A DNA stretch of 64,000 nt from Loktanella salsilacus (lineage in GTDB: Bacteria > Pseudomonadota > Alphaproteobacteria > Rhodobacterales > Rhodobacteraceae): NCBI RefSeq assembly GCF_900114485.1, contig NZ_FOTF01000006.1:62001-126000 (forward strand), read 5' to 3'. The notes below the pieces were generated by a model. It had not been told where the DNA came from and searched no databases. It saw only the letters and a list, made by a program, of their open reading frames with translations. Numbering within the stretch: position 1 is the first letter of the stretch; every line of letters starts with the position of its first letter. Both the position numbers and the translations under genes were made by a program. Below are positions 1-64,000 of the stretch, in pieces.

Positions 1-374
1 TCGGCATGGCGGGCAGCGAGGGGCTGATCGGGATCGCCGGGCGCACCCAGTTGCAGGTAGGTGTAACCGCCAACGCCAAGCAACATGACGCCCACAACGC
101 CCGCAACCGCGATGTTTGCACTGCGCGGCGCGGTGCCTGTGACCTGATGCGTGCGGCTGACGGCCAGCAGACGGCGCGCGATCTCGGCGCGGGCGCGCTC
201 TGCCTCATCGGCGTTCAACACGCCGCGGGTGATGTCGCGGTCGACCTCTTCCAGCTGGCCTTTGTAGATCGCCACCTGCGGGTGGTCATCGCGCGCAACT
301 GCCGGGCGCAGTAACGGCGCCGCAAGTAGCGACGCAAGGCCAAGCGCCATGACAATGCAAATGATCCAGAACAT
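1..374 (-). CDS. ccmI: CcmI, cytochrome c maturation (partial, N-terminus)
   Basis: Only the first 124 codons are in the window; the 3' part lies beyond the left edge. The protein starts MFWIICIVMALG with a membrane segment (about residues 2-22), then a cytoplasmic loop rich in charged residues with the typical CcmI stretch YKGQLEEVDRDITRG, then a second membrane segment (about 88-107). CcmI presents apocytochrome c to the haem ligation machinery. An AAGGGGG ribosome binding site sits 6 bases before the ATG. It is about 28 kb from ccmABCDG and divergent from soxB. The identification rests on the N-terminal CcmI pattern only. Confidence 0.8.
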   Translation of the reverse strand, partial: MFWIICIVMALGLASLLAAPLLRPAVARDDHPQVAIYKGQLEEVDRDITRGVLNADEAERARAEIARRLLAVSRTHQVTGTAPRSANIAVAGVVGVMLLGVGGYTYLQLGAPGDPDQPLAARHA

Positions 375-441
375 GCTGTTCCCCCTTGGGTTCGCGCCTT
401 ACCTAAGCGGTCACGGCCCCTGTGAAAACCCCGCGTAAGGC

Positions 442-560
442 CCCCTGCGACAACGCGGGCATTGCCCAACCGCAGGGGATGTCGCAAACCTCGTCTGTCT
501 TGCCGCTGGCGCACAGCTTCGGTATGTCTGTTTTGTTCAGGAAAGGCGGGTAAGACCCGC
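442..560 (+). promoter_or_regulatory. Structured leader upstream of soxB
   Basis: The 211-base gap between the divergent ccmI and soxB genes holds two hairpins that could form in a soxB leader RNA. The first pairs CCCCTGCG (442-449) with CGCAGGGG (471-478) around a nested GGGC-ATT-GCCC. The second is GCGGGT-AAG-ACCCGC (546-560), ending 10 bases before the soxB Shine-Dalgarno AAGGA (571-575). No known riboswitch class is recognised. The promoters for both genes must also lie in this gap. Confidence 0.35.
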
Positions 561-585
561 ACAGGCCTTGAAGGATTCGAGCCTC

Positions 586-1830
586 ATGAAACGCTATTCC
601 GCCTTTGCCATCGCCCGCGAAGCTTTTCGTCAGCACAGCGGCTGGACCCGCGCATGGGGGCAGGCCGAACCAAAGCCGCGCTATGATGTGATTATCGTCG
701 GTGCTGGCGGCCACGGGCTGGCGACGGCCTACTACCTTGGCAAGAATTTCGGCATCACCAATGTCGCGGTGCTGGAAAAGGGCTGGCTGGGCGGCGGCAA
801 TACGGGCCGCAACACGACGATCATCCGCAGCAACTATCTGCAGGACCCCTCTGCCGCGATCTATGAAAAGGCGCGCAGCCTGTACGAGGGGCTGTCTCAG
901 GACCTGAACTACAACGTCATGTTCAGCCCGCGCGGCGTGATGATGCTGGCGCAAACCCAGCACGAAATCCGCGGCTATCAGCGCACGGTGCATGCCAACA
1001 ACTTGCAGGGCGTGACGACGGAATGGATTAGCCCGGCGCGGGTAAAAGAGCTGTGCCCGATCATGAACATCGACGGCCCACGCTATCCGGTGTTGGGCGC
1101 GTTGTGGCAAGCGCGCGGCGGCACGGCGCGTCATGATGCGGTCGCGTGGGGCTATGCCCGCGCCTGCGCCGATATGGGCATGGACATCATCCAGCAGTGC
1201 GAAGTCACGGGCGTCACGACTGAGGCTGGCAAAGTCACCGGCGTGAACACCACGCGCGGCGATATCAAATGCGGCAAGCTGGGCATGGTCGTCGCAGGCC
1301 ACGCTAGCGTTCTGGCGCAAAAGGCGGGCTTTCAACTGCCCATCGAAAGCGTCGCGTTGCAGGCCTTGGTCAGCGAGCCGATCAAGCCTTGCATGGATGT
1401 CGTCGTCATGGCGAACACGGTGCACGGCTATATGTCCCAGTCCGACAAGGGCGAAATGGTCATCGGCGGCGGCACGGACGGCTATAACAACTATACCCAG
1501 CGCGGCAGTTTCCATCATATCGAAGAAACCGTCCGCGCCTTGGTCGAAACATTCCCCATCGTCGGGCGGTTGAAAATGCTGCGCCAGTGGGGCGGGATTG
1601 TGGACGTGACGGGGGATCGGTCGCCGATCCTGTCGAAAACCCCGGTGGAAGGCATCTTTGTCAACTGCGGCTGGGGCACGGGCGGCTTTAAGGCGATCCC
1701 GGGCTCTGGCTGGGCCATGGCAGAGCTGATGGCCAAGGGCGCATCGCCGCTGACCGAAGAGTTTTCGATGAACCGTTTCCGTCATGGCAAGTTCATCGAC
1801 GAGAGCGTCGCCGCTGGCGTGGCGCATTAA
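586..1830 (+). CDS. soxB: Sarcosine oxidase beta subunit
   Basis: Flavoprotein subunit of heterotetrameric sarcosine oxidase, which demethylates sarcosine to glycine with tetrahydrofolate and O2, giving 5,10-methylene-THF and H2O2. The 414-residue protein begins MKRYSAF, as family members do, carries the FAD-binding GAGGHG motif at 39-44 and the RHDAVAWG stretch whose histidine (about His183) corresponds to the covalent FMN attachment site of characterised SoxB. The ATG is chosen over an in-frame TTG six codons upstream because AAGGA lies 10 bases before it. The other subunits follow downstream but are separated by a small unrelated gene and a terminator. Confidence 0.95.
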   Translation: MKRYSAFAIAREAFRQHSGWTRAWGQAEPKPRYDVIIVGAGGHGLATAYYLGKNFGITNVAVLEKGWLGGGNTGRNTTIIRSNYLQDPSAAIYEKARSLYEGLSQDLNYNVMFSPRGVMMLAQTQHEIRGYQRTVHANNLQGVTTEWISPARVKELCPIMNIDGPRYPVLGALWQARGGTARHDAVAWGYARACADMGMDIIQQCEVTGVTTEAGKVTGVNTTRGDIKCGKLGMVVAGHASVLAQKAGFQLPIESVALQALVSEPIKPCMDVVVMANTVHGYMSQSDKGEMVIGGGTDGYNNYTQRGSFHHIEETVRALVETFPIVGRLKMLRQWGGIVDVTGDRSPILSKTPVEGIFVNCGWGTGGFKAIPGSGWAMAELMAKGASPLTEEFSMNRFRHGKFIDESVAAGVAH

Positions 1831-1945
1831 TCATGCAGTTTAAGAGCATGACGCAAGATCAGCCTGATATTTGTGCAGACCTTGGGAACCAATGGCAAGG
1901 TTGCGACGTTTTGTCGCCAAATAGACCTTATCAGGAGCCCGCAAC

Positions 1946-2275
1946 ATGTCGGACTACAACAACAACACTGACCCAACCCGCCCGAACACGACAAACATCC
2001 ACAACACGACCCCGGTCGTGGAAAAGTCCGGCGGCGGCACAGCCGTCATTCTGGGCATCGTGGTCATCGTTCTTGCCGTTCTGGCATTCTTGTTCTTCGG
2101 CGGCGACGGCGCTGGCACGACAGCCACGACCGACACCTCTGCTGCGGCGACGGCTGATGCTGTTGGCGATGCAGCGGCTAGCACCGCTGACGCCGTTGGC
2201 GACGCAGCTGCTGGCGCAGCCGAAGCGACTGGCAATGCTGCCGAAGGCGCGGCTGACGCGACGACTGGCAACTAA
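1946..2275 (+). CDS. Small single-pass membrane protein, Ala-rich tail
   Basis: Function not recognised. The 109-residue product has an Asn/Thr-rich N-terminus, one strong membrane helix (about 32-52), and an alanine-rich C-terminal tail containing a repeated TADAVGDAA unit and related copies. An AGGAG ribosome binding site precedes the ATG and third positions are G/C biased, so it looks expressed. It lies between soxB and soxD with its own terminator immediately after, so it is not part of a simple sox transcription unit. The tail probably extends into the periplasm and could be a low-complexity spacer. The other open frames over this stretch look like low-complexity shadows. Confidence 0.7.
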   Translation: MSDYNNNTDPTRPNTTNIHNTTPVVEKSGGGTAVILGIVVIVLAVLAFLFFGGDGAGTTATTDTSAAATADAVGDAAASTADAVGDAAAGAAEATGNAAEGAADATTGN

Positions 2276-2300
2276 GGCACTACAGATTATCCGCGACGCT

Positions 2301-2337
2301 AAGGCCGCTCGGTTCCCAATGGGACCGGGCGGCCTTT
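2301..2337 (+). terminator. Rho-independent terminator before soxD
   Basis: Stem AAGGCCGC...GCGGCCTT, extended by a CGGTTCCC/GGGACCG section with one bulge and an AAT loop, followed by a short T-rich run. It sits after the small membrane-protein gene and 34 bases before soxD, implying a separate promoter or read-through for soxDAG. Confidence 0.7.
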
Positions 2338-2371
2338 CGTCGTTTTCGGCCCTCACTTCAAAGGTTATCCC

Positions 2372-2701
2372 ATGCTGATCCTGCATTGCCCGCACTGCGA
2401 CCGGATGGTCGATGAAACCGATCTGCACGCCGGCGGAGAGGCGCATGTGAAACGCTTTGGCCCCGGATCAGAGGCGGAGGAGTTCGAGAACTACCTGTTC
2501 ATGCGCGAAAACCCAAAGGGTGTGCATTTTGAACGCTGGCGTCATGTTTACGGCTGCGGCAAGTGGTTTCTGGCCGCCCGCAACACTGCGACGCTAGAAG
2601 TTTACGGCACCTATTCCGCGCAAACGACGGAGCCGCCGCAAGCGATCCGCGACGCGATATCCGCAAAGCAACCGGGCTGGTCGTGGGGGACATTCCAATG
2701 A
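2372..2701 (+). CDS. soxD: Sarcosine oxidase delta subunit
   Basis: Small zinc-binding subunit of heterotetrameric sarcosine oxidase. The 109-residue protein starts MLILHCPHC, with Cys6 and Cys9 forming the first half of the zinc site, and has RHVYGCGKWF with His58 and Cys62 as the second half, the arrangement expected from known SoxD structures. Length fits the family (about 90-110). AAAGG precedes the start. The stop codon overlaps the soxA start (ATGA), so translation of soxA is probably coupled. Confidence 0.95.
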   Translation: MLILHCPHCDRMVDETDLHAGGEAHVKRFGPGSEAEEFENYLFMRENPKGVHFERWRHVYGCGKWFLAARNTATLEVYGTYSAQTTEPPQAIRDAISAKQPGWSWGTFQ

Positions 2702-5700
2702 GGCTGCGCACAAACGGCAGGCTGGTCGCCAAGAACCGGCCAGTGCATTTTACCTTTAACGGCAAACGGTTACAGGGCTACTCTGGCGACACGCTCGCCT
2801 CTGCCTTGTTGGCGAACGATCAACTGCTGGTCGGCCGCTCGTTCAAATACCACCGCCCACGCGGCCTTGTCGCCGCTGGCGCAGAAGAGCCGAACGCGCT
2901 GGTGGAACTGGGGCGCGGCGACCGGCAGGAACCCAACGCGCGTGTCACGCAGGTCGAACTGTTTGACGGCCTCGCTGCCCGCAGCCAGAACCATTGGCCA
3001 AGCCTTGAATTCGACGTCGGCGTCATCAACGCCAAGCTGTCGCGCTTTTTGCCCGCAGGTTTCTATTACAAGACCTTCATGCAGCCGCAGGCGTTCTGGA
3101 AGCATGTCTATGAGCCGATCATTCGCGCCTCTGCCGGCCTTGGCCGTGCGCCGGAAACCGGCGACGATCACACCTACGAGCACTTTAACGTCACTGTGGA
3201 TGTGCTTGTTGTTGGGGGCGGAATTGCGGGTCTGGCAGCGGCGCTGGCTGCGGGCCGTGCGGGTGCGCGGGTGCTGCTGGTGGAACAAACCTCTGGCTGG
3301 GGTGGCCGGGCTGTTGTGGACCGGCCCAGCATTGAAGGCATCAGTGCGCAGGACTGGGTGAATGCGACGCTGGCAGAGCTGGACGCCATGCCCAACGTCG
3401 ATGTGCGGCTGCGCTGTCAGGGCGCTGGCGTCTTCGATCACGGCTATGCGTTGGCGCACGAACGCCTGACCGACCACGCGCCCAAACAGGGCGGTCCGCG
3501 TCAGCGGCTTTGGCGGATCAGGGCCGGACGCATAGTCACCGCGACGGGCGCGATTGAACGGCCTTTGTCCTTTGCTTACAACGACGTGCCGGGCGTTCTT
3601 CTTGCGGCTGCCCTGCGCGATTACGTCGTAAACTTTGGCGTCGCTGTCGGCGAACGCACTGTGATTGTCACCAATAACGACGACGCCTACCGCACCGCGA
3701 TTGCCCTGCATGACGCAGGGCTAGACGTGCCCGCCGTGATCGACGCACGCACATCTGCGAAGGGCGAGCTGCCAGAGCAAGTGCGCGCCCTTGGCATTAA
3801 AGTGCTGACAAACAGCGGGATCGCATCCGTCGATGGCGGCAAGCGCGTCACCGGCGTGCAGGTCTGCGCGCAGGACGGCGAAGGCACGGTCACGGAAACG
3901 ATCCCCTGCGACTGCGTTGCCATGTCGGGCGGCTGGTCCCCCGTGGTGCACCTGTGGTCCCACTGCGGCGGCAAGCTGGTCTGGGACGAGCCGCATGCCT
4001 TTTTCCGCCCCGACGCGGATCGCCCGCCGCTGGGCGCGGACGGCGAAGGCTTCGTCATCGCGGTTGGCACTGCCAACGGCCATTTGTTCACCGCCGAGGC
4101 GATTGCCGACGGCTTTAGCGCCGGGCGCAAGGCAGCCAAGGTGGCGGGTCATACGCGCAAACCGGGCCAAGCCCCGATGGGCGACGATGTGGCAGAGGAT
4201 GCGCTGACCCCGGTCTGGATCATGCCCGCGCAGGCCCCGTACAAGCTGCGGTCAAAGATGTGGCTGGATTACCAAAACGACGTTAAAGTCAGCGACGTGC
4301 AACTGGCCGCGCAAGAGGGCTTTCAGTCTGTTGAGCACGCCAAGCGATACACCACGCTGGGCATGGCAACGGATCAGGGGAAGTTGAGCAATATCAACGG
4401 ACTCGCGGTGCTTTCTAATGCACTGGGTGAAGCAATCCCGCGAGTCGGCACTACGACCTTCCGTCCGCCTTATACACCGCTACCGCTAGCCGCGATCACA
4501 GGTGTGGCGCGGGACGAGCTGTTCCAGCCGATCCGCAAAACGCCGGTCCACGCATGGCACGATGCGCAGGGTGCAGAGTTCGAGCCTGTCGGCCAATGGC
4601 GCAGGCCCTATGCCTATCCGCGCGGGGACGAGACAGCGCATGACGCGGTCACGCGCGAGGTGGTGAACACCCGCGAAAACGTCGGCCTGCTGGACGCGTC
4701 CACCCTTGGCAAGTTGATCGTCAAAGGGCCGGACGCGGGCAAGTTTCTGGACATGATGTATACCAACATGATGTCCAATCTGGCCGTCGGCAAATGCCGC
4801 TATGGTCTGATGTGCAGCGAAAACGGCTTCTTGATGGACGACGGTGTTGTCGCCCGGATGGATGACGACACCTGGCTTTGCCACACCACCACCGGCGGCG
4901 CTGATCGTATTTTGGCGCATATGGAAGACTGGCTGCAGTGCGAATGGTGGGATTGGCAGGTCTATGTGGCCAATGTCACCGAGCAATACGCTCAATTTGC
5001 TGTCGTTGGCCCCAAGGCACGGCAGCTGTTGCAGGCGATTGGCGGCATGGCGCTGACCAAGGATGACCTGCCGTTTATGCAATGGGCAAGCGGGCAGATT
5101 GGCGGCTTTGACGTGCGGGTGTTCCGCATCAGTTTCTCTGGCGAGTTGTCGTATGAAATCGCCGTCGCCGCGGGCCAAGGGGCTGCGTTCTGGGATATGC
5201 TGGTCAAACAGGGCGAGGCTTTCGGCCTGATGCCCTACGGGACAGAGGCGCTGCACGTCCTGCGGGCCGAAAAGGGCTTTATCATGATCGGTGATGAAAC
5301 CGATGGTACGGTCATTCCGCAGGACTTGAATCTGAACTGGGCGATTTCCAAGAAAAAGGACGACTTTTTGGGCAAGCGCGGCCAGCTGCGCAGCCATATG
5401 GTCGACCCGGATCGCTGGAAACTGGTCGGGCTGGAAACAGTGGATGGCTCGGTCTTGGCAGACGGCGCTTATGCGGTGGCAGAGGGCGTAAATGCCAATG
5501 GCCAGCGCAACACCCAAGGACGCGTCACATCGACCTATTATTCGCCGACGCTGAAAAAGGGCATCGCGATGGGGCTGGTGAAACACGGCCCCACCCGCAT
5601 GGGCGAAGTGATCGCCTTTACCAAAGAGGGCGGCGGGTTTGTCGATGCGCGCATCGTCGATCCGGTGTTCTATGACAAGGACGGAGAGAAGCAGAATGTC

Positions 5701-5703
5701 TGA
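2698..5703 (+). CDS. soxA: Sarcosine oxidase alpha subunit
   Basis: Large subunit (1001 residues) that binds NAD and tetrahydrofolate. An N-terminal 2Fe-2S-like fold without cluster (about 10-100, with YHRPRG) is followed by a Rossmann NAD-binding domain with VGGGIAGLAAAL near residue 172, and by a C-terminal aminomethyltransferase (GCV_T-like) domain from about residue 610 that should bind folate. The start is the ATG overlapping the soxD stop; an upstream in-frame start at 2563 would run through soxD and is rejected. soxG overlaps its last codons. Confidence 0.95.
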   Translation: MRLRTNGRLVAKNRPVHFTFNGKRLQGYSGDTLASALLANDQLLVGRSFKYHRPRGLVAAGAEEPNALVELGRGDRQEPNARVTQVELFDGLAARSQNHWPSLEFDVGVINAKLSRFLPAGFYYKTFMQPQAFWKHVYEPIIRASAGLGRAPETGDDHTYEHFNVTVDVLVVGGGIAGLAAALAAGRAGARVLLVEQTSGWGGRAVVDRPSIEGISAQDWVNATLAELDAMPNVDVRLRCQGAGVFDHGYALAHERLTDHAPKQGGPRQRLWRIRAGRIVTATGAIERPLSFAYNDVPGVLLAAALRDYVVNFGVAVGERTVIVTNNDDAYRTAIALHDAGLDVPAVIDARTSAKGELPEQVRALGIKVLTNSGIASVDGGKRVTGVQVCAQDGEGTVTETIPCDCVAMSGGWSPVVHLWSHCGGKLVWDEPHAFFRPDADRPPLGADGEGFVIAVGTANGHLFTAEAIADGFSAGRKAAKVAGHTRKPGQAPMGDDVAEDALTPVWIMPAQAPYKLRSKMWLDYQNDVKVSDVQLAAQEGFQSVEHAKRYTTLGMATDQGKLSNINGLAVLSNALGEAIPRVGTTTFRPPYTPLPLAAITGVARDELFQPIRKTPVHAWHDAQGAEFEPVGQWRRPYAYPRGDETAHDAVTREVVNTRENVGLLDASTLGKLIVKGPDAGKFLDMMYTNMMSNLAVGKCRYGLMCSENGFLMDDGVVARMDDDTWLCHTTTGGADRILAHMEDWLQCEWWDWQVYVANVTEQYAQFAVVGPKARQLLQAIGGMALTKDDLPFMQWASGQIGGFDVRVFRISFSGELSYEIAVAAGQGAAFWDMLVKQGEAFGLMPYGTEALHVLRAEKGFIMIGDETDGTVIPQDLNLNWAISKKKDDFLGKRGQLRSHMVDPDRWKLVGLETVDGSVLADGAYAVAEGVNANGQRNTQGRVTSTYYSPTLKKGIAMGLVKHGPTRMGEVIAFTKEGGGFVDARIVDPVFYDKDGEKQNV

Positions 5704-6271
5704 TCCCATCAGCGCCCTTAGCCTGCGGGCCACGCACGGCAGCGTCCAAGTCAGCGATACCGGCGTGCACGGCATGATCACCCTGCGCGGCGATCTGGCG
5801 TCCTCGAAAATCCGGTCGCTTTGCAAGGATTTGGTTGGCTTGCCAGCCCCTGCGCCGCGTGAAGTGCAGGTCAAAGGCGACGCCGCCGTGCTGTGGATGT
5901 CCCCGGACGAGCTGCTGTTCGTGCTGCCTTATGGCAGTGTGGCGGATAGTTTGGCCCGCATCGCCAAAGTGCTGAAAGGCCAGCATCATCTGGCGGTCGA
6001 CGTCTCTGATGCGCGCACCATGCTGCGGGTGGACGGGCCGTTCGCCCGCGAAGTCATCGCCAAGCTGGCCCCCGTTGATCTGTACCCCGGCGCATTCGGC
6101 GAAGGCCAAGTGCTGCGGTCCAGACTCGGGCAGATCGCGGCGGCTTTTTGGATGAGCGGTCCGCAAACGTTTGAAGTCATCTGTTTCCGCTCTGTTGCCG
6201 AATATGCCTTTGATTTGCTGGCTGCATCGGCGGCTGCGGGGCCAGTTGGGCACTTTCCACGCGGAACTTGA
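5696..6271 (+). CDS. soxG: Sarcosine oxidase gamma subunit
   Basis: The 191-residue product begins MSDPISAL and shows the GCV_T-like fold typical of SoxG, the fourth subunit of heterotetrameric sarcosine oxidase (WMSPDELLFVLP, DVSDARTMLRVDGP). The ATG lies inside the last codons of soxA (8-base overlap) with GGAGAG upstream, so the two are translationally coupled. Length matches the family (about 180-200). Confidence 0.92.
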   Translation: MSDPISALSLRATHGSVQVSDTGVHGMITLRGDLASSKIRSLCKDLVGLPAPAPREVQVKGDAAVLWMSPDELLFVLPYGSVADSLARIAKVLKGQHHLAVDVSDARTMLRVDGPFAREVIAKLAPVDLYPGAFGEGQVLRSRLGQIAAAFWMSGPQTFEVICFRSVAEYAFDLLAASAAAGPVGHFPRGT

Positions 6272-6352
6272 TCCGCTTTCAGGGGTTGACCCTGCAGCTA
6301 ATCGCGCTTCCATTCGCGGCAGCGAAATACACTTTATAAAAGGGGTCACATC

Positions 6353-6952
6353 ATGGCTTTTGAACTTCCCGATCTTCCCTACGCCCACGACGCGCTGGCA
6401 TCCAAGGGCATGTCCGCAGAGACGCTGGAGTATCACCACGATATCCACCACAAAGCCTATGTCGACAACGCCAACAAGCTGTTGATTGCCTCTGAATACG
6501 AAGGCATGTCGCTGGAAGACGCGATTACCAGCACCTACCAGTCCGGTGCCGTGGCGCAGAGCGGTCTATTCAACAACCTGTCGCAACTGTGGAACCACAA
6601 CCAGTTCTGGGAAATGATGACCCCCGACACTAAGGCAATGCCAAGCGAGCTAGAGCTGGCACTGGCCGAAAGCTTTGGGTCCGTACAGAAGTTTAAGGAC
6701 GAGTTCGCGGCTGCTGGTGCCGGTCAGTTCGGCTCTGGCTGGGCATGGCTGGTCAAGGACACCGATGGCGGCCTGAAGATCACCAAGACTGAAAACGGCG
6801 TGAACCCGCTGTGCTTTGGTCAGACCGCGCTGCTGGGCTGCGACGTGTGGGAACACTCCTACTACATCGACTTCCGCAACAAGCGTCCGGCTTACCTGAC
6901 CAACTTCCTCGACAACCTGGTAAACTGGGAAAACGTCGCGGGCCGGATGTAA
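6353..6952 (+). CDS. sodB: Superoxide dismutase, Fe type
   Basis: Converts superoxide to O2 and H2O2 in the cytoplasm. The 199-residue sequence contains all four metal ligands of the Fe/Mn family: His28 (YHHD), His82 (LWNH), Asp164 and His168 (DVWEHSYY). Features such as AQSGLFNNLSQLWNHNQFW resemble the iron branch, though iron versus cambialistic use cannot be settled by eye. An AAGGGG site precedes the ATG. It stands alone between soxG and a terminator, and its product could help with oxidant stress next to an H2O2-producing oxidase. Confidence 0.95.
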   Translation: MAFELPDLPYAHDALASKGMSAETLEYHHDIHHKAYVDNANKLLIASEYEGMSLEDAITSTYQSGAVAQSGLFNNLSQLWNHNQFWEMMTPDTKAMPSELELALAESFGSVQKFKDEFAAAGAGQFGSGWAWLVKDTDGGLKITKTENGVNPLCFGQTALLGCDVWEHSYYIDFRNKRPAYLTNFLDNLVNWENVAGRM

Positions 6953-6973
6953 TTCGCCTGCACTTAGACTAAC

Positions 6974-7004
6974 AAGGGCCCGCGTTTTGTGCGCGGGCCT
7001 TTTG
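6974..7004 (+). terminator. Terminator of sodB
   Basis: Hairpin GGCCCGCG-TTTTGTG-CGCGGGCC followed by TTTT, 17 bases after the sodB stop. The next gene starts only 15 bases further on. Confidence 0.85.
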
Positions 7005-7018
7005 CTTTGGATGATGCC

Positions 7019-7999
7019 ATGACCGACGTAAGCCTGCCCACCTTTGATGAAATCGCCGCTGCCGCCGCCGACATCGCGGCAGAGACGATCCGCACGCCTG
7101 TGCTTTCCCTGACCTCTGACCGCTGGCGCGGGATTTTGCCGGATGCGGCTAGCATCACGGTCAAGCTAGAGCTGTTTCAGCAGGCCGGATCGTTCAAGGC
7201 GCGCGGTGTTTTGCTGGGCCTGCGTCGGCTCGACGCGGTGCAGCGGCGCGTTGGCGTGGTGGCAGCGTCTGGCGGCAATCACGCGCTGGCGGTCAGCTGG
7301 GCGGCGCAGGCGGCAGGCGTCAGCGCCCGGATCGCCATGCCATCCACGGTGGACCCGCTGCGTATCGAAGGTTGCCGCGCGATGGGGGCCGAAGTCACGC
7401 TGTGCGACGACATGCCCGCCGCCTTTGCCGAAATGGACCGCGTTGTCGCGCAAGAGGGACGCGCGATCCTGCATCCGTTTGACGGCGCGCATATGACCCT
7501 TGGCGCGGCCGTCTGCGGCGCGGAATACGCGGCCCAAGCCCCCCAGATTGACACGCTGGTCGTGCCTGTGGGCGGCGGCGGCTTGATCGGCGGGCTGGGG
7601 CATGGGTTTAAACTGGCGAACCCTGCTGTGCAGGTGATCGGGGTGGAACCGACCGGCGCTGACAGCATGACTCGCAGCCTTGCGGCAGGCCATCCGGTTG
7701 CGCTGGACAAGATCGCCACGATTGCTGACAGCCTGAGTGCACCCAAGGCGATGCCTTATTCCTTTGCCGTGGCGCAGCAGGTTGTGGACCGCATGGTGCA
7801 CGTGACGGACGCGCAGATGCGCGCCGGCATGGGGCATTACATGGACGTGCTGCGTCTGCTGGCGGAACCCGCCTGCGCCGCGTCCCTTGCCGCAATCTGC
7901 GGGCCGCTGCGGGATGAATTGGCTGGAAAGCATGTGGGCATCATCGCCTGCGGGTCCAATGTGTCTGTGGCGCGGTGGCAGACGGTGATGGCCGGGTAG
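7019..7999 (+). CDS. Threonine/serine dehydratase (PLP fold type II)
   Basis: The 326-residue protein has the Schiff-base lysine in AGSFKARG (Lys60), the substrate-carboxylate loop SGGNHA (84-89) and the phosphate-binding loop GGGGLIGG (185-192). This is the single-domain form without the C-terminal ACT-like regulatory domain of IlvA, so a catabolic or promiscuous L-threonine/L-serine ammonia-lyase is likely. An ectoine-degradation EutB-type role is possible, but no ectoine genes are nearby. The ATG has no clear ribosome binding site because it follows the sodB terminator closely. Confidence 0.85.
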   Translation: MTDVSLPTFDEIAAAAADIAAETIRTPVLSLTSDRWRGILPDAASITVKLELFQQAGSFKARGVLLGLRRLDAVQRRVGVVAASGGNHALAVSWAAQAAGVSARIAMPSTVDPLRIEGCRAMGAEVTLCDDMPAAFAEMDRVVAQEGRAILHPFDGAHMTLGAAVCGAEYAAQAPQIDTLVVPVGGGGLIGGLGHGFKLANPAVQVIGVEPTGADSMTRSLAAGHPVALDKIATIADSLSAPKAMPYSFAVAQQVVDRMVHVTDAQMRAGMGHYMDVLRLLAEPACAASLAAICGPLRDELAGKHVGIIACGSNVSVARWQTVMAG

Positions 8000-8062
8000 G
8001 GCGGAACAATGCGCCCGCGCGGATCGTTGGTTTCCCAAGTGATAACCAAAGGAGATCCGAGC

Positions 8063-8515
8063 ATGACACAGATCAAAAATGGCACATGGGTTGTGGTGGC
8101 TGATGGCGAAAAGGCACTCTTTTTGCGCAACATCACCGACGGGACCAACCCAAACCTAGAGGTGATCCGCAAAGAAGAGCAGGATAACCCCAAGGATATC
8201 GACCAATCCGCCAACCGCCCCGGCCGCGTTGGCCAATCCGCCAATCCGGGCAAGTCGGCCTATGACGACACCGATTGGCACGAGCTGGCCAAGGACCGCT
8301 TTGCCGCCGATCTGGCAGATATCCTGTATGAACGCGCCCATAAGGGCAAATTCGACAGCCTTGTGCTGGTCGCCAGCCCCGGCGTGCTGGGCGAATTGCG
8401 CGGGCAGTTGCATCAGGAAGTCACCGACAAAATCGTCGGAGAGATCCCCAAGACCCTGACCAACCATCCGGTCAAGGATATCGAGGACATCGTGAAGGCC
8501 GACCTCGTCGCCTAA
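8063..8515 (+). CDS. Host attachment family protein
   Basis: The 150-residue protein starts MTQIKNGTWVVVADGEKA and matches the 'protein required for attachment to host cells' family (Pfam Host_attach): WVVVADGEKALFL at the N-terminus, a middle linker, and FDSLVLVASPGVLGELRGQL near the C-terminus. The fold resembles the eRF1/ribosome-associated alpha-beta domain; the biochemical role is not established. A strong AAAGGAGAT lies before the ATG. An earlier in-frame start at 8009 lacks such a signal. It is monocistronic and ends at a terminator. Confidence 0.85.
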   Translation: MTQIKNGTWVVVADGEKALFLRNITDGTNPNLEVIRKEEQDNPKDIDQSANRPGRVGQSANPGKSAYDDTDWHELAKDRFAADLADILYERAHKGKFDSLVLVASPGVLGELRGQLHQEVTDKIVGEIPKTLTNHPVKDIEDIVKADLVA

Positions 8516-8541
8516 ACCGACCTTGTCGCACCAACAGATCA

Positions 8542-8578
8542 GAGGCCGCCTGCGAAACACGCGGGCGGCCTTGTCGTT
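8542..8578 (+). terminator. Terminator after the host-attachment gene
   Basis: Stem AGGCCGCCTGCG with CGCGGGCGGCCT around AAACA, followed by TTGTCGTTT. Typical Rhodobacteraceae GGCCGCC hairpin with a weak T run. Confidence 0.75.
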
Positions 8579-8638
8579 TCGCCTTGTGACCGCCGCCGAT
8601 TTCGAAGCAGATGGGCGCGACTGATCAAGGCCATTCCC

Positions 8639-9541
8639 ATGCGATTTTCCCCAAGCGTTCAAGGCGTGCTCGCCCTTATTCTGGCCTGCACGGTCTGGGG
8701 GCTGTCACCGCTGTATTATCACCTGCTGGCCCACGTCCCCCCGCTAGAGGTGCTGTGCTATCGCACGGTCTGGTCGCTGATATTTCTTGGCGCATTGCTG
8801 GCGGTGCAGGGGCGGCTGGGGCTGGTTGGGGCCGCATTGCGCGACCGGCGCACCATGTTGCTGATCGTGGCCTCTGCTGTGACCATCTCTTTGAATTGGT
8901 TCGGCTTTATCTACAGTATTTCCATCGGCAACGCGCTAGAGGCGTCGCTGGGCTATTACATCTTTCCGCTGGTCGCCGTGGTGCTGGGCTGGCTCGTGTT
9001 TCGCGAAAGCCTAAGCCGGGCGCAGATCGCGGCCGTCCTGCTGGCCGCTGTCGCCGTGATCGTGCTGACAATCGGCCTTGGCGTCGCGCCGTGGATCGCG
9101 CTGGGGCTGGCGCTGACCTTTGGGGCCTACGGCGTGCTGAAAAAGGGCCTTGATCTGGGCGGCGTGGTGTCGGTCACGGCAGAGGTCGCGGTGCTGGCCC
9201 CGCTGGCGCTGCTTTGGCTAATCTTTCGCGGCACCGAAATTGGCAATCACGCGATGAACTGGCCCGATATGGCGCTGCTGGCGCTATCGGGCATCCTGAC
9301 TGGGGTGCCGCTGATCCTGTTCAGTTTTGCCACGCGGCGGCTGCGGCTGTCGACGGTCGGCCTGCTGCAATACCTGAACCCGACGCTGCAATTTGGCTGC
9401 GCCGTGCTGTTCTTTGGCAATGTGCTGACGCCGTGGCACGCCATCGCCTTTCCCATGATCTGGGCGGCGTTGGCGCTGTATTCGGTGTCCACTATCGCCG
9501 CGGATCGCCGCGCACGGCGACGGGCGCGGGCGGTGATCTGA
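8639..9541 (+). CDS. rarD: EamA/RarD-type drug-metabolite permease
   Basis: The 300-residue inner-membrane protein has about ten hydrophobic segments and the RarD subgroup signatures WGLSPLYYHLL and LPLEV-type loop followed by RTVWSL at the N-terminus, and GLLQYLNPTLQF toward the C-terminus. RarD proteins belong to the DMT superfamily; their substrate is not known (chloramphenicol sensitivity in enterobacteria). There is no obvious operon partner. Confidence 0.88.
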   Translation: MRFSPSVQGVLALILACTVWGLSPLYYHLLAHVPPLEVLCYRTVWSLIFLGALLAVQGRLGLVGAALRDRRTMLLIVASAVTISLNWFGFIYSISIGNALEASLGYYIFPLVAVVLGWLVFRESLSRAQIAAVLLAAVAVIVLTIGLGVAPWIALGLALTFGAYGVLKKGLDLGGVVSVTAEVAVLAPLALLWLIFRGTEIGNHAMNWPDMALLALSGILTGVPLILFSFATRRLRLSTVGLLQYLNPTLQFGCAVLFFGNVLTPWHAIAFPMIWAALALYSVSTIAADRRARRRARAVI

Positions 9542-9676
9542 CCGCGCAAATGTGTGTTGCGCGCGCCATCGCTTGAAATCCTTGCGCCGACGGACGCTTG
9601 CAGCGGCCACCGCTTTGCGCCAGCCTGTCTTTGGGCGGGATTTCGCCAAGACGGGATCGCTGGGGGGCGAAGGATT

Positions 9677-10819
9677 ATGGCAAATAACACAGCACGGTTG
9701 ATTGGCGGCGCAGGGGCGGCGGTGGCGCTGGCCGTCTTCGTGATCGCGCTTTTCCCCCGCGATGTGCCGCAGGTGGACGATGGGCCCGCTGCCGCGCCAG
9801 CTCAAGCGGCAGACACCGTGCCAGAGGCCGCGCCTGTGATGCAGGCGGCTGGCCCCACCGTCGATACCTTTTTGCTAGGCCCGGACGGGGTCGCGGTTGT
9901 CGCTGGCCACGCCGCGCCGGGCGCTGAAGTCACCTTGCTGCTAGAGGGAGAGGCGATTGCAACCGCGACCGCCGACGGCGCGGGCAGTTTTGCCACCACG
10001 GCAGAGGTTACGGCATCGGATACGCCTCGCAGCCTGACATTCGCTGAAAACGGCGCGGCCCCCAGCGGTGAAGCTGTGCTGGTCCGCCCCGGCACCGGCG
10101 CACCAGTAGAGCCAGTTGCGGTCGCAGAGGCTGAGGCTGAAATTGCCGAAGCGCCGGTCGCGGAAACTGCGGTGCCATCAGAGCCAGCAGAGGCCGCCGT
10201 CGCTGAGGCCGCGCCAACCGCGACGGAAACCCCTGCCATCGCCAGTGCAGATGCGCCTGCCGCAGCAGAGGCGACCGCGGCCGTCGCAGAGGCCCCCGCG
10301 CAACCCACCGTCGTTGTTGATAATCAAGGCGCGCGGGTCTTGGGGCCGGGGCCGCAGGTTATGGACCGCGTCGCGCTGGACGCGATCACCTATGACACGG
10401 CTGGCGGTGTGCAATTGGCGGGGCGCGCGCCCGGCGATGGGAACTTGCAGGTCTATGTCGATAACGAACCTGTCGTCGCTGGCCCCGTGGGCCCGCAAGG
10501 CGACTGGCGCGTGACCCTGCCGGACATCAACGCTGGTACCTACACGCTGCGCATCGACGAAGTCGCACAGGACGGCACCGTCGCCAGCCGCGTGGAAACG
10601 CCATTCCGGCGCGAGGAGCCGGGCAATGTCGCCGCGCTTCAAGGGGATACGGGCGCTGCCACGCAGACCGTGCAACCGGGCAATACGCTTTGGGCGATTG
10701 CCCGCGACAACCTTGGCGACGGCATCATGTATGTCGATCTTTTTGCGGCGAACGCCGATCAAATCCGTGATCCTGACCTGATCTATCCGGGGCAGGTCTT
10801 TGTTATCCCGGGCCGCTAG
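9677..10819 (+). CDS. LysM domain protein, membrane-anchored
   Basis: The 380-residue product has an N-terminal membrane anchor (about 7-25), a first beta-rich domain, a low-complexity Ala/Glu/Pro stretch (about 145-215), a second Ig-like domain containing YDTAGGVQLAGRAPGDG, and a C-terminal LysM motif (about 331-380: PGNTLWAIARDNLGDG to YPGQVFVIPGR) that binds peptidoglycan glycan strands. The ATG preceded by CGAAGGA is chosen; an upstream in-frame start would hide the signal anchor. Similar proteins with this layout are common in Rhodobacteraceae; the role is probably periplasmic and cell-wall related. Confidence 0.85.
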   Translation: MANNTARLIGGAGAAVALAVFVIALFPRDVPQVDDGPAAAPAQAADTVPEAAPVMQAAGPTVDTFLLGPDGVAVVAGHAAPGAEVTLLLEGEAIATATADGAGSFATTAEVTASDTPRSLTFAENGAAPSGEAVLVRPGTGAPVEPVAVAEAEAEIAEAPVAETAVPSEPAEAAVAEAAPTATETPAIASADAPAAAEATAAVAEAPAQPTVVVDNQGARVLGPGPQVMDRVALDAITYDTAGGVQLAGRAPGDGNLQVYVDNEPVVAGPVGPQGDWRVTLPDINAGTYTLRIDEVAQDGTVASRVETPFRREEPGNVAALQGDTGAATQTVQPGNTLWAIARDNLGDGIMYVDLFAANADQIRDPDLIYPGQVFVIPGR

Positions 10820-10876
10820 GGCGCTGGCCATCGCCCGCCCACCTGCCTAGGTAAGGGCATTAGCCAAGGAATTTTC

Positions 10877-12703
10877 ATGCGCCGCCTGTCCAAAACCGAT
10901 GCCAATTTCGACCCCAACGCCAAAATCGAAGGCTGGAACGTCATCAGCCGGGTTGCGCCATACCTTTGGCCCGCGGGCGACAAGAACACCAAAATCCGCG
11001 TTGTTGCCGCCATCAGCGTCCTGCTGGTTGCCAATGCCATCGCCGTCGGCACGCCGTTTTTATACAAAGCCGCCGTCGATGCGCTGGCGGCAGAGGCGCG
11101 GGATGATACGTGGCTGATCGCCCTTGGCGCGGTTTGGCTGACCGTGCTTTACGGCGTATCGCGGCTGGCCACGACGGGCCTGACGCAGTTGCGCGACGTG
11201 ATTTTTACCCCGGTTGGCCAGCGGGCGCTGCGCACATTAGCGCTGGAAACCTTCACCCATATTCATCGCCTCTCCATGCGCTATCACATCACGCGCAAGA
11301 CGGGCGGGCTGTCCCGCATCATCGAGCGGGGCGTCAAAGGCGTTGATTTCCTGATGCGCTTCCTCATCTTCTCGATGGGGCCGCTGCTGTTGCAGCTGAT
11401 CATGATTTCCGTGGTTTTGTTCTTTAATTTCGACGTCTGGTATATGGTCGTCGTGGTCGTCACGATCGCGCTTTACGTTTGGTTCACCTTTGCGGTGACA
11501 GAATGGCGCGTGAAGATCCGCAAGGTGATGAACGATCAAGACACCGACGCCAACCAAAAGGCGATCGACAGTCTGCTGAACTTTGAGACTGTGAAATACT
11601 TTGGCGCAGAGCGGTGGGAAGCCGCGCGCTATGACGGCGCGATGAAGCAGTATGAAACCGCTGCAGTGCGCACAAACTATAGCCTCGCGTTTTTGAACTT
11701 TGGCCAATCGCTGATTATCACAGCGGGTCTGGTGATCGTTATGGTGATGGCCGCGATGGGCGCGCAGGCGGGCAATCTGACCGTCGGCGATTTCGTCATG
11801 GTGAACGCCTATATGATCCAGATCACGATGCCGCTGAACTTCCTCGGCACCGTTTACCGCGAAATTCGCCAAGCCTTGATCGATATGGGCGGCATGTTCG
11901 ACCTGCTGGAACAACCAGCAGAGGTCGTGGACAAGCCCGGTGCCGCCGCGCTGAAGGTCACCGGCGGCCAAGTCACATTGCGCGATGTGCATTTTGGCTA
12001 TGACGCGGCGCGCCCCATTTTAAAAGGCGTCGATCTGGACGTGCTGCCGGGGCAAACCGTGGCGATTGTTGGCTCTTCTGGGTCTGGCAAGTCGACGATT
12101 GGGCGGCTGCTGTTCCGGTTCTATGACGTGACCGGCGGGGCCATGCTGATCGACGGGCAGGACGTGCGCGACGTGACGCAGGAAAGCCTGCACGCGCAGA
12201 TTGGCGTCGTGCCGCAGGATACGGTGCTGTTTAACGACACGGTCCACTACAATATCGCTTACGGTCGCCCAGGCGCGAGCGAGGCTGAAATCCGCGAGGC
12301 GGCGCGGGCGGCCAATATCCACGACTTTATCATGAGCCTGCCCGACGGCTATGGCACGACCGTGGGCGAGCGCGGGCTCAAGCTGTCGGGCGGCGAAAAG
12401 CAGCGCGTTGGCATTGCGCGCACCTTGCTGAAGAACCCACCGATCCTGCTGCTGGACGAGGCGACGAGCGCCCTTGATACCGATACAGAGCGGGAAATTC
12501 AGCGAGAACTGCGCCAGATGGGGCAGGGCCGCACGGTCATCACCATCGCGCACCGCCTGTCCACCATTCAGGACGCCGACCGCATTGTTGTCCTTGAGGA
12601 TGGCGAGATCGTCGAGACCGGCACCCACGACGCGCTGCTGGCGCAGGCTGGCCGCTATGCCCATCTGTGGAATCGCCAAAGCGAGGAAGAGGACGCGGCG
12701 TGA
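10877..12703 (+). CDS. ABC exporter, Atm1/HMT1 type
   Basis: A 608-residue half transporter: about six membrane helices (about 35-330) and a nucleotide-binding domain with Walker A GSSGSGKST (399-407), signature LSGGEKQRV (from 503) and Walker B ending Asp527-Glu528. The N-terminus (NVISRVAPYLWP) and the segment DQDTDANQKAIDSLLNFETVKYF are characteristic of the Atm1/ABCB7 group, which exports glutathione-linked sulfur, persulfide or metal conjugates. The stop overlaps the start of a small conserved gene (GTGA). Confidence 0.92.
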   Translation: MRRLSKTDANFDPNAKIEGWNVISRVAPYLWPAGDKNTKIRVVAAISVLLVANAIAVGTPFLYKAAVDALAAEARDDTWLIALGAVWLTVLYGVSRLATTGLTQLRDVIFTPVGQRALRTLALETFTHIHRLSMRYHITRKTGGLSRIIERGVKGVDFLMRFLIFSMGPLLLQLIMISVVLFFNFDVWYMVVVVVTIALYVWFTFAVTEWRVKIRKVMNDQDTDANQKAIDSLLNFETVKYFGAERWEAARYDGAMKQYETAAVRTNYSLAFLNFGQSLIITAGLVIVMVMAAMGAQAGNLTVGDFVMVNAYMIQITMPLNFLGTVYREIRQALIDMGGMFDLLEQPAEVVDKPGAAALKVTGGQVTLRDVHFGYDAARPILKGVDLDVLPGQTVAIVGSSGSGKSTIGRLLFRFYDVTGGAMLIDGQDVRDVTQESLHAQIGVVPQDTVLFNDTVHYNIAYGRPGASEAEIREAARAANIHDFIMSLPDGYGTTVGERGLKLSGGEKQRVGIARTLLKNPPILLLDEATSALDTDTEREIQRELRQMGQGRTVITIAHRLSTIQDADRIVVLEDGEIVETGTHDALLAQAGRYAHLWNRQSEEEDAA

Positions 12704-13041
12704 GCGCCAAAGACTATCCCACAACGCCTGACGGGCGCTATTTCGTGGCAAAAGGCCGGATGTGGCGCAAAACGAACCCGGCGCTGGATGACACCGCGCG
12801 GCGGGCTGCGGTCAAGGCGCTGATGCAGGCGCGCCGCGGCGTTGGGCAGGCGGATAGCGAAGATGCCACCCGCGCGGCCCGTGATAAAGTGGACGCAGCC
12901 AAGCGGGCCTTGGGCGAGCGCGGGCCGGTCTGGTGGGACGACGGTGCCCCGGACGAGGGCGGCAAACATCCCAAAAACACCAGCTATGCGGATTGGTGGG
13001 CGGGGCTGGATGCGGGGACGCAGCAGGTTGGCCTAAGCTGA
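12700..13041 (+). CDS. Conserved small protein coupled to Atm1-type exporter
   Basis: The 113-residue cytoplasmic protein starts at a GTG that overlaps the exporter stop codon by four bases. Recognisable blocks are DYPTTPDGRYFVAKGRMWR, LGERGPVWWDDGAPD and NTSYADWW; I recall similar short proteins in Rhodobacterales genomes but no assigned function. No signal peptide or membrane helix. The overlap implies co-translation with the exporter. The alternative ATG at 12667 would add residues encoded inside the exporter gene and is less likely. Confidence 0.75.
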   Translation: MSAKDYPTTPDGRYFVAKGRMWRKTNPALDDTARRAAVKALMQARRGVGQADSEDATRAARDKVDAAKRALGERGPVWWDDGAPDEGGKHPKNTSYADWWAGLDAGTQQVGLS

Positions 13042-13143
13042 CCCTGTGCGCTATCGCGCAGAGCGGCCGCAGGCGCGGGCGATTGCGCGGCGCGGGGACG
13101 CAGCGTAGCTATGGCAAAACCACCCATAGATCAGGACGTTTCC

Positions 13144-14334
13144 ATGTCACTTTTTCATATGGCCCTGATCCTGGGCCTTTTGTCTGCTGTCGGCCCCTTT
13201 GCGATCGACATGTATTTGCCCGCGATGCCCGCCCTTGCGGCGTCGCTGGGTGTCACTGAAACCGCGGCGCAGCTGACATTAACCAGCTATTTCGTCGCCT
13301 TCGGTTTGGCGCAGCTGGTCTATGGCCCGTGGTCGGACCAGTCGGGGCGCAAGCGGCCTTTGTACGCGGGTCTGGCCATTTTCATTGTCGGCAGCACCAT
13401 GGCGGCGCTGGCACCGACAATCGGCGCTTTGGTCGCGGCCCGCGCGGTGCAAGGCATCGGCGGCGCAGTACTGATGGTCGTGCCGCGCGCCGTCATCCGC
13501 GACTCGGCGACAGGCACTGACGGGACCAAGATGATGGCCATGGTCATGCTGGTGATCTCGGTCTCGCCGATGCTGGCACCCTTGGCGGGCTCTGGTCTGA
13601 TCCAATTGGGCGACTGGCGCCTGATCTTCTGGGTGCTGTGCGGCGCGGCGGTTGTCGCCTTGCTGATCACGGGCTTTGCCTTGCCTGAAACACTGGCCCC
13701 GGCGCAGCGCCAAAAAATCCACATGGGATCATTGCTGGCCAGCGCTAAGGTGCTGTTGACGGACCCGGTGTTCATGGGGCTGACCTTCATCGGCGGCTTT
13801 GGCATGGCGAGCTTTTTCGTCTTCATCGCCTCTGCGTCCTTTGTTTACGTCGACCAGTTCGGCCTGACGCCAACCGGCTTTTCGCTGGCCTTTGCGATCA
13901 ACGCCGTGGGCTTCTTTTCCGCCAGCCAAGCTGCGGGCCCGCTGGGCGAACGGTTTGGCATCGTGCGCCTGATGCGCTGGGGCGTGATGGGCTTTGCTGG
14001 CTTTGCCGTTGCCTTGCTGGCGCTGGTGCTGGCGGGCTTTGTGTCGCTGCCGATCATCGTGGCGGGCCTGTTTTTGGCGAACGCCTGCCTTGGCCTTGTG
14101 ATCCCGACGACGATGGTCATGGCGCTGGACGCCCATGGCCGGATCGCGGGCCTCGCATCCAGCCTTGGCGGCACGCTGCAGATGGTGGCTGGCGGCGTGA
14201 TGATCGCGCTGACGGGTCTGTTTTTTGACGGCACCGCGCTGCCGATGGTCGCGGCGATTGCGCTGTGCGCTGTCGCGGCCTTGGTGCTGGCGCTGATGAC
14301 GCTGGGCCGGGTGTCGCGCGCGCAGATGGTCTGA
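13144..14334 (+). CDS. Bcr/CflA family multidrug MFS exporter
   Basis: A 396-residue protein with about 12 membrane segments. The first helix carries AVGPFAIDMYLPAMPALAASLG, the Bcr/CflA signature, and the loop after helix 2 has YGPWSDQSGRKRPLY, the MFS motif A. Family members export bicyclomycin, sulfonamides or other small drugs by proton antiport. An ATG at 13111 is in frame but the start at 13144 is preceded by AGGACG and gives the usual N-terminus. Monocistronic, convergent with the RND gene. Confidence 0.88.
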   Translation: MSLFHMALILGLLSAVGPFAIDMYLPAMPALAASLGVTETAAQLTLTSYFVAFGLAQLVYGPWSDQSGRKRPLYAGLAIFIVGSTMAALAPTIGALVAARAVQGIGGAVLMVVPRAVIRDSATGTDGTKMMAMVMLVISVSPMLAPLAGSGLIQLGDWRLIFWVLCGAAVVALLITGFALPETLAPAQRQKIHMGSLLASAKVLLTDPVFMGLTFIGGFGMASFFVFIASASFVYVDQFGLTPTGFSLAFAINAVGFFSASQAAGPLGERFGIVRLMRWGVMGFAGFAVALLALVLAGFVSLPIIVAGLFLANACLGLVIPTTMVMALDAHGRIAGLASSLGGTLQMVAGGVMIALTGLFFDGTALPMVAAIALCAVAALVLALMTLGRVSRAQMV

Positions 14335-14356
14335 CCCCACGCCTTAACCGCAACTT

Positions 14357-14391
14357 AAAGGCCCGGGCGCAAATCGCGTCCGGGCCTTTTT
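14357..14391. terminator. Bidirectional terminator between MFS and RND genes
   Basis: Perfect 10-base stem AAAGGCCCGG/CCGGGCCTTT with TTTTT on the plus side, only 7 bases from the RND stop codon. It can serve both convergent genes. Confidence 0.8.
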
Positions 14392-14397
14392 GCTGTG

Positions 14398-17300
14398 TTA
14401 TTCGGCAGCGCGCACCGTCTTCGGGCGGGGTTTGGGTTCATCGTCCAGCCAGATCAGCTCGGTCGAGGTCATCTTGGCCGCCGACCTTGCCAGCGCCCAG
14501 TCCTGCGCCGCGCGGCCCGACCGCCCGCCGGTCAGCGCCGCAATCCCGCGTCCGGCCATGGCAACGTAGGTCGACAGCCAGACCCGCAGCGCCAGCATCG
14601 CGGGGGTAAAGACCAGCGTCAGCACTGTCGCGATGCCAAGGCCAAAGACGACGGCCGTCGCCAACTGTTTCCACCACAGCGCCGTTGGGCTGTCGATGGT
14701 ATAGCCGCCTTGCATAAAGTCGAGGCTGAGGCCGAACATCATCGGCGCAAGGCCCGCCATGGTGGTGATCGTGGTCAGCAGAACGGGCCTGATGCGATCC
14801 TCTGCCGTGCGGACGATAGCGGTTTGGCGCGGCATATAGGCTGCGTATTCTTGGTAAGTGTCGATCAGGATGATGTTGTTGTTCACCACGATCCCCGCCA
14901 GCGCGACGATGCCCGTGCCGGTCATGATGATCGAAAACGCCTGATCCATCACCAGCATGCCCACCAGCACGCCGGCCACGGACAGCACGACCGCCAGCAG
15001 CACCAGCACGGCGTTATAAACGCTGTTGAACTGCGCCAGCAGGATGATGAACATCAGCATCAGCGCGCCGGAAAAGGCGGTTTGCAAGAAGGCGCCGCTT
15101 TCGGCCTGATCCTCTTGATCGCCGGTCCATTCCCAGGCGACGCCAGCGGGCAGGGGGGCGGTGTCCAGCCAATCGGTCAGGGTGGCAATGCGTTCGTTCG
15201 CGGTCAGCACTTGCAGGGTCAGATCGCCCTCTGCCACCAAGGCCTGCGCGGCGTCGTCTGCGTCATAGCGCGCTTGCGGCATGGCGGTGACGACGCCGTC
15301 GCCCCCCTTCAGCACGACCATGTCGGATGCCACGCCGGCCTTGACGTCAAAGTAGCGCTGTTGGTCCACGCGGTCGATTTGCGCCAGTTTTGGCACCGGC
15401 TGGCGCGTGGTAAAGTTGGACAGCGGCACGAGCCCCTGATCGGTGCGGACTTTCAGCGTATCAAGCGTGGACAGCACGCGGTCTTTTTCAGGCAGGCGTG
15501 CGCGGATCTCGATCTCTTCATCAGAGCTGTCGACGGGCATCGTGTCCAGCAGGATGCCGCGCGTGACCAATTGCACCATGCCGCCGACGGCCATGACGTC
15601 CGCGCCGTACCGGCCAGCGGCACGGGTATCGACGTCGATCTGCCAGTCGATGCCGGGCAGGGGGCGGGTGTCTTCGACCTGCGTCAGGCCCGGCGTTGCG
15701 TCGAACATTTCCCGCACGACGGCGGCGGCGTTGCGCAGGGCGTCCCAATCGTCGCCTTTGAGGCGCAGGTGCACGGGTTTGCCCGATGCGGGGCCACGCG
15801 CTTGGGCCAGGATTTCGGTCTGGATGCCGGGGATCAGGGCAAGCTGGGTTTCAAGTTCCGAGATCACCAGATCGCCGTCCAGTTCGGGGCGGTCGGCGCG
15901 GTCCTCCCACGGGATCGTCTCGAACTGGACTTGACCAATCGTGTCGCGGGGGGCGGTTGCGCCGCCGGTGTTGGAGTTCAATCCCCCTTCGCCCGCGAAG
16001 GCAAAGGCGGTGTCGACGCCGGGGTGGGCAAGGACGACCTGTTCGACCTGCGCGACCAGCCCGTCCTTTTCGTTCAGCGACAGGTTGCCGCGTGCGCGGA
16101 CATAGACGATGGCCTGTTCGGGTTCGGATTCGACAAAGAATTCAACGCCGTTGTTGTTTTTGCCAAAGTAGCCAAAGGTCCAGATGACAAAGCCCAGAAC
16201 GGCGGCAATCGTGACCAGCGGCATGATCGGATTGCCGGTCAAAAAGGCGATCAGGTGGCCAAAGGGCGTGCGGCGATAGCCTGCGTTGATGCGTTTTGGC
16301 GCGCGGGTGATCTTCGCCGCGCCCATGGTGATCGCCAGCGCCATTGCGCCAAAGGTGAACAGCACCATGCCGGGCAGGGCGGCGGACAGTCCAGCGACAG
16401 GGGATGCGTTGCCGGACAAATACCCGGGGTTCAGCGTCAGCATCGCGCCGGTAAAGACGATCAGCATCGCCACTGGCACAAGGCCCGCGCGGACCATCCA
16501 CGGCAGGGGCCGCAGGCGGGCAGAGGCATGATCAAAGGCACGGCTGACGCGCCCGGTGACGCCGCCCAAGACGGGCAGATAGACCAGCGTCACAACCAGC
16601 GCGGCGGATAGCACAAAGATCAGCGTGACGGGCAACATGCCCATGAACTGCCCCGGCACGCCGGGCCAGAACAGCATGGGCAGGAACGCGCAAAGCGTTG
16701 TCGCGGTGGATGAAATGATCGGCCAGAACATGCGTTTGGCCGCTTCCGTATAGGCGTGCATCGGGCCGGTGCCTTCGGCAATCCTGCGGTCGGCGTATTC
16801 GACCACGACGATGGCCCCGTCCACCAGCATACCGACGGCCAAAATCAGGCCGAACATGACGATGTTGGAAATGGTGATGCCCATGACCGCCAGCAGCGCA
16901 AAGCACAAAAGGAACGACGTCGGGATCGCAAAGCCGACCAGCAGCGCAGGCCGTGTGCCAAGGGCGGCAAGGACCACGATCATCACCAGCGCGATGGCCG
17001 TCAGAACGGATCCTTCAAGCTGGCTGACCATAGAGGCCACGCCGCGTGACTGGTCGTTGCTGGCCCCCACATCGACGGCTTGCTGCACGGCCTCTGGCCA
17101 GGTGGCACGCTCTGCCGCGATGGCTTCGCGCACCAAAGCGGCGGTGTCGATCAGGTTAAAGCCTTTGCGTTTGACGACCTGCAAGGCGACGGTAGTGACG
17201 CCGTTGAACCGGGCGGTGCCGGCGCGATCCTCAAACGTCAGGCGAATGTCGGTCAGATCGCCCATCGTCACGACGCGGTCGCCGTTGCGCTTGACGGGCA

Positions 17301-18024
17301 GCTCGTAGACATCGGCGGCTTCGGTAAAGGACGACGGGATTTTGACGGCAAAGCTGCCTTGCGCGCTTTCAACTTCGCCTGCGGCGATCAACAGGTTGTT
17401 GTTGTTCACCACGCTGATCAGCTCGCCTGCGGTGACGTCGTAGGCTTCTAGCCGCAGGGGATCGATCACGACCTCCAGCATCTCGTCCCGTTGGCCAGCA
17501 AGGCCAGCTTCGAGCACGGCGTCGATGCCTTCGATGCGGTCTTGCAGGCTGCGGGCAAGGCGCAGCAGGGTGCGTTCGGGCACGTTGCCGGTCAGGTTAA
17601 CGATCAAGATCGGAAATTCGGAAAAGTTGATTTCGTTGACGGAATATTGGTCGGCGCCGGCGGGAAACTTCGCCTCTGCCGCGTTCATCGCGTCGCGCAC
17701 GTCAGCCAGAACCTGCGTTTTGTCCCAGCCGAATTCGAATTCCAGCGCGACCCCGGCGTAGTTTTCCGACGCGGTCGAGGACATGGTTTTCAGACCGTCC
17801 AGCGAGGACAGCTCAGTCTCCATCGGTTTGACCAGCAGGGTTTCGCTGTCGGCGGCAGAGATGCCGGGGAAGGGTACAGAGACGAAAATCGCCGGGATTT
17901 CGATATCCGGCTCACCCTCTTTCGGCAGGCTGGCATAGGCGAAACCGCCCGCCAATAGGGACAGCGCGATAAAGGCGATGACCATGCGCGCCCGGGCCGC
18001 GGCCCAGTCGACAAGGCCGATCAT
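14398..18024 (-). CDS. RND efflux pump, inner-membrane transporter
   Basis: A 1208-residue AcrB/HAE-family permease that drives proton-coupled export with the adaptor encoded just upstream. Typical features are the TM1 start (RMVIAFIALSLLAGGFAYASLP), the PGISAADSETLLVKPME porter segment, and TM4 with VGMLVDGAIVVVEYADRR containing the proton-relay acidic residues. It is longer than the usual 1030-1050 residues: between TM6 and TM7 (about 490-630) lies an enlarged loop with two additional hydrophobic stretches. The start overlaps the adaptor stop (ATGA). No outer-membrane channel gene is present. Confidence 0.92.
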   Translation of the reverse strand: MIGLVDWAAARARMVIAFIALSLLAGGFAYASLPKEGEPDIEIPAIFVSVPFPGISAADSETLLVKPMETELSSLDGLKTMSSTASENYAGVALEFEFGWDKTQVLADVRDAMNAAEAKFPAGADQYSVNEINFSEFPILIVNLTGNVPERTLLRLARSLQDRIEGIDAVLEAGLAGQRDEMLEVVIDPLRLEAYDVTAGELISVVNNNNLLIAAGEVESAQGSFAVKIPSSFTEAADVYELPVKRNGDRVVTMGDLTDIRLTFEDRAGTARFNGVTTVALQVVKRKGFNLIDTAALVREAIAAERATWPEAVQQAVDVGASNDQSRGVASMVSQLEGSVLTAIALVMIVVLAALGTRPALLVGFAIPTSFLLCFALLAVMGITISNIVMFGLILAVGMLVDGAIVVVEYADRRIAEGTGPMHAYTEAAKRMFWPIISSTATTLCAFLPMLFWPGVPGQFMGMLPVTLIFVLSAALVVTLVYLPVLGGVTGRVSRAFDHASARLRPLPWMVRAGLVPVAMLIVFTGAMLTLNPGYLSGNASPVAGLSAALPGMVLFTFGAMALAITMGAAKITRAPKRINAGYRRTPFGHLIAFLTGNPIMPLVTIAAVLGFVIWTFGYFGKNNNGVEFFVESEPEQAIVYVRARGNLSLNEKDGLVAQVEQVVLAHPGVDTAFAFAGEGGLNSNTGGATAPRDTIGQVQFETIPWEDRADRPELDGDLVISELETQLALIPGIQTEILAQARGPASGKPVHLRLKGDDWDALRNAAAVVREMFDATPGLTQVEDTRPLPGIDWQIDVDTRAAGRYGADVMAVGGMVQLVTRGILLDTMPVDSSDEEIEIRARLPEKDRVLSTLDTLKVRTDQGLVPLSNFTTRQPVPKLAQIDRVDQQRYFDVKAGVASDMVVLKGGDGVVTAMPQARYDADDAAQALVAEGDLTLQVLTANERIATLTDWLDTAPLPAGVAWEWTGDQEDQAESGAFLQTAFSGALMLMFIILLAQFNSVYNAVLVLLAVVLSVAGVLVGMLVMDQAFSIIMTGTGIVALAGIVVNNNIILIDTYQEYAAYMPRQTAIVRTAEDRIRPVLLTTITTMAGLAPMMFGLSLDFMQGGYTIDSPTALWWKQLATAVVFGLGIATVLTLVFTPAMLALRVWLSTYVAMAGRGIAALTGGRSGRAAQDWALARSAAKMTSTELIWLDDEPKPRPKTVRAAE

Positions 18025-19244
18025 GGCTGAACCTGCGCATAGGTCGGCAGAACCGCGACGTCGTCGCTGACGAAATCTTGGCCGACGGTGATGATATTGA
18101 CCGTATCGGGCAGATCGGTCAGCCAGACGCCGTCCACCGTGTCGCGCAGCAAAGTGACAGGGGCGAACTGCGCGGTGCCGTCAGCGGCCACGGTGCGCAC
18201 GCCAAGGTCCCCGTCGTCGTTCAGGGTCAGCGCCGATTGCGGCACCAGATGCGCCAGCGCGCCGTTCGATGCGATGATGATTTCCGCCGTTTGCCCGTCG
18301 CGGATCGCAAGGTCGGGGTTTGGCACGGTGACTTCGACGCGAAAGGTGCGCGTGGTTTCATCCGCGACGCGCGATACAAAGGTGACTTTGCCCTGCGCTG
18401 CGCCGCCAGAGGCAAGCTGCGCGCGCACATCAGCGCCCATGGTGACGCGGTCGACGTCCAGTTCGGGCACGAAGCCGACCAGCTTGATCGGGTCGATCTG
18501 CACGATGGTCGCGCAGGCATTGCCGGTTTGCAGCAAGGTGCCAAGCTCTGCCGTGTCGGTGTCCAGCAGGCCCGCGAAGGGCGCGGTGATGGTCAGGCGG
18601 TCGATGTCGCGGGTGACGACGGCGACGGCGGCAGTTGCAGCCTCGATCCCGGCTTCGGCGCTGGTGATGGCGGAATTGGCGCGCTGGATGCCCGCGCTGG
18701 CGGCTTCGCGCTGCGCCTCTGCGCTGACCAAACGGGTCTGGGACGCGAATCCGCCCTCGTTCAACTGGCGTGCTGCATTCACATTGATGTCAGCTTCGCG
18801 GATGCGGGCCTCTGCTTCGGCGAGCGAGGCTTGCGCCTCTGGCACGCGGCTTTGCGCCTCTGACAGGCGGGCCTGCGCCTCTGCCAACTGGCTGTCACGG
18901 GTGCCGGGATCAAGGCGGCACAGGGTGTCGCCAGCGGTCACAAAGGTGCCCTTGCGCAGCGGATCAGAGGTGACGCGCCCTGCGGTTTCCGTGGCGATGG
19001 TGACCTGGCGTGCAGCTTCTGTCCGGCCGCGCAGGATCACGGCGCTATCGACGGTCTGGGCCGTTGATTTCATGGCGACAACGCGCACGCCGCTGGGGGT
19101 GTCTTGGACGGGTTCGGCCTGCGGCGCGGGGGCCGCTGCTTCGGGTGCGCGGCCTGCAAAAGTCAGAAGGGTATCGCGTTCAAACACGACGAAATACAAA
19201 GCGATAGAGACGATAATCGCGATCAGCACTGGCACGAGTTTCAT
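18021..19244 (-). CDS. RND efflux adaptor (HlyD/MFP family)
   Basis: A 407-residue periplasmic membrane-fusion protein with an N-terminal anchor (about 3-20), a split lipoyl domain (VTIATETAGRVTSDPLRKGTFV), a long Ala/Glu/Gln-rich coiled-coil hairpin (about 115-210), beta-barrel and membrane-proximal domains (FVPELDVDRVTMG; VPQSALTL). It links the RND permease to an outer-membrane duct encoded elsewhere. AAAGGA precedes the ATG, and the stop overlaps the transporter start, so the pair forms a two-gene operon. Confidence 0.92.
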   Translation of the reverse strand: MKLVPVLIAIIVSIALYFVVFERDTLLTFAGRAPEAAAPAPQAEPVQDTPSGVRVVAMKSTAQTVDSAVILRGRTEAARQVTIATETAGRVTSDPLRKGTFVTAGDTLCRLDPGTRDSQLAEAQARLSEAQSRVPEAQASLAEAEARIREADINVNAARQLNEGGFASQTRLVSAEAQREAASAGIQRANSAITSAEAGIEAATAAVAVVTRDIDRLTITAPFAGLLDTDTAELGTLLQTGNACATIVQIDPIKLVGFVPELDVDRVTMGADVRAQLASGGAAQGKVTFVSRVADETTRTFRVEVTVPNPDLAIRDGQTAEIIIASNGALAHLVPQSALTLNDDGDLGVRTVAADGTAQFAPVTLLRDTVDGVWLTDLPDTVNIITVGQDFVSDDVAVLPTYAQVQP

Positions 19245-19463
19245 TGTGGTCCTTTACCTCTGAAACAGGGCGGCAGCGATGCAAGATCATATGCCGCCGC
19301 TACGTTAAGGGACAATGAACGCCGCCTCAAGTCTGCTGGATGGCCCCGCAAGCGGCACATTCACGCAGGCGGCAACGGCGCGGGTCTTGGCAATCCGGGG
19401 CGCTTCACGTTAAGAAGCTGCCAACATCACCGCCCCAACGGGCGGCGGACGCGGGGGACGGTC

Positions 19464-20171
19464 ATGAGCGATAGCGACAGTTTTATCAATGAAGTCAGTG
19501 AAGAGGTGCGCCGCGACCGCCTGTTCGGCCTGATGAAACGCTATGGCTGGATTGCCATCGTGATCGTCGTTCTGCTGGTGGGCGGCGCGGCGTGGACCGA
19601 ATACAGCCGTGCGCGCGACGCGGCGCAGGCAGAGGCCGCTGGCGATGCCTTGCTGGATGCCCTGTCTAATAGCGATCCCGAGGCACGTGCCGCTGCGCTG
19701 GACGGCCTGTCGCCGGACGGCGGCGCAGGGGCGGTCAGCCTGCTGATCGCTGCGGCCGCACAAGAAGAAGCTGGCGATTTGGACACCGCAGTTGCGTCGC
19801 TTGATGCGCTGGCAGCCCGCACGGATGTGCCGGCCATTTACCGCGATCTGGCCAGCTTTAAGGCGGCCATGCTCGACGCTGGCACTGATCCTGCTGCACG
19901 CCGCACGCGGCTAGAGGCGCTTGCGAACCCCGGTAAGCCTTTTGCGCTGCTGGCGCAGGAACAGCTGGCTTTGGCCGATCTGGCGGCGGGCGAGCGTGAT
20001 GCAGCCATCACCCGCCTGAACGCGATCATCCAAGACGCGGGCGTCAGCCAAGGCTTGCGTGACCGCGTCCAAACCCTGATGGTATCGCTGGGGGCCCCGC
20101 TGCCTGACGCACTTCCATCCGGCGATGCGGCTGCCGTTGCGGCCCCTGACGCTACTTCGACCAACCCGTGA
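19464..20171 (+). CDS. YfgM-like TPR membrane protein
   Basis: The 235-residue protein has a short cytoplasmic N-terminus (SFINEVSEEVRRDRLFGLMKRYGW), one membrane helix (about 27-45) and a periplasmic alpha-helical region of tetratricopeptide type. It is followed immediately by bamB and der, the order yfgM-bamB-der seen in enterobacteria, where YfgM is an ancillary SecYEG/PpiD partner. The stop overlaps a GTG (GTGA) near the bamB start. Earlier in-frame starts would extend into the divergent gene's promoter region. Confidence 0.82.
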   Translation: MSDSDSFINEVSEEVRRDRLFGLMKRYGWIAIVIVVLLVGGAAWTEYSRARDAAQAEAAGDALLDALSNSDPEARAAALDGLSPDGGAGAVSLLIAAAAQEEAGDLDTAVASLDALAARTDVPAIYRDLASFKAAMLDAGTDPAARRTRLEALANPGKPFALLAQEQLALADLAAGERDAAITRLNAIIQDAGVSQGLRDRVQTLMVSLGAPLPDALPSGDAAAVAAPDATSTNP

Positions 20172-20185
20172 AAGGGAACCGCGCC

Positions 20186-21487
20186 GTGACATCCAAGACC
20201 CTGTCGATCAGCCTTTTGGCGCTTGTTGCCCTGTCCGCCTGCGGCGAAAAGGATATCATCCTGCCCGGCACGCGCGAGCCGATCCGCGCCGAGGCGACGC
20301 AAGTCAACCGCGCGCTGCCGATCAGCTTTGCGGCGCCTGTGGCGAATGCCAACTGGACCCATCGCAATGGCGGGGCCGACCACAATAGCCCGCAGCCGGC
20401 GCTTGGTGGATCGCTCAGCCAGATTTTCGCTGTCGATATCGGTGAAGGCGACAGCAAGGGCGCGCGTATCACGGCGGACCCGGTTGTCGCGAACGGCATC
20501 GTTTATACGCTGGACGCGCGCAGCCATGTGACGGCGACCACGACCGGCGGCGCTGCTGTGTGGAGCGCGGATATCACCCCGCCGACAGATACGCGCAGCG
20601 ATGCGTCGGGCGGCGGTCTGGCCTTTGGATCCGGGCGTTTGTTTGTGTCCACTGGCTACGGCACGCTGACCGCACTGGACCCGGCCACGGGCGGCGTGAT
20701 CTGGGTGCAGGAACTTGACGCGCCGGGCACATCTGCGCCAACGGTTGTGGGCGATCTGGCCTATGTCGTCAGCCGCGACAGCCGCGCTTGGGCGATTGAT
20801 GTGACCAACGGCCGGATTCGCTATCAGCTGAGCGGTATTCCGTCGACCACGTCCTTTGCGGGCGGCGCTGGCCCGGCGGTGACGGATGATCTGGCGGTTT
20901 TCCCGTTCTCGTCTGGTGAAGTCATGGCGGTCTTTCCGCAGGGCGGCATTCAGCGTTGGTCTTCGGTGATCAGCGGCGACCGTCCCGGTCAGGCTGTTGG
21001 CGATCTGTCGGACATCGGCGGCGATCCGGTGATTGACGGTGACCGCGTTTACGTCGGCAACTTTTCCGGTGTGACCGTCGCGCTGGATAGCGCATCCGGC
21101 GAACGGATCTGGACCGCAGGCGAAGGCGCAGCAGGTCCTGTGTGGCCAGCGGGCAATTCGGTGTTCATGGTCAACGACCTGAATGAACTGGTGCGCCTAG
21201 ATCGCGACACAGGCGAATCCATTTGGCGCACAACCCTGCCGGACTTTGTCGAAACCGGATCGTTCCTGCGCAAAGGCCGCACGGTCTATGCGCATTTCGG
21301 GCCGATCATGGCGGGCAATCGGCTTGTTGTGGCGTCCTCTGACGGGCAGCTGCGGTCGTTCGATCCGACCTCTGGCGCGCTACTGGGCAGCGTCGCTTTG
21401 CCCGGCGGTGCGGCCTCTGCTCCTGCGATTGCGAACGGCGTGCTTTACGTCGTAAACAAGAACGGGCAACTGCTGGCTTTCCGTTAA
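20186..21487 (+). CDS. bamB: Outer-membrane assembly lipoprotein BamB
   Basis: A 433-residue PQQ-like beta-propeller lipoprotein of the Bam complex, which inserts beta-barrel proteins into the outer membrane. The signal peptide ends in the lipobox LSAC with Cys19 as lipidation site. Repeated propeller blades are visible (YTLDARSHVTATTTGGAAVW, LTALDPATGGVIW, VALDSASGERIW, LVRLDRDTGESIW). I prefer the GTG at 20186, which has AAAGGGA 8 bases upstream, over the GTG at 20168 overlapping the previous stop; both keep the lipobox. Confidence 0.9.
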   Translation: MTSKTLSISLLALVALSACGEKDIILPGTREPIRAEATQVNRALPISFAAPVANANWTHRNGGADHNSPQPALGGSLSQIFAVDIGEGDSKGARITADPVVANGIVYTLDARSHVTATTTGGAAVWSADITPPTDTRSDASGGGLAFGSGRLFVSTGYGTLTALDPATGGVIWVQELDAPGTSAPTVVGDLAYVVSRDSRAWAIDVTNGRIRYQLSGIPSTTSFAGGAGPAVTDDLAVFPFSSGEVMAVFPQGGIQRWSSVISGDRPGQAVGDLSDIGGDPVIDGDRVYVGNFSGVTVALDSASGERIWTAGEGAAGPVWPAGNSVFMVNDLNELVRLDRDTGESIWRTTLPDFVETGSFLRKGRTVYAHFGPIMAGNRLVVASSDGQLRSFDPTSGALLGSVALPGGAASAPAIANGVLYVVNKNGQLLAFR

Positions 21488-21538
21488 GGGCAAAGCGGTG
21501 TATGGCCCGCCTCTGACTATAGCCGGAGCCTGTGCGCC

Positions 21539-23020
21539 ATGACCTTTACCCTTGCCCTTGTGGGCCGACCCAATGTCGGCAAATCCACCCTGTTCAACCG
21601 TCTGGTGGGCAAAAAGCTTGCCTTGGTGGATGACCAGCCCGGCGTGACACGCGATTTGCGTGAAGGGCCGGGGCGCATTGCCGACATTAAGTTCACGGTG
21701 ATCGACACCGCCGGTCTGGAAATGGCCACGGACGAATCGCTGCAGGGCCGGATGCGCAAGCTGACGGAACGCGCAGTCGAAATGGCCGATGTCTGCCTGT
21801 TTATGATCGACGCCCGCGTCGGCGTTCTGCCGGCCGACCGGATTTTCGCCGACATTCTGCGCAAGAAAAACGCCCATGTCATCCTTGCCGCCAACAAAGG
21901 CGAGGGCCGGGCCGCTGATATCACCATCCTAGAGGCTTATGCCTTGGGACTGGGAGAGCCGATCCGCCTGTCCGCCGAACACGGCGAGGGTATGGGAGAG
22001 CTGATGGACGTGCTGCGTCCGTTGTCCGAAGAGTTCGAGGAGCGCGCCAAGGCCGATCTGTCCTTTGCGCCGGAAACGGATGTGGGCGTCGACGACGAAG
22101 ACCCCGATGCGCCCCGCGTGCCAACACGCGCCAAGCCGCTGCAAATTGCCGTTGTGGGCCGCCCGAACGCAGGTAAATCCACGCTGATCAACAAGATCAT
22201 CGGCGAAGAGCGTCTGCTGACCGGGCCTGAGGCCGGGATCACCCGCGACGCGATTTCGGTCATGACCGAATGGGCCGGGCCGGACGGTGTGGGCGTGCCG
22301 ATGCGGATTTTCGACACCGCTGGTATGCGCAAAAAGGCGCGGATCAACGAAAAGCTGGAAAAGATGTCGGTCAGTGATGGCCTGCGTGCGGTCAAGTTCG
22401 CCGAAGTCGTGGTCGTGCTGCTGGACGTGGATATTCCGTTTGAACAGCAGGACTTGCGCATCGCCGACTTGGCAGAGCGTGAAGGCCGCGCCGTCGTGAT
22501 CGGGGTCAACAAGTGGGACACCGAGGACGACAAGCAGGACAAGCTGCGCGAGCTGCGTGAAGAATTCGCCCGCCTGCTGCCACAGCTGCGCGGCGCGCCG
22601 CTGGTGACTGTGTCCGCGAAAACGGGCAAGGGTCTGGACCGTCTGCAACAGGCGATCATGAAGGCCTATGACGTTTGGAACCGCCGCGTGACGACCGCGC
22701 AGCTGAACCGCTGGCTGACGGGCATGCTGGAACAGCACCCGCCACCCGCACCGGGCGGCAAGCGGATCAAGATGCGTTATGCGACTCAGGTGAAAACCCG
22801 TCCGCCGGGCTTTGTCGTCATGACTTCGCACCCTGATTTGGTGCCGGCGTCTTATTCGCGCTATCTGGTCAACGGTTTGCGCGATGACTTTGACATGCCG
22901 GGTGCACCGATCCGCCTGACGCTGCGCGATCAGGGCGACAAGAACCCCTATAAGGGCAAAAAGTCGTCCCAGCCGTCACGTCTGAGCAAGCACAAAAAGG
23001 CGCCGGGCCCTGATCGGTAG
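21539..23020 (+). CDS. der: GTPase Der (EngA), ribosome assembly
   Basis: A 493-residue double GTPase required for 50S subunit maturation. Two G domains are present: G1 motif GRPNVGKST at 9-17 with DTAG, and second G1 motif GRPNAGKST at 207-215 with DTAGM and NKWD. A C-terminal KH-like domain (about 380-470) follows, then a basic tail rich in Lys and Ser. It stands downstream of bamB and converges on the TspO-like gene 11 bases away. Confidence 0.97.
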
Positions 23021-23031
23021 GACCTAATTGG

Positions 23032-23751
23032 TTATGACAGGGTCCGCGGTGTGCGCGGGGCCTGCATCGCCATCACGCACAGCAGAATAACGATGCCTGT
23101 GATGGCCAGCGCGGTGACGACAAAGTTCGCCATGCCGTTGGCCACACAAATCCCCACCAGCGCCCAGACAACGGCCACGATATAGGTCGACGATTCGACG
23201 CGGCGATAGGTGGCGATCGCCACGGTCAAGGCTGCGATAATCCCGGCGATGGCCCAGCCATAGCTGTCAAACCCGATGTTGTAGCCCGCCAGCGTTGTCG
23301 CCAGCGACACAAAGCTGGCCGCTGTCAGCCACCCTGCATAAAGCCCGACCGGCCCGCGCACCCACCAGCGATCCTGCACCGGGCTGCGGATGAGCGCCGC
23401 AATCGCAGCGCCCGCCATGATGAAAATCGTGATCGTCGCCAAGATAACGCTGACCTGCGCGATCAGCAGCCATGGCACGCCAACCGCAAGGCTGATGCAC
23501 AGCGGCAACCGGGCCGTGTCCCAGTCCACGTCGTCCTTGCGATACATCACGCCATAAATCGACGAGGCGATCAGCCAAAGGTAAATCGGCCCCCAGATCG
23601 CAAAGGCATAACCCGCCGGTTGGACCGGCGGGTTGATCTGCGGATTGGGCAGCATGTCAGATGCAAAGCCTGCAAAGTCGCCCGAAAAAAACGGGGCGAC
23701 CGCGAAGGCAAGGCTCAGTGCGAACGTGAGATAAGCAAGACTATGTTTCAT
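23032..23751 (-). CDS. TspO/MBR-like membrane protein
   Basis: A 239-residue integral membrane protein with about six to seven hydrophobic segments. Segments such as QPAGYAFAIWGPIYLWLIASSIYG and several conserved Trp residues resemble the tryptophan-rich sensory protein (TspO) family, though it is longer than classic TspO (about 160) and seems a divergent branch. TspO proteins bind tetrapyrroles and affect photosynthesis or stress genes in Rhodobacter. It lies 42 bases downstream of serS on the same strand and could be cotranscribed. Confidence 0.6.
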   Translation of the reverse strand: MKHSLAYLTFALSLAFAVAPFFSGDFAGFASDMLPNPQINPPVQPAGYAFAIWGPIYLWLIASSIYGVMYRKDDVDWDTARLPLCISLAVGVPWLLIAQVSVILATITIFIMAGAAIAALIRSPVQDRWWVRGPVGLYAGWLTAASFVSLATTLAGYNIGFDSYGWAIAGIIAALTVAIATYRRVESSTYIVAVVWALVGICVANGMANFVVTALAITGIVILLCVMAMQAPRTPRTLS

Positions 23752-23793
23752 ACTCAGCCAACGCGGCCCGCGCCCTTATTGTTCAGCGCGGCG

Positions 23794-25086
23794 TTAGATT
23801 AAATCGCCTGTTGCCGAAATCGTGTTTTTGCCGCCCAGATAGGGGTGCAAAACGGCGGGCAAAACAACCGACCCATCAGCCTGCTGGCCGTTTTCCAGCA
23901 CCGCGATCAATGTGCGTCCCACAGCAAGGCCAGAGCCGTTCAGCGTGTGCACAAATTCCGGCTTGCCACCATCCGCAGGCTTGAACCGCGCGTTCATGCG
24001 CCGCGCCTGATAATCGCCGCAGGTCGAGATGGAGGAGATTTCGCGGTAGGTGTCCTGACCGGGCAGCCACACTTCTAGGTCATAGGTGCGGCGCGCGCCT
24101 GCGCCCATATCGCCCGCGCAGAGCAGCATGGTGCGGTAGGGCAGTTCCAGCTTCTCTAGGATCGCCTCGGCGCATTGGGTCATGCGGGTATGTTCGGCGT
24201 CGCTTTCGTCCGGGTGGGTAATGCTGACCATCTCGACCTTTTCGAACTGGTGCTGGCGCAGCATGCCGCTGGTGTCGCGGCCCGCGCTGCCGGCCTCTGA
24301 GCGGAAGCACAGGGTGTGCGCGACATGGCGACGGGGTAGGGTGCCCGCGTCAACGGTTTCGCCATTCACAAGGTTGGTCAGCGTCACCTCTGCCGTGGGG
24401 ATCAGCCACCAGCCGTTGGTCGTCTGATAGCTGTCCTCGCCGAATTTGGGCAGCTGGCCGGTGCCATACAGCATTTCTTCGCGCACGATGACGGGTGTGT
24501 TCGTCTCTGTCAGGCCATGTTCGTCCACATGGGTGTCCAGCATGAACTGCGACAGCGCCCGGTGGACGCGGGCCACCGCGCCGCGCAGCACGACAAAGCG
24601 CGAGCCGGACAGCTTGGCCCCAGCGGCAAAGTCCATGCCGGGCTGCACGGCGGGGATGTCGAAGTGTTCGACGGGCTTGAAGTCGAACGCGCGCGGGGTG
24701 CCGGTGCGCTTTTGCTCGACGTTGTCGTGTTCATCCTTGCCCGGCGGCACATCGGCGTAGGGCAGGTTGGGCAGGGCAATCAGAAGCTCATTAAGCCTCT
24801 TGTCGGCATCTGCCGCTACTTGGTTTAGCTCCACCATTTGAGCTTTTTCTTGATAAACTTCTTCACGAAATCTCTCGAATTCAGCCTCGTCGCCCTTGCT
24901 CTTGGCAATTCCCGCAGCCTTGGACAGCCCGTTAGCGGCCGCTTTTGCGTTTTCCGCCTGTTTGATCGCGGCGCGGCGGTCGGCATCAAGGGCCAGCAAA
25001 GCGCCGGACACCGGTGCGAGGCCGCGCAGGGAAAGGGCGGCGTCAAACGCGTCTGGAGTGTCGCGGATCATGCGAATGTCATGCAT
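23794..25086 (-). CDS. serS: Seryl-tRNA synthetase
   Basis: A 430-residue class II aminoacyl-tRNA synthetase. The N-terminal coiled-coil arm that contacts the tRNA long variable loop is at about 30-100. Motif 2 is [20 protein letters not shown], with the serine-specific region TAEVTLTN before it, and motif 3 is [18 protein letters not shown]. The start MHDIRMIRD is the family norm; the frame is open further upstream but without a plausible start. Divergent from yajC. Confidence 0.97.
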
Positions 25087-25352
25087 GTGTCTGGTCCTTG
25101 TTGTCGAAGTGTTCAGAGCGGGTATGCACCATTGGGGGCCTGCGTTGAAGGGGGGAAAGCCGCCCGCGCCCCCGCGATTGTGACCGCATAGGGGTGCATT
25201 CGCGCCGCCCGCCATTGACGCAAGGCATGATCGCCCCGATATCGCGGCAGACGTGCGCGGGTTGCGGTTGCCAATCGGGTGGCCCAGACCTAATGTGCCG
25301 CGACTTTGATGCGGGGCCATTGCCCTGCGCGACGAATAGAAAAGGAACCGCC

Positions 25353-25634
25353 ATGCAGGGCAGCCAATCGCTTATTTTGATGATGATCATCTTCGGGATC
25401 ATGTATTTCCTGTTGATCCGTCCCCAGCAGAAAAAGCTGAAAGAACATCAGGCGATGGTAAACGCGCTGCGCCGGGGTGACCGCGTCATCACGCAAGGCG
25501 GGATCATGGGCAAAGTGACTGCGGTGAACGAGGCCGACAAAGAGGTCGAAGTCGAAATCGCAGCCGGTGTGAAGGTCCGCGTCATCCGCTCGACCATCGC
25601 AACCGTCTTGAACAAGACCGAACCGGCAAAGTAA
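25353..25634 (+). CDS. yajC: Sec translocon accessory protein YajC
   Basis: A 93-residue single-pass protein that associates with SecDF. The membrane helix (about 7-24, [20 protein letters not shown]) is followed by the conserved RPQQKK and a small cytoplasmic domain ([17 protein letters not shown]). AAAGGA lies just before the ATG. First gene of a nine-gene co-directional block, yajC-secD-secF-(Mth938)-ccmABCDG. Confidence 0.95.
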
Positions 25635-25668
25635 GCCGCGACACCTTTGGCCCAAGGGGCTTTGCTAC

Positions 25669-27300
25669 ATGCTGCACATTTCTGCTTATAAGCAGGTCAT
25701 GATCTGGCTGACCGTTGTGGTTGGTCTGGCGCTGGCCCTGCCGAATGCCTTTTACTCTAGGGTTGAAACCCACAACGACGCGTTGGCGCAGGGGCAGGAT
25801 GATACATCCTGGCCCGGCTTTATGCCGTCGGGGTTGGTGAACCTTGGGCTTGATCTGCGCGGCGGTGCGCATCTGTTGGCCGAGGTGCAGACCGCTGACG
25901 TCTATGCCACGATCATGGATGCCACCTGGCCAGAGGTGCGCGACGCGCTGGCGGCCGACCGGGACACGGTCGGTTTCGTCACCCGCGAGGCAAGCCGCCC
26001 GGACCAGCTGATCGTGCGGATTTCTGAACCCGCAGGGGCGGCGCGTGCGCTGGAAATCGTGCGCGGCTTGGCGCGGCCGATCACATCGCTGACCGGCGTT
26101 GGATCAACCGACATCGAAGTGGCTGGTAACGGTCCGATGCTGACGATCAATCTGTCGGACGCGGAAAAGCTGGCGGTCGATGACCGCACCATGCAGCAGT
26201 CCCTTGAAATCATTCGCCGCCGCATCGACGAAGTCGGCACGCGAGAGCCGACAATCCAGCGTCAGGGCGATACCCGTATTCTGGTCGAAGTCCCCGGCGT
26301 CGGATCGGCGCAGGAAGTCAAAGACATCATCGGCACCACCGCGCAGCTGACCTTTCAGCCTGTTATCGGCGGCGCGGGCAGCACCAGCGATCCGGTCAGC
26401 GCGGGCCAAGAAATCCTGCCAAGCGTAGATTCGCCCGGCACCTTCTATCTGCTGGATACAGCCCCCGTCGTCAGCGGCGAAGAGCTTGTGGATGCCCAGC
26501 CGTCGTTCGACCAGAACGGCCGCGCTGCGGTCAGCTTCCGCTTTAACGTAAGCGGCGCGCGTAAGTTTGGCGACTATACGCTGGACCATATCGGCGAGCC
26601 CTTTGCCATCGTGCTGGATAACGAAGTGATCAGCGCGCCGACCATTCAAAGCCATATCCCCGGCGGCTCTGGCATCATCACCGGCAATTTCACGGTCGAG
26701 GAATCGACTAACCTTGCCGTGCTGCTGCGCGCGGGTGCCTTGCCCGCCAAGCTGAACTTTCTAGAAGAGCGGACCATTGGCCCGCAGCTGGGGCAGGATT
26801 CGATTGATGCGGGTAAAAAGGCCGCGATGGTCGGTTCCGTGCTGGTCGTCGGCTTTATGTGGATGACCTACGGGCTGTTCGGCTTCTTTGCCAATATCGC
26901 GCTGATCATCAACATGGGCCTGATCTTTGGCGGCTTGTCGCTGCTGGGGGCCACGCTGACCCTGCCGGGTATCGCGGGCATCGTGCTGACCGTCGGCATG
27001 GCGGTGGACGCGAACGTGCTGGTGTTCGAGCGGATTCGAGAAGAGCTGAAGACCGCAAAGGGCCCCGCCCGCGCGATCGAGCTGGGCTATGAACGTGCAC
27101 TGTCGGCCATCGTGGACAGTAACGTCACCACGCTGATCACCGCTTTCATCCTGTTCTACATGGGCTCTGGCCCGGTGCGCGGCTTTGCTGTCACGCTGGG
27201 ACTGGGTATCATCACCTCGATCTTTACCGCGATTTTTGTCACGCGGTCGTTGATCGTCATCTGGTTCGCCTGGCGGCGTCCGAAAACAATCGAGGTCTAA
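25669..27300 (+). CDS. secD: Protein translocase subunit SecD
   Basis: A 543-residue RND-fold protein that uses proton motive force to pull preproteins out of SecYEG. An N-terminal helix is followed by the periplasmic P1 domain with LGLDLRGGAHLLAEV (D1 motif), then TM2-6 with GMAVDANVLVFERIREE (D4 motif) near residues 442-458. Length is within the usual range for SecD without large insertions. Four bases separate it from secF. Confidence 0.97.
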   Translation: MLHISAYKQVMIWLTVVVGLALALPNAFYSRVETHNDALAQGQDDTSWPGFMPSGLVNLGLDLRGGAHLLAEVQTADVYATIMDATWPEVRDALAADRDTVGFVTREASRPDQLIVRISEPAGAARALEIVRGLARPITSLTGVGSTDIEVAGNGPMLTINLSDAEKLAVDDRTMQQSLEIIRRRIDEVGTREPTIQRQGDTRILVEVPGVGSAQEVKDIIGTTAQLTFQPVIGGAGSTSDPVSAGQEILPSVDSPGTFYLLDTAPVVSGEELVDAQPSFDQNGRAAVSFRFNVSGARKFGDYTLDHIGEPFAIVLDNEVISAPTIQSHIPGGSGIITGNFTVEESTNLAVLLRAGALPAKLNFLEERTIGPQLGQDSIDAGKKAAMVGSVLVVGFMWMTYGLFGFFANIALIINMGLIFGGLSLLGATLTLPGIAGIVLTVGMAVDANVLVFERIREELKTAKGPARAIELGYERALSAIVDSNVTTLITAFILFYMGSGPVRGFAVTLGLGIITSIFTAIFVTRSLIVIWFAWRRPKTIEV

Positions 27301-27304
27301 GGCT

Positions 27305-28276
27305 ATGCGTCTGCGTCTGATTCCCGACGATACCAAGATCAACTTTTTCGGCTTTGCCAAGGTCACCTTTGGCGGGTCCGTCGTGCTGCTTGTGCTGTCG
27401 ATCGTCGCCTTTCTGGCCTTTGGCCTGAACTACGGCATCGACTTTAAGGGCGGCACCACGATCCGCACCGAAAGCACGCAAAGCATTGATGTCGGTGCTT
27501 ACCGCGCTGCGCTGGAACCGCTGAACCTAGGCGATGTCGCCATCACAGAGGTGTTCGATCCCGGCTTTGGCGCCGACCGCAACGTTGCAGAGGTCCGCAT
27601 CCAGGCCCAAGGCGACGCGGAAAGCATCGCGCCAGAAACCATCGCCGCGATGGAAGCCGCGCTGACGGCTGTTGATCCCAACGTGACATTCGCCTCTGTC
27701 GAAAGCGTCGGCCCGAAGGTGTCAGGAGAGCTTATTCAATCTGCGATCCTGTCCGTCGTCGGCGCGATCGGTGCTATCGTGATCTACATCTGGCTGCGCT
27801 TTGAATGGCAGTTCGCCGTGGGCGCGATTGTGGCGCTTGTGCATGACGTGGGCCTGACCATCGGTTTGTTTGCGCTGCTGCAGATCAAGTTCGATCTGGC
27901 GATCATCGCGGCGCTGCTGACCATCGTGGGTTATTCGATCAACGATACCGTGGTCGTGTTTGACCGGGTCCGCGAAAACCTGCGCAAGTACAAGATCATG
28001 CCTCTGATCGACATTCTGAACCTATCCGCGAACGAGACTCTGTCGCGCACCATGATGACATCGGGCACAACACTGCTGGCGCTGATCGCGCTGCTGGTGC
28101 TGGGCGGCGATGTGATCCGGGGCTTTGTGTTTGCGATTACTTGGGGCATCGTTGTCGGCACCTATTCGTCGATCTACATCGCGAAAAACATCGTGCTGAT
28201 GCTGGGTGTTAAGCGCGATTGGTCCAAGAAAGACCCGCGCACCGTGGGTCGCTATGCCGACGTGGAAGGCAAATAA
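27305..28276 (+). CDS. secF: Protein translocase subunit SecF
   Basis: A 323-residue partner of SecD with six membrane segments. The N-terminal helix is followed by NYGIDFKGGTTIRTE, and the conserved GYSINDTVVVFDRVREN motif marks TM4. Gene order and spacing (4 bases from secD, directly abutting the next gene) indicate one transcript. Confidence 0.97.
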   Translation: MRLRLIPDDTKINFFGFAKVTFGGSVVLLVLSIVAFLAFGLNYGIDFKGGTTIRTESTQSIDVGAYRAALEPLNLGDVAITEVFDPGFGADRNVAEVRIQAQGDAESIAPETIAAMEAALTAVDPNVTFASVESVGPKVSGELIQSAILSVVGAIGAIVIYIWLRFEWQFAVGAIVALVHDVGLTIGLFALLQIKFDLAIIAALLTIVGYSINDTVVVFDRVRENLRKYKIMPLIDILNLSANETLSRTMMTSGTTLLALIALLVLGGDVIRGFVFAITWGIVVGTYSSIYIAKNIVLMLGVKRDWSKKDPRTVGRYADVEGK

Positions 28277-28630
28277 ATGCGTCTGACCGAGATCACTTAC
28301 GACAACGCGAAACCCATCGACGGCTATGGCCCCGGTTTCTTTCGTATTGGCGGCAAGGTGATCGAGGGGGCGGTGACCGTCATGCCGTCCGGCATCGCCA
28401 GCTGGGGCGGCTATGACGACACCGCCGCGCTGCTGGCGATGGCGGACAAGGTCGACGTGATCTTTGTCGGCACTGGCGCGGAAATCGCCCATCCGCCCGC
28501 CGCCTTTCGCGAAACGCTAGAGGCGGCGGGCCTTGGCGTGGAAACCATGGCATCCCCCGCCGCCTGCCGCACCTATAACGTGCTGCTTAGCGAAGGCCGC
28601 CGCGTCGCGCTCGCGCTGTTTCCGGTCTGA
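28277..28630 (+). CDS. Mth938-like domain protein (DUF498)
   Basis: A 117-residue protein of the Mth938/NDUFAF3-like fold ([19 protein letters not shown], then [14 protein letters not shown] and [19 protein letters not shown]). Relatives of this fold in mitochondria assist complex I assembly; the bacterial role is not established. It starts directly after the secF stop and lies 5 bases before ccmA, a position conserved in Rhodobacter-type sec-ccm operons. Confidence 0.88.
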
Positions 28631-28635
28631 CCGCC

Positions 28636-29250
28636 TTGCTGCAAGTCCGCGCCCTGCGCTGCGCGCGCGGCGGTGTGCCGGTGCTGGACGGCGTATCCTT
28701 TGACGTGAAAGCAGGCGAAGCGCTGATCCTGCGCGGCCCCAACGGGGTCGGCAAAACCACCCTTTTGCGCACGCTTGCAGGCCTGCAGCCCGCGCTGGAT
28801 GGGACGGTTGAATATCCGGGCGCCACCGGCGCTTACGCCAGCCATGCTGACGGGATCAAGACGGCGCTAACCGTCACGGAAAACCTGACCTTTTGGGCGC
28901 AAGTCTACGGCCGCGATGTGCCCGGTAGCGTCTATGCCGCCTTTGATCTGGACGCATTGCGTACCCGCGCCGCTGGCACCCTGTCGGCTGGGCAAAAAAG
29001 GCGCCTTGGCCTTGCGCGGCTGGGCGTCATTGGCCGCAGCGTGTTATTCCTAGACGAGCCGACGGTCAGCCTTGACGGCTTTTCCGTGCGCATGTTTGCC
29101 GATTGGATGCGCGATGTGCATCTGGCGGGCGGCGGCTGCGCCGTGATCGCGACGCATATCGACCTTGGCCTTGATGCGCCCGCGCTGGACCTGACGCCCT
29201 ATGTGGCGCAGCCTGATGCGGATGGCGGCGCGGACGAGGCGTTCTTGTGA
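28636..29250 (+). CDS. ccmA: Cytochrome c maturation ABC ATPase CcmA
   Basis: A 204-residue ATPase of the CcmABCD complex, which releases holo-CcmE during haem delivery. Walker A is GPNGVGKTT (34-42), the signature is [14 protein letters not shown] and Walker B is [13 protein letters not shown]. The only start that fits the family N-terminus is a TTG directly after the previous gene, which suggests low or coupled translation. The stop overlaps the ccmB start (GTGA). Confidence 0.93.
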
Positions 29251-29903
29251 TTGCCCTGCTCCGCCGTGATCTGGCTTTGGCCGTGCGGGCCGGCGGCGGC
29301 TTTGGTCTTGGCCTTGCGTTTTTCCTGATCGTCGTCGTGCTGGTGCCCTTTGGCGTGGGCCCCGACCGCAGCACGCTGACGCTGATCGCGCCCGGCATCC
29401 TTTGGGTCGCGGCGCTGCTGGCGGCGCTGCTGTCGCTGGACCGGATCTTTGCGCTCGATTTCGAAGACGGCTCGCTGGCGTTGCTGGCCACCGCGCCGCT
29501 GCCGCTGGAAGGCATCGCGCTGATCAAGGCGCTGGCCCATTGGATCACCACAGGCCTGCCGCTGACGCTGGTTGCCCCGGCGCTGGGATTTTTCTTAAAC
29601 ATGGCACCCGACGCCTACGGCTATCTGCTGGTCAGCCTTGCCCTTGGCACACCCGCGCTGTCGATGATTGGCAGCTTTGGCGCGGCGCTGACAGTGGGTC
29701 TGCGGCGGGGCGGGTTGCTACTGTCACTGCTGGTGCTGCCGCTTTATGTACCCACACTGATTTTCGGTGCAGAGGCGGTGCGCCGCGGCGTCGATGGCAC
29801 CGGGGCGACAGCGCCGCTGATGCTGATGGGGGCGATCACACTGGGCTGCTTTGCGCTGCTGCCCTTCGCCTCTGCGGCGGTATTGCGCATCAACCTGCGG
29901 TGA
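29247..29903 (+). CDS. ccmB: Haem exporter permease CcmB
   Basis: A 218-residue membrane protein with six hydrophobic segments; the N-terminus [17 protein letters not shown] and [23 protein letters not shown]-type loop are typical of CcmB. It forms the membrane part of the CcmAB transporter. GTG start, overlapping the ccmA stop by four bases. Confidence 0.93.
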
Positions 29904-29945
29904 TCAGGGATTGAGGGGCGCGGGGCGCCGGGGTAGGGATAACAC

Positions 29946-30674
29946 ATGTCGATTTGGGAATATGCGAATCCGAAAAGGTTCATGGACTGGACCGCGCCTG
30001 TCATGCGCGTGGCCTTTGCCGTGGCTGCGGCCTGTTTGGTGGTTGGCCTGATCTGGGGCTTCTTTTTCACCCCGGACGAGACGCGCCAAGGATCGACGGT
30101 TAAGATCATCTACTTGCACGTGCCAAGCGCGCTGATGGCGATTAACGCATGGTTCATGATGCTCGTGACATCGCTGGTCTGGCTGGTGCGCCGCCACCAC
30201 GTCAGCGCACTGGCCGCCCGCGCCGCCGGGCCGATCGGCCTTGCGATGACAGTGATCGCACTGATCACCGGCGCGATCTGGGGCAGCCCGATGTGGGGCA
30301 CCTATTGGGCGTGGGACCCGCGCCTGACATCGTTCCTGATCCTGTTTTTGTTCTACCTCGGCTACATCGCCCTTTGGGCCGCAATCGAAGACGCGGATAC
30401 CGCCGCCGATCTGACATCCGTGCTGTGCCTTGTCGGGTCAGTCTTTGCGATCCTGTCGCGCTATGCGGTGAACTTCTGGAACCAAGGTCTGCACCAGGGG
30501 GCATCCCTGTCGCTGGACAAAGAGGAAAACGTCGCCGACGTATTCTACATCCCGCTGCTGATCTGCATCGCAGGCTTTGTCGCGTTGTTCGTGGCACTTG
30601 TCTTGCTGCGCACCCGTACCGAAATCCGCGCCCGCCGAACCGCCGCCCTGATCGCAAGGAGCCAACGTGCCTGA
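29946..30674 (+). CDS. ccmC: Haem-handling protein CcmC
   Basis: A 242-residue membrane protein that loads haem onto the chaperone CcmE. It contains the tryptophan-rich periplasmic WWD-type motif WGSPMWGTYWAWDPRLTS (about 115-132), flanked by conserved histidines in LHVPSA and NQGLHQG. ATG start, 42 bases after ccmB; the end overlaps ccmD by eight bases. Confidence 0.95.
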   Translation: MSIWEYANPKRFMDWTAPVMRVAFAVAAACLVVGLIWGFFFTPDETRQGSTVKIIYLHVPSALMAINAWFMMLVTSLVWLVRRHHVSALAARAAGPIGLAMTVIALITGAIWGSPMWGTYWAWDPRLTSFLILFLFYLGYIALWAAIEDADTAADLTSVLCLVGSVFAILSRYAVNFWNQGLHQGASLSLDKEENVADVFYIPLLICIAGFVALFVALVLLRTRTEIRARRTAALIARSQRA

Positions 30675-30807
30675 TCTTGGAAAATACGCCTTCGAAGTGC
30701 TGACCGCCTATGCCGGCAGCATTGCCGTGCTTGCAGTGCTGATTGGGGCAAGTCTGCGCCGGTCGCGCAGGGTGAAAGCCGCGCTGGAGGCTGTTGAACG
30801 TGGCTAA
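30667..30807 (+). CDS. ccmD: Haem exporter subunit CcmD (46 codons)
   Basis: A short gene easily missed: GTG start inside the end of ccmC, preceded by AAGGAG, encoding VPDLGKYAFEVLTAYAG and then one membrane helix (about 15-29) and a basic tail ending in EAVERG. This is the CcmD pattern (a single helix with Tyr-rich N-terminus) needed for release of haem-loaded CcmE from CcmABC. The stop lies eight bases inside ccmG. Confidence 0.9.
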   Translation: MPDLGKYAFEVLTAYAGSIAVLAVLIGASLRRSRRVKAALEAVERG

Positions 30808-31339
30808 AATTTCGCCTCTGCTCGTCGTCCCGCCGTTGATCTTTGCCGCGCTTGCCGGATTGTTCTGGGGCGGGCTGATGCGCGAAAACGCTGGTGAGCT
30901 GCCGTCGCAATTCATCGGTCAGCCCGCGCCGAACCTGCCGACCGAAGCGGTCGCAGGCACCCAACTGCTGACCGCCGCCGACCTGAATACGGGCGAGATT
31001 ACGATCGTGAACTTCTGGGCCAGCTGGTGCCCACCTTGCCGCGCCGAACACCCAACACTTCAGGCGCTGTCCGATCAAGGCTACCGCGTCGCGGGCGTAA
31101 ACTTTCGCGACCAGGCTGACGATGCGGCTAGCTATCTGGCAGACGAAGGCAACCCGTTCTTTGCCACAGGCTTTGATCTGCGCGGCCGCGTCGCCATCGA
31201 CTGGGGCGTGACCGCGCCGCCTGAAACCTTCATCGTCGGCCCCGATGGCAAAGTGCTTAGCCGTTTTATCGGACCGCTCATTGGCTCCGACTATGAGCAG
31301 CGCTTCCTGCCGATGCTTGAAGCCGCCGCCGCCGAATAG
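30800..31339 (+). CDS. ccmG: Thiol:disulfide interchange protein CcmG/DsbE
   Basis: A 179-residue membrane-anchored periplasmic thioredoxin that reduces apocytochrome c cysteines. N-terminal anchor at about 5-24, active site WCPPC with Cys77 and Cys80, and the CcmG-specific GVNFRDQADDA and GVTAPPETFIV (cis-Pro loop). I choose the GTG with GGAGG 9 bases upstream; a TTG two codons earlier is possible. Last gene of the sec-ccm block; ccmE, ccmF and ccmH are not in the window. Confidence 0.94.
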   Translation: MAKISPLLVVPPLIFAALAGLFWGGLMRENAGELPSQFIGQPAPNLPTEAVAGTQLLTAADLNTGEITIVNFWASWCPPCRAEHPTLQALSDQGYRVAGVNFRDQADDAASYLADEGNPFFATGFDLRGRVAIDWGVTAPPETFIVGPDGKVLSRFIGPLIGSDYEQRFLPMLEAAAAE

Positions 31340-31347
31340 CGACCCTC

Positions 31348-31478
31348 CTTCTTCTGGTTAAAAATACCTCGGGGTGCGGGGCAGCGCCCCGCGTGCCGAA
31401 TTTTCTACGAAAATTCGGTGATCGCCATTGCCTTGCAATGGCGAAGCCTCCGGCGGAGGTATTTTTAACCAGAAGAAG
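31348..31478. repeat. 131-bp paired inverted REP-like element
   Basis: Perfect 23-base terminal inverted repeats (31348-31370 and 31456-31478, inner sequence GAGGTATTTTTAACC) enclose three perfect hairpins: GCGGGGC/GCCCCGC (31376-31392), CCGAATTTTC/GAAAATTCGG (31396-31418) and CGCCATTGC/GCAATGGCG (31423-31443), plus a CCTCC-GGC-GGAGG hairpin at the right arm. Each arm with its G+C hairpin matches a unit found again at 44289-44338 and more weakly at 61381-61414. No coding potential or transposase; it looks like an intergenic REP/BIME-type element, between ccmG and acnA. Confidence 0.85.
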
Positions 31479-31489
31479 ATCGGACATCA

Positions 31490-31519
31490 AAAAGGCCGCG
31501 CTGGGAGGCGCGGCCTTTT
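31490..31519. terminator. Terminator of acnA (bidirectional shape)
   Basis: Stem AAAAGGCCGCG/CGCGGCCTTTT around an 8-base loop, 20 bases after the acnA stop on the minus strand, where it is followed by a T run. It can also stop read-through from ccmG. Confidence 0.85.
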
Positions 31520-31539
31520 GTCGTGCTATGTTTTAGGGC

Positions 31540-34308
<2,769 letters not shown>

Positions 34309-34393
34309 GGCTATCCCTTTAGGGTTGAGGACTATGGCTTGTGTCACTTTTGCCCCAAGCTGCGCACGCGTTCAAGGGGTGCCTGCGAAAAAA

Positions 34394-34411
34394 GGTATAC
34401 AATTGTATACC
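34394..34411. promoter_or_regulatory. Perfect 18-bp palindrome, probable operator
   Basis: GGTATACAATTGTATACC is a perfect palindrome in the 241-base gap between the divergent acnA and DUF1223 genes, 86 bases upstream of acnA and 139 bases upstream of the other start. Its TTGTATAC half-sites resemble operators of GntR/FadR-type repressors. The regulator is unknown and no regulator gene adjoins. Confidence 0.6.
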
Positions 34412-34549
34412 GCCGTGCGAGCAGCTTGGCGCGTGTGGGTTGCTATGGCCGGCAAGACGTTGCGACACCCTCGTCGCAAATGCTTGATTGGTCATTACAA
34501 AGTCTTTTTCTTACACCATAGAAATAGAAATTGTCTGGAAAGTGCTGCC

Positions 34550-35263
34550 ATGCGTCACGTCTTCGCCGCCTCTGTTATCGGAGCGTTATTCGCCGGATCT
34601 GGGCTGGTTGCGCAGGATCGGGGGATTCAGGACTGGGGCACGGTGGTAGAGCTTTACACCTCTCAGGGCTGTTCCAGTTGTCCGCCTGCCGACCGCATTT
34701 TCGAACAGATCGCAGACCGCGATGACGTGATCGCCTTGGCGCTGCATGTGGATTATTGGGATTATATCGGCTGGAAAGACGATCTAGGCAGCCCCGCCTA
34801 TACCGCCCGCCAGCGGGGCTACGCGCAGGAGTGGCAGGCGCGGAATGTTTATACGCCGCAAATGGTTGTGGCTGGGGTCAAGGAATTAGTAGGCAGCCAT
34901 CCGGTCGTAGCAATGGACGCGATTGCGGCCCATCCGGCGCAAAATAATCCGGTTGAAGTGTCACTGCGCCGCACTGGCGATGTGGCGACGATCAGCGCCA
35001 CTGCCGTTGGCGCTGTGCCTGCCCGCGCACTGGTGCAGATCGTGCGCTATACGCCCCGTATTACGCGCGAGATTCATAAGGGCGAGAATGCTGGCAAGAC
35101 GGTGGTGTATCGCAATGTCGTGACCAGCTGGGCCGAGGCAGGAGAGTGGAACACGTCGCAGCCGCTGTCATTGCAGGTCAACGTGACGGGCGACGAGCCA
35201 GTGGTGGCCATCATCCAAGACGGCCCTGCGGGCGCGGTGCTAGGCGCAGTTCAGCTGCGCTAG
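34550..35263 (+). CDS. DUF1223 secreted thioredoxin-like protein
   Basis: A 237-residue protein with a cleavable-type signal (RHVFAASVIGALFAGSGLVA) and the DUF1223 core VVELYTSQGCSSCPPADR, with a CxxC pair like a thioredoxin fold, followed by HVDYWDYIGWKD and YTPQMVVAG. Function is not known; periplasmic redox role is plausible from the CSSC motif. The acnA-DUF1223 divergent pair is common in Rhodobacteraceae. It converges on the acyltransferase gene with a 4-base gap. Confidence 0.88.
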   Translation: MRHVFAASVIGALFAGSGLVAQDRGIQDWGTVVELYTSQGCSSCPPADRIFEQIADRDDVIALALHVDYWDYIGWKDDLGSPAYTARQRGYAQEWQARNVYTPQMVVAGVKELVGSHPVVAMDAIAAHPAQNNPVEVSLRRTGDVATISATAVGAVPARALVQIVRYTPRITREIHKGENAGKTVVYRNVVTSWAEAGEWNTSQPLSLQVNVTGDEPVVAIIQDGPAGAVLGAVQLR

Positions 35264-35267
35264 CGCC

Positions 35268-36170
35268 TTATTTCCAACGGCGATGCACCCAGAACCACTG
35301 TTCGGGGTGATCAGCGATCCGCGCCTCTAGCCGTTTTGTGGCGTCAGTCATCATGGTCAGGGGATCGCTGTGCGGAATGGGCGATTCGACGACCACGTCA
35401 AAGGACAGGCCATCGGGCTGGCGGATGCCGAAATAGGGTACCAGCAGCGCGTCAAAGCGCAGCGCCATTTCCGCAGCCGCCATTGACGTCAGCGCCGGGC
35501 GGTGCAGGAAATCAATCGCCGGCGCGCCGTAGACATGGACGTCAAAGAGCAGCGTGCCCATGCCGCCGCCCTTGATGTGCCGGGCAAATCCCATCGTGCC
35601 GCGCTTGCCTTGGGCAAAGACGGGGCCGCCCCAACTGGTCATGGTTTCGCGGTAGTGCGCATCGACATAGGCGTTCGCCATGGGGCGATAAAGTCCGCCA
35701 ATCCGCGTGCCATCGCGGGTCAGGACGTGACGCGGCGCTTCAAAGTTGCCGAAATGGGCGGTCAGAAAGATGATTGGGCGGCCTGCGGCCTGCGCCGTGC
35801 GCACGGCCTCCACGCCGTCGCCGCGCGGCATCGTTTGCGCCAACTGCGCGGCAAAGTCGCGGTTGGCGTAGTTTTCCATCAACGTCCGGCCAAAGTTATC
35901 CAGCACGCGGGTCGCCAGATCGCGGCGGGCGGCTTTGTCCATATCCGGGTAGGCATCAGCCAGATTAATCATGGCGCGGCGGCGATAGCCTGCCAGCGGG
36001 CCGATCACGCGGGCCACAATGGCACCGGTTCCGCCGATCCGCATGGGGTAAGGCAGCAGGTTCATGCCGCCAATCAGGGCGCGCAGCACCAGATTTTGCA
36101 GCCATTGGCCACGGCTGCCGCTGGGGGCGGCCTGAGAGTCGGTTGTATCGGTTTGAGCGTTATCGGTCAT
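35268..36170 (-). CDS. LpxL/HtrB-like lysophospholipid acyltransferase
   Basis: A 300-residue inner-membrane protein of the lipid A late acyltransferase family. The catalytic HX4E motif is HFGNFE (His139, Glu144), followed by GGLYRPMANAYVD and KGGGMGTLLFDVHVYGAP. An N-terminal hydrophobic stretch (about 27-60) anchors it. Substrate could be lipid A precursor or ornithine/phospholipid; the length is near the LpxL norm. The start MTDNAQ is preferred but no strong ribosome binding site is visible. Downstream of fliG on the same strand (99-base gap). Confidence 0.85.
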   Translation of the reverse strand: MTDNAQTDTTDSQAAPSGSRGQWLQNLVLRALIGGMNLLPYPMRIGGTGAIVARVIGPLAGYRRRAMINLADAYPDMDKAARRDLATRVLDNFGRTLMENYANRDFAAQLAQTMPRGDGVEAVRTAQAAGRPIIFLTAHFGNFEAPRHVLTRDGTRIGGLYRPMANAYVDAHYRETMTSWGGPVFAQGKRGTMGFARHIKGGGMGTLLFDVHVYGAPAIDFLHRPALTSMAAAEMALRFDALLVPYFGIRQPDGLSFDVVVESPIPHSDPLTMMTDATKRLEARIADHPEQWFWVHRRWK

Positions 36171-36269
36171 ATCAGTCAGGTAGTGCCCAAGCGCGACTTT
36201 GAAAAGCCCCGCAGCTTGCGTCCTGCGTTGGGGCAGGGCCGCCAATTGGGCGCGGCGGGCTGGGATGAC

Positions 36270-37349
36270 TTAACCCTCTTCCTCGGCGTCGGGATCTATC
36301 AGGCTGATGGTGCCGTCGTCGGCAAGTGCGCGGATCGCGGCGCTGACGGCGTTCATCGCCGCTTCGCCGTCGACGGTTTTGGGGGTGCCGCGTTCGGCGG
36401 CTTCTTCTTTCATGCTGGATGCCATGCGTTGGGAAATGCAATCGAGGATGAAATTCGCCGCCTCTTCGCGTTTGCCGCCGTTGCCAAGGGCAAAGGCCAT
36501 GGCGGTTGCCAGATCGCTTGCTTCGATCACGCGCAGGCAGCCGGGGACGTGGATGGGGCGCACGCGGGCCGGGATGTCTTCGAAGGTAAAGATCGCCTTG
36601 CGCACATCCTTGGCAAAGTCGGCGTCGGATTCGTCAAGGCCAACCAACACGTCGTCGCGGGTCAGCGCCGGGCTAGAGTTCAGGATCGCGCCCACCCGTT
36701 CAACCGGGGCCTTTTCAAAGGCGGTCAGGCGGGTGCGGCAATAGTCGGACACCAGCGCATGCCCGATCCGCGTGACGGCGTCCGGGGCGATATCAGCGGT
36801 CTGGCGCACGGCAAAGGTGATGCGCCGTGCGCGTTCGCCCGGCAGTTTGCCCAGCACTTCTGCCGCGCGGGCCACGGGAAGTTTAGACAACAGAACTGCC
36901 CCGATCTGTATGCTTTCATTCGATAAGACTTTGACCACCTCATCCGTGGTCAGGTTTTGCAGCCGGATAAACGGATCGCGCCCAGTGCGGTTATCAAGCT
37001 GATCGCGCAGTTTATCGGCGAGATGCGGAGAGATATGACCGGCCAACGCCTCTAGCGCGGCATCGACGTTGCCGGGGGCGGATAGGCCGATGGCGTCCAG
37101 CAGGTCGGCAAATTCGGTGGCCACGGCGTTCACCGTATCCCGGTCCACCAGCCTGATCGCGCCAAGTTCGCGGGCCAAATCCTCTTGCACATGGTCGGGC
37201 ATGCTGGACAGCGCCAGTTTATTGCCGTCGCTGATCAGCAATTGCACAATCAGCGCCGCCTTACGCTTGCGCGTTAGCCGCAGCGTGCCAGAGGGACTGG
37301 GCGCACCAAACGGCGCAGAATCGGGAAGGGGATCAAAGGCATTGAGCAT
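36270..37349 (-). CDS. fliG: FliG-like flagellar motor switch protein (orphan)
   Basis: A 359-residue protein with the FliG layout: N-terminal helical domain starting RKRKAALIVQLL, a middle ARM domain (KLPVARAAEVLGKLPGERARR), and a C-terminal domain with VRKAIFTFEDIPAR. By hand alignment to E. coli FliG, Arg308 matches Arg281, Glu315-Glu316 match Asp288-Asp289 and Lys324 matches Arg297, while Lys264 is shifted; so the stator-facing charges are largely kept. The EHPQ motif of the middle domain is replaced by NESIQ (144-148). No other flagellar gene is nearby. It lies 44 bases after an HTH-less LuxR-like gene on the same strand. Confidence 0.85.
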   Translation of the reverse strand: MLNAFDPLPDSAPFGAPSPSGTLRLTRKRKAALIVQLLISDGNKLALSSMPDHVQEDLARELGAIRLVDRDTVNAVATEFADLLDAIGLSAPGNVDAALEALAGHISPHLADKLRDQLDNRTGRDPFIRLQNLTTDEVVKVLSNESIQIGAVLLSKLPVARAAEVLGKLPGERARRITFAVRQTADIAPDAVTRIGHALVSDYCRTRLTAFEKAPVERVGAILNSSPALTRDDVLVGLDESDADFAKDVRKAIFTFEDIPARVRPIHVPGCLRVIEASDLATAMAFALGNGGKREEAANFILDCISQRMASSMKEEAAERGTPKTVDGEAAMNAVSAAIRALADDGTISLIDPDAEEEG

Positions 37350-37393
37350 GCCCCGACATTAGCGTCAGAGCGGTCAATGAATGGTAAACGTGC

Positions 37394-37876
37394 CTAGCCC
37401 TTGGCGTAGTTAATCGACATGCCGCGCAGCGCTTCGATCGCTTCTGGCGACAGATCCTCTACGGATTTGGTCGCGTCGTGCAGTTCGGATAGCACTTCGG
37501 ACAGCTCGTCGATTTCGTCTTGGGTAAATTCGCGGTCCGCCCGTGCAAAGCTGCCAAAGCTGCGGCTGCCGTCGGTTTCCAGCGCGCAAACGATGCCATA
37601 GTTCAGACCATGCTGCGCCGCACGCTGCATCACCCGCGATGGATCGTCGGTCAGATCAGACCAGCGGCAGCTGCCGTCGTTGCTAAAGCCCCATGACACG
37701 GTCGGATCGGCCATGACCAAAGCATGCAGCGAATAATAGGTCGTCCACGCCTTAGGGTAGGCCTGTAGCAAGAATGTCGGTGTTGTGTAACGAATGTGAA
37801 AAGCCAGCGCATAACCTGCAGGTGCAAGACCCGAAGCATGTTCTAACCGTTTCAGCATCTGCGTAACGTCTGACAT
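37394..37876 (-). CDS. LuxR-family autoinducer-binding protein lacking HTH
   Basis: A 160-residue protein comprising only the N-terminal autoinducer-binding domain. All key pocket positions are present: Trp44, Tyr48, Asp57-Pro58, Trp72, Gly94 (TraR-type W, Y, D, P, W, G). It stops after LSPEAIEALRGMSINYAKG, which resembles the first HTH helix, so the DNA-binding domain is missing; nothing resembling it follows the stop. It is divergent from a full luxR, with AGGATT 9 bases before the start. Shortened LuxR proteins can act as ligand sinks or inactive dimer partners; that role here is inferred. Confidence 0.85.
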   Translation of the reverse strand: MSDVTQMLKRLEHASGLAPAGYALAFHIRYTTPTFLLQAYPKAWTTYYSLHALVMADPTVSWGFSNDGSCRWSDLTDDPSRVMQRAAQHGLNYGIVCALETDGSRSFGSFARADREFTQDEIDELSEVLSELHDATKSVEDLSPEAIEALRGMSINYAKG

Positions 37877-37975
37877 TTTTCACAATCCTGTGGCTTGGTG
37901 GTTCAGGTTTCACTAACAGCGAAAAGCTGATTTTCTTTCACGGTCGGGTAGCTTACTATCCAAAAGTGTAATGCG

Positions 37976-38003
37976 CAGTTTAACTATAAGGCGACGTTAA
38001 CTG
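37976..38003. promoter_or_regulatory. Inverted repeat abutting the luxR start
   Basis: CAGTTTAAC (37976-37984) and GTTAACTG (37996-38003) form an imperfect inverted repeat ending at the base before the luxR ATG, with the only SD-like AAGG in the loop. It could be an operator or an RNA hairpin masking the ribosome binding site. It does not match the classic 20-bp lux box. Confidence 0.35.
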
Positions 38004-38612
38004 ATGGTCCGACAGATGACGCCTCAGGACGTTGAACGTGTGTCGCCGTCGGGACACTATATCGCATTGCGTATCGGTTTTGCCTTCCCGATGGAAGAGA
38101 TCAATGCGCTTCCGACCGACTGGATTGACCATTACACCAAGAACCGCCTGATGCTGTTCGACCCTGTGATGCGGTGGGCCTATGCAAATACAGGCTTTAT
38201 GCGCTGGTCGGACCTGCGCGGCGATGATCCTCATGGGGTTCTGACCATGGCTGCTGCCTTTGGGTTGCGTTTTGGTCTTACGGTGGCTGTCTTTGATGAG
38301 AACCTAGAAGGCCACCGGTCTTTTGCAAGTTTCACCCGCCCAGATCGCGAATTTGAGGATCTAGAGGCGCGGCTATTGGTTGCGTTTTTGACCCGGCGCC
38401 ACCTTGAAATGCTGCCGCCCACGAACCTGACCAATGCAGAGCTGGAAGCCTTGGCGATGGTGAAGGACGGCAAGCGGCTAAAGCAGATTGCCTTTGATTT
38501 GGGCGTGACCGAAGGGGCTGTGAAGCAACGGCTTAAGAACGCCAAGGTCAAGCTGGGGGCCCATACCAGCACGCAGGCGGCCACCATGGCGCGGCAATTT
38601 AAGCTGATCTAA
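38004..38612 (+). CDS. LuxR-type quorum-sensing regulator
   Basis: A 202-residue transcription factor: autoinducer-binding domain (Trp40, Tyr44, Asp53-Pro54, Trp68, Gly91) and C-terminal LuxR HTH (about 141-202; LTNAELEALAMVKDGKRLKQIAFDLGVTEGAVKQRLKNA). The product probably binds an acyl-homoserine lactone made by the downstream LuxI. It is a paralogue of the divergent HTH-less protein. The start could be the ATG at 38016; neither has a strong ribosome binding site. Confidence 0.92.
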   Translation: MVRQMTPQDVERVSPSGHYIALRIGFAFPMEEINALPTDWIDHYTKNRLMLFDPVMRWAYANTGFMRWSDLRGDDPHGVLTMAAAFGLRFGLTVAVFDENLEGHRSFASFTRPDREFEDLEARLLVAFLTRRHLEMLPPTNLTNAELEALAMVKDGKRLKQIAFDLGVTEGAVKQRLKNAKVKLGAHTSTQAATMARQFKLI

Positions 38613-38759
38613 GGGCCGATCAAACGGCGGCTGCGGCTTGGTGTTTCGTTGCACCCAATACCACTCTGGGCTGTACATTCTTTTTGGGATGTGAACTGCG
38701 GTTGAGACTTCTACAGCGACTTTGCCTAAAAATGGATTCATCCTAAAGGAGAATCCACC

Positions 38760-39410
38760 ATGGAAAACATTACCTTCAATCTTTCGACCCTGCACCTGCA
38801 TGGCTCTGCTTTTTATGATTTTCTGCGCCTGCGTAAGCGGTTCTTTGTCGACACGCTGGGCTGGCACATCCCCCATGACGACTTTGTCGAGATGGACCAA
38901 TACGACAACCCAAAGGCATGGTATTCGCTTGTGCTGCGAGATGGCGAAGTCATCGGCGGCGCACGGGCAATGGCGACGACGGCCACCTGGGGCAGTCATA
39001 GCTATATGCTGCGCGACGCCGTGCAGGGTAAGCTGATCGACATCCCGCCAGAGGTGCTGGGCGAAGATATCGTCAGCGCGGATATCTGGGAATGCACCCG
39101 TTTGGTGATGTCAGAAACTGTTGAAACGCAGGCAGAGCGGAGCGCCTGCCTGACGATGATCGTGCAGGGTTTGATCAATGTCGCAGCAGATCAGGGCGCA
39201 ACGCAGCTGATGTCGCTGTCGCCGCTGGCGTTGATGCGGGCGCTGCGGCAGTTGGGCTTTGGGGCGCAGCGGATTGGCGCGCCTTATACCAATGACAACG
39301 ATGGTCGCCGCTATGCGGTGCTGTCGATGCCGGTCACGCGCAGTGTCGCCGATGTGCCCCGCGCCACCCACCGTGCGCAGCCGCAGCCGCTGCACGCGCC
39401 ATCTGTTTAA
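38760..39410 (+). CDS. Acyl-homoserine-lactone synthase, LuxI family
   Basis: A 216-residue enzyme that makes an AHL signal from S-adenosylmethionine and acyl-ACP. Invariant LuxI residues are all present: Arg25, Phe29, Trp35, Asp46, Asp49, Arg69, Glu111 and Arg114. AAAGGAG lies just before the ATG. It follows luxR by 147 bases, enough for its own promoter, though no clear lux box was found. The acyl chain cannot be predicted from sequence. A C-terminal Pro/Gln/His-rich tail (about 198-216) is beyond the usual fold. Confidence 0.95.
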   Translation: MENITFNLSTLHLHGSAFYDFLRLRKRFFVDTLGWHIPHDDFVEMDQYDNPKAWYSLVLRDGEVIGGARAMATTATWGSHSYMLRDAVQGKLIDIPPEVLGEDIVSADIWECTRLVMSETVETQAERSACLTMIVQGLINVAADQGATQLMSLSPLALMRALRQLGFGAQRIGAPYTNDNDGRRYAVLSMPVTRSVADVPRATHRAQPQPLHAPSV

Positions 39411-39415
39411 CGCAA

Positions 39416-39451
39416 TATGGCCGGGCGCGCTGTTATGCTCGCCCGGCCATA
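39416..39451. terminator. Hairpin between convergent luxI and purB
   Basis: Perfect 12-base stem TATGGCCGGGCG/CGCCCGGCCATA with a 12-base loop, six bases after the luxI stop. The T run is weak on both strands, so termination is likely but not certain. Confidence 0.65.
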
Positions 39452-39477
39452 CCACTGTTGCCCAAAAGGGCCTTTGT

Positions 39478-40785
39478 TTAGTCTTTCCCGAACACGCGGG
39501 CAAAGATCGTGTCGACGTGTTTGGTGTGATAACCAATGTCGAACTTTTCTTCGATCTGCGCAGGTGACAGGGCCGCGGTGACTTCAGCGTCGGCCAGCAG
39601 CTCGGTTTTGAAATCAGCGCCTTTTTCCCAGACCTTCATCGCGTTGCGCTGCACCAGCTTATAGCTGTCCTCGCGGCTGACGCCGGCTTGGGTCAGGGCC
39701 AGAAGCACGCGCTGCGACATCACCAGACCGCGGAACTTGTTCATGTTCGCCAGCATGGTTTCGGGATAGATCACCAGCTTTTCAATCAGGCCCGCCAGAC
39801 GGTTCAGCGCGAAATCTAGGGTGACGGTGGTGTCTGGGCCGATGGTCCGCTCGACAGACGAATGCGAGATATCGCGCTCGTGCCACAGCGTGACGTTTTC
39901 CAGCGCAGGGGTGACGGACATGCGCACCAGACGGGCAAGGCCAGTCAGGTTTTCGGTCAGCACCGGGTTACGCTTGTGCGGCATCGCGGACGATCCCTTT
40001 TGACCAGGAGAGAAGAACTCCTCGGCCTCTAGCACTTCGGTGCGCTGCATGTGGCGCACTTCGGTGGCGATATTTTCCATCGAGGATGCGATCACACCCA
40101 ACGTGGCAAAGAACATCGCGTGACGATCGCGCGGGATGACCTGCGTGCTGATCGGCTCTGGCGTCAGGCCCAGTTGCTTGCAGACGTGCTCTTCGACAGC
40201 CGGATCGATGTTGGCAAAGGTGCCGACAGCGCCAGAGATTGCGCCGGTCGCGATTTCAGCGCGGGCGTTGACCAGACGGGCGCGGCCCCGGTCCATTTCG
40301 GCATAGAATCGGGCAAAGGTCAGGCCCATCGTGGTTGGTTCGGCGTGGATGCCGTGGCTACGACCAATGCGGACGGTGTCCTTATGCTCATAGGCGCGCT
40401 TTTTCAGCGCGGCCAGCACGCGGTCCATGTCGGCCAGCAGAATGTCGGCGGCGCGCACCAGCTGGACGTTGAACGTGGTGTCCAGCACGTCAGAGGACGT
40501 CATACCCTGGTGCACAAAGCGTGCCTCGTCTGCGCCGATGTGTTCGGACAGGTGCGTCAGGAACGCGATGACGTCGTGCTTGGTAACGGCTTCGATCTCG
40601 TCGATGCGGGCCACGTCAAAGGTGACGTCCTTGGCTTTCCACACGGCCTCGGCGTTTTCGCGCGGGATCACGCCCAGATCTGCCATGGCGTCGCAGGCGT
40701 GCGCCTCGATCTCGTACCAGATTTTGTATTTTGTGGCCGGGTCCCAGATGGCAACCATCTCGGGACGGGAATAACGCGGGATCAT
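39478..40785 (-). CDS. purB: Adenylosuccinate lyase
   Basis: A 435-residue enzyme of the fumarase/aspartase superfamily, acting twice in purine synthesis (SAICAR to AICAR, adenylosuccinate to AMP). The signature loop SSAMPHKRNP with its catalytic serine is present, plus TSSDVLDT and RSHGIHAEP for substrate binding. Length and N-terminus (MIPRYSRPEMVAIWD) match the family. Convergent with luxI. Confidence 0.97.
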   Translation of the reverse strand: MIPRYSRPEMVAIWDPATKYKIWYEIEAHACDAMADLGVIPRENAEAVWKAKDVTFDVARIDEIEAVTKHDVIAFLTHLSEHIGADEARFVHQGMTSSDVLDTTFNVQLVRAADILLADMDRVLAALKKRAYEHKDTVRIGRSHGIHAEPTTMGLTFARFYAEMDRGRARLVNARAEIATGAISGAVGTFANIDPAVEEHVCKQLGLTPEPISTQVIPRDRHAMFFATLGVIASSMENIATEVRHMQRTEVLEAEEFFSPGQKGSSAMPHKRNPVLTENLTGLARLVRMSVTPALENVTLWHERDISHSSVERTIGPDTTVTLDFALNRLAGLIEKLVIYPETMLANMNKFRGLVMSQRVLLALTQAGVSREDSYKLVQRNAMKVWEKGADFKTELLADAEVTAALSPAQIEEKFDIGYHTKHVDTIFARVFGKD

Positions 40786-40867
40786 GGGCAGAACCTTTCG
40801 GGATTGGCAGCGACGCTGTGGGCGTCATACTGGGACCGGGCCAGAATGAAAAGAAGCGGAGGCTGCC

Positions 40868-41305
40868 GTGGCGGAAACCAAATGGACACAAGGCAGATCA
40901 CGGGACGATTTTCTGGGCGATTGGGTGCTGACACGCCGCATTGAGGACCGCCATGCGGGGCAGGCGGGGCTGTTCGAGGGCACGGCGCAATTCGTGGCGG
41001 ACGGTGACAGCGGCGCAATCTATGACGAATCGGGCCTGCTGCACATTGGCAGCGCCGCCCCGCTAAAGGCAGAGCGGCGCTATCTATACGACTTCTCGGG
41101 CGGCATGATCACGATCCGCTTTGCCGATGGGCGCGATTTCATCCAGTTCAACCCGGCGTCAGTGCATCAGGCCGTGCACGCCTGCGATCCCGACGCCTAC
41201 CGCGCGCACCATGATTTCAGCCGCTGGCCGCAGTGGCATGCGGTCTGGACCGTGACCGGCCCGCGCAAAGATTACACGATGCGGACGATGTGGCAGCGGC
41301 GCTAG
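40868..41305 (+). CDS. DUF6314 family protein
   Basis: A 145-residue soluble protein with FLGDWVLTRRIED, an F-x-G-x-A stretch and HHDFSRWPQWHAVWTVTGPRKDY, the pattern of the DUF6314 family seen in Rhodobacteraceae and actinobacteria; a lipocalin-like small beta-barrel is likely. Function unknown. GTG start with GCGGAGG upstream. Divergent from purB. Confidence 0.78.
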   Translation: MAETKWTQGRSRDDFLGDWVLTRRIEDRHAGQAGLFEGTAQFVADGDSGAIYDESGLLHIGSAAPLKAERRYLYDFSGGMITIRFADGRDFIQFNPASVHQAVHACDPDAYRAHHDFSRWPQWHAVWTVTGPRKDYTMRTMWQRR

Positions 41306-41334
41306 TGCTAGCCGAGGGGCGGTGCCACCAGCGT

Positions 41335-41949
41335 TCAAGGGATTGTTGACGGCACGAAGCCTTCGATTGCCCCGGCATAGACCGACGTCGGTGCATTCCC
41401 CGCGAAGGCACCCACAAGGTTGCCTTCGTCCGCGCGGCCGCGCAGGTCGCCTTCGATCCCGCGCCAGGTGGTCGTGCCGGTAAACCCGGCCGAACCCGCC
41501 ATCATCTGGCCGGCAACGCGCAGACCGTCGCCCTGGCCCTGCACGCGCCCGGTCGCGAAATCGATCGTGATGGGCAAGGATCCCTCGGCGTCGGTGATTT
41601 CACGGCTTGTTGCGGTATTGCGGATTTCCGACAAACTGTAGTTCGTGTCAAACGTCGCGCGTCCGCTAGTGGTTACGACATTGAAGATCTGCGGATTGAC
41701 CAGCGCGGCCCGGGCCGACACGTCGTTGCCGCGCGATTGAACGGCGTATGTTGCGCCATAGCCGCCGAGGTTCACTGACCGAACGGAGAGCTGTTCCGCG
41801 TCTGATGCCGTGGGGATACTGCCGTCCGCTGCTGCCGTGACAACGCCGGAGCGCGTCACGCCGGGGCCGGAACCACCCGTGCTGAGGCCGCCACCACAGG
41901 CCGACACGCCTGCCAGCGCGCCCAGAAGAAAAATGTGCCGAATTATCAT
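41335..41949 (-). CDS. Lipoprotein, beta-barrel surface-protein like
   Basis: A 204-residue lipoprotein: signal peptide with lipobox GVSAC (Cys18), a Gly/Ser-rich linker, then a beta-rich domain ending GNLVGAFAGNAPTSVYAGAIEGF. The C-terminal pattern recalls the transferrin-binding-protein-like beta-barrel found in many Rhodobacteraceae lipoproteins, but there is no iron-uptake gene nearby. Function not recognised. Confidence 0.72.
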   Translation of the reverse strand: MIIRHIFLLGALAGVSACGGGLSTGGSGPGVTRSGVVTAAADGSIPTASDAEQLSVRSVNLGGYGATYAVQSRGNDVSARAALVNPQIFNVVTTSGRATFDTNYSLSEIRNTATSREITDAEGSLPITIDFATGRVQGQGDGLRVAGQMMAGSAGFTGTTTWRGIEGDLRGRADEGNLVGAFAGNAPTSVYAGAIEGFVPSTIP

Positions 41950-42096
41950 GAATAACCTTTGAATATACCTAGAAGGCAGTTTGCAGATTTTCGGCGATGA
42001 GGGAATGGCAATTCACGCGTGTCAAGCCGGGGGCCTGCGCACGACCGCGGGCCGATCCGGTAACACTATGATCCGACGGGCCGATCCTGAAAGGAT

Positions 42097-42123
42097 AAAG
42101 GGCGCCCCGATGGGACGCCCTTC
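42097..42123 (-). terminator. Terminator of glnA
   Basis: On the minus strand, AAGGGCGTCCC-ATC-GGGGCGCCCTT followed by T, 22 bases after the glnA stop. Confidence 0.8.
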
Positions 42124-42144
42124 CTTGCCGTAATCCGAGGTGGA

Positions 42145-43563
42145 TTAGCAGCTGTAGTACATCTTGTACTCGATTGGGTGCGGTGTGTGCTCGTAGGCGT
42201 AAACCTCTTCCCACTTCAGCGCCATGTAGCCTTCCAGCTGGCCTTTGGTGAACACGTCGCCAGCGAGCAGGAACTCGTGATCCTTCTCCAGCTCGTCCAG
42301 AGCCTCGCGCAGCGAGCCGCAGACGGTGGGGATTGCGGCCAGCTCTTCTGGCGGCAGATCGTAAAGGTCTTTGTCGGACGCGGGGCCCGGATCGATCTTG
42401 TTCTTGATGCCGTCAAGGCCAGCCATCAGCAGTGCTGCAAAGCACAGGTAGGGGTTGGCTGCTGGATCGGGGAAACGTGCCTCGACGCGCTTTGCTTTGG
42501 GCGATTCGGACCAAGGGATACGTACGCAGCCCGAACGGTTACGCGCAGAGAACGCACGCAGAACCGGGGCTTCGAAGCCGGGGATCAGACGCTTGTAGCT
42601 GTTCGTGGTCGGGTTGGTGATCGCGTTCAGCGCCTTAGCGTGCTTTAGGATACCGCCGATGAAGTACAGCGCTTCCTGGCTCAGGTCAGCATACTTGTCG
42701 CCCGCAAACAGCGGCTTGCCGTCTTTCCAGATCGACATGTTGACGTGCATACCGGTGCCGTTGTCGCCGGACATTGGCTTTGGCATAAAGGTTGCCGACT
42801 TGCCGTAGGCTTGCGCGACGTTGTGGATGACGTACTTGTACTTCTGGATCTCATCCGCCTGCTTTGTCAGCGTGCCGAAGATCAGGCCAAGTTCGTGCTG
42901 GCACGATGCGACTTCGTGGTGGTGCTTGTCGACCTTCATGCCCATGCGCTTCATGGTGGAAAGCATCTCGCCGCGCATGTCTTGTGCGTCGTCGATTGGG
43001 TTGACGGGGAAGTAGCCGCCCTTGACGCCCGGACGGTGGCCCGTGTTGCCAACGCCAGTTTCCGAACGGAAATCGGTGTCGGTGTTCCATGCGCCGTCGA
43101 TGGCATCGACCTGGAAGGACACTTTGTTCATCGAAACGCTGTAGCGCACGTCGTCGAAGACAAAGAATTCAGCTTCTGGGCCGCAATAGAACGTGTCGCC
43201 GATGCCCGATGCCTTCAGATAGGACTCAGCCTTTTCTGCAGTGCCGCGCGGGTCACGGTCGTAGGGTTCCATCGTGTCGGGCTCGACCACGGTGCAATGC
43301 ACGCAGACGGTCTTTTCCGCGTAGAACGGATCGACGTAGCCGCTGGTGGTGTCCAGCACGAGTTTCATGTCGGACTGGTCGATCGACTTCCAGCCAGCAA
43401 TGGAAGAGCCGTCGAACATGAAGCCTTCTTCGATGAAGTCCTCGTCCACCAGATCAGACACGAGAGTGACGTGCTGAAGTTTACCTTTTGGATCGGTGAA
43501 GCGGATGTCGACGTAGTCGGCCTCTTCATCCTTGATCAGTTTTAGAAAATCTTTGGTGCTCAT
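42145..43563 (-). CDS. glnA: Glutamine synthetase type I
   Basis: A 472-residue ammonium-assimilating enzyme, dodecameric type I-beta. It contains the beta-Asp-like [13 protein letters not shown], the ATP-binding region [21 protein letters not shown], and the adenylylation loop [11 protein letters not shown] with Tyr401 as the expected AMP site. It is downstream of glnB (51-base gap), so both are transcribed together as in other alphaproteobacteria, usually under nitrogen control. Confidence 0.97.
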
Positions 43564-43614
43564 CGAGAGAGGTCCTTTTCAGTCTTGATCGTGTGGAGTG
43601 TCGCGGTTCAGCGC

Positions 43615-45867
<2,253 letters not shown>

Positions 45868-45869
45868 AA

Positions 45870-45900
45870 AAAGGTCAAAGCCGCCCCGGCTTTGACCTTT
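45870..45900. terminator. Bidirectional terminator between nnr and the Hint gene
   Basis: Perfect 14-base stem AAAGGTCAAAGCCG/CGGCTTTGACCTTT with a 3-base loop. The minus strand side is followed by a run of seven T, the plus side by TTT. Confidence 0.92.
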
Positions 45901-45925
45901 GAAGTTCATGTATCACATGAAGAGT

Positions 45926-46393
45926 TTAGACGGCGGCGGACGCCATCTCGATTCCGTCAGCATAGACAATGTGCTGGCGGTCGAATGTCAGGGTGTAGAC
46001 TGTCATCTCGCAGGCGTCTTGCACGGCAAGGAATTCGCCGTCGACAAGGCGCTGTGCCTCTACCATGGCGGCGGGGCTGCCAAACAGCGCCTCTGCGCGC
46101 CAGTCGCGGATGTGGATCTGGGTGCCCGGTGCGACCAGCATGTCGCGGTCGGGGCGGGTGTGGCCAAGGCTGCCGGCCTTGATGCGGATCGGTGCAACAC
46201 GCAGGGTTTCCGACGTGATCGACCGCAGGACAGCCATACCGCTGTCGCGGGTGATGATGCGGGTACCTGACGTCAGGTCCTCGACGCACATCTCTCCGTT
46301 CAGTGTCAGAATCGTCGTCTCTGCACATATCCCGGATGTCAGGGTTACGGCTGCTTTTGCGACGGTGTCGCGTGTCATTGTCCCGGTCTGCAT
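45926..46393 (-). CDS. Stand-alone Hint domain protein
   Basis: A 155-residue protein made almost entirely of a Hint (Hedgehog/intein, Hint_2) domain: SGICAETTILTLNGEMCVEDLTSGTRIITRDSG at about 25-57, and VAPGTQIHIRDWRAEALFGSP later. The Cys in GICAET sits where a splicing or autoprocessing nucleophile would be. In Rhodobacteraceae such domains usually end large secreted proteins; here there is no substantial N-terminal partner. Start MQTGTM has GCGGGA upstream; the frame is open farther upstream without a good start. Confidence 0.8.
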   Translation of the reverse strand: MQTGTMTRDTVAKAAVTLTSGICAETTILTLNGEMCVEDLTSGTRIITRDSGMAVLRSITSETLRVAPIRIKAGSLGHTRPDRDMLVAPGTQIHIRDWRAEALFGSPAAMVEAQRLVDGEFLAVQDACEMTVYTLTFDRQHIVYADGIEMASAAV

Positions 46394-46566
46394 GGCGTGT
46401 TTCCCGCTCTTGCTAATGTCTGCCTCAATCTCTGGTTTAGAACTAAGGCGTAAAAAGGGCAGAGTCCCGCCTTTTTGAGGATGACGATTTGCACTCGCAT
46501 CCCTGTGTGACCTTTGATAGACACCGCGCAAAGCCGGGGGTGAATGAAATTCGCCCCTGTTTTAAT

Positions 46567-46650
46567 GCGGGTGTGGCGGAATGGTAGACGCACCAGATTT
46601 AGGTTCTGGCGCCGCAAGGCGTGGAGGTTCGAGTCCTCTCACCCGCACCA
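46567..46650 (+). tRNA. tRNA-Leu(UAG)
   Basis: Acceptor stem GCGGGTG/CACCCGC, discriminator A and encoded CCA (46648-46650). The anticodon stem CCAGA/TCTGG encloses TTTAGGT, giving anticodon TAG (reads CUN leucine). The long variable arm CGCCGCAAGGCG and the T arm with GTTCGAGTC agree with a leucine tRNA. Total 84 bases. Trigger factor begins 25 bases later. Confidence 0.95.
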
Positions 46651-46675
46651 AGATTTATAGACAGAAGGAAAACCC

Positions 46676-48010
46676 ATGCAGGTCAAAGAGACCCAGAACG
46701 ACGGCCTCAAGCGCGGATACACCATTACGGTGACGGCAGCTGAACTTGACGACAAAGTGGTCGGCAAGCTGAAAGAAGCGCAACCCGAAGTCGAGATGAA
46801 GGGTTTCCGCAAGGGCAAAGTCCCAATGGCCATGATGCGCAAGCAGTTTGGCCCGCGCCTGATGGGCGAAGCGATGCAAGAAGCCATCGACGGTGCATTG
46901 AACGAGCACATGACCACCTCTGGCGACCGTCCCGCGGCACAGCCCGAGATGAAGATGGCCAACGAGGACTGGAAAGAGGGCGACGATGTCGTCGTCAACG
47001 TGTCCTACGAAAAGCTGCCCGATGTGCCAGAAACTGACCTGAGCAAGGTCAAGCTGGAGCGTATGGTCGTTAAAGCAGACGATTCGGCTGTTGAAGAAGC
47101 GCTGAAGAATCTGGCTGAAAGCCCGCAGGCTGTTGCCTATGAGGCAAAAGACGCAGCAGCAGAGAACAACGATCAAGTTGTGATCGACTTCGTGGGTAAA
47201 ATCGACGGCGAAGCCTTTGAAGGCGGCGCAGGCGACGATTATCCGCTGGTTCTGGGCTCCAACAGCTTCATCCCCGGTTTCGAGGATCAGCTGGTCGGCA
47301 CGAAAGCTGGCGAAGAAAAGGCCGTCACGGTCAGCTTCCCTGCTGAGTATCAGGCTGCCCATCTGGCCGGCAAAGAAGCCGTGTTTGATGTGACCGTTAA
47401 AGAAGTCCGCGCTGCGAATGCACCGGAAATCGACGACGAGTTGGCCAAGAAGTTCGGCGCAGAAGATCTGGACGCCCTGAAGGGCCAGATCCGTGAGCGT
47501 CTGGAAGCTGAATACAACGGTGCGTCCCGTGCCATCGCCAAGCGCAAGCTGCTGGACGAGCTGGACACGCTGGTGTCTTTCGATCTGCCAGAATCGCTGG
47601 TCGAAGCTGAAGCAAACCAGATCGCGCACCAGCTGTGGCACGAAGAGAACCCTGACGTTCAGGGCCACGATCACCCAGAAATCAACCCGACCGACGAGCA
47701 CAAGACGCTCGCGCAGCGCCGGGTAAAGCTGGGCTTGCTGCTGGCTGACATCGGTCAGAACGCAGAAGTGAAGGTCAGCGATCAGGAAATGACGCAGGCG
47801 ATCATGAACCAGGCACGTCAGTACCCGGGCCAAGAGCGTCAGTTCTTTGAGTTCGTGCAGCAGAACGCCCAGTTCCGCCAGCAGCTGCAGGCGCCGATGT
47901 TCGAAGATAAGGTCGTCGACCACATCTTTGAAAAGGCGACTGTCACTGAAAAGACCGTCACCAAAGAAGAGCTGCAGACCGCCGTTGAGGCGCTGGAAAG
48001 CGAAGACTAA
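46676..48010 (+). CDS. tig: Trigger factor
   Basis: A 444-residue ribosome-bound chaperone with three parts: N-terminal ribosome-binding domain ([16 protein letters not shown], the L23-docking loop), the FKBP-like PPIase domain (about 150-235, [16 protein letters not shown] and [15 protein letters not shown]), and the helical C-terminal chaperone domain. AGAAGGA precedes the ATG. No clpP follows, unlike many bacteria. Confidence 0.97.
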
Positions 48011-48041
48011 ACCAAGCCCTTCATTCACGAAGGCTTGTTGG

Positions 48042-48072
48042 AATGGCACCCCGGATCGGGGTGCCATTTTTC
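48042..48072 (+). terminator. Terminator of tig
   Basis: AATGGCACCCCG-GAT-CGGGGTGCCATT followed by TTT, 31 bases after the stop. A 12-base perfect stem and T run make a strong intrinsic terminator. Confidence 0.92.
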
Positions 48073-48163
48073 GTTTGCCCTTGTTGCCTTGGGGCGGATG
48101 CCGCATATCTAAGGGATAGGCGGCATATTGGCCGCACAATTCCTTTAGATATTAGGGGCGGTG

Positions 48164-48652
48164 ATGTCCTTTTGGCGCATTGCAGTGCTTGGCATATTTT
48201 TTGCTGTGACACAGATGGTTGGCGCGGCTGTGGCTTGTCCAAATCCCGACATGGCCACCGCGCGGCAGATCAGCAGTAACGGGGCCGCGCTGCGGCTGGG
48301 ACAGAATCGCCGCGTCTTTGCCGGTGGCAAGGCCGGGCTGGCGGGATGCGATCACATCGCGTTGCCGCAGGTGCCTGCGGTGATGTTCAATGATGCGCCA
48401 AGCTTTAGCGCTGATCTGAGCGGGATGATCGGCCTCGCGATGGAGATTCGCGCCGAGGGCGATTGCCCGACGGGGCTGCTGGTGCGCACCGAGGATGGTC
48501 ATTGGTATTTTGACGATAGCGGCCGGGGTGCGGGGCAGCCACGGTTGATTCTGCGCCATCCGGGCCGCGGTAAAATCGCGGTTTGGGTTGGCACAGTGGA
48601 TGGTGTGCAATGCCGGGCGCGGCTGAATTTACAGACCTACGCCGGGTATTGA
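48164..48652 (+). CDS. Secreted hypothetical protein
   Basis: A 162-residue protein with an N-terminal signal peptide (about 1-24, ending GAAVACP) and a beta-rich mature part with two Cys pairs (ACPNPD, GLAGCDH, GDCPTG, VQCRA), so disulfides are likely. Segments such as LVRTEDGHWYFDDSGRG and GKIAVWVGT suggest a peptidase-associated or pre-peptidase C-terminal-like fold, but I do not assign it. ATG preceded by AGGGGCGG; an adjacent GTG is an alternative. Convergent with the phosphodiesterase. Confidence 0.68.
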   Translation: MSFWRIAVLGIFFAVTQMVGAAVACPNPDMATARQISSNGAALRLGQNRRVFAGGKAGLAGCDHIALPQVPAVMFNDAPSFSADLSGMIGLAMEIRAEGDCPTGLLVRTEDGHWYFDDSGRGAGQPRLILRHPGRGKIAVWVGTVDGVQCRARLNLQTYAGY

Positions 48653-48686
48653 TGGACCACCCGCAAGGCGGATGGCCCGGTTTTGC

Positions 48687-50645
48687 CTACAGAATCATGC
48701 GGTACAGCGCGAAGCCTTCTGGCGTATTGCCAGCGGGTTCGAGCGAGACGCTCTCAATCGTTTCAGCGTATGCGGCCGCTTTGGGGCCGGTTTCGAACAT
48801 CGCCGTGGTGCCTGGCATCGGTTTGAACGACCAGTTCGCGTCCGCGTTAGGGCTGATTGTGCCTTGATCGACGATATAACGCACGATGACGTCGCGGTTG
48901 GTGTCCGGGCCTTCGAACACGATGGTGCTGCCGTCAGCGCCGGGGAAACTGCCGCCGCCACTGGCGCGGTAGTTGTTGGTGGCAACGATGAATTCCGCAG
49001 TGGGATCAATGGGTTCGCCGTTGAACTTCAAGTCGATGATGCGGTTTGCATCCGCGGCGACCACGGCACCTTCACGATCAAACTTGGACGGTTGGCTGAG
49101 GTCGATCTGATAGGTGACGCCGTCGATAACGTCGAAGTTGTAGCTGGGGAATTCTGCGTTGAGCAGCGGCGCGTCTTGTGCGCCCTCCGCAATCTGGTTG
49201 AACATGCCTGCGCTCCGCTCCAGCCAGTCCTTAACCTGCGCGCCGGTGATCTTCACCGCGCGGACCGTGTTGGGATACAGATACAGGTCAGCGACGTTCT
49301 TGATCGCCACATCGCCCTTGGGCACGTCGGTGTAGTATTCCGGCCCTTGGCGACCGCCTGCCTTGAACGGGGCTGCTGCGGAAATGATGGGAAGCCCATC
49401 GTTTTCAGTGCCTTGCATCATCTTCTTAATGTACCATGTCTGGGCGTTCGACACGATCTGGACGGACGGATCATCGGCGACTAGCGCAAAGTAGCTGTAA
49501 AGCGGCGCATCGGTCTGGCCGACGGCACGGCGGACGTATTCCAGCGTTTCGTCGTGTTGCTGCTGCACGGCGTCCAGCACTTTTTGATCGCTTTCAACCA
49601 AGGCGGTAATGCTGCGATCTTCGTTGCGCTGGGAAATCGGACGCGCCTCTGAGGTATGGCTGACGATTTTCCAATCGCTGCCGTCGCGTTCCAGCATCAG
49701 GTCGATCATGCCCATGTGGCTGCCCCAGAACCCGCCCATGACAGCCGGTTTGCCCATCAGCGTGCCAGCAGCGACGTCGACACCGTCAAAGCCATCGTAG
49801 CTTGAGGACGGGAAGACAAGGTGGCTGTGGCCTGTCATCACCGCATCGATTCCTTCAACGCCAGCCAGCGGGATAGAGGCGTTTTCCATACCGTCCGTCG
49901 CGGTCGCCGCGCCGATGCCTGAATGGGACAGGGCGATGATGATTTGCGCACCTTGTTCCTTCATCTGCGGCACGTAAGCCTGCGCGGTGGCAACGATATC
50001 GCGGGTTTGGACTTTGCCATCCAGATGTTGGCGGTCCCAGTTCATGATCTGCGGCGGCACAAAGCCGATCAGGCCGATCTTGATGGCATGCTTTTCGCCA
50101 GCGCCATCAGTCAGTTCGCGGTCGATGATGATGTAGGGGGGGATCAGCGTGTCATCGTCCAGCGGGGTCGCGCCCATGGTTTTCACCACGTTGGCGCTGA
50201 CCACCGGATAATTCGCCCTGGCTAAGGATTTTGTTAGGAAATCCAGGCCATAGTTGAATTCGTGGTTGCCCAAGGTGGATGCGTCAAAGCCCAGCGTGTT
50301 CATCGCGGCGATGACCGGGTGCATGTCGCCTTCTTTCATGCCGCGTTCATAGGCGATGTAATCGCCCATCGGGTTGCCCTGTAGGAAGTCGCCGTTGTCG
50401 AGCAGAAGGGAGTTTGTCGATTCGGCGCGGGTGTTTTCGATGATGGACGCTGTCCGCGCGAGGCCGACCGTGTCGACGGGCTGGTCCGAGTAGTAGTCGT
50501 AGGGAAAGACATGTACGTGCAGGTCGGTGGTTTCCATCAGGCGCAGGTGGACTTGGTTTGCTTGCGCGCGCGCAGAAAACGGGTGCAGCGCGATGAAACC
50601 GGCGGTCGAGGCCAGAAAGGAACGGCGGGACAGGGTAAAGGACAT
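48687..50645 (-). CDS. cpdB: 2',3'-cyclic-nucleotide phosphodiesterase/3'-nucleotidase
   Basis: A 652-residue periplasmic enzyme that hydrolyses 2',3'-cyclic nucleotides and 3'-nucleotides, scavenging nucleosides and phosphate. A twin-arginine type signal (SRRSFLASTAGFIALHPFSARA) precedes the calcineurin-like domain with metal motifs TTDLHVHV, LLDNGDFLQGNPMGDY, LGNHEFNYG and MTGHSHLVFP, then the 5'-nucleotidase C-terminal domain. Length matches CpdB. It is monocistronic. Confidence 0.93.
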   Translation of the reverse strand: MSFTLSRRSFLASTAGFIALHPFSARAQANQVHLRLMETTDLHVHVFPYDYYSDQPVDTVGLARTASIIENTRAESTNSLLLDNGDFLQGNPMGDYIAYERGMKEGDMHPVIAAMNTLGFDASTLGNHEFNYGLDFLTKSLARANYPVVSANVVKTMGATPLDDDTLIPPYIIIDRELTDGAGEKHAIKIGLIGFVPPQIMNWDRQHLDGKVQTRDIVATAQAYVPQMKEQGAQIIIALSHSGIGAATATDGMENASIPLAGVEGIDAVMTGHSHLVFPSSSYDGFDGVDVAAGTLMGKPAVMGGFWGSHMGMIDLMLERDGSDWKIVSHTSEARPISQRNEDRSITALVESDQKVLDAVQQQHDETLEYVRRAVGQTDAPLYSYFALVADDPSVQIVSNAQTWYIKKMMQGTENDGLPIISAAAPFKAGGRQGPEYYTDVPKGDVAIKNVADLYLYPNTVRAVKITGAQVKDWLERSAGMFNQIAEGAQDAPLLNAEFPSYNFDVIDGVTYQIDLSQPSKFDREGAVVAADANRIIDLKFNGEPIDPTAEFIVATNNYRASGGGSFPGADGSTIVFEGPDTNRDVIVRYIVDQGTISPNADANWSFKPMPGTTAMFETGPKAAAYAETIESVSLEPAGNTPEGFALYRMIL

Positions 50646-50737
50646 GAGGGTTCAGACTTTCGCAGGGTTTGAATAGGTCAATCCTGCGCTGTCTTTGGTA
50701 ACGCTGTCACGACGCAGCGCAGCATTTTGGTGCCTTG

Positions 50738-50760
50738 GGCGGAGATATTTTAACGAAAGG
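50738..50760. repeat. Degenerate REP-like remnant
   Basis: GGCGGAGATATTTTAACGAAAGG resembles the GGCGGAGGTATTTTTAACCAGAAG right arm of the element at 31451-31478 but with several changes. It sits between the cpdB start and the MFS stop. The match is short and could be chance. Confidence 0.4.
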
Positions 50761-50767
50761 TCAAATA

Positions 50768-52075
50768 TTACGCGCGGGCGGGGTCCCGCGCGAGGACAGA
50801 GGCACCCGCCGTGGGCGTGAGGCGCAAGAACCAGATGGTTGACGAGACCGAGACGAGCGCCAGCATCGCAAAGACCGCTGGAAAGTGGTCGATGTCGATG
50901 GCCGCGCCGCCATAGATGCCCTGCATCGCCTCTAGCCCGAAGGCGGCGAGGGTGATGCCCATGGAGGCTGACAGCTGTTGCAGGACTGAATTAAAGCTGG
51001 TCGCACTGCCCATTTGCGGCGGCTCTACGTCGGAATAGGCAATGGCGTTGATGGCTGTGAATTGCAGCGAGCGGCAGATGCCGCCGACAAACAGCGTGGC
51101 GATCACCAGCAAATAAGGTGTTTGCGGTGTGAAGCCTGCGGGGGCCAGCAACATCAGTGCGGCCAGTGCGGCGTTCACGACCAGCACCCGGCGAAAGCCG
51201 AAGCGGCGCAGGATGGGCTGGGCGATGAACTTCATCAGCATCGCACCGATGCCGGTGGCAAAGGTCATCATGCCGGATTGAAACGCGCTAAGGCCGAAGC
51301 CGATTTGAAACATCAGCGGCAGCAGGAACGGCAGTGCGCCGCCGCCGACACGGAATAGGGTGCCGCCGATGGTGGCGACGCGGAAGGTGGGGATGCGCAG
51401 CAGGCGCAGGTCCACCAGCGGCGTGGGGGTGATGCGGGCGTGGCGCACATAGGCGAGCGTGAGGGCGGCGCCTGTCCCGATCAGGGCGACCAGCAGCGGC
51501 ACGGGCGCAAGGCCAAGGCCCGCGATGGGGATGTTGATCCAGAAGATCCAGCGCCAGTCGGCGTAGGTCGTGATGAAACCGCCCAAGGGTGGGCCTAGCA
51601 CCGGGCCAATCAGCGCCGGCACGGTGAGCCATGCCAACGCGTTGACAAGGCCTGCCTTTGGCACGGCGCGCAGTACGATCAGGCGTCCGACGGGAACCAT
51701 CATCGAGCCGCCAATGCCTTGGGCAATGCGCGCCAGAATCAGGGTGCCCAGCGTCGGGGCCATCGCACAGGCGACAGAGCCCAGCGCGAAGGTGATGATC
51801 GCAAGGCGGAACACGCGGCGCACGCCAAAGCGGTCAGCAGCCCAGCCAGAGGCGGGAATGAACACGGCAAGCGCCAGCAGGTAGGACGTCAGCGCCAGTT
51901 TCAGGTGGATCGGGTCGGTGTTCAGGTCGGCGGCGATCTGCGGCAGCGACGTGGACAGCACGGTGGCGTCGATGTTTTCCATCAGCAGCGCGGTCGCGAC
52001 GATCAGGGGCGTGGTCCTGCTGCGCAAAACGCTGCGCATATTGGTCAAGCGGGAGCTGCTGGTGGGGCTGGGCAT
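50768..52075 (-). CDS. DHA2-type MFS exporter with internal deletion
   Basis: A 435-residue permease. The first half is typical of EmrB/QacA-type exporters (MENIDATVLSTSLPQIAADL, LTSYLLALAVFIPASGW, motif C GPVLGPPLGGFITTYADWRWIFWINIPIA). Right after that, about residue 187-193, the usual 40-60 residue segment with the next cytoplasmic loop and helix is missing, and the sequence resumes at a helix leading into AYVRHARI. No frameshift is visible; the frame is clean. The rest (FRVGGGALPFLLPLMFQIGFGLSAFQSG) is normal. It may be functional with altered topology. Confidence 0.82.
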   Translation of the reverse strand: MPSPTSSSRLTNMRSVLRSRTTPLIVATALLMENIDATVLSTSLPQIAADLNTDPIHLKLALTSYLLALAVFIPASGWAADRFGVRRVFRLAIITFALGSVACAMAPTLGTLILARIAQGIGGSMMVPVGRLIVLRAVPKAGLVNALAWLTVPALIGPVLGPPLGGFITTYADWRWIFWINIPIAGLGLAPVPLLVALIGTGAALTLAYVRHARITPTPLVDLRLLRIPTFRVATIGGTLFRVGGGALPFLLPLMFQIGFGLSAFQSGMMTFATGIGAMLMKFIAQPILRRFGFRRVLVVNAALAALMLLAPAGFTPQTPYLLVIATLFVGGICRSLQFTAINAIAYSDVEPPQMGSATSFNSVLQQLSASMGITLAAFGLEAMQGIYGGAAIDIDHFPAVFAMLALVSVSSTIWFLRLTPTAGASVLARDPARA

Positions 52076-52161
52076 CGGGACACTCTTTGGGCTTGGCCTG
52101 ATGTGGTCCGATTGGGCGGTCTTGGCAAGGGTGCTGGGTCACTAGGGCGTGCCCAACGAAA

Positions 52162-52188
52162 AAGGCCGCCCTCGAAGGAGCGGCCTTA
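52162..52188 (-). terminator. Terminator of the rpsF-rpsR-rplI operon
   Basis: Stem AAGGCCGC/GCGGCCTT around CCTCGAAGGA, with TTTTT following on the minus strand, 22 bases after the rplI stop. Confidence 0.85.
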
Positions 52189-52209
52189 AACTGTAGCAGG
52201 TCGAGTAAC

Positions 52210-52785
52210 TTACTCGTCGTCGTCGTTCCCGGCAGAGCCGAGATCGTCGAACAGTTCCTGAATTTCGAATTCAGCTGCTGCTTCTTCCTCAGCGGCGAGT
52301 TCCTGAATGGACTTGCCGGCGGCCTGAAGCTCTGCCTCTTCCTTGGAGCGGGCGACGTTCAGAGTGACCGTTGCCGTGACTTCGGGGTGCAGGTTCAGCG
52401 TGACGTCGTGCAGGCCCAGATCCTTGATCGGACCCTGCAGAACGACCTGATTGCGGTCGATCTTGAAGTCGTTTTCAGCAGCGGCATCAGCCACGTCACG
52501 TGGTGTGACGGAGCCGTACAGCGAGCCAGCGTCGGACGCAGAACGGATGATGACGAAGGTTGCGCCATCGATCTTGTCTGCTTCAGCCTGAGCGGTCGCA
52601 CGCGTTTCAGCGTTGCGCGTTTCCAGGGCAGCTTTTTCAGCTTCGAAGCGGGCCAGGTTTGCAGCGTTAACGCGCAGACCTTTGCCTTGTGGCAGCAGGA
52701 AGTTACGGGCGTAACCGTCCTTGACGTTCACGACTTCGCCCATTTGGCCAAGCTTGGCCACACGTTCCAGAAGAATGATTTGCAT
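52210..52785 (-). CDS. rplI: Ribosomal protein bL9
   Basis: A 191-residue 50S protein. The N-terminal domain [34 protein letters not shown] is the L9 signature, followed by the long helix and C-terminal domain. The acidic Glu/Asp-rich C-terminal extension (about 150-191) is longer than in E. coli (149 residues), as usual for alphaproteobacteria. Third gene of rpsF-rpsR-rplI. Confidence 0.97.
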
Positions 52786-52797
52786 GATGTATGCTCC

Positions 52798-53025
52798 TTA
52801 CTTCACGGCGTAGGGCAGCAGGGCCAGGAACCGTGCGCGCTTGATCGCTTGTGCGAGCTTGCGCTGGTTCTTGGAGCCGACGGCTGTGATACGGGCGGGG
52901 ACGATCTTGCCGCGCTCAGAGATGTAGCGCTGCAGTGTGCGAGTGTCTTTGTAATCGATCGCGGGGGCTTCGTCGCCCTCGAACGGATCGGACTTACGAC
53001 GACGGAAAAATGGTTTCGTTGCCAT
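52798..53025 (-). CDS. rpsR: Ribosomal protein bS18
   Basis: A 75-residue 30S protein with [10 protein letters not shown] at the N-terminus and [44 protein letters not shown] as the S18 signature. It forms a heterodimer with S6. 12 bases before rplI. Confidence 0.97.
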
Positions 53026-53051
53026 GATTTATGGTCCTTTCCTGATCTAAA

Positions 53052-53405
53052 TTAACGGCGCTCGCGACGGGTGTCGCGTTCGTCGCGCTTTTGCATCTGC
53101 ACGGAAGGCAGTTCGGCGTGTGCGTCGACCTTGATGGTCAGAACGCGCATCACGTCTTCATGCAAGCGCATCAGGCGTTCCATTTCCTGCACGGCAGACG
53201 CAGGCGCGTCAGAGCGCAGAAAGGCGTAGTGGCCCTTGCGGTTTTTGTTGATCTTATAGGCCATCGTTTTGACGCCCCAGTATTCACTGTCGACCAGCTT
53301 GCCGTCGTTGTCGGCCAGCACAGTGCCAAAGTGTTCGATCAGGGCTTCTGCTTGCGTGTTGGACAAGTCCTGACGCGCAATCATCACATGCTCGTAAAGC
53401 GGCAT
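53052..53405 (-). CDS. rpsF: Ribosomal protein bS6
   Basis: A 117-residue 30S protein: MPLYEHVMIARQDLSNTQ, WGVKTMAYKINKNRKGHYAFL and a charged C-terminal tail. AAAGGA lies before the ATG; an in-frame ATG five codons upstream is less likely. No ssb or priB gene is present between rpsF and rpsR, the normal alphaproteobacterial arrangement. Confidence 0.97.
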   Translation of the reverse strand: MPLYEHVMIARQDLSNTQAEALIEHFGTVLADNDGKLVDSEYWGVKTMAYKINKNRKGHYAFLRSDAPASAVQEMERLMRLHEDVMRVLTIKVDAHAELPSVQMQKRDERDTRRERR

Positions 53406-53714
53406 GGCGTTCCTTTTCATATTGTTCGACGCATTTCATAGGACGGGACTAAAGACTTCCGCACCCCGACCACGAGAGACTGCGCAGTGAATAACCATTG
53501 CGGAAGTGGGCCGCTTATACACAACGCCGTGGATCGCGCAACCCGCCGCTTGCGCGGGGCGATGATTGGCGTCTGCTGCGGACGGGCGGGAATTAAGGAT
53601 AGAAAATAGAGCAGAAGGCTAAAACTTAACAAAGCCTTAACGCCGCCATGTTTTCGCCGCGAAGTCGGGGCTTTCTAATAAAACTTGAACCAATAGCAAA
53701 GAGAAGGTCCAGCC
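53406..53714. other. Divergent intergenic region
   Basis: This 309-base gap separates divergent rpsF and a membrane-protein gene. It should hold the ribosomal operon promoter and the promoter of the opposite gene. I see no coding frame with a ribosome binding site, no tRNA, and no strong hairpin or repeat. Confidence 0.6.
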
Positions 53715-54296
53715 ATGACGGACATGCCAGATACCAGCCGCACCGTTTCAGTCGCGTCGCGCCGCGTAAAACCGGCAGAAATGGTTGTGACAGGCTTTGC
53801 ACTGCAAGAGGCGTATTGGGGCTACCGCGTCACCCTCGAAGGCGCGCCGCCGCTGCGGCTTGTTATCATGCAGTCCATCGCGATGCTGGGCGGGGCTGCA
53901 TTGATTGCTGCGTCTGTTGCGTTGATGTTCGCAAGCCGGTCGACGGATTTCGTGTTCATGATCCCAGCGATCATGTTGATTTTGGCCGCCGGCACCACTT
54001 TGATGTGGTTCGCGAGCCGGGGCACCATGATCAACATCGAGGTAGATTCGATGGCGGGTGAGGTGCGCGAAGTTGTGCGCAACCGGACAGGGGGGATGTC
54101 TGTCATCTCTCGCTACGGGTTTGATTGCGTGGGCAGCGTCTTTATCCAGCGCCCTACCGCTGGCACTGCGACACTGATGCTGCGGTATCGCAATACGGCG
54201 CGGACCTTGGCCGTTGCGTCGGGTTCGGAATCTGATCTGGCGCGTCTGCGTGACCGGATGGGCCGCGATCTGATCGTCAGCCGCGACGTTGCTTAA
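53715..54296 (+). CDS. Two-helix membrane protein, function unknown
   Basis: A 193-residue protein with a cytoplasmic N-terminus, two adjacent membrane helices (about 51-72 and 76-97) and a soluble C-terminal part (NIEVDSMAGEVREVVRNRTGGM). The C-terminal half, with RYGFDCVGSVFIQRP, resembles PH-like beta domains in layout only. AGAAGG precedes the ATG. No partner gene is evident. Confidence 0.65.
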   Translation: MTDMPDTSRTVSVASRRVKPAEMVVTGFALQEAYWGYRVTLEGAPPLRLVIMQSIAMLGGAALIAASVALMFASRSTDFVFMIPAIMLILAAGTTLMWFASRGTMINIEVDSMAGEVREVVRNRTGGMSVISRYGFDCVGSVFIQRPTAGTATLMLRYRNTARTLAVASGSESDLARLRDRMGRDLIVSRDVA

Positions 54297-54419
54297 TCAG
54301 CGGACCTAGAACTTTGCGGCGGGCGGCACTTTAACGTCGCCCGACAAAACGGCGAGGCATCGCCGAACAGGACATGTTCATTCTTGCTGGATTGCTCTGC
54401 GACGTCTGTGCCGTCATCT

Positions 54420-54439
54420 GTTGGTTCAAGTTAACCAAC
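54420..54439. promoter_or_regulatory. Inverted repeat upstream of yceI
   Basis: GTTGGTT-CAAGTT-AACCAAC, a perfect 7-base inverted repeat with a 6-base spacer, ends 19 bases before the yceI ATG and just ahead of its CGGAGAGA ribosome binding site. Could be an operator or a leader hairpin. Confidence 0.4.
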
Positions 54440-54457
54440 CACCGGAGAGACCAGATT

Positions 54458-55033
54458 ATGAAGATCCTGATGACGTCCGCCGCCGCCATGACCCTGCTGG
54501 CCGCACCTGCTTTTGCTGCACCAGAGGCTTATACGCTGGACTCCAGCCACAGCCAGATCGTGTTCGACTATAACCACCTTGGTTTCTCGACCGGGATGGG
54601 CATGTTTTCGGGCTTTGAGGGCACGATCCAGTTCGATCAAGAAGATCCTGCCAATTCATCCGTTGAAGTCGCGTTCCCTGTGCGCAGCATGATGACCGGC
54701 TGGGAAGCCCGTTTCGAGCACTTCATGTCCGCTGACTTCTTTGGCGCGACCGAAGACGAAATGGTGACGTTCAAGTCCACCGCCATCGAAGTGACCGGCG
54801 ACAACACCGCATTGATCACCGGCGATCTGACGCTGAACGACGTGACCAAGTCGGTCGTTCTGGACGCCAAGCTGAACCAAGCGGCCGATCACCCGATGGA
54901 AGGCAAGCCTTGGGCTGGCTTTGACGCGACCACGACGCTGCTGCGCTCTGACTACAACGTCGGCCAGTTCGCACCCTTCGTCAGCGACGAAGTGAACGTG
55001 AAAATCTCGATCGAGGCGATGAAGGCTGAATAA
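54458..55033 (+). CDS. YceI family periplasmic protein
   Basis: A 191-residue lipocalin-like protein with a cleavable signal peptide (KILMTSAAAMTLLAAPAFAA), then YTLDSSHSQIVFDYNHLGFST, AFPVRSMMTG and ITGDLTLNDVTKSVVLDAKL, the YceI pattern. Family members bind polyisoprenoids such as ubiquinone-like lipids. The gene ends at a strong terminator. A second YceI domain is encoded 3 kb away, fused to cytochrome b561. Confidence 0.92.
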   Translation: MKILMTSAAAMTLLAAPAFAAPEAYTLDSSHSQIVFDYNHLGFSTGMGMFSGFEGTIQFDQEDPANSSVEVAFPVRSMMTGWEARFEHFMSADFFGATEDEMVTFKSTAIEVTGDNTALITGDLTLNDVTKSVVLDAKLNQAADHPMEGKPWAGFDATTTLLRSDYNVGQFAPFVSDEVNVKISIEAMKAE

Positions 55034-55093
55034 GCCAGATTGCTGCCTGCGGCGCGATGCGTTGCGGGCGGCAGCTAACGGCTAAGATAAAGG

Positions 55094-55127
55094 ATGCGAG
55101 GGTGGACAGGCCGCCCTCGCATTTTTT
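55094..55127 (+). terminator. Terminator of yceI
   Basis: ATGCGAGGG/CCCTCGCAT stem (9 bases) with an 11-base loop, followed by TTTTTTGTTTTT. It lies between yceI and the convergent arsH. Confidence 0.9.
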
Positions 55128-55144
55128 GTTTTTGATAGGGGCGA

Positions 55145-55855
55145 TTAGATCGCCTTTTGATTGACGCGCTTTGACAGTTCTGCGGCGCTTTCTTTGCGTT
55201 CGCTATAGCGGTCGACAAGGTATTCTTTGTTGTCGCGGGTCAGCAGTGTGAACTTCATCAACTCCTCCATCACATCGACGATCCGGTCGTAGAAGGGCGA
55301 CGGCTTCATCCGGCCCGCATCGTCGAATTCCAAGAATGCCTTTGGGGTCGAGGATTGGTTGGGAATTGTCAGAAGGCGCATCCAGCGGCCAAGGATGCGC
55401 AGCTGGTTGACGGTGTTGAAGCTTTGGCTGCCGCCGCTGACCTGCATGACGGCCAGTGTCTTGCCCTGCGTGGGCCGCACCCCGCCAAGGGATAGGGGAA
55501 TCCAGTCGATCTGCGTTTTCATGATGCCCGTCATCGCGCCGTGGCGTTCGGGGGAACACCAGACCATGCCTTCGGACCAAGTGACCAGATCGCGCAGTTC
55601 CTGCACCTTGGGATGGCTGGCGTCCGCATCGTCCGGCAGTGGCAGGCCAGAGGGGGAATAGGTGCGCGCCTCTGCGCCCAGCTGGGTCAGGATGCGCGCG
55701 GCTTCCTCTGTCACAAGGCGGCTGAATGACCGGTCCCGCAGGGATCCATAGAGCAGCAGGATGCGCGGGGCGTGGGCGCTTTGCGCAGGTGCGGTCAGGC
55801 GGTCCGGGGCGGGGGCCTCAAAATGCGCGGCGTCTAGGTTGGGCGTGTCAGTCAA
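55145..55855 (-). CDS. arsH: ArsH, NADPH-dependent FMN organoarsenical oxidase
   Basis: A 236-residue flavodoxin-like protein; ArsH oxidises trivalent methylated arsenicals and reduces quinones. The flavin-binding loop is [14 protein letters not shown], followed by [18 protein letters not shown] and [10 protein letters not shown]. The probable start is a TTG ([10 protein letters not shown]) with GAAGGA seven bases upstream, overlapping arsC by eight bases; the TTG seven codons earlier lacks such a signal. Last gene of the arsenic operon. Confidence 0.92.
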
Positions 55856-56270
55856 GGCGGTTTCCTTCGGCGTCAATCAGGGGTGTGCCGTCCTCTTTGG
55901 TCATCGGGCCGGGGGGCAGGCGGTCGAGCAGGTCCAGCACAGCCTCGCTTGGGCGGCACAGGCGCACGCCTTTGGGCGAGCAGACGATGGGGCGGTTCAC
56001 CAGAATAGGATGCTGGATCATCGCATCCAGCAGGGCGTCGTCACCGACGGCAGGGTCCAGCAGGCCCAGTTCGGCGGCAGGCGATTTGGATGTGCGCAGA
56101 GCGGTGCGCGGTGTCAGGCCCGCTGCTGCAAACAAGGCCAGCAGTTGCGGGCGGGTCCACCCAGTATCGAGGTAGGGGATCACGGTGGGGGTTTGCCCTG
56201 CGGCCGTGATGATCGCCAGCACGTTGCGCGACGTGCCGCAGTCTGGATTGTGATGGATGACGATGGTCAT
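55848..56270 (-). CDS. arsC: Arsenate reductase, glutaredoxin type
   Basis: A 140-residue ArsC that reduces arsenate to arsenite using glutathione/glutaredoxin. The catalytic motif [10 protein letters not shown] has Cys11 as nucleophile; the arginines in [19 protein letters not shown] and VRLCRPSE correspond to the substrate-binding Arg residues. ATG overlaps the acr3 stop (ATGA), so translation is coupled. Confidence 0.95.
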
Positions 56271-57334
56271 GCGGCACCTTTATCTTTGGGAAACCAGTGT
56301 TGTGTTTTGTTTGCAAAGGCGACGAGGGACAGCATCACCGGCACTTCGACCAAGACGCCGACAACGGTGGCCAGCGCGGCGCCAGAGCCGAGGCCGAACA
56401 GGCTGATCGCGACGGCGACGGCCAGTTCAAAGAAGTTGGATGTGCCGATCAGGGCGCAGGGGGCCGCGACGTTGAACGGGATACCCCAAGCGCGCGCCGC
56501 GCCATAGGCGATGAAAAAGATGCCGTAGGACTGGATCAGCAGCGGCACCGCAATCATGGCAATGACGAGGGGGCGATCGAAGATCACCTCTCCTTGAAAG
56601 GCGAAGAGGAGCACGACGGTGACGAGTAGGCCGATGATCGAGAAGGGCTGCACGCGAGACTTGAAGGTGGCGACGGCGGCCTCTCCTCCCTTCGCGATCA
56701 GGCGCTGCCGCGTCAGGTATCCGGCCAGCAGGGGGAGCATGACGTAAAGACCGACGGACAGCAGCAGGGTGTCCCATGGGACGACAATGTTCGTCGCACC
56801 CAGCAGAAAGGCGACGATGGGCGCAAAGGCGAAAACCATGATCACATCGTTTACGCTGACCTGCACCAGCGTATAGGTGGCGTCGCCGCGCGTCAGGTTC
56901 GACCAGACGAACACCATCGCCGTGCAAGGGGCCGCGCCCAGCAGGATGACGCCTGCCAGATAGGCCTGCGCGTCATCCGGCGGGATCAGTCCGGCAAAGA
57001 CGTAGTTAAAGAACAATACGCCCAGCGCGGCCATGGTGAAGGGTTTGATCAGCCAGTTGACCACCAGCGTGACGACCAGCCCCTTGGGTTTGTCGCCCAC
57101 CTGCCGCAGCGCGCCGAAGTCGACGCCGACCATCATCGGATAGACCATCGCCCAGATCAGCACCGCGACGGGCAGGTTCACCGATGCGATTTCCAGCGAC
57201 GCGAGGGCGGCAAAGGCGCTGGGAAAGAGGTTGCCCAGCAAAAGACCGGCCCCAATCGCCAGCGCGACCCAGACGGACAGCCAGCGTTCAAAGGTGCCAA
57301 GGCCAGCGGCGGCGGGAAGCGGTGTGTCGGTCAT
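56267..57334 (-). CDS. acr3: Arsenite efflux permease ACR3
   Basis: A 355-residue protein with ten membrane segments that exports arsenite (ACR3 family, not ArsB). Diagnostic motifs are [21 protein letters not shown], which contains the essential Cys, and [23 protein letters not shown]. The start MTDTPLPAA is taken; an upstream frame without a plausible start precedes it. 38 bases separate it from arsR. Confidence 0.95.
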
Positions 57335-57372
57335 GTCGGGCTTTCTGATGTGCAGGGGGCGGGCATCTGCGC

Positions 57373-57705
57373 CTAGCAGGCGCAGGCGATTTCGTTGATG
57401 ACGGGTTGGCACAGGTCGGGACGACCGCCGCAGCAATCCTCCATCAAAAAGGCGAGCAGGCCGCGCATCCCGTCCATGTCGGCGAAATAGCGGATGCTGC
57501 GCCCTTCGCGGGTGCTGCGGATCATGCCCGCGCGGGCCAGAATGGAGAGGTTTGCGGACATCGTGTTTTGGCGCACCTTAAGGGTGTCGCTGATGTCGCC
57601 GGCCGACATGCCCGCGTCCCCCGCCTTGATCAAAAGGCGGAAGACGTCGAGGCGGGTGGCTTGGCTGAGCGCTGCGAAGGCGTCGAGGGCGTTTTCTTTA
57701 TCCAT
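57373..57705 (-). CDS. arsR: ArsR/SmtB-family arsenite-responsive repressor
   Basis: A 110-residue winged-helix repressor: [20 protein letters not shown], recognition helix region [20 protein letters not shown] and wing [10 protein letters not shown]. It lacks the ELCVCDLC motif of E. coli ArsR; instead Cys91, Cys92 and Cys99 ([10 protein letters not shown]-like) and Cys108/Cys110 lie at the C-terminus, matching the Acidithiobacillus ArsR-type site. Start [10 protein letters not shown] is preferred; an ATG 12 codons upstream is in frame but lies in the probable operator. Confidence 0.93.
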
Positions 57706-57726
57706 ATATCGAGAGGTATTGATATG
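57703..57726. promoter_or_regulatory. Candidate ArsR operator
   Basis: CATATATC and GATATG flank a 10-base spacer just upstream of the arsR start, an imperfect inverted repeat in an A+T-rich stretch typical of ArsR sites. It would give autoregulation of the operon. Confidence 0.4.
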
Positions 57727-57810
57727 ATGAATGGCGGTCAAGTGTTATGTGTGCGGCGTGTGACGTGATGCCCGCCGCAGTCAGACTGCGGCGGGTTTTT
57801 AGGGCTGGGC

Positions 57811-58992
57811 TTATTCGGCCCGGGTGGCGGTCAGGGCGATGTCGACGGTGACATCGAAGGCAAGGTTCGTCTCGTCATTCATGCTGTCGCCGATGGCGTA
57901 GGTTTGGCGGTTCAGCGTGGTGCTGCCCTGCATGGTGGCGGTGTTGCCATCCAGCGTCAGGGTGAAGGGCAGGGTGACGGGGGCGGCGGTGTCTTTCAGC
58001 GTCAGGGTGCCGTCCGCGACGTAGCCGTCCGCCGTTTTGGTGATCGGCGCGGTGAAGGTGGCGGTGGGGAAGGATTCGGCGTTGAAGAAATCCGCGCCCA
58101 TGGCCTGATCGGTGACAGAGCCGAGGGTAAGCGAGCCGATGGCGATGGTGACCTCGACCTGACCCGCGTCAGTGTCCGCATCGGGATCAAAGGTGATGGC
58201 GGCGGTCCAGTCGGCAAAGCTGCCTTGCACGGGCTTGCCGAATTGCGTGACGGTGATGGCAAGGGAGCCGTCTTGAACCGTCCAGTCAGAGGCGACTTGA
58301 TCCAATGCGGCGGCCTGCGGGGCGTCTTCGGCTGGGCCGTTCAGGGCAAATGCGGTGAGGGCACCGATGGCGACGATCGCGGCGGCCAGCAGGGGGGCAG
58401 CGATGGGGGTGCGGTGGTACCCGGCGTCAGGCGCGACGGTTTTGCCAAACCACATCCGGCGGATCGTGGCGTCGCGGTCGATGATGTGATGTTTCAGCGC
58501 GCCAGCGATGTGCAGTAGCAGGGCCCCGATCATCACCTTACCAAAGACCCAGTGCAAGCTGTCGAACAGATGTGCGGTCGCATCGGACTTGGATACGAAG
58601 GGCAGGGATTGGCCGAACGGCCACCAGATGGGGGCGAAACCTGTTGTGGCGGCATGGCTGATCCAGCCAGTCAGGGGGGTGATGACAAGGGCGGCGTATA
58701 GAAGCCAGTGGATCACCTCTGCCAGCAACGTCTCTGCCCGGCGTTCGGGGTGCAGGGGGCCGGGTTTGGGGTGGCTAAGTGCCCAGATGATACGGGCAAG
58801 CGCGACAAAGAAGACAGCGACGCCAAGGGTTTTGTGGATCGTGAAAAGCTGCGCCTTTTGGGCGAGCGCCTCGTTGGTGTCATAGGCCATGTCGGACGCG
58901 ATGATCCCCAGCGGGATGATGGTCAGGATCAAGGCGGCGGTCAGCCAGTGCAGCACCTTCGTCACTGTACCGTAGGTGGTCGGATGGGTCAT
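57811..58992 (-). CDS. Cytochrome b561-YceI fusion protein
   Basis: A 393-residue two-domain protein. The N-terminal part (about 1-185) is a bacterial cytochrome b561: four helices with haem-ligand histidines in TKVLHWLTA, TIHKTLG, VIHWLLYAAL and LLLHIAGALKHH. A membrane helix (about 205-225) leads to a periplasmic YceI domain (about 235-393; GSFADWTAAITFDPDA, AMGADFFNAESFPTATF). Fused b561-YceI proteins probably bind quinone or isoprenoids and move electrons. Convergence with arsenic genes does not itself imply a resistance role. Confidence 0.9.
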   Translation of the reverse strand: MTHPTTYGTVTKVLHWLTAALILTIIPLGIIASDMAYDTNEALAQKAQLFTIHKTLGVAVFFVALARIIWALSHPKPGPLHPERRAETLLAEVIHWLLYAALVITPLTGWISHAATTGFAPIWWPFGQSLPFVSKSDATAHLFDSLHWVFGKVMIGALLLHIAGALKHHIIDRDATIRRMWFGKTVAPDAGYHRTPIAAPLLAAAIVAIGALTAFALNGPAEDAPQAAALDQVASDWTVQDGSLAITVTQFGKPVQGSFADWTAAITFDPDADTDAGQVEVTIAIGSLTLGSVTDQAMGADFFNAESFPTATFTAPITKTADGYVADGTLTLKDTAAPVTLPFTLTLDGNTATMQGSTTLNRQTYAIGDSMNDETNLAFDVTVDIALTATRAE

Positions 58993-59129
58993 GGCGCGTC
59001 CTTTTGCGAAGTTGCCCCAACGATAGCCTGCGCTGCATTGCGGCACAATTTGCGATGACGCAGGGGCATTGTGCGGCGGCGCGGTGCAGGCTAGACCCAT
59101 GCCCGACACGCAGCAAAAGGGGCAAATCC

Positions 59130-60074
59130 ATGCGGGCATTCGTATTTCCAGGGCAAGGCGCACAGGCCATCGGTATGGGGCAGGATCTGGCAAACGCCTA
59201 TCCAGCGGCGCGTGCCGTGTTTGAAGAAGTCGATGACGCGCTGGGTGAAGCGCTGTCGGCGCTGATCTTTGACGGCAATCTGGAAACGCTGACGCTGACC
59301 CGCAACGCGCAGCCTGCGCTGATGGCGGCGTCGATGGCCGCGATGCGCGCGCTAGAGGCGGAAGGCATCGCGATCACGGATGCGGATTTCGTCGCGGGCC
59401 ATTCGCTGGGGGAATATAGTGCCTTGGCCGCCGCTGGTGCGCTGGGGATCGCGGATTGTGCGCGGCTGCTGCGCGTGCGCGGTGATGCGATGCAGCAGGC
59501 CGTGCCGCAGGGCGTGGGCGCAATGGCGGCGATCCTTGGCCTGGATGCGGCGACGGTGGCGCAGATTGCAGAGGATGCGGCGCAGGGCGAAGTTTGCCAG
59601 CTCGCGAATGAAAACGATCCGGCGCAGAACGTGATCTCTGGCCATGTGGCGGCGGTCGAGCGGGCGGCGGTGCTGGCGAAGGCGGCGGGTGCAAAGCGGG
59701 CGTTGATGCTGCCGGTGTCTGCGCCGTTCCACTGCGCCTTGATGCAGCCTGCGGCCGATGTAATGCGTGGCGCGCTGCATGACACGCCGATGCAGGCGCC
59801 AGCGGTGCCCTTGGTCGCCAACGTGACCGCGCTGCCCGTGACGGACCCGGATACGATCCGCGCGCAGCTGGTCAGCCAAGTCGCGGGCCGGGTGCGCTGG
59901 GCGTCGTCGGTCGAGTGGATGGCGGCGCAGGGCGTCACGTCATTTATTGAAATTGGGGCCGGTAAGGCCCTGTCGGGCATGATCCGGCGCATTGCAAAAG
60001 AGGCGGGCACGGCGAATGTCGGCACTGCCGCAGAGGCCGTGGCTGTCGCCGCCGCCATCAAAGGAGAAGCATAA
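59130..60074 (+). CDS. fabD: Malonyl-CoA:ACP transacylase
   Basis: A 314-residue enzyme loading malonate onto acyl carrier protein. It has the N-terminal FPGQGAQ motif, the nucleophile elbow GHSLGE with Ser92, and the catalytic histidine in SAPFHCALM. AAAGGGG precedes the ATG. First gene of fabD-fabG, with the fabG start overlapping its stop (TAATG). Confidence 0.97.
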   Translation: MRAFVFPGQGAQAIGMGQDLANAYPAARAVFEEVDDALGEALSALIFDGNLETLTLTRNAQPALMAASMAAMRALEAEGIAITDADFVAGHSLGEYSALAAAGALGIADCARLLRVRGDAMQQAVPQGVGAMAAILGLDAATVAQIAEDAAQGEVCQLANENDPAQNVISGHVAAVERAAVLAKAAGAKRALMLPVSAPFHCALMQPAADVMRGALHDTPMQAPAVPLVANVTALPVTDPDTIRAQLVSQVAGRVRWASSVEWMAAQGVTSFIEIGAGKALSGMIRRIAKEAGTANVGTAAEAVAVAAAIKGEA

Positions 60075-60811
60075 TGTTTGATCTGACAGGTAAGACGGCG
60101 CTGGTCACTGGCGCATCCGGCGGCATTGGCGGCGCGATTGCGACGGCGCTGCATAATGCGGGGGCCACGGTTGGTCTGTCCGGTACGCGGGTAGAGCCGC
60201 TGGAGGCCTTGGCGGCGCAGCTGGGCGACCGTGTGCATGTGCTGCCCTGCAACCTGAGCGATGCAGAGGCTGTCACAGCCCTGCCTAAGCAGGCGATCGA
60301 GGCGATGGGGTCCTTGGATATCTTGGTGAACAACGCGGGCATCACCCGCGATAACCTGTTCATGCGGATGTCGGATGATGAATGGTCCAGCGTGCTTGAT
60401 GTGAACCTGACCAGCACCATGCGTCTGTGCAAAGGCGCGATCCGGGGCATGATGAAGGCGCGTTGGGGCCGGATCATCAACATCTCTTCGGTGGTTGGCG
60501 CGACGGGCAACCCCGGTCAGGCAAACTACGCCGCGTCCAAGGCGGGCATGGTCGGCATGAGCAAGTCGATTGCCTATGAGGTCGCCAGCCGCGGTATCAC
60601 CGTGAACTGCGTCGCCCCCGGTTTCATCGCCACGGCGATGACGGACAAGCTGAACGACGACCAAAAGGGTGCGATTCTGGGGCAGATCCCAGCGGGCCGC
60701 ATGGGCGAGGCCGAAGAGATTGCGGCTGCTGTGCTTTATCTTTCCAGCAAGGAAGCGGCCTATGTCACAGGTGCGACCTTGCATGTGAATGGCGGAATGG
60801 CCATGCTCTGA
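60074..60811 (+). CDS. fabG: 3-oxoacyl-ACP reductase
   Basis: A 245-residue NADPH-dependent short-chain dehydrogenase. It contains TGASGGIGGAIA (cofactor loop), NNAGITRDNLFMRM, the active site Ser in NISSVVG and YAASKAG, and NCVAPGFIATAMTD. AAGGAG lies within the fabD end. Reduces beta-ketoacyl-ACP in each elongation cycle. Confidence 0.97.
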   Translation: MFDLTGKTALVTGASGGIGGAIATALHNAGATVGLSGTRVEPLEALAAQLGDRVHVLPCNLSDAEAVTALPKQAIEAMGSLDILVNNAGITRDNLFMRMSDDEWSSVLDVNLTSTMRLCKGAIRGMMKARWGRIINISSVVGATGNPGQANYAASKAGMVGMSKSIAYEVASRGITVNCVAPGFIATAMTDKLNDDQKGAILGQIPAGRMGEAEEIAAAVLYLSSKEAAYVTGATLHVNGGMAML

Positions 60812-60967
60812 CGCAAGGCCTTTGCGGGGGGCGGGAAAGCGTTTGCGCGCACCCAAATCTCTGCTATAGGCCACGCAGCATCGGACGGGCCCCTTCGGCG
60901 GCCAGTTCAACAACCGGGCATTAACCGATAATTGGTGACGGCCCATCTGGAACGTGAGGAATTGTTC

Positions 60968-61201
60968 ATGAGCGAAGTCGAAGACCGCGTACGCAAAATC
61001 GTTGTGGAGCACCTTGGTGTTGAAGAGGACAAAGTTGTCGAGAGCGCGTCGTTCATCGACGACCTGGGCGCAGACAGCCTTGACACCGTCGAGCTGGTCA
61101 TGGCCTTCGAGGAAGAGTTCGGGATCGAGATCCCTGACGACGCCGCCGAGACGATCCAGACTTTCGGCGATGCCGTGAAGTTCATCAAGGGCGCGCAGTA
61201 A
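60968..61201 (+). CDS. acpP: Acyl carrier protein
   Basis: A 77-residue acidic carrier with phosphopantetheine attachment at Ser37 in [19 protein letters not shown]. Start [10 protein letters not shown] is the family form; an upstream in-frame start adds 12 residues without homology. The 156-base gap after fabG suggests its own strong promoter, as is usual. Confidence 0.97.
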
Positions 61202-61246
61202 GCGTATCCCTTTGCCGCTGACCTGAGGGTCGGGGGCTTTGATTTA

Positions 61247-61280
61247 AAGCGGCCCTTGCGTAAAGCGGGGGCCGTTTTTT
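61247..61280 (+). terminator. Terminator of acpP
   Basis: CGGCCC (61250-61255) pairs with GGGCCG (61269-61274), followed by TTTTTT, 45 bases after the acpP stop. Confidence 0.75.
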
Positions 61281-61296
61281 GTTGTGCAGTGATGAG

Positions 61297-61414
61297 GGAT
61301 CGGACCAGCGGTGCTGGTCCGATCCATTGGGGGCTTTGCCCGCCGCCGGCTGGTTCTTGAACCAGTGGCGCACCAACCGGCGTCCCCCCAAGGTATTTGT
61401 GACGAGAAGAAAGG
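61297..61414. repeat. Hairpin cluster with degenerate REP-like tail
   Basis: Between acpP and fabF: a perfect 13-base stem GGATCGGACCAGC/GCTGGTCCGATCC with a 3-base loop (61297-61325), a second hairpin CTGGTTC-TT-GAACCAG (61350-61365), and then CCCCCCAAGGTATTTGTGAC and GAGAAGAAAGGG, which resembles the tail of the unit at 44308-44338. No coding frame. It is an intergenic repeat rather than a gene. Confidence 0.6.
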
Positions 61415-61543
61415 GGGGGGGGAGATGGAGGTGTCGCGCGGCGTTGGCAAGCTTTGGGCGGATCACGCAGGAATGAGGCTCGCCTCTTGCCCATTTGCGC
61501 CCTGTCGCGGTATCAGGGCCGGAATTATGTGTTGAGGGGATCA

Positions 61544-62809
61544 ATGATGCGCCGCGTCGTTATAACAGGACTTGGACTTGTCACGCCGCTGGCGGATGGA
61601 GTTGAGGAAAGCTGGTCGCGTATTCTGGACGGTCAGTCCGGGGCCGGGACGATCAAGGGTTTCGATACCGAAGGGCTTGTGACGAACTATGCCTGCGAAG
61701 TACCGCTGGGTGATGGGACGAACGGCACCTTTAACGGTGACAAGTATATGGAGCCCAAAGAGCAGCGGAAGGTTGATACCTTTATTCTGTTCGGCATGGC
61801 GGCGGCGCAGCAGGCTGTGGAAGACAGCGGCTGGATGCCGACAGAGCGCGAAGATCAAGAGCGCACCGGCGTTTTGATCGGGTCCGGTATTGGCGGTTTG
61901 AATTCCATCGCCAACACGGCTGTGATGATGGCAGAGAAGGGCCCGCGCCGCGTGTCGCCGTTCTTTGTCCCCGGCGCGTTGATTAACTTGATTTCGGGTC
62001 AGGTCAGCATTCGTTACGGTTTCCGCGGGCCGAACCATTCGGTCGTGACGGCCTGTTCCACCGGATCGCATGCGATTGGCGACGCGAGCCGTCTGATCCA
62101 GCATGGCGATGCGGATGTGATGATTGCGGGCGGCGCGGAAGCGGCGATTTGCAAGATTGGTATTGCGGGCTTTAACGCCTGCAAGGCGCTTTCGACGAAA
62201 TACACCGATGATCCTGCCAAGGCGAGCCGGCCTTGGGACAAGACCCGCGACGGCTTTGTCATGGGCGAAGGTGCGGGCATTGTGGTGCTGGAAGAGTACG
62301 AGCACGCCAAGGCGCGCGGTGCGAAGATTTATGCGGAAGTCTTGGGTTACGGCCTGTCTGGCGATGCGCATCACATCACCGCGCCCCCCCCGGATCATGA
62401 GGGTGCAGAGCGGGCGATGCGGGCGGCCTGCCGCAATGCAGGCATTGAGCCAAGCCAGATCGACTATGTGAACGCGCATGGCACGTCCACGATGGCCGAC
62501 ACCATCGAGCTGGGCGCGGTCGAGCGTCTGGTTGGACCAGAAGCGGCAGCAAAGCTGACGATGTCGTCGACCAAGTCGATGACGGGGCACCTGCTGGGCG
62601 CCGCTGGCGCGATCGAGGCGATCTTTGGCGTTTTGGCGATCCGCGATCAGGTCGCGCCGCCGACGATCAACCTTGAGGATCTGGACTGCGAGACGACCGT
62701 TGACCTGTGCGCAAACGGCAAGGTTGAACGTAAGATCGACGTGGTATTGTCGAACTCCTTCGGCTTTGGCGGCACGAATGCGACGCTGGTGCTGGGGAAA
62801 GTCCGCTAA
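61544..62809 (+). CDS. fabF: 3-oxoacyl-ACP synthase II
   Basis: A 421-residue condensing enzyme for fatty-acid elongation. Active-site triad: Cys in VTACSTGSHAI, His in NAHGTSTMADTIE and His in MTGHLLGAAGA. The start MMRRVVITG is preceded by GAGGGGA. The stop overlaps the mltG start (TAATG), so the two are cotranslated. Confidence 0.97.
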   Translation: MMRRVVITGLGLVTPLADGVEESWSRILDGQSGAGTIKGFDTEGLVTNYACEVPLGDGTNGTFNGDKYMEPKEQRKVDTFILFGMAAAQQAVEDSGWMPTEREDQERTGVLIGSGIGGLNSIANTAVMMAEKGPRRVSPFFVPGALINLISGQVSIRYGFRGPNHSVVTACSTGSHAIGDASRLIQHGDADVMIAGGAEAAICKIGIAGFNACKALSTKYTDDPAKASRPWDKTRDGFVMGEGAGIVVLEEYEHAKARGAKIYAEVLGYGLSGDAHHITAPPPDHEGAERAMRAACRNAGIEPSQIDYVNAHGTSTMADTIELGAVERLVGPEAAAKLTMSSTKSMTGHLLGAAGAIEAIFGVLAIRDQVAPPTINLEDLDCETTVDLCANGKVERKIDVVLSNSFGFGGTNATLVLGKVR

Positions 62810-63966
62810 TGTGGCGACATATTGCGGCGAACGGCATTACGTTTCTGATTGTGGCCCTGTTTCTAGGGGCCGGCGTGATCGTCTGGGGCACGCAGTCTTA
62901 TAAGGCTGCGGGGCCTTTGGCGCAGGGCATTTGTTTGCAGGTCGCGCCGGGGTCGAACATGCGGCTGGTCAGCGCGCAGCTGGAAGATCAGGGGGCTGTC
63001 AGCTCTGGTGCGATTTTCCGGATGGGGGCTGATTATACGGATCGGTCTGGAAGCCTGAAAGCGGGTAGCTTTTTGGTGCCCGAAGGCGCGTCGATGGCCG
63101 AGATCGTTGATCTGGTGACCAGCAGCGGGCAAAGCACTTGCGGCACCGAAGTGGTGTACCGCGTGGGTGTGCGGCGCAATCTGGTGCAGGTGCGCGAGCT
63201 GGATCCGGCGACGAGCAACTATGCCGAAGTGGCAGAGTTCGATCCTGCGGTGGACGAAGCCCCGGCAGAGTATGAGGCAGTCAAGCAAGAGGCTGATACC
63301 CGCTATCGTCTGGCTGTGGCCGAGGGCGTGACGAGCTGGCAGATTGCCAATGCGCTGCGCGAGATTGATATTCTGGACGGCGAGATTGCCGAGACGCCAG
63401 CAGAGGGTAGCCTTGCGCCCGACAGCTATGAGTTCTTGCCCGGCGGTGACCGGGCGGCGATTATTGCGCGGATGCAGGCGGCGCAGGAGCAGATTTTGGC
63501 TGACGCTTGGGCTGCGCGGGCTGACGGGCTGCCTGTGACGACGCCAGAGGAAGCCTTGATCCTGGCGTCCTTGGTCGAAAAAGAGACCGGCGTGCCGACA
63601 GAGCGGCGTCAGGTGGCCAGTGTTTTCGTCAACCGGCTGGAGCGCGGCATGCGGTTGCAGACGGACCCGGCGGTGATTTACGGCGTCACCAAGGGCGAAG
63701 GCATTCTGGGGCGCGGATTGCGCCGCAGTGAGTTGGATGCGCCGACGCCGTGGAACACTTATGTGATTCCAGCGCTGCCGCCGACCCCGATTGCGAACCC
63801 CGGTAAGGCCAGCATCGAGGCTGCGTTGAACCCGGACACCACGGACTTTGTGTTCTTTGTGGCGGATGGCAGCGGCGGTCACGCCTTTGCCGTGACGCTA
63901 GACGAGCACAACCGCAACGTTGCGGCGTGGCGCAAGATCGAGGCGGAGCAAGCGAGCGGCAACTAA
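62809..63966 (+). CDS. mltG: Endolytic murein transglycosylase MltG
   Basis: A 385-residue membrane-anchored enzyme that cuts nascent peptidoglycan strands. N-terminal anchor (about 5-30), a LysM-like region, and the catalytic YceG/MltG domain with ASLVEKETGVPTERRQVASVFVNRL (catalytic Glu) and MRLQTDPAVIYG. ATG overlaps the fabF stop. The fabF-mltG pairing is conserved in alphaproteobacteria. Confidence 0.96.
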   Translation: MWRHIAANGITFLIVALFLGAGVIVWGTQSYKAAGPLAQGICLQVAPGSNMRLVSAQLEDQGAVSSGAIFRMGADYTDRSGSLKAGSFLVPEGASMAEIVDLVTSSGQSTCGTEVVYRVGVRRNLVQVRELDPATSNYAEVAEFDPAVDEAPAEYEAVKQEADTRYRLAVAEGVTSWQIANALREIDILDGEIAETPAEGSLAPDSYEFLPGGDRAAIIARMQAAQEQILADAWAARADGLPVTTPEEALILASLVEKETGVPTERRQVASVFVNRLERGMRLQTDPAVIYGVTKGEGILGRGLRRSELDAPTPWNTYVIPALPPTPIANPGKASIEAALNPDTTDFVFFVADGSGGHAFAVTLDEHNRNVAAWRKIEAEQASGN

Positions 63967-64000
63967 GCCAGACTGCGCGCGAAAATTGGGGCTGCACGGT

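Follow-up and report, generated by a model that had tools for sequence, protein, structure and literature searches.

To date, a function has been shown for only one ABD-only (autoinducer-binding domain) protein in the Rhodobacteraceae, CerN of Cereibacter sphaeroides, which lacks an HTH and binds CerM only with AHL present (Hernandez-Valle et al. 2024, PMC11655674). CerM is an AHL-independent DNA binder, and CerN together with AHL releases it from DNA. In a cerN mutant the level of CerM is reduced, yet the remaining CerM represses fully, and a W57F change has been hypothesised to lower the AHL affinity of CerM (all PMC11655674). TrlR is a copy of TraR (88% identity) and blocks an activator that needs AHL (PMC11655674). 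The Roseobacter "topology D" luxRI locus, with a purB flank, was drawn by Cude and Buchan in 2013 (PMC3824088), and Subramoni et al. listed a "group 4" of the form fliG-[hp-abd]-luxR-asl in 2015 (PMC4338825). Quorum sensing in the roseobacters and their relatives has mostly been described as LuxR/LuxI pairs.

The window considered here, a 64,000-nucleotide stretch of a Loktanella salsilacus contig, contains a locus with the same neighbourhood (Table 1). By analogy with C. sphaeroides, we read its short gene as probably encoding a CerN-type, AHL-dependent antagonist of the adjacent CerM-type LuxR, and we would put the probability of this reading at roughly 0.7. The original prediction had described a LuxR relative of 160 residues reduced to the ligand-binding part, and the six pocket residues that it named are all exactly where it placed them (Trp44, Tyr48, Asp57, Pro58, Trp72 and Gly94, with WYDPWG intact). 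The open reading frame begins with ATG; in Pfam its product matches Autoind_bind (E=1.8e-13, residues 5-127), with no match to GerE and nothing else of note. The claim that the protein ends where the HTH would begin holds for the absence of GerE but needs correction as to the exact end point: the core of the ABD is followed by about 25 residues (in the fold model, helix 144-153), so that the C-terminus falls inside the first GerE helix position and not strictly before the HTH. The best PDB matches of the AlphaFold model (pLDDT 80.9) in Foldseek are LuxR-family ligand-binding domains, those of SdiA, RhlR, QscR, TraR and LasR (E down to 1.9e-8, TMq about 0.5-0.7), and the protein is predicted from this model to have the alpha-beta-alpha ligand-binding fold of LuxR-type proteins, shared with SdiA, RhlR, TraR and LasR. 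The neighbouring paralogue has an intact HTH, as had been predicted (Pfam: Autoind_bind E=4.4e-15, GerE E=1.2e-8), and luxI lies downstream of it.

Table 1. Features of the short gene/luxR locus, in window coordinates.
Feature	Position	Strand	Remarks
Short ABD-only gene (probably CerN-type), 160 aa	37394..37876	-	Autoind_bind only; equal-length orthologues; dN/dS 0.12-0.19 (dS near saturation for most pairs)
Full-length LuxR-type regulator (probable CerM-type partner), 202 aa	38004..38612	+	ABD + GerE HTH; Leu36 at TraR-Tyr53 position
luxI-type AHL synthase, 216 aa	38760..39410	+	Autoind_synth E=2.9e-14 (Pfam)
fliG, flank, "topology D" marker	36270..37349	-	FliG_N, FliG_M, FliG_C
Adenylosuccinate lyase purB, flank, "topology D" marker	39478..40785	-	Named from translation; conserved in relatives
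Divergent intergenic region, 127 bp, shared by short gene and luxR	37877..38003		Divergent gap in nearly all relatives
Degenerate copy of family cis-motif ACTCGCTTTNNGGTTGC	37889..37905		9/15 specified bases; unconvincing in window

The absence of the HTH might suggest a degenerate gene without function. Only 44 nt separate the stop codon of the short gene from the start of fliG at 37349, however, so an HTH remnant would not fit after it; with that space absent and the orthologues equal in length, a recent frameshift or nonsense truncation is ruled out. Nei-Gojobori dN/dS values among four Loktanella genomes, most pairs of which approach saturation in dS, range from 0.12 to 0.19 in the short gene, from 0.05 to 0.15 in luxR, from 0.03 to 0.15 in luxI and from 0.03 to 0.08 in purB, and the closest pair (dS 0.73) gives 0.15 for the short gene. 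These ratios indicate that both the short gene and its partner luxR are under purifying selection, and neutral evolution of the short gene can be set aside. Taken with conservation in at least 75 genera and with six pocket positions kept in 72-76 of 76 short proteins, they leave a functionless gene with next to no chance of being the right explanation; the argument of the original prediction against simple decay is borne out, and this is a real, conserved ABD-only gene.

Single-protein and profile searches covered 397 Rhodobacteraceae genomes, nearly always one per genus, and the DNA around the matches was read back for the loci behind the count of ABD-only genes. Such a gene is present in at least 75 of the 397 genus-level genomes, and in nearly all cases a luxR diverges from it; the original prediction had suggested searching the family for this pair, and the recurrence of both gene and pairing rules out a lone truncation. 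The first 33 loci examined all have the short gene and a full-length luxR in divergent orientation, and only two of them lack a downstream luxI; a same-strand arrangement is seen in a few loci of the wider set (L069, L071 and L072). The divergent gap measures about 30-170 bp in nearly all relatives. Five of nine genomes of the window's own genus carry the module. Because fliG and/or purB adjoin it in only 16 of 45 loci (about a third; 4-kb flanks read), the module is not tied to that site. A Paracoccus protein (L003) taken as a short homologue was dropped, as it is full length. A sample of 289 Alphaproteobacteria genomes gave matches at E<=1e-15 only in two Rhodobacteraceae, and none outside the family. 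The window's own genome holds a second divergent short-ABD/LuxR pair (G000:C66:19210-20429; L105:7208-8436) with no luxI in range; an IS66 transposase and an rve-type integrase/transposase gene are found near it, suggesting a mobile copy.

The short gene keeps company with a particular kind of LuxR. Among 41 partner-type LuxR matches (195 bits or more, 199 genomes), 37 have a short neighbour; the four that do not are L167 (G086), L169 (G108), L171 (G024) and L172 (G051 C5). In L167 the LuxR still adjoins fliG, in a locus without the short gene and without luxI, and in L077 (G245) an ABD-only gene stands with LuxR and LuxI absent within about 4 kb. Given these four LuxRs alone and one short gene alone, the pairing is not obligate. 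The 18 solo-type LuxRs of the tree described below, most of which adjoin a luxI, all lack a short neighbour, and some short/LuxR pairs have no luxI. This distribution bears on the idea, raised as a possibility in PMC4338825, that the short protein is an AHL buffer that binds AHL and cuts its free level without contacting the LuxR. A conserved, receptor-like pocket signature (HRLQY...WYDPWG) would suit such a role, but the linkage is to one LuxR subfamily and not to luxI alone, and the binding of CerN to CerM is AHL-dependent, so that we consider a buffer improbable. The original prediction had offered simple titration of the AHL as one option, and nothing positive was found in its favour.

In a first tree, for which very distant LuxRs served as outgroup, weakly supported nodes did not close off the short group; a second tree, made without these LuxRs, was therefore used. 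Built from the ABD columns of 169 proteins, the second tree contains groups of 76 short proteins (SH-aLRT 86, below the 95 mark), 75 partner LuxRs (100) and 18 solo GtaR-like LuxRs (80), and the window LuxR, with ABD and GerE, falls in the partner group (support 100). The tree has no root and resolves its inner branches poorly, so a single origin of the short proteins is the favoured reading and not a proven one. Solo LuxRs score above partners against the short-protein profile, and the pocket signature of the short proteins is common to the solo LuxRs, which suggests that the short proteins descend from the solo GtaR-like receptor lineage. Distances among short proteins and among their partners correlate (Mantel r 0.62, with 0 of 2000 permutations as high), as would also follow from shared species history and linkage and not only from contact.

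The published cer locus has a close counterpart in the sample, at L157 in genome G051. The gene order there is cerN-cerM-cerR-cerI, as published; the Pfam scores of 65.7/46.5/128.9/282.8 are within about 3 bits of the published 66.1/47.5/128.1/281.5 (PMC11655674); CerN and CerM are 30% identical, against a published 31%; the CerM counterpart (5109-5795), and only CerM, has Phe at the pocket Trp, as published; and the genome has a gtaR-like gene without a synthase. Since all of these agree, we infer that G051 is C. sphaeroides or a close sister. CerN of L157 belongs to the short group and CerM to the partner group. The window's short protein is 38% identical to this CerN over 133 aa, and its LuxR is 40% identical to this CerM over 177 aa. 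Other genomes (L080, L082, L158-L160 and L166) have a short-LuxR-CerR-like order and group placement like L157. Two Loktanella genomes (G402 and G403; L095 and L096) each carry a fliG-linked cassette as well as a cerN-cerM-cerR-like cluster.

The Phe at TraR W57 is absent from the window LuxR. Among the 75 partners it occurs once, in L157 itself, so W57F cannot be a general cause of weakened AHL binding, nor can it define the CerM-type group. TraR Tyr53, equivalent to LasR Tyr56, is a hydrogen-bond partner of the AHL (PMC10613653, PMC4993992). When TraR numbering is assigned by the fixed Tyr-x3-Trp spacing, which is also seen in the RhlR and SdiA alignments, this position is Tyr in 72 of 76 short proteins and in all 18 solo LuxRs, and in the 75 partners it is Leu (56), Phe (13) or, in only three, Tyr. 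In 68 of 75 pairs the Tyr53 equivalent is kept by the short protein and missing from the partner. Partners also have Glu, Asn, Arg and Gly at positions near the Tyr53 equivalent that are occupied differently in short proteins and solo LuxRs. Loss of this Tyr may weaken AHL binding by the partner, and the residue pattern suggests that the short subunit has taken over AHL sensing. The wider proposal would be a split receptor across the Rhodobacteraceae, with AHL recognition in the HTH-less subunit, family-wide loss of the AHL-anchoring Tyr in the DNA-binding one, and the signal reaching DNA only via the heterodimer; we advance this tentatively, at somewhat less than even odds. If true, it would account for CerM's weak response to AHL better than W57F does. 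The window LuxR retains Trp40 (TraR W57), the Asp and other pocket residues, and so it may bind AHL itself.

The original prediction had drawn on TrlR, proposing that the short protein titrates the LuxR by heterodimerisation and so sets a threshold. In such a scheme the LuxR would require AHL, and dead heterodimers formed by the short protein would raise the level needed for induction. The domain architecture is that of TrlR, the short-protein pocket is intact, and TrlR is a cited precedent (PMC11655674, PMC13043044). The nearest characterised pair, CerN/CerM, acts on an AHL-free DNA binder, however, and near-total loss of the Tyr53 equivalent in the partners fits poorly with an AHL-requiring activator; we think this scheme unlikely. 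Antagonism of the heterodimer type is likely, as had been proposed. The part that fares less well is the threshold: because CerN targets a LuxR that binds DNA without AHL, the short protein is more likely to transmit the AHL signal than to raise a threshold.

With the short protein as a CerN-type antagonist, the LuxR homodimer would sit on its DNA sites without AHL at low cell density. As LuxI-made AHL builds up, the short protein would bind it and, once loaded, pair with the LuxR via the ligand-binding domain; the LuxR would then leave the DNA because, we propose, one HTH is not enough for a heterodimer to stay on the site. Together they would form a receptor of two subunits, in which the short protein senses AHL and the LuxR provides the output by binding DNA. 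By analogy, the Loktanella pair would act like CerN/CerM, with LuxR binding to DNA without AHL, and the AHL binding, heterodimerisation and sign of regulation in Loktanella would presumably match. The drop in CerM level in the cerN mutant (PMC11655674) agrees with a chaperone or stabiliser that guards the LuxR from proteolysis, DNA release being secondary, but the reduced CerM still represses fully in C. sphaeroides, so antagonism dominates there; we regard a primary chaperone role as very improbable.

The shared intergenic region was inspected for control elements. In about 30 of 73 divergent regions compared, ACTCGCTTTNNGGTTGC lies 0-20 nt from the start of the short gene (L103, L055, L054, L037, L033, L023, L020, L012 and others), with an EM log-likelihood of 275 against 57-84 for shuffles. 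In eight genomes picked for having the motif, the exact form occurs once per genome and always in the short/luxR intergenic region, and mismatched copies show no overall excess over a reversed-pattern control. Its distribution marks ACTCGCTTTNNGGTTGC as a locus-specific cis element, a candidate operator or leader element. The intergenic region of the window gave no convincing match to the CerM operator TNTN5AAGACAN2T and no palindromic lux box, and a sigma70 promoter and terminator scan returned nothing. A site at about 37960, TATCCAAAA, resembles the published BS1 over 9 nt and was dropped, as it is not retained in sister species.

If about one genus-level genome in five does have an AHL-sensing subunit apart from the DNA-binding LuxR, descriptions of many "luxRI" operons in this family have lacked a component and may have given the wrong direction for the AHL response. 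Lying beside fliG, the cassette is also a candidate for coupling motility to quorum sensing, as happens in C. sphaeroides.

Several described systems resemble this one in part. TrlR of Agrobacterium is likewise a LuxR-type protein without a DNA-binding domain, but it is a recent near-copy (88%) of TraR, an AHL-dependent activator, whereas the window pair is 36% identical over 138 aa, an old paralogue and not a near-identical truncated copy of its target, which makes the analogy in the original prediction a poor one. Judged by profile score and pocket signature, the full-length proteins most closely related to the short ones are the GtaR/LuxR1-type regulators of the Rhodobacteraceae, but they have their own HTH and, in the 18 sampled, no short neighbour. 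The "topology D" and "group 4" papers describe the same neighbourhood of fliG, ABD-only gene, luxR, luxI and adenylosuccinate lyase, Loktanella included; the locus was catalogued there, in 2013 and 2015, with the short gene given neither function nor family status. No description of the short proteins as a family, or of the Tyr53 pattern, was found in the open-licence literature, and what is new here is the family-wide short/LuxR pairing and the residue split at Tyr53. CerN/CerM differs from the window pair in that the window luxI is directly downstream of the CerM-type LuxR with no cerR between, the window LuxI bears only a distant resemblance to CerI (43 bits), and the window LuxR keeps Trp40 where CerM has Phe. 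In both systems, however, an ABD-only protein is encoded divergently from a full-length LuxR, the two proteins fall in the same two groups of the tree, and the pocket of the short partner is intact.
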